Assembly: GCA_024696725.1 (NCBI GenBank)
Contig: JAILGO010000127.1
Coordinates: 1-14,701, forward strand
Source of the DNA: Eubacterium sp.
GTDB lineage: Bacteria; Bacillota; Clostridia; Oscillospirales; Acutalibacteraceae
Reading direction: 5' to 3'
Length of the DNA: 14,701 nucleotides
Shown: piece after piece, positions 1-14,701 of the stretch
Position numbering within the stretch: position 1 is the stretch's first letter
How the letters are laid out: each line of letters begins with the position of its first letter
Notes under the pieces: model-generated
What the model saw: only the letters and a program-made list of their open reading frames with translations
Databases searched by the model: none
Told to the model about the DNA's origin: nothing
Made by a program: the position numbers and the translations under genes

Positions 1-1
1 T

Positions 2-1162
2 AAAGAGGGAGCAAATCCCGATAAGGTTATGCAGCAGCTCACCGAGCACAACCTCGTTCCCGAGGAGTGGGGCGGCGACGTTATCTGCGTACCCGTTTCG
101 GCTAAAACGAAAATGGGTATCGACAAGCTGCTTGAAACTATAAGCCTCGTTGCCGAAATGGCTGAGCTTAAGGCTAATCCCGACAGAAGCGCCAAGGGCG
201 TCGTAATTGAGGCTAAGCTCGATAAGGGAAGAGGACCTATCGCAACCCTTCTCGTTCAGAACGGTACGCTCAAGGCGGGCGACGTTATTATCGCTGGCAC
301 CGCAGTCGGCAGAGTAAGAGCTATGACCGACTACCGCGGTAAGAAAATCAATGAAGCAGGTCCGTCGGTACCCGTAGAGATTATGGGACTTGACTCTGCT
401 CCTATGAGCGGCGATTTATTCAACGCCGTATCCGACGAAAAGCTTGCGCGTCAGCTCGTTGAGCAGCGTAAGGAGCAGGCTAAGGAGGAGGAATTCAAGG
501 CATATCAGAAGGTTACTCTCGATACGCTCTTCGATACTCTTCAGGACGGCGAAATGAAGGAACTTAACATTCTCGTTAAGGCTGACGTTCAGGGCTCCGT
601 CGAGGCGGTTAAGCAGTCGCTTCTTAAGATTGAAAACGACGAGGTACGCGTTAAGATTATCCACGGCGGCGTAGGTATAGTTAACGAGAGCGACGTAATG
701 CTCGCGAGCGCTTCTAATGCGATTATCGTCGGCTTTAATATTCCCGTAGACTCCGTTGCTAAGGAAAGCGCAGAGCGCGAGGGTATTGAAATTAAGACCT
801 ACGATATTATCTATGACGCTATCGAGGATATAGAAAACGCTATGCGCGGAATGCGCGCGCCGAAATACCGCGACGTTGATACCGGCTCTGCCGAGGTCCG
901 CGAGGTTTATAAGATTTCCTCGGCGGGAACTATCGCCGGCTGCGTTGTTACAAGCGGTACTATCCGCAAGTCGGGTAAGGTACGCGTTATGCGCGACGGA
1001 AAGCAGCTCGCTGACGTAGCAATAGCGGGACTCAAGAGATTTAAGGACGACGTAAAAGAGGTTTCCTCGGGCTATGAGTGCGGTATCTCGCTTGAAGATT
1101 TCGACGATATCGCTCAGGGAGATATCTTTGAATGTTATATCGTAGAGGAATACAGGGACTGA
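2..1162 (+). CDS. infB: Translation initiation factor IF-2, C-terminal part (5' end outside window)
   Basis: IF-2 is the GTPase that places initiator fMet-tRNA on the 30S subunit and promotes subunit joining in the cytoplasm. The reading frame is open from base 2, so the gene enters from the left edge. The window begins just after the G4 (NKxD) motif, and the first visible residues read KEGANPDKVMQQL, typical of the IF-2 G domain. The G5 motif VSAK lies at visible residues 32-35. The EF-Tu-domain-2-like barrel follows (about 60-150), then domain 3 (VKADVQGSVEAVKQSLLKI, about 193-212), then the C-terminal fMet-tRNA-binding barrel (SAEVREVYKISSAGTIAGC, about 300 onward). 386 residues remain, about the C-terminal half of a family usually over 700 residues long. 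It ends in tandem TGA-TAA stops, 4 bases before rbfA. The ATG at 29 is internal, not the start. Confidence 0.97.
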   Translation, partial: KEGANPDKVMQQLTEHNLVPEEWGGDVICVPVSAKTKMGIDKLLETISLVAEMAELKANPDRSAKGVVIEAKLDKGRGPIATLLVQNGTLKAGDVIIAGTAVGRVRAMTDYRGKKINEAGPSVPVEIMGLDSAPMSGDLFNAVSDEKLARQLVEQRKEQAKEEEFKAYQKVTLDTLFDTLQDGEMKELNILVKADVQGSVEAVKQSLLKIENDEVRVKIIHGGVGIVNESDVMLASASNAIIVGFNIPVDSVAKESAEREGIEIKTYDIIYDAIEDIENAMRGMRAPKYRDVDTGSAEVREVYKISSAGTIAGCVVTSGTIRKSGKVRVMRDGKQLADVAIAGLKRFKDDVKEVSSGYECGISLEDFDDIAQGDIFECYIVEEYRD

Positions 1163-1166
1163 TAAT

Positions 1167-1535
1167 ATGCCGGGTTACAGAATAGACAGAATAACCGAAG
1201 ACATAAAGCGTGAGCTCGTCCACATTCTCCGCGAGGTCAAGGACCCGCGCGTAGACGAAATGCTCACCGTTGTAAAGGTTGACGTCAGCAGCGATTTAAG
1301 CTACTGCAAGGTTTATGTCAGCGCAGTAGAGGGAATTGAAAAGGCTAAGGAAAGCGTAAAGGGACTTAAGGCGGCTTCGGGCTTTATCCGTAAGCGCCTC
1401 GGCTCCTCGCTTCATCTGCGTAAGGTTCCCGAGCTTAAATTCATTGCCGACGATTCAATAGAAAAGGGCTTTGAGCTTTTTGACAAACTGAAGTCAATTC
1501 ATATTTCGGAGAATTCGGAAAATGACGAAGATTAA
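1167..1535 (+). CDS. rbfA: Ribosome-binding factor A
   Basis: RbfA is a small KH-fold assembly factor that binds the 30S precursor and helps mature the 5' end of 16S rRNA. The 122-residue product has the family's normal length and hallmarks: an N-terminal helix with RIDRITEDIKREL, the KDPR motif at about residues 27-30, the beta strands around VVKVDVSSDLSYCKVYVS, and the C-terminal VPELKFIADDSIEKG segment. It starts 4 bases after infB, with a GGGA-containing ribosome binding site inside the end of infB, and overlaps the next gene by 14 bases. Co-transcription with infB is the usual arrangement in Firmicutes. Nothing odd is seen. Confidence 0.96.
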   Translation: MPGYRIDRITEDIKRELVHILREVKDPRVDEMLTVVKVDVSSDLSYCKVYVSAVEGIEKAKESVKGLKAASGFIRKRLGSSLHLRKVPELKFIADDSIEKGFELFDKLKSIHISENSENDED

Positions 1536-2469
1536 TGTTGAAAAATGTGCGAAGATACTGAAGGATAAGGATAATATTCTTATCCTTATGCACGCGCACC
1601 CCGACGGTGATACTCTCGGCTGCGGCTTTGCTCTTTGCAGCGCTCTGTTAAAGCTCGGGAAAAAGGCTAAGGCAGTTTGCGCCGACGTCATTCCGTCAAA
1701 ATACGGCTATCTTTTTGAGGGCGTTGAAATGCCCGATTTCAAAGAGGAGTATATCGTATCGGTTGACGTCGCGGCTGAAAAGCTGCTCGGCGATTTTGAA
1801 AAGGTCTACGGCGGAAGAATAGATTTATGTATCGACCACCACGCGACCAATTCGGGCTACGCGGAATATCTGCTTCTTAACGCAGACGCCGCCGCTGCCG
1901 CCGAAACCGTGCTTAAGGTAATCAAGGCGCTCGGGGTAAAAATTGATAAGCATATCGCGGACTGTCTGTTTACGGGTATTTCAACCGATACGGGCTGCTT
2001 CAGATATGCAAGCGCTACCTCTAATACCTACCGTGCGGCTGCCGAGCTTATAGACTACGGCGCTGAAAACGGTATGATTAACCGCGCTATGTTTGAAACT
2101 AAAACGTGGAGCTATGCCGCGCTTGAAAGACTCGCGCTTGAGGGTATGGAATTCTACGGCGACGACAGAATCTGTCTTATCGCCGTAACGCGCGATATGT
2201 ACGAAAAGACGGGAACGCAGGAACAGGATACTGAAGCTATCCCGCCGCTTACGCGTCAGATTGAGGGCGTGGAAATCGGTCTCACTCTGCGTGAAAAAGA
2301 GGACGGAACCTGTAAGTGCTCTATAAGAACTTACGAAAGCGTTGACGCCTCAAAGCTTGCCGCCTTCTTTAACGGCGGCGGACATAAGCAGGCTGCCGCC
2401 TGCGAGCTTGACTGCAATATCGACGAGGCTAAAAGAAGGCTTGTTGAAAAAAGCCTTGAAATGATATGA
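1522..2469 (+). CDS. nrnA: DHH/DHHA1 phosphoesterase (nanoRNase / pAp phosphatase type)
   Basis: This is a cytoplasmic DHH-family phosphoesterase. NrnA-type members degrade 2-5 nt RNAs and dephosphorylate 3'-phosphoadenosine 5'-phosphate, and some cleave pApA derived from c-di-AMP. The manganese-binding motifs are visible: HPDGD (residues 26-30), Asp82 in SVDV, the signature DHH (105-107), and Asp156 in STDTG. The C-terminal DHHA1 substrate domain carries GGGHKQAA (285-292). The 315-residue length is typical. The ATG overlaps rbfA by 14 bases and its stop overlaps truB by the four bases ATGA, so translational coupling is likely. The rbfA-nrnA-truB order is standard in Firmicutes. The exact substrate among nanoRNA, pAp and pApA cannot be told from sequence. 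Confidence 0.92.
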   Translation: MTKINVEKCAKILKDKDNILILMHAHPDGDTLGCGFALCSALLKLGKKAKAVCADVIPSKYGYLFEGVEMPDFKEEYIVSVDVAAEKLLGDFEKVYGGRIDLCIDHHATNSGYAEYLLLNADAAAAAETVLKVIKALGVKIDKHIADCLFTGISTDTGCFRYASATSNTYRAAAELIDYGAENGMINRAMFETKTWSYAALERLALEGMEFYGDDRICLIAVTRDMYEKTGTQEQDTEAIPPLTRQIEGVEIGLTLREKEDGTCKCSIRTYESVDASKLAAFFNGGGHKQAAACELDCNIDEAKRRLVEKSLEMI

Positions 2470-3353
2470 CGGGAATAATCTGTATAGATAAGCCCGCGGG
2501 AATGACCTCCTTCGGCGTAGTTAATAAGGTGCGCGGAATAATGAAGCTTAAGAAGGCGGGACATACGGGAACGCTCGACCCGCTTGCTACGGGAGTTCTT
2601 CCCGTTATGCTCGGAAGCGCAACGCGCTTTCTTAACTTCCTTCCCGACAGCGATAAGGCTTACCGCGCTGAATTTATACTCGGTAAAACTACCGATACCC
2701 TCGATATTACGGGTAAGGTAACGGGCGAGTATGAGGTGAGCGCAAGCGGGGAGGACGTCGAAGCGCTTCTTCCCGAATTTACGGGAAAAATAATGCAGCT
2801 TCCGCCGATGTTCAGCGCTAAAAGCGTGAACGGGGTAAGACTCTACGAGCTTGCCCGTCAGGGCGGGGAAATTGAAAGAACGCCCTGTGAAGTCGAAATA
2901 AAGCGGCTTGAGCTCGTCGGCGAAAAGAACGGAGTCTATACCCTTGACGTTGAATGCTCTAAGGGTACGTATATCCGCTCGCTTATCGACGATATCGGTA
3001 AAAGACTCGGCTGCGGCGCGGTTATGACCTCGCTTTGCAGAACTAAGGCGATGGGCTTTGCGATTGACTGCTGCGTAACCCTTGAAGAGCTTCAGACAAT
3101 GAAGGATAGGGGAGAGCGCTTTGAAAACGCCGTAATTCCTCTTGAAAGGCTTTTTGAGAGCTTTGAAAAGACGTACGTAAGTCCTGCGCAGGCTGTCCGT
3201 TTTTCAAACGGCGGTGCGCTTGATATTGAAAGACTTAAAAATACTCCCGTCGTTAAAACGCCTGTCTGCGTTTATTCACCCGACGGAGAGTTTTTGGGAC
3301 TCGGCGAAAGCGATGGTACGGAGCTTAAGGCTTTAAAGCTTATGCCGAGATAG
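2466..3353 (+). CDS. truB: tRNA pseudouridine(55) synthase
   Basis: TruB converts U55 in the T-loop of nearly all tRNAs to pseudouridine. The 295-residue protein has all family motifs: the N-terminal DKPAGMTS (8-15), the catalytic-loop GHTGTLDPLATGVLP with catalytic Asp38, the YRAEFILGKTTDTLD strand, the LPPMFSAKSVNGVRLYELAR segment, and the CSKGTYIRSLIDDIG motif, followed by a C-terminal PUA-like domain. Length is usual for the family. The start codon lies inside the end of nrnA (ATGA overlap). The gene ends with TAG, 8 bases before ribF. No anomaly was seen. Confidence 0.97.
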   Translation: MTGIICIDKPAGMTSFGVVNKVRGIMKLKKAGHTGTLDPLATGVLPVMLGSATRFLNFLPDSDKAYRAEFILGKTTDTLDITGKVTGEYEVSASGEDVEALLPEFTGKIMQLPPMFSAKSVNGVRLYELARQGGEIERTPCEVEIKRLELVGEKNGVYTLDVECSKGTYIRSLIDDIGKRLGCGAVMTSLCRTKAMGFAIDCCVTLEELQTMKDRGERFENAVIPLERLFESFEKTYVSPAQAVRFSNGGALDIERLKNTPVVKTPVCVYSPDGEFLGLGESDGTELKALKLMPR

Positions 3354-3361
3354 GAAACATA

Positions 3362-4162
3362 ATGGGAATTAGAAAAGCAATAGCGCTCGGCGATTTCGAC
3401 GGTATGCACCTTGCTCATAAAACCGTTGTAACGGGCGCTGAAAACGTAACGATATACTGCGTTAATAACCGTTTCACTCTGCTTCAGAAAAGCATATTTG
3501 AAAGACGTTATCCTAACGCGGTGTTCGCTGATTTCAATAAAATTAAAAACCTGAGCGCCGGGGAATTTATAGATACGGTGCTTATAGACGAATATAAAGC
3601 CGAGACGTTACTCTGCGGCTTTAATTTCCGTTTCGGAAAAAACGCGATGTGGTCGGCGCACGATTTAAGAGCGTATCTTGAGGCGAGAAACGTGTGGGTA
3701 CGAATCCTCGAGCATCAGGATTACGACGGCGCGCCGATAAGCTCAAGCAGAATAAGAGAGCTTCTTAAAAACGGTGAAATAAATAAGGTTAACGATATGC
3801 TCGGTTATAATTTCACGTTTGAAAGCACGGTTGTTGAGGGCGATAAAAGAGGAAGAAAAATCGGCTTTCCTACCATTAATCAGTCGCTCCCCGAAGGACT
3901 CTGCGTGCCGAAGTACGGCGTGTATGAAAGCAGAGCGGAGGTCGGCGGTAAAATGCTAAAGTCGGTTACCAATATAGGAATCCGCCCGAGCTTCAGACTC
4001 GATACTCCCGTGTCCGAAACGCATATTCCGGGATTTGACGGAAGCCTTTACGGAAAGACCGTAAGGATTGAGCTTCTGAAATATCTGAGAGAGGAAAAGA
4101 CCTTCTCATCTCTTGATGAGCTGAAGAAGCAGCTTACTTATGATAAAAGCAGTATTATTTGA
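3362..4162 (+). CDS. ribF: Bifunctional riboflavin kinase / FMN adenylyltransferase, short divergent form
   Basis: RibF phosphorylates riboflavin to FMN (C-terminal kinase domain) and adenylates FMN to FAD (N-terminal nucleotidyltransferase domain). The N-terminus shows ALGDFDGMHLAH (8-19), a variant of the usual GNFDGVHLGH, then CGFNFRFG (85-92) and ISSSRIRELL (126-135). The kinase domain has GRKIGFPTIN (164-173; usually PTAN), NIGIRPSF (204-211) and the likely catalytic Glu219 in ETHI. At 266 residues it is about 40 shorter than common RibF. The shortening is near residues 28-50, where the usual FxPHP segment is missing. The start has an AGGA ribosome binding site 7 bases upstream. It sits directly after truB, as in most Firmicutes, and overlaps the HAD gene by 23 bases. 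Identity is secure; full adenylyltransferase activity is less certain. Confidence 0.9.
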   Translation: MGIRKAIALGDFDGMHLAHKTVVTGAENVTIYCVNNRFTLLQKSIFERRYPNAVFADFNKIKNLSAGEFIDTVLIDEYKAETLLCGFNFRFGKNAMWSAHDLRAYLEARNVWVRILEHQDYDGAPISSSRIRELLKNGEINKVNDMLGYNFTFESTVVEGDKRGRKIGFPTINQSLPEGLCVPKYGVYESRAEVGGKMLKSVTNIGIRPSFRLDTPVSETHIPGFDGSLYGKTVRIELLKYLREEKTFSSLDELKKQLTYDKSSII

Positions 4163-4802
4163 TTTTGACGAAACGCTTCAGGACAGAACCGAAGCCTTTG
4201 AGCATTATATGGATAATTTCTTTAAGCTCTATCTTCCCGATATCGACGGCGCGGAGCTTGAAAAAAGGCGCGAGGATATGCGCGTTACGGGTAAGGGTGG
4301 ATACGTAAACCGCGTCGAGTGGTATACCGGGCTTATAGATATGTGGAAATGGGACGACGCGCCTCCTGCCGAGGAGCTTGCCCACCACTACAACTATACC
4401 TTCGGCGATTGTAACGTGGTCTTTCCCGATTCCGAGCCGCTTCTCAAGGAACTTAAAAACAGGGGATATATAATCGGCGTAATAACTAACGGTCCCTCTG
4501 TTTTACAGAATCATAAAATGCAGACGAGCGGTCTTATGCCATACGTCGACGTTCTCGTAGTAAGCGGCGATTACGGCGTGCATAAGCCCGACCCCGGGCT
4601 GTTTAGAATTGCCGCCGAAAAAATCGGGCTTGAGTGCAGCGAATGCGTATACGTCGGCGACCACCCCGTAAACGATATTCAGGGCGCGCTCGGCGCGGGT
4701 ATGAAAGCGATAAGAATGAATTTCGGTTATTTTAAGGACGTTGACCTTCGCGATGACGTCCCCGTAATCGAGCACATAATAGATGTTTTAAAATACATAT
4801 AA
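4140..4802 (+). CDS. HAD-superfamily hydrolase (YjjG/nucleotidase-like)
   Basis: This is a cytoplasmic HAD phosphatase of 220 residues with the four catalytic motifs: motif I DFDET with nucleophile Asp8 and acid Asp10, motif II ITNG (Thr116-Asn117), motif III Lys149 in HKPDP, and motif IV GDHPVND (173-179). The helical cap lies between motifs I and II (about 15-95), as in subfamily I enzymes that hydrolyse nucleoside monophosphates, FMN or sugar phosphates. The ATG overlaps the end of ribF by 23 bases and no strong ribosome binding site is seen, so translation is probably coupled to ribF. That position hints at a flavin-related phosphate substrate, but this is inference only. It is the last gene of the operon, followed at once by a terminator. 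Confidence 0.88.
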   Translation: MIKAVLFDFDETLQDRTEAFEHYMDNFFKLYLPDIDGAELEKRREDMRVTGKGGYVNRVEWYTGLIDMWKWDDAPPAEELAHHYNYTFGDCNVVFPDSEPLLKELKNRGYIIGVITNGPSVLQNHKMQTSGLMPYVDVLVVSGDYGVHKPDPGLFRIAAEKIGLECSECVYVGDHPVNDIQGALGAGMKAIRMNFGYFKDVDLRDDVPVIEHIIDVLKYI

Positions 4803-4828
4803 AAGCTCTCCGACGGAGAGCTTTTTTT
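4801..4828 (+). terminator. Intrinsic terminator of the infB-ribF-HAD operon
   Basis: A perfect 8-bp stem AGCTCTCC/GGAGAGCT (4804-4811 with 4815-4822) with a GAC loop is followed by a run of seven T (4822-4828) and begins at the HAD stop codon. The AAA before the stem can extend the pairing into the T run. Confidence 0.93.
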
Positions 4829-4909
4829 AGAGCCTGAGGCTATGTTCTTAAAGAAAGCCGTCGTAACGAAGCTTTATATAATCAGTATAAAAAACTGTTA
4901 ATTTTCCTA

Positions 4910-4938
4910 TTGACAAACGGGCGAAGAAATGGTACACT
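4910..4938 (+). promoter_or_regulatory. Sigma-70-type promoter of the symporter operon
   Basis: A consensus -35 box TTGACA (4910-4915) is followed by a 17-base spacer and TACACT (4933-4938) as the -10 box. The predicted transcript start is near 4945, leaving a leader of about 60 bases that contains the tandem operator-like repeats. The stretch 4829-4909 upstream holds no gene that I can see. Confidence 0.85.
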
Positions 4939-4953
4939 GTAACACATAAAAGC

Positions 4954-4982
4954 TTTAAAGCGTAAAACTTTAAAGCGCTAAA
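4954..4982. promoter_or_regulatory. Tandem operator-like sites downstream of the symporter promoter
   Basis: Two imperfect inverted repeats lie side by side: TTTAAAGCGTAAA (4954-4966) and TTTAAAGCGCTAAA (4969-4982), the second followed by GTG. The same arrangement, a 13-mer then a 14-mer, occurs at 14533-14562 in the acyl-CoA ligase promoter, and the shared 17 bases TTTAAA-[G/T]-CGCTAAAGTG differ at one position. The location just after the predicted start of transcription fits repressor binding. The regulator is not encoded in the window. Confidence 0.6.
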
Positions 4983-5003
4983 GTGAATTGAGAGGTGTTC
5001 ATT

Positions 5004-6572
5004 ATGGAAATGGCAGTAAAAATTATTATGCTTGTTCTCTTTTTCGGCGTTATGATAGGCGTCGGCTTCTACTCGAAAAAGCATACAACCGACGTTAAGG
5101 GCTTCGTTCTCGGCGGAAGAAGCGTAGGTCCGTGGCTTACGGCGTTTGCTTACGGTACTTCGTATTTCTCTGCGGTAATCTTCGTAGGCTACGCGGGACA
5201 GTTCGGCTGGAAGTTCGGTATCGCTTCTACCTGGATAGGTATAGGTAACGCCGTTATCGGCTCGTTTGCCGCGTGGGCGATACTCGGACGAAGAACAAGA
5301 ATTATGACCCAGCATCTTGACTCGGCTACGATGCCGCAGTTCTTCGGAGAGCGCTTTAACAGTAAGGGACTTAAGATTGCCGCTTCCGTAATCGTATTTA
5401 TCTTCCTTATTCCGTATACTGCTTCGCTTTATAACGGTCTTTCCCGTCTTTTCGGCATGGCGTTCAATATTGATTACAGCGTTTGTATTATCATTATGAG
5501 CGTGCTTACCGCGGTTTATGTAATCGCAGGCGGTTATATGGCTACGGCTATTAACGATTTTATTCAGGGAATTATTATGCTTTTCGGTATAGTAATCGTT
5601 ATCGCTGCCGTGCTTAAGATTAACGGCGGCTTTACGGGCTCGCTTGACGGACTTGCTCAGATTGTTGATACTAAGGTTTCCTCAAACCCGGGTGTGTTTA
5701 ACTCCTTCTTCGGTCCCGACCCGTTAGGACTTCTGTTCGTAGTAATCCTCACCTCTCTCGGTACCTGGGGACTTCCTCAGATGGTACAGAAATTCTACGC
5801 TATTAAATCCGAAAGCGACATTAAAAAGGGAACCGTTATCTCTACCTTCTTTGCTATCGTTGTAGCAGGCGGCTGCTACTTCCTCGGCGGCTTCGGAAGA
5901 CTCTTCTCCGATAAGCTTGAAGTGCTTGAGGACGATACGCTTAAAAACGGCTTCGACAGCATTATACCCACTATGCTCAGCGACCTTTCCCCTCTCTTAA
6001 TAGGACTTGTTGTAATTCTCGTGCTTTCGGCTTCGATGTCGACTCTTTCTTCGCTCGTTCTCGCTTCCTCCTCAACCCTTACTATCGACTTCCTTAAGGG
6101 TAATATCATTAAGAAGATGAGCGAGAAAAAGCAGGTTCTCTCTATGAGAATTCTCGTCGTAATCTTTATCGCAATTTCTGCGGTTATCGCGCTGTTCCAG
6201 TATAATACGACCTCTAACTTTATCGCGCAGCTTATGGGTATTTCGTGGGGAGCGCTCGCCGGCGCATTCCTTGCACCCTTCCTCTTCTCGCTTTACTGGA
6301 AAAAGACGACGAAGGCTGCCTGCTACGTAAGCTTCGCGTTCGGCTCGCTGCTTATGATTGCGAATATGCTCTTCAGAGCGCATTTCCCCGCGATTATGCA
6401 GTCGCCGATTAACTGCGGCTCAATCGCTATGCTTGCGGGACTTGTAATCGTTCCGCTCGTAAGCCTTATAACTCCCAAGCCCGACGAAAAGCTTGTAGAG
6501 GAAACCTTCGCGTGCTATAATAAAAAGCAGATAGTTCCCGCTAAGGAATCTCTCGGCGAGGACGCGGAGTAA
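5004..6572 (+). CDS. Sodium:solute symporter (SSF family)
   Basis: This is a cytoplasmic-membrane Na+-coupled transporter of the SSF family (PutP, PanF, ActP and SGLT relatives), with about 13 hydrophobic segments over 522 residues. Family marks include FVLGGRSVGPWLTAFAYGTS (34-53), the signature-like ATAINDFIQGIIMLFG (180-195), and the Ser-rich TM8 segment SASMSTLSSLVLASSS (342-357) that supplies Na2-site hydroxyls in vSGLT and PutP. An upstream GTG (4995) is also in frame, but ATG at 5004 is preferred because AGAGG (4991-4995) is then correctly spaced. It has its own promoter and tandem operator-like sites, and it precedes an amidohydrolase. Substrate is unknown. Sharing an operator with an acyl-CoA ligase suggests a carboxylate, while proline or pantothenate remain possible. 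Confidence 0.9.
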   Translation: MEMAVKIIMLVLFFGVMIGVGFYSKKHTTDVKGFVLGGRSVGPWLTAFAYGTSYFSAVIFVGYAGQFGWKFGIASTWIGIGNAVIGSFAAWAILGRRTRIMTQHLDSATMPQFFGERFNSKGLKIAASVIVFIFLIPYTASLYNGLSRLFGMAFNIDYSVCIIIMSVLTAVYVIAGGYMATAINDFIQGIIMLFGIVIVIAAVLKINGGFTGSLDGLAQIVDTKVSSNPGVFNSFFGPDPLGLLFVVILTSLGTWGLPQMVQKFYAIKSESDIKKGTVISTFFAIVVAGGCYFLGGFGRLFSDKLEVLEDDTLKNGFDSIIPTMLSDLSPLLIGLVVILVLSASMSTLSSLVLASSSTLTIDFLKGNIIKKMSEKKQVLSMRILVVIFIAISAVIALFQYNTTSNFIAQLMGISWGALAGAFLAPFLFSLYWKKTTKAACYVSFAFGSLLMIANMLFRAHFPAIMQSPINCGSIAMLAGLVIVPLVSLITPKPDEKLVEETFACYNKKQIVPAKESLGEDAE

Positions 6573-6582
6573 TAAATAATAA

Positions 6583-6612
6583 AAACGGGCGGGACTGAGT
6601 GCCCGCCCGTTT
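6583..6612 (+). terminator. GC-rich intercistronic hairpin, partial terminator or mRNA stabiliser
   Basis: A perfect 11-bp stem, AAACGGGCGGG (6583-6593) with CCCGCCCGTTT (6602-6612), encloses an 8-base loop between the symporter stop and the amidohydrolase start. Only three T follow and the AGGAG ribosome binding site comes three bases later, so it should terminate weakly if at all. A role in setting relative expression of the two genes or protecting the upstream mRNA is inferred. Confidence 0.6.
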
Positions 6613-6625
6613 ACAGGAGTAAAAT

Positions 6626-7474
6626 ATGATTGTTGACGTTCATACCCATTCGTTCCCGGAGAGAATAGCCGAAAAGGCTATTCCCGCTATGTCAGCCGCC
6701 GCTAAGACGACGGCTTATACTAAGGGTACCGACGCAGCGCTTTCTGCTTCAATGGACGAAGCGGGGATAGATATATCCGTTCTGCTTCCCGTAGCGACAA
6801 ATTCCGGACAGGTTGAAAAGCTTAATAATATCGCGATAGAAAAAAACGAAGCCTTCTGCGGAAAAGGACTTTTTTCGCTCGGCTGTATGCACCCCGAATA
6901 TGAGGATTATAAAAACGAGCTTTCGCGAATAAAGGACAGGGGACTGACGGGAATAAAGCTTCACCCCGCATATCAGGATACCGACCTTGACGATAAAAGG
7001 TATCTAAGAATAATTGACCGCGCGAGCGAGCTCGGACTCGCCGTAATGGTACACGCAGGTCTTGATATAGGAATTATGCCGCATAATTTTTCCTCCGTCG
7101 GGCATATCTGTACCGTGCTTAAAGAGATTGCGCCCCGGCGCTTCGTGCTCGCTCACATGGGCGGCTGGAAGGGCTGGAACGAGGTCGAAAGCACGCTCTG
7201 CGGAGAGAACGTTTATCTCGATACCTCGTTTTCCCTTGAGCGTTACGAGGTCCCCGACGGTATGTTCGTTCCCGAGGAGGAAACCCGCCTTATGAGCGAC
7301 GAACAGTTTTTAAGAATATTAAAAAAGCACGGCGCCGATAAAATTCTTTTCGGTACCGACAGCCCGTGGAGCGACCAGAAGAAAACGCTTGAGCATATTA
7401 AACGGCTCGTTCCCGACGAAAAGGAGCAAGCCCTTATACTGAGCGAAAACGCTTTTAAAGTCTTTTCGCTGTAA
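6626..7474 (+). CDS. TIM-barrel metal-dependent amidohydrolase (amidohydrolase_2 type)
   Basis: This predicted cytoplasmic metal-dependent hydrolase or decarboxylase has 282 residues. The metal and catalytic residues of the family can be followed along the barrel: HTH (His6, His8), KLHP (Lys111-His113), VHAG (His143), LAHMGG (His177) and FGTDSPW (Asp245). This pattern fits the amidohydrolase_2 group, which includes aromatic-acid decarboxylases and many uncharacterised hydrolases. The start has AGGAG six bases upstream. It follows the symporter in the same transcript, so it may process the imported compound. There is no internal defect, and it ends at a bidirectional terminator. The substrate cannot be read from the sequence. 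Confidence 0.85.
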   Translation: MIVDVHTHSFPERIAEKAIPAMSAAAKTTAYTKGTDAALSASMDEAGIDISVLLPVATNSGQVEKLNNIAIEKNEAFCGKGLFSLGCMHPEYEDYKNELSRIKDRGLTGIKLHPAYQDTDLDDKRYLRIIDRASELGLAVMVHAGLDIGIMPHNFSSVGHICTVLKEIAPRRFVLAHMGGWKGWNEVESTLCGENVYLDTSFSLERYEVPDGMFVPEEETRLMSDEQFLRILKKHGADKILFGTDSPWSDQKKTLEHIKRLVPDEKEQALILSENAFKVFSL

Positions 7475-7505
7475 AAAAAGACGGCTGATTATCAGCCGCC
7501 TCTTT
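7473..7505. terminator. Bidirectional intrinsic terminator between convergent genes
   Basis: A perfect stem CGGCTGA (7482-7488) / TCAGCCG (7492-7498) with loop TTA is flanked by A7 on the left and CTCTTTTT on the right, so it gives a hairpin plus T-tract in both directions. It serves the amidohydrolase (+) and the secreted protein gene (-). Confidence 0.85.
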
Positions 7506-8606
7506 TTATTTTATCTTAATCTTTTTCTTTGCGCTCCACGGGGTAAAGAGCTTTTCGCCCTCTCCCTGATTTACGTAAGCTCTTACCCTGAAGTAATATA
7601 CCTTGCCCGATTTGAGCTTTTTAATCGTTTTCTTAATATTCTTTTTGCCCTTGATTGTAACGGTTTTGGCTTTTTTGAATTTTTTGCTTGTGCTGTACTG
7701 AAGCTGATAGCCGTTAGCGTTAGTGATGTTCTTTGACCACTTAATGAAAGCGGTTCTTTTCTTTTTGCCCGTAAGGCTTGTAATGATGGGCGATATCGTC
7801 GTAGCGTTGCAGGGAACGTTACCCTCTATAAGAAGGCTTCCCTTCGTCGTGTAAGAGCTGAGCTTAACCGTACCGTTTTTCTTAACGTAAGCGTTCTTGC
7901 CTCTTATTTTCATTATTTTCGAGTTAGAACTCTTGTATACAACGTCGCTGTCTGCTAAATTAAATTTGCCGCTGTAAACGCCGTAGCCGGTAACCTTCAT
8001 CTTAAGGATATATTTTCCGTTTTTAACGCTTATGAAATCTATCGAGCCGCTCTTGAGATTTGTATATAAAACCTTTTCGTTTGAAGAAATTACCCTCGTC
8101 GTGAAATCCGTTTCAATCTCGCCTGCGGGAACGGTTGAAACGATAATATAAAGAGCCGTTTCGTTGTCGCAGGTAAACGCCGCGAGACCTATGCTTTTAA
8201 TATTTGTAACGGTTTTAAGCTCGTCTATTTCAGCCATGACCGAATCCCCGGATATTCCGCTGAGTCTTGAAACGCCGGGGAAACAGGTATTATTATACTC
8301 GGGAATAACGGTAGTGATTGCGCTTCCGTCGGGAAGGCTGAAGCTGTTATCGGTATAAAGAGCCGATTTAACGGCAAGAAGCCTCGCCGCCTCCATTAGC
8401 TCTTTATCGTATTCAAGTTTGTAAAGTGAGTTTTCTGCCCTGACGCCGTTGATTTCATCAAGAACGGTTTTGACTGTTTCGTTATTCTGCGTACCCGTAA
8501 CCGTGACCGTAACGAGCTCGCCCTCTGAAGCAAAAGCCGTAAAGCCGATGCCCGAAACCGAGAGTAAAAGAACAGCGGACAGTAAAACGGAAATAATTTT
8601 TTTCAT
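7506..8606 (-). CDS. Secreted CAP-like / Ig-like / fibronectin type III protein
   Basis: This is a predicted exported protein of 366 residues. It starts with a clear signal peptide (MKKIISVLLSAVLLLS..., likely cleavage after Ala26 in AFA|SE). Residues about 45-160 resemble a CAP/SCP domain (EINGVRAENSLYKLEYDKEL, then a late strand ALYIIVSTV). Residues about 190-265 look like a bacterial Ig-like domain (DVVYKSSNSKIMKIRG). Residues about 272-366 form an Fn3 domain (ITSLTGKKKRTAFIKWSK ... VYYFRVRAYV) that is very lysine-rich. ATG at 8606 is chosen over an upstream in-frame ATG (8678) because it has AAGGAG seven bases upstream, a signal peptide right after it, and a promoter that would lie inside the longer form. 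It has no sorting motif or transmembrane anchor. It is transcribed alone. Function unknown; surface or polymer binding is inferred. Confidence 0.85.
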   Translation of the reverse strand: MKKIISVLLSAVLLLSVSGIGFTAFASEGELVTVTVTGTQNNETVKTVLDEINGVRAENSLYKLEYDKELMEAARLLAVKSALYTDNSFSLPDGSAITTVIPEYNNTCFPGVSRLSGISGDSVMAEIDELKTVTNIKSIGLAAFTCDNETALYIIVSTVPAGEIETDFTTRVISSNEKVLYTNLKSGSIDFISVKNGKYILKMKVTGYGVYSGKFNLADSDVVYKSSNSKIMKIRGKNAYVKKNGTVKLSSYTTKGSLLIEGNVPCNATTISPIITSLTGKKKRTAFIKWSKNITNANGYQLQYSTSKKFKKAKTVTIKGKKNIKKTIKKLKSGKVYYFRVRAYVNQGEGEKLFTPWSAKKKIKIK

Positions 8607-8637
8607 ATTAATTCTCCTTAAAGATTTTATTAAAAAT

Positions 8638-8666
8638 ATGATACCACTGAACTGACTGTTTGTCAA
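8638..8666 (-). promoter_or_regulatory. Promoter of the secreted CAP/Fn3 protein gene
   Basis: Read on the - strand, TTGACA (8661-8666) is followed by a 17-base spacer and TATCAT (8638-8643), with the start codon about 30 bases downstream. The -35 box directly abuts the T-tract of the upstream terminator. Confidence 0.85.
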
Positions 8667-8698
8667 ATAAAAACGCACCGTTTAAAACGGTGCGTTTT
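8667..8698 (-). terminator. Intrinsic terminator after the iorAB-paaK-ACT genes
   Basis: A 9-bp stem, ACGCACCGT (8673-8681) with ACGGTGCGT (8687-8695), is extendable by A-T pairs on both sides. It lies ten bases after the ACT stop and, on the - strand, is followed by TTTTTATTT. It could also work on the + strand, but no + strand gene ends here. Confidence 0.88.
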
Positions 8699-8708
8699 CT
8701 GTATTCGT

Positions 8709-9143
8709 TTATTTAAGATAATCCGTAATATCCGAGTCGCTGAGCGTCTGGATACCGTTTCTCGCAAGAATCTGTTCCGCCTGCTCAACCTCGTCGACTC
8801 TCAGTACAACGTAAGCGTTGCCCGCTACGGCGCCCGTGAAGGCGTAAACGTATTCGATGTTAATGCCTGCCGCCGTAAGAGTATTGAGAATGTTGTTGAG
8901 CGCGCCCGCCTTGTCGTTCATTTTTACCGCGATGACGGGAGTCTCGCGCACGATAGTTTTATCGTCAAGCGCCGCCTTCGTCTTTTCGGTGTCCGAAACG
9001 ATAACTCTGAGAATACCGAAATCCTTTGTGTCCGCAACGCTGAGTGCGCGGATGTTTACGCCTGCGTCGGTAATTGCCGCTACCGCCTTACAGAGCGTGC
9101 CGGGAACGTTTTCAAGAAATGCGGATAATTGTGTAATAGCCAT
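8709..9143 (-). CDS. Tandem ACT-domain protein linked to PaaK/IOR
   Basis: This is a stand-alone cytoplasmic protein of 144 residues built from two ACT domains (about 3-66 and 69-140) and no catalytic domain. Each has the beta-alpha-beta entry with a Pro or Ala-Gly turn: ENVPGTLCKAVAAITDAGVN (11-30) and NDKAGALNNILNTLTAAGIN (76-95). ACT domains usually bind amino acids at domain interfaces. The gene is last in the iorA-iorB-paaK series, 14 bases after paaK with AAGGGGG upstream. ACT genes of this size often accompany paaK in anaerobes, so sensing an aromatic amino acid and adjusting ligase or IOR activity is plausible, but this is inference. The stop is followed at once by a strong terminator. 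Confidence 0.9.
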   Translation of the reverse strand: MAITQLSAFLENVPGTLCKAVAAITDAGVNIRALSVADTKDFGILRVIVSDTEKTKAALDDKTIVRETPVIAVKMNDKAGALNNILNTLTAAGINIEYVYAFTGAVAGNAYVVLRVDEVEQAEQILARNGIQTLSDSDITDYLK

Positions 9144-9157
9144 AATTCAGTCCCCCT

Positions 9158-10465
9158 TTAGTGAAGCTTTCTCTTGTCTATAACTCTGACCGCCTTGCCC
9201 TCTGAGCGCTCGATTGATTTCGGCGCAACAAGGTGAATCTTCGGGTTAATGCCTAACATAGCGCGCATTGCCTGAGCAAGCTCTCTCTCGCTCATCTGCA
9301 TTTCCGCAACCTTGTCCGAGAAGCGCTCGGGTGAGCACTCAACGTATATGTCGAAGGTGTCAGTGTTATTTACGCGGTCAACAACAATCTGATAGTTCGG
9401 CGTATAGCCTTCCTTAAGCAGAACTGTTTCAATCTGACTCGGGAATACGTTAACGCCGCGGATAATCATCATATCGTCGCTTCTTCCGAGCGGCTTGGTC
9501 ATTCTTACGTGCGTTCTGCCGCATTCGCATTTTTCTCTTGTTAAGATACAAATATCCTTCGTTCTGTAACGGAGGAGGGGGAAACCCTTCTTATCAAGCG
9601 AGGTGAAAACGAGCTCGCCTTTTTCGCCCTCGGGAAGAACCTCGCCCGTGTCGGGGTCGATAATTTCCGCATAGAAATGGTCCTCGTTAATGTGCATACC
9701 GTTTTGCATTTCACATTCGAACGCAACGCCGGGTCCCGAGGTTTCGGTAAGACCGTAAATATCGTAAGCCTTGATTCCGAGGCTCTTTTCGATTTCCTGA
9801 CGCATTTCCTCAGTCCACGGCTCAGCGCCGAAGATGCCCGCCTTGAGCTTGTTATCCTCGGGCTTGTAGCCCTGTTCTGCAAGCGATTCGCCTATATATG
9901 CGGCATAAGACGGTGTACAGCAGAGAATGGTAGAGCCTAAGTCCATCATAAACTGAATCTGTCTGTTTGTGTTACCCGACGACATCGGAAGCGTCATGCA
10001 TCCGACCTTCTGCGAGCCGCCGTTGAGTCCTGCGCCGCCGGTGAATAAGCCGTAGCCGTAGCATACCTGACATACGTCCTCGTTTGTTCCGCCTGCCGCT
10101 ACAACGGCTCTCGCGCAGCATTCCTCCCACATATCTATATCCTCTTTAGTGTAGAAGGCGACGACGCGCTTTCCCGTCGTACCCGAGGTCGACTGGATAC
10201 GTATAATGTCCTTTAAATCCGTACCGAGAAGTCCGTAGGGATAAGCGTCCCTTAAATCGTCCTTTGAAAGGAAGGGAAGCTTTTTGATATCGTCAAGCGA
10301 CCTGATATCCTCGGGCTTAACGCCCTTTTTGTCCATAAGGTTGCGGTAGTATTCAACGTTGTCGTATACGTACTTAACCTGCTTAACGAGCTTTTCGCTC
10401 TGAAGCTTTCTGATTTCTTCAACCGGCATCGTTTCGATTTCCGGCTGAAAATACCTCTTGTCCAT
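9158..10465 (-). CDS. paaK: Phenylacetate-CoA ligase family (aryl-acetate:CoA ligase, AMP-forming)
   Basis: PaaK-type enzymes join phenylacetate or a related aryl-acetate to CoA with ATP going to AMP and pyrophosphate. The 435-residue length is typical. The adenylate-forming motifs are complete: the phosphate loop STSGTTGK (92-99), YGLTET (237-242), RYRTKD (299-304), the hinge region GRSDDMMIIRGVNVFP (327-342), and the C-terminal Lys424 in SEGKAVRV. The start has AGGAGG nine bases upstream, 24 bases after iorB. Position between iorB and the ACT gene ties it to aryl-acetyl-CoA made or used by IOR. It could release free acid for energy or, in reverse, activate scavenged aryl-acetates for reductive carboxylation. 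Which aryl group it prefers is not visible. Confidence 0.93.
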   Translation of the reverse strand: MDKRYFQPEIETMPVEEIRKLQSEKLVKQVKYVYDNVEYYRNLMDKKGVKPEDIRSLDDIKKLPFLSKDDLRDAYPYGLLGTDLKDIIRIQSTSGTTGKRVVAFYTKEDIDMWEECCARAVVAAGGTNEDVCQVCYGYGLFTGGAGLNGGSQKVGCMTLPMSSGNTNRQIQFMMDLGSTILCCTPSYAAYIGESLAEQGYKPEDNKLKAGIFGAEPWTEEMRQEIEKSLGIKAYDIYGLTETSGPGVAFECEMQNGMHINEDHFYAEIIDPDTGEVLPEGEKGELVFTSLDKKGFPLLRYRTKDICILTREKCECGRTHVRMTKPLGRSDDMMIIRGVNVFPSQIETVLLKEGYTPNYQIVVDRVNNTDTFDIYVECSPERFSDKVAEMQMSERELAQAMRAMLGINPKIHLVAPKSIERSEGKAVRVIDKRKLH

Positions 10466-10489
10466 CTGTTTTTCCTCCTGTTTTATTTG

Positions 10490-11059
10490 TTATGAATTTC
10501 TGCCGAGAGAGAACGCTTTTTTATTAAGCTCGAGGAACTTCGGCGGAACGCATTTTTCAAGCGCGTCGAGCCACTGCTCCTCGGTGAAATCAAATTTCTT
10601 TGAAAGCTTACCTAAAAGCGCAATGTTAACCGCCTTCGACGAGCCTGCCTCGTTAGCGAGAGCGAGCGCGTCGAACGCCTCAACCTCAGCACCTGCCGCT
10701 TTCATCTTTTCGACGAGCTGTTCGGGATATGCCGCACTTCCCGTAATAACAGGCATGGGGTCAATCTGCTGAGTGTTAACTACAATATGTCCGTGAGGCT
10801 TGAGATACTCTGCGTATCTTGCCGCCTCAAGAAGCTCAAATGAAACGATATAATCCGCTTCTCCCTTGTCGATAACGGGGGAGTAAACCTTTTCGCCGAA
10901 GCGTACATAGGTAACGACGGAGCCGCCTCTCTGGCTCATTCCGTGTACCTCCGAAACCTTAACGTCGTAGCCTGCGGTAAGGAGAATCTGTCCGAGCAGC
11001 TTGCTTGCGAGAAGCGAGCCCTGACCGCCAACGCCGACAATCATAATATTCTTTGTCAT
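10490..11059 (-). CDS. iorB: Indolepyruvate:ferredoxin oxidoreductase beta subunit
   Basis: IorB is the small subunit of the cytoplasmic IOR complex, which oxidises aryl-pyruvates to aryl-acetyl-CoA and CO2 and reduces ferredoxin, reversibly. The 189-residue product has the 2-oxoacid oxidoreductase gamma-domain marks GVGGQG (9-14) and SEVHGMSQRGGSVV (36-49). The ATG at 11059 is chosen because AAGGAGGG precedes it and the conserved TKNIMIVGVGGQG follows; an in-frame ATG at 11140 would run into the end of iorA. It starts 13 bases after iorA and precedes paaK by 24 bases, so the genes look co-transcribed. The protein is intact even though its partner iorA carries an in-frame stop. Confidence 0.94.
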   Translation of the reverse strand: MTKNIMIVGVGGQGSLLASKLLGQILLTAGYDVKVSEVHGMSQRGGSVVTYVRFGEKVYSPVIDKGEADYIVSFELLEAARYAEYLKPHGHIVVNTQQIDPMPVITGSAAYPEQLVEKMKAAGAEVEAFDALALANEAGSSKAVNIALLGKLSKKFDFTEEQWLDALEKCVPPKFLELNKKAFSLGRNS

Positions 11060-11072
11060 AGTCAGTCCCTCC

Positions 11073-12794
11073 TTAGTTAAGCGCGTCGAAATGACACAGC
11101 TGCTGACATACTCCGCAGCCCGTGCAGAGCGTCGGGTCAATATGAGCCTTGCCGTCGCGGAAGCTTATTGACGGACAGCCGAGTTTCATACATGACTTAC
11201 AGCCTACGCACTTGTCGGTGTCTGCCTTTATAGGCGGATTTGTTTTAACGTATTTAAGAAGAACGCAGGGACGGCGAGAGATGATAACCGAGGGCTCGTT
11301 TGCCTTAAGCTCCTCTTTAACCGCCTCGTCGGTAGCCTTTAAATCGTAGGGGTCGACAATGCGTACTCTGTTGAAGCCCATAGCCTTACAGAGCGCCTCA
11401 AGGTCGATTTTACCCGCAGGGTCGCCCTTGATGTTGTAGCCCGTCGTCGGGTTCTGCTGATGTCCCGTCATACCCGTAATCGAGTTGTCGAGTATGATAA
11501 CGGTTGAGTTGCTCTGATTGTAAGCAATATTCGCAAGTCCCGTCATACCCGAGTGCATAAACGTCGAGTCGCCGATAACCGCTACCGTGCTGCCCTCAGC
11601 CTCTTCGCCGAGCGCCTTGTTAAAGCCGTGTACGGACGAAACGGACGCGCCCATACAAAGCGTCATGTGCATAGCTGAAAGCGGCGCGACGGCGCCGAGC
11701 GTGTAGCATCCGATATCGCCGAGAACGGTGCATTTATTCTTGTTAAGCGTATAGAAGAGTCCTCTGTGCGGACAGCCCGAGCACATTGCGGGCGGACGCA
11801 TCGGAAGCTCGTCAATCGCCTTACAGCTTTCCTTTTCGGGAACGCCGAGCTTTTCTGCGATAAGGTTCTGTGAGAATTCGCCGATAATCGGGAATATGTC
11901 CTTGCCTTCAACCTTTAAGCCGAGCGCTCTGCAGTGATTTTCAATAATCGGGTCGAGCTCCTCGATAACGACGAGTCTGTCGACCTTGGAAGCAAAATCC
12001 TTAATAAGCTTTACGGGAAGGGGATTGACCATACCGAGCTTAAGTACGCTTGCGCTGTCGCCGAATACCTCTTTAGCGTAAAGATAACTCGTCGAGCAGG
12101 TGATAATACCGAGCTCGGTGCCGCCCATTTCAATGCGGTTTACGTCGCTCGTTTCAGCCCATTCGCGGAGCTTTTCGGTGCGCTCCTCAACGAACGGGTG
12201 ACGCTTTTTAGCGTTACCGGGCATCATAACGTATTTCGCGATATTGCGCTCGTAGGGCTTTGAAACCTCAACGCGCTCGCCTTTTTCTACGATACTCTGA
12301 CAGTGGGAAACGCGCGTGCACATCTTAACGATAACGGGCGTGTCGAATTTCTCGCTTAAATCGAAAGCGAGCTTTGTAAAACGGAGAGCCTCGTCGCTGT
12401 CGGACGGCTCAAGCATGGGAACCTTAGACGCGATTGCGTGGTGACGGCTGTCCTGCTCGTTCTGAGACGAGTGCATTCCTGCGTCGTCGGCAACTGCGAT
12501 AACCATGCCCGCGTTTACGCCGGTATAAGAAGCCGTGTAAAGCGGGTCTGCGGCGACGTTAAGACCTACGTGCTTCATACCGCAGAAGCTTCTTTTTCCC
12601 GCCATAGCCGCGCCGAAAGCAACCTCCATGGCAACCTTCGCGTTAGGCGCTCATTCGCAGTATATTTCGTCGTATTTTGCAGCCTCCTCGGTAATCTCCG
12701 TCGAGGGAGTACCGGGATAGCTTGAAGCAACAGAGCAGCCCGCCTCGTAAAGTCCGCGGGCGAACGCCTTGTTGCCGAGCATTAATTCTTTCAT
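11073..12794 (-). CDS. iorA: Indolepyruvate:ferredoxin oxidoreductase alpha subunit, interrupted by in-frame UGA at codon 48
   Basis: IorA is the large catalytic subunit, binding thiamine diphosphate and Fe-S clusters. Read from ATG 12794 (GAGG ribosome binding site 8 bases upstream) it has 573 codons, near the usual length. The start matches the family: GNKAFARGLYEAGC (7-20), SSYPGTPSTEIT (24-35). Codon 48 is TGA (12653-12651), where relatives have Trp in EWAPNEK. The frame then stays open with every later motif: MKHVGLNVAADP, CSGCPHRG, the ThDP motif GDSTF...DNS (408 to about 438), and two C-terminal clusters with Cys529/532/535/540 and Cys557/560/563/567. Codon 52 is Ala where Glu is expected. 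Readings include a fresh nonsense mutation or sequencing error, UGA readthrough, or restart at the ATG at 12629 (weak AAGG upstream), which would drop 55 residues of the pyrimidine-binding domain. Homology is secure, function in doubt. Confidence 0.9.
12610..12650 (-). other. Possible RNA hairpin directly after the iorA UGA
   Basis: In the mRNA, GCGCC immediately after the UGA can pair with GGCGC 31 bases later. Inside, AA/UU and GCGA/UUGC can pair after single mismatches, leaving a 15-base loop AGGUUGCCAUGGAGG. The layout recalls a bacterial selenocysteine insertion element, but the loop begins only 13 bases after the UGA and is large, so the match is poor. It may be chance in coding sequence. 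Confidence 0.25.
12651..12653 (-). other. In-frame UGA codon inside iorA
   Basis: The - strand codons read TAC TGC GAA TGA GCG CCT AAC GCG AAG. The frame before (47 codons from the ATG) and after (525 sense codons) both match IorA, with no insertion or deletion. A single G-to-A change from the expected Trp codon TGG explains it. Confidence 0.95.
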
Positions 12795-12827
12795 ATTTCT
12801 GACCTCGGTTCAAGTTGAATAAGATAT

Positions 12828-12856
12828 ATAATAGCACAAGTAATTTTAAATTACAA
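12828..12856 (-). promoter_or_regulatory. Possible promoter of iorA with a palindrome over the -35/spacer
   Basis: On the - strand, TTGTAA (12851-12856), a 17-base spacer and TATTAT (12828-12833) sit upstream of the iorA ATG in the 70-base gap after the ligase. A 15-base inverted repeat, GTAATTT-N-AAATTAC (12840-12854), overlaps the -35 and spacer and could bind a regulator. Separate or read-through transcription are both possible. Confidence 0.5.
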
Positions 12857-12864
12857 TATTATAA

Positions 12865-14502
12865 TTACGATTCGTTTTCCTTTGCAACAAGGTTTTCAAC
12901 GCAGTACATCCTGCGGAGCGTCGGCTTCTCGATTTTACCCGTAGGATTTCTCGGGATGTCGGCGAATATAATCTTTCTCGGCCTTTTGTATCTCGCCATA
13001 CCGAGACAGAATTCGTTAACCTCGTCCTCTGTGAGCGTAAAGCCCTCCTTAACCTCGATAATCGCCGCCGAGATTTCGCCGAGACGGGAGTCGGGCATAC
13101 CGATAACCGCGACGTCCTTAATCTGATTCATTTTTCTTAAGAAGTCCTCAATCTGTACCGGATAGATATTCTCGCCGCCGCTTATGATAACGTCCTTTTT
13201 TCTGTCAACGAGGAAGATAAAGCCGTCCTCGTCCTCTTTAGCCATATCGCCCGTAAAGAGCCATCCGTCCTTAAGGCATTCTTTAGTAGCCTCTTCGTTT
13301 CTGTAATAGCAGGTCATAACGCCGGGACCCTTAACGCAGAGCTCGCCGATTTCACCGCGCGCAACCGTGTTACCCTCTGTGTCTACTATTTTAGTCTCCC
13401 AGCCATAGCCCGCCTTGCCGATAGCTCCGACCTTGTGAGTGTTCTCGATTCCGAGGTGTACGCAGCCGGGACCGATGCTTTCGGAAAGACCGTAGTTGGT
13501 GTCGTAATCGTGGTTCGGGAATACGCTCTTCCAGCGCTTGATAAGACTCGGCGGAACGGGCTGAGCGCCTATGTGCATAAGTCTCCAGCACGATAAATCG
13601 TATTTTGAAAGGTCGATTTTTCCGCTGTCGATATCGTCGAGAATATCCTGCGCCCACGGAACGAGAAGCCATACTATCGTACAGCGCTCGTTATGTACCG
13701 CCTGAATAACGTATTCGGGCTTCGTTCCTTTAGGAAGCACGGCCTTTCCGACCGATACGAGCGAGCCGAACCAGTGCATTTTTGCGCCGGTATGGTAGAG
13801 CGGGGGAATACAGAGAAATACGTCGCCGTGAGTCTGACCGTGGTGCGCCTGCTCGCATTTCGCCGAGTGCATAAGGCTCTCGTGATTATGTAAAATCGCC
13901 TTCGGGAAGCCCGTCGTACCCGACGAGAAGTATATCGCCGCGTTGTCGCTGTCGGTAATTTCTATATTCGGGTTTGAATCGTCAGCGTTTGCGGTCAGTT
14001 CAAAGTAACTCTCCGCAAAGGTCGGACAGGTGCCTTCACCCGCGTAAATAAGCGCGCATTTTCTTGAAAGCTTGTCCGCAATCGGCTCAATTCTTCCGAT
14101 AAAAGCGGAGCCGAACACCATTACGTCAACCTCAGCAAGCTCGGCGCAGTAGTCGATTTCGTCGGTGTCGTATCTGAAATTGAACGGAACGGCAATCGCG
14201 CCGGTCTTAAGCACTCCGAAGTAAATCGGAAGCCATTCTATGCAGTTCATCATAAGAATAGCAACCTTTTTGCCTTTTCCTATGCCTCTGCCGAGGAGAG
14301 CGTTCGCGAAGCGGTTAGCCTTCTCGTTAAAAATTTTCCAGGTTATTTCAAGCCTGTACGCTGAGGTGTGCTTAGGCTCTGTAAGGGAATACTCCTTCCA
14401 GGTAACGTAACGTTTTTCCTCAATCTCGGGATTAAGCTCTACAAGACATACCTCGTCGCAGTAAAGCTCGCTGTTTTTTTCAAGATAATCGGTAATAGGC
14501 AT
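12865..14502 (-). CDS. AMP-dependent acyl-CoA synthetase/ligase (FadD/CaiC-like)
   Basis: This cytoplasmic adenylate-forming ligase of 545 residues attaches a carboxylic acid to CoA. Motifs in order: the phosphate loop FSSGTTGFPKA (192-202), NYGLSES (336-342), GWLFTGD (413-419), the hinge segment DRKKDVIISGGENIYP (433-448), and the catalytic Lys523 in NPTGKIEKP. The start has AAAGGAGG eight bases upstream. It has a strong promoter with the same tandem operator-like element as the symporter operon, and it precedes iorA by 70 bases on the same strand. A role in activating an imported or amino-acid-derived acid is inferred. The acid could be aromatic, branched-chain or medium-chain; the sequence alone does not say. 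Nothing is broken. Confidence 0.9.
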   Translation of the reverse strand: MPITDYLEKNSELYCDEVCLVELNPEIEEKRYVTWKEYSLTEPKHTSAYRLEITWKIFNEKANRFANALLGRGIGKGKKVAILMMNCIEWLPIYFGVLKTGAIAVPFNFRYDTDEIDYCAELAEVDVMVFGSAFIGRIEPIADKLSRKCALIYAGEGTCPTFAESYFELTANADDSNPNIEITDSDNAAIYFSSGTTGFPKAILHNHESLMHSAKCEQAHHGQTHGDVFLCIPPLYHTGAKMHWFGSLVSVGKAVLPKGTKPEYVIQAVHNERCTIVWLLVPWAQDILDDIDSGKIDLSKYDLSCWRLMHIGAQPVPPSLIKRWKSVFPNHDYDTNYGLSESIGPGCVHLGIENTHKVGAIGKAGYGWETKIVDTEGNTVARGEIGELCVKGPGVMTCYYRNEEATKECLKDGWLFTGDMAKEDEDGFIFLVDRKKDVIISGGENIYPVQIEDFLRKMNQIKDVAVIGMPDSRLGEISAAIIEVKEGFTLTEDEVNEFCLGMARYKRPRKIIFADIPRNPTGKIEKPTLRRMYCVENLVAKENES

Positions 14503-14532
14503 ATTAACAGCCTCCTTTGGGTATTAATGCAA

Positions 14533-14562
14533 TTTAACGCTTAAAAGGTTTAAATCGCTAAA
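14533..14562. promoter_or_regulatory. Tandem operator-like sites at the acyl-CoA ligase promoter
   Basis: TTTAACGCTTAAA (14533-14545), which pairs TTTAA with TTAAA around CGC, and TTTAAATCGCTAAA (14549-14562) repeat the 13-mer plus 14-mer layout found at 4954-4982. They lie from about +3 to +32 of the predicted - strand transcript, where a bound repressor would block transcription. Confidence 0.6.
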
Positions 14563-14570
14563 GTGTTTTT

Positions 14571-14599
14571 ATTTTAACACATTTGATCTCGATAGTCAA
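14571..14599 (-). promoter_or_regulatory. Sigma-70-type promoter of the acyl-CoA ligase
   Basis: On the - strand, TTGACT (14594-14599), a 17-base spacer and TAAAAT (14571-14576) give a near-consensus promoter with a predicted start near 14564 and a leader of about 60 bases. The remaining AT-rich sequence to the window end (14600-14701) shows no gene or clear signal. Confidence 0.85.
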
Positions 14600-14701
14600 T
14601 ATAATGTTTTAGTATTAATAATTATAAATTATATAGGATGTAAAAAATCGAAGGTCGCGGCTGATTGCTTTAAAATATGTCAAAATTAGTGTAATTTATA
14701 C

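Follow-up and report, generated by a model that had tools for sequence, protein, structure and literature searches.

Two neighbouring lesions in one motif of a Eubacterium sp. iorA gene: probably an error in the local sequence or a mutation of very recent date

Introduction

The product of iorA, the alpha subunit of indolepyruvate ferredoxin oxidoreductase (IOR), is an enzyme of aromatic amino acid breakdown. On a contig of 14,701 nucleotides from a Eubacterium sp. genome (JAILGO010000127.1; the whole stretch is called the window here), the iorA frame carries a stop codon close to its start; the question is whether this stop is decoded, bypassed by an internal start, the mark of a gene that has recently died, or an error of the assembled sequence. 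The window is contig 57 of a 195-contig, 1.82-Mb assembly that is 93% complete. A literature search found no report that brings together iorA, indolepyruvate ferredoxin oxidoreductase and a stop codon, and nothing that combined metagenome-assembled genomes, premature stop codons, sequencing errors and pseudogenes.

Materials and Methods

The iorA frame was compared with 211 relatives among the matches listed, namely 92 DNA loci (12 from the same genus and the best 80 of 595 confirmed candidates in a genome collection) and 119 proteins (the best 120 of 7,999 scored, from which the window's own protein was taken out); the two sets may share sources. The listing of homologous proteins consists of cluster representatives, and hence the nearest among the matches listed is 94% identical. 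Genome searches used one genome per species; a phage collection was also searched and gave no match. The iorB query began two codons before the ATG, at 11065, and the scan against NF005325 started from 11140. Feature coordinates are collected in Table 1.

Table 1. Features of the iorA region, with positions in the window.
Feature	Position	Strand	Observation
iorA, indolepyruvate ferredoxin oxidoreductase alpha subunit	11073..12794	minus	573-codon frame with a final stop, broken at codon 48
iorA codon 48, TGA where relatives have Trp	12651..12653	minus	comparison with 211 relatives among the matches listed
iorA codon 52, GCG (Ala) where relatives have Glu	12639..12641	minus	211 relatives and alignment to 5b46_A
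Internal 518-aa frame from ATG codon 56	11073..12629	minus	starts past both lesions, lacks the first 55 residues
iorB, beta subunit	10490..11059	minus	frame intact, ATG at 11059; NF005325 276.6 bits, above the cut-off of 230
paaK-like arylacetate-CoA ligase	9158..10465	minus	frame intact; TIGR02155 523.1 bits, below the cut-off of 646.3
ACT-domain protein	8709..9143	minus	frame intact; PF19571 ACT domain pair
Upstream acyl-CoA ligase (acs)	12865..14502	minus	frame intact; PF00501 and PF13193; NF004837 409.1 bits, below the cut-off of 476

Results

Identity and Interruption of the iorA Frame

The 518-residue part alone scored 628.6 bits against TIGR03336 (cut-off 650.9), covered positions 59–595 of the 595 in this profile, and contained the POR_N, TPP_enzyme_C and Fer4 (4Fe-4S) domains in order; the full frame is 94% identical to that of the nearest congener, and iorB lies adjacent. 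In these domains, this congener identity and this neighbour the gene resembles IorA (TIGR03336); it differs from its relatives in the stop at codon 48 and the alanine at residue 52, neither of which occurs in the 211 listed. One iorA was found in the assembly; a single further match covers 50 residues at the ferredoxin-like end.

Translation of the assembled sequence from 12794 to 11073 gave, in place of the uninterrupted frame of an IorA, a single in-frame TGA at codon 48 (12653–12651). This codon is TGG in 92 of the 92 DNA loci compared and tryptophan in all 119 database proteins, that is, in 211 of 211 relatives, all among the matches listed. The preliminary description was right to call the gene iorA; it had placed a UGA at a tryptophan codon of the family, in a frame of 573 codons, and this was borne out; its further statement that the UGA replaces the tryptophan of an EWAPNEK-like motif stood for the tryptophan but not for the motif, which in the window reads E-stop-APNAK.

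A Second Lesion at Codon 52

The view that the rest of iorA is intact and lacks further damage had to be given up: the window encodes alanine (GCG) at residue 52, where 211 of the 211 relatives listed have glutamate. Codons 48 and 52 are the sole positions, two in 573, with a residue unseen among these relatives. The changed bases, 12640 and 12651, lie 11 bases apart and the codons four apart; since two random hits among 573 codons would fall no more than four codons apart with a probability of 0.014, the natural reading is that both changes arose in one local event. At sites where at least 99% of homologs share one residue, the window iorA shows two radical departures; when the 25 top-scoring iorA proteins were each left out in turn, the mean was 0.16 and none exceeded 1.

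The position of the second lesion was placed by alignment to solved structures. In a profile of 18 IorA proteins from the 120 listed, Glu52 falls on the second glutamate of the EDE motif in 1yd7, with no gap through the motif; alignment of the single sequence to 1yd7 gave the same register, but with a one-residue gap just before Glu52 and low local confidence. When the 1yd7 segment was aligned to 5b46, the glutamate column corresponded to chain position 294 (5b46_A). A passage of PMC5020499 describes Glu294a of the Sulfolobus 2-oxoacid oxidoreductase StOFOR1 as contacting N1' of thiamine pyrophosphate (TPP). Judged by these alignments, the residue-52 column is expected to hold the cofactor-activating glutamate at TPP N1', and the window has alanine at this conserved glutamate of the EWAPNEK motif. 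Among solved 2-oxoacid:ferredoxin oxidoreductases, all five chains compared (1yd7, 8ys5, 6n2n, 5b46, 5b48) have glutamate in this column, in contrast to the alanine of the window; no chain named as IorA was found among the best 60 of 73 solved chains matching IorA.

Operon Neighbours and Distribution in the Genus

iorB, the paaK-like gene and the ACT gene had been said to look healthy, and all three frames are indeed intact; iorB shows no residue unseen among 85 homologs. The operon (window 8709–12794) is patchy in the genus, with iorA in 13 of 80 genomes (own included), iorB in 12 and paaK in nine, and is dispensable there. Each of the 12 genomes with iorB also has iorA, and no iorB match occurs without iorA; in G045, the sole genome where iorA was matched and iorB was not, iorA extends up to the contig end. 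None of the 12 congeners carrying iorA has an internal stop in it, the G045 copy being cut by the contig end. The protein at 7506–8678 has a weak fibronectin type III match and, by eye, a signal-like start; for its part near 7500–7780 there are matches at many sites in congeners and at two further sites in its own genome.

Constraint and Private Changes

Ratios of private nonsynonymous to synonymous codons over five operon genes were 63:186 in the window, of which iorA contributed 19:57, and 33:154, 34:116, 56:177, 92:208, 34:161 and 55:151 in six congeners; there is no sign of long decay in the operon. With the set of relatives used for the residue comparison, the iorA ratio was 16:40, against 4:24, 2:27, 11:28, 13:42 and 6:65 in five congeners, and the window thus lies at the top of the range. 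First- and second-position private changes in iorA codons 61–573 came to 2.15 per 100 codons vs. 0.35–1.40 in four controls; sss, a gene outside the operon, was also raised (2.49 private position-1/2 changes per 100 codons), and a long branch thus explains the iorA rate as well as decay or mild relaxation would. Over the remainder of the gene, constraint is at the top of the range that congeners show; the damage therefore has the appearance of a single local event at the branch tip, and the earlier judgement that the lesion is either very recent or an error is upheld.

Error Checks Across Contig and Genome

Neither sss (270 sites, 118 homologs) nor infB (257 sites, 29 homologs) departs from its homologs at any 99% site; with iorB likewise clean, the deeply tested genes give no sign that the contig has a general problem with errors. 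In acs, nine residues were unseen in 120 homologs among the matches listed, including the otherwise unanimous sites 51, 251 and 257; four of them (51, 175, 251, 257) fall at sites at least 99% conserved, three being radical (leave-one-out mean 0.04, maximum 1). These departures were dropped as evidence of sequence errors, as two distant relatives of solved structure, 3r44 and 8r2q, have similar residues at 251 and 257 when read by hand; 3r44 is also similar to the window at 51, and the 8r2q match starts at 52. Private position-1/2 changes in acs are concentrated in the half toward the contig end (13 in 270 codons vs. two in 275; Fisher p 0.003), and an error gradient toward the contig end was considered and dropped, since five of seven congeners also have more changes in that half. 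Protein searches for other strains with acs and sss brought no gain; the sss listing returned the window's own protein under two starts.

At shallow depth (7 to 15 congener loci per gene), the private changes at sites invariant among congeners numbered 0 to 8 in each of 13 genes, the counts for the ACT gene and paaK being too low because their sets included the window's own copy; with four such changes iorA does not stand out at this depth, and it is the deep sets that make it do so. A lesion-rate sample, small in that it covered 20 of the 195 contigs (one cut at 20 kb) and the window, 181,841 bases in all, against partial stretches of two congeners, matched 42 genes to G006 and 21 to G042. 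Its internal stops were that of iorA, both times, and one that falls on the last residue but one in a match of 349 residues; two further stops, in matches of 100 and 92 residues, involve short frames regarded as spurious. The reverse comparison showed four stops in G006, close to where two matches begin, and none in G042.

Another congener, G047, has breaks of its own. Its infB fragment shows a frame break near residue 35 (L117); infB is expected to be essential, and an internal stop in infB occurs in one of 78 genomes with a match. In the iorB of the same genome (contig 59), a 38-base gap breaks the frame (L265 4327–4861; L010 972–1486). Both breaks may be, and probably are, assembly artefacts.

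Discussion

The iorA copy as written would be dead: what is probably a single local patch (12640–12651) alters two residues of the TPP-binding motif that are invariant among the relatives listed, and would make iorA a null allele in the assembled sequence; the frames of the neighbouring operon genes are unaffected. The damage is probably not new biology but either a local error in the sequence or a mutation of very recent date.

The patch may be technical in origin, either an error of the consensus or a piece of a minority strain in an assembly that is fragmented; we give this reading a probability of about 0.52, slightly likelier than a true recent null allele. The fragmented assembly, the clustering of the lesions, the intact surrounding frames and the absence of any iorB match without iorA point toward an artefact. 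The probable frame-breaking artefacts in G047 indicate that such errors occur in this genome set and lend support to a technical origin of the iorA patch. Against a technical origin, random errors seldom survive assembly at ordinary depth, and the rest of the contig looks clean.

A true and very recent null allele is a serious contender, held at somewhat less than even odds. It would have arisen by a clustered multi-base mutation or by two hits in quick succession and would have abolished IOR in this strain, with iorB, paaK and the ACT gene not yet decayed. Both changes are present in the assembled sequence, the deeply tested genes reveal no general error problem on the contig, iorA constraint lies at the upper edge of the congener range, and loss is plausible for an operon so patchy that only 13 of 80 genus genomes have iorA. 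Against it, two independent hits would fall so close together only 1.4% of the time, and no standing broken iorA was seen among the other 12 congeners with iorA (the G045 copy being cut by the contig end). A template switch or gene conversion was rejected as the source, since the 13-base and 12-base patches around the lesions occur nowhere else in the assembly and so have no template there; this, too, weighs against a true allele.

That the UGA is read through as tryptophan or recoded, with full-length IorA as the product, is very improbable. The frame is open on either side of the TGA, which stands exactly where the family has tryptophan; however, the release factor RF2 is present (527.2 bits, cut-off 370), no SelB for selenocysteine insertion scored above the cut-off in the 93% complete genome (best 192.9 vs. 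242.25 bits), and the tRNA-Trp found has the anticodon CCA, with no UCA anticodon among the tRNAs listed, a list drawn from the loci of 26 hits that is incomplete and lacks tRNAs for Leu, Ile, Phe and Cys. TGA terminates the three neighbours infB, nrnA and ribF, and the 14 window genes counted contain 33 TGG codons and no other in-frame TGA. The preliminary description had argued from TGG usage elsewhere and from these three TGA ends that code reassignment is unlikely, and on both counts the present data agree. Moreover, a readthrough product would still carry alanine where the alignment places the TPP glutamate.

Slighter still is the chance that the 518-residue protein starting at 12629 is a functional short IorA. 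The frame is present in the reading-frame list, as previously stated, with an ATG at codon 56 and an AAGG that ends five bases upstream; but the same AAGG and ATG are found as plain coding sequence in nine of 12 congeners, the 119 relatives among the matches listed all have 573 to 593 residues, and the short form would be without residues 1–55, including the YPGTPSTE segment and the position of the TPP glutamate. Because neither product would carry the activating glutamate, rescue by readthrough or by the internal start, which had been offered as ways of tolerating the lesion, is very unlikely, and IOR activity from either product is unlikely. Least probable of all, to the point of being negligible, is a strain-specific IOR that decodes the UGA and dispenses with the TPP glutamate, as an altered enzyme or a regulated switch. 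Glyoxylate carboligase is a thiamine enzyme without the canonical glutamate, according to a title in the reference list of PMC5020499, and alanine at residue 52 is thus not absolutely impossible.

Young pseudogenes and consensus lesions occur in metagenome-assembled genomes, and the window iorA resembles them in having a local lesion within an otherwise conserved gene, comparable to the frameshifted infB and the gapped iorB of G047; it differs in that two substitutions in one motif, not an indel, make up the lesion.

As a caveat for similar cases, when an assembled genome shows an isolated in-frame stop, stories of recoding or readthrough are tempting; here, the deep comparison residue by residue exposed an adjacent second lesion, which makes such stories very unlikely. 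If the allele is true, the strain would probably be unable to oxidise arylpyruvates by IOR despite an operon that looks healthy, and pathway calls based on gene presence alone would mislead.
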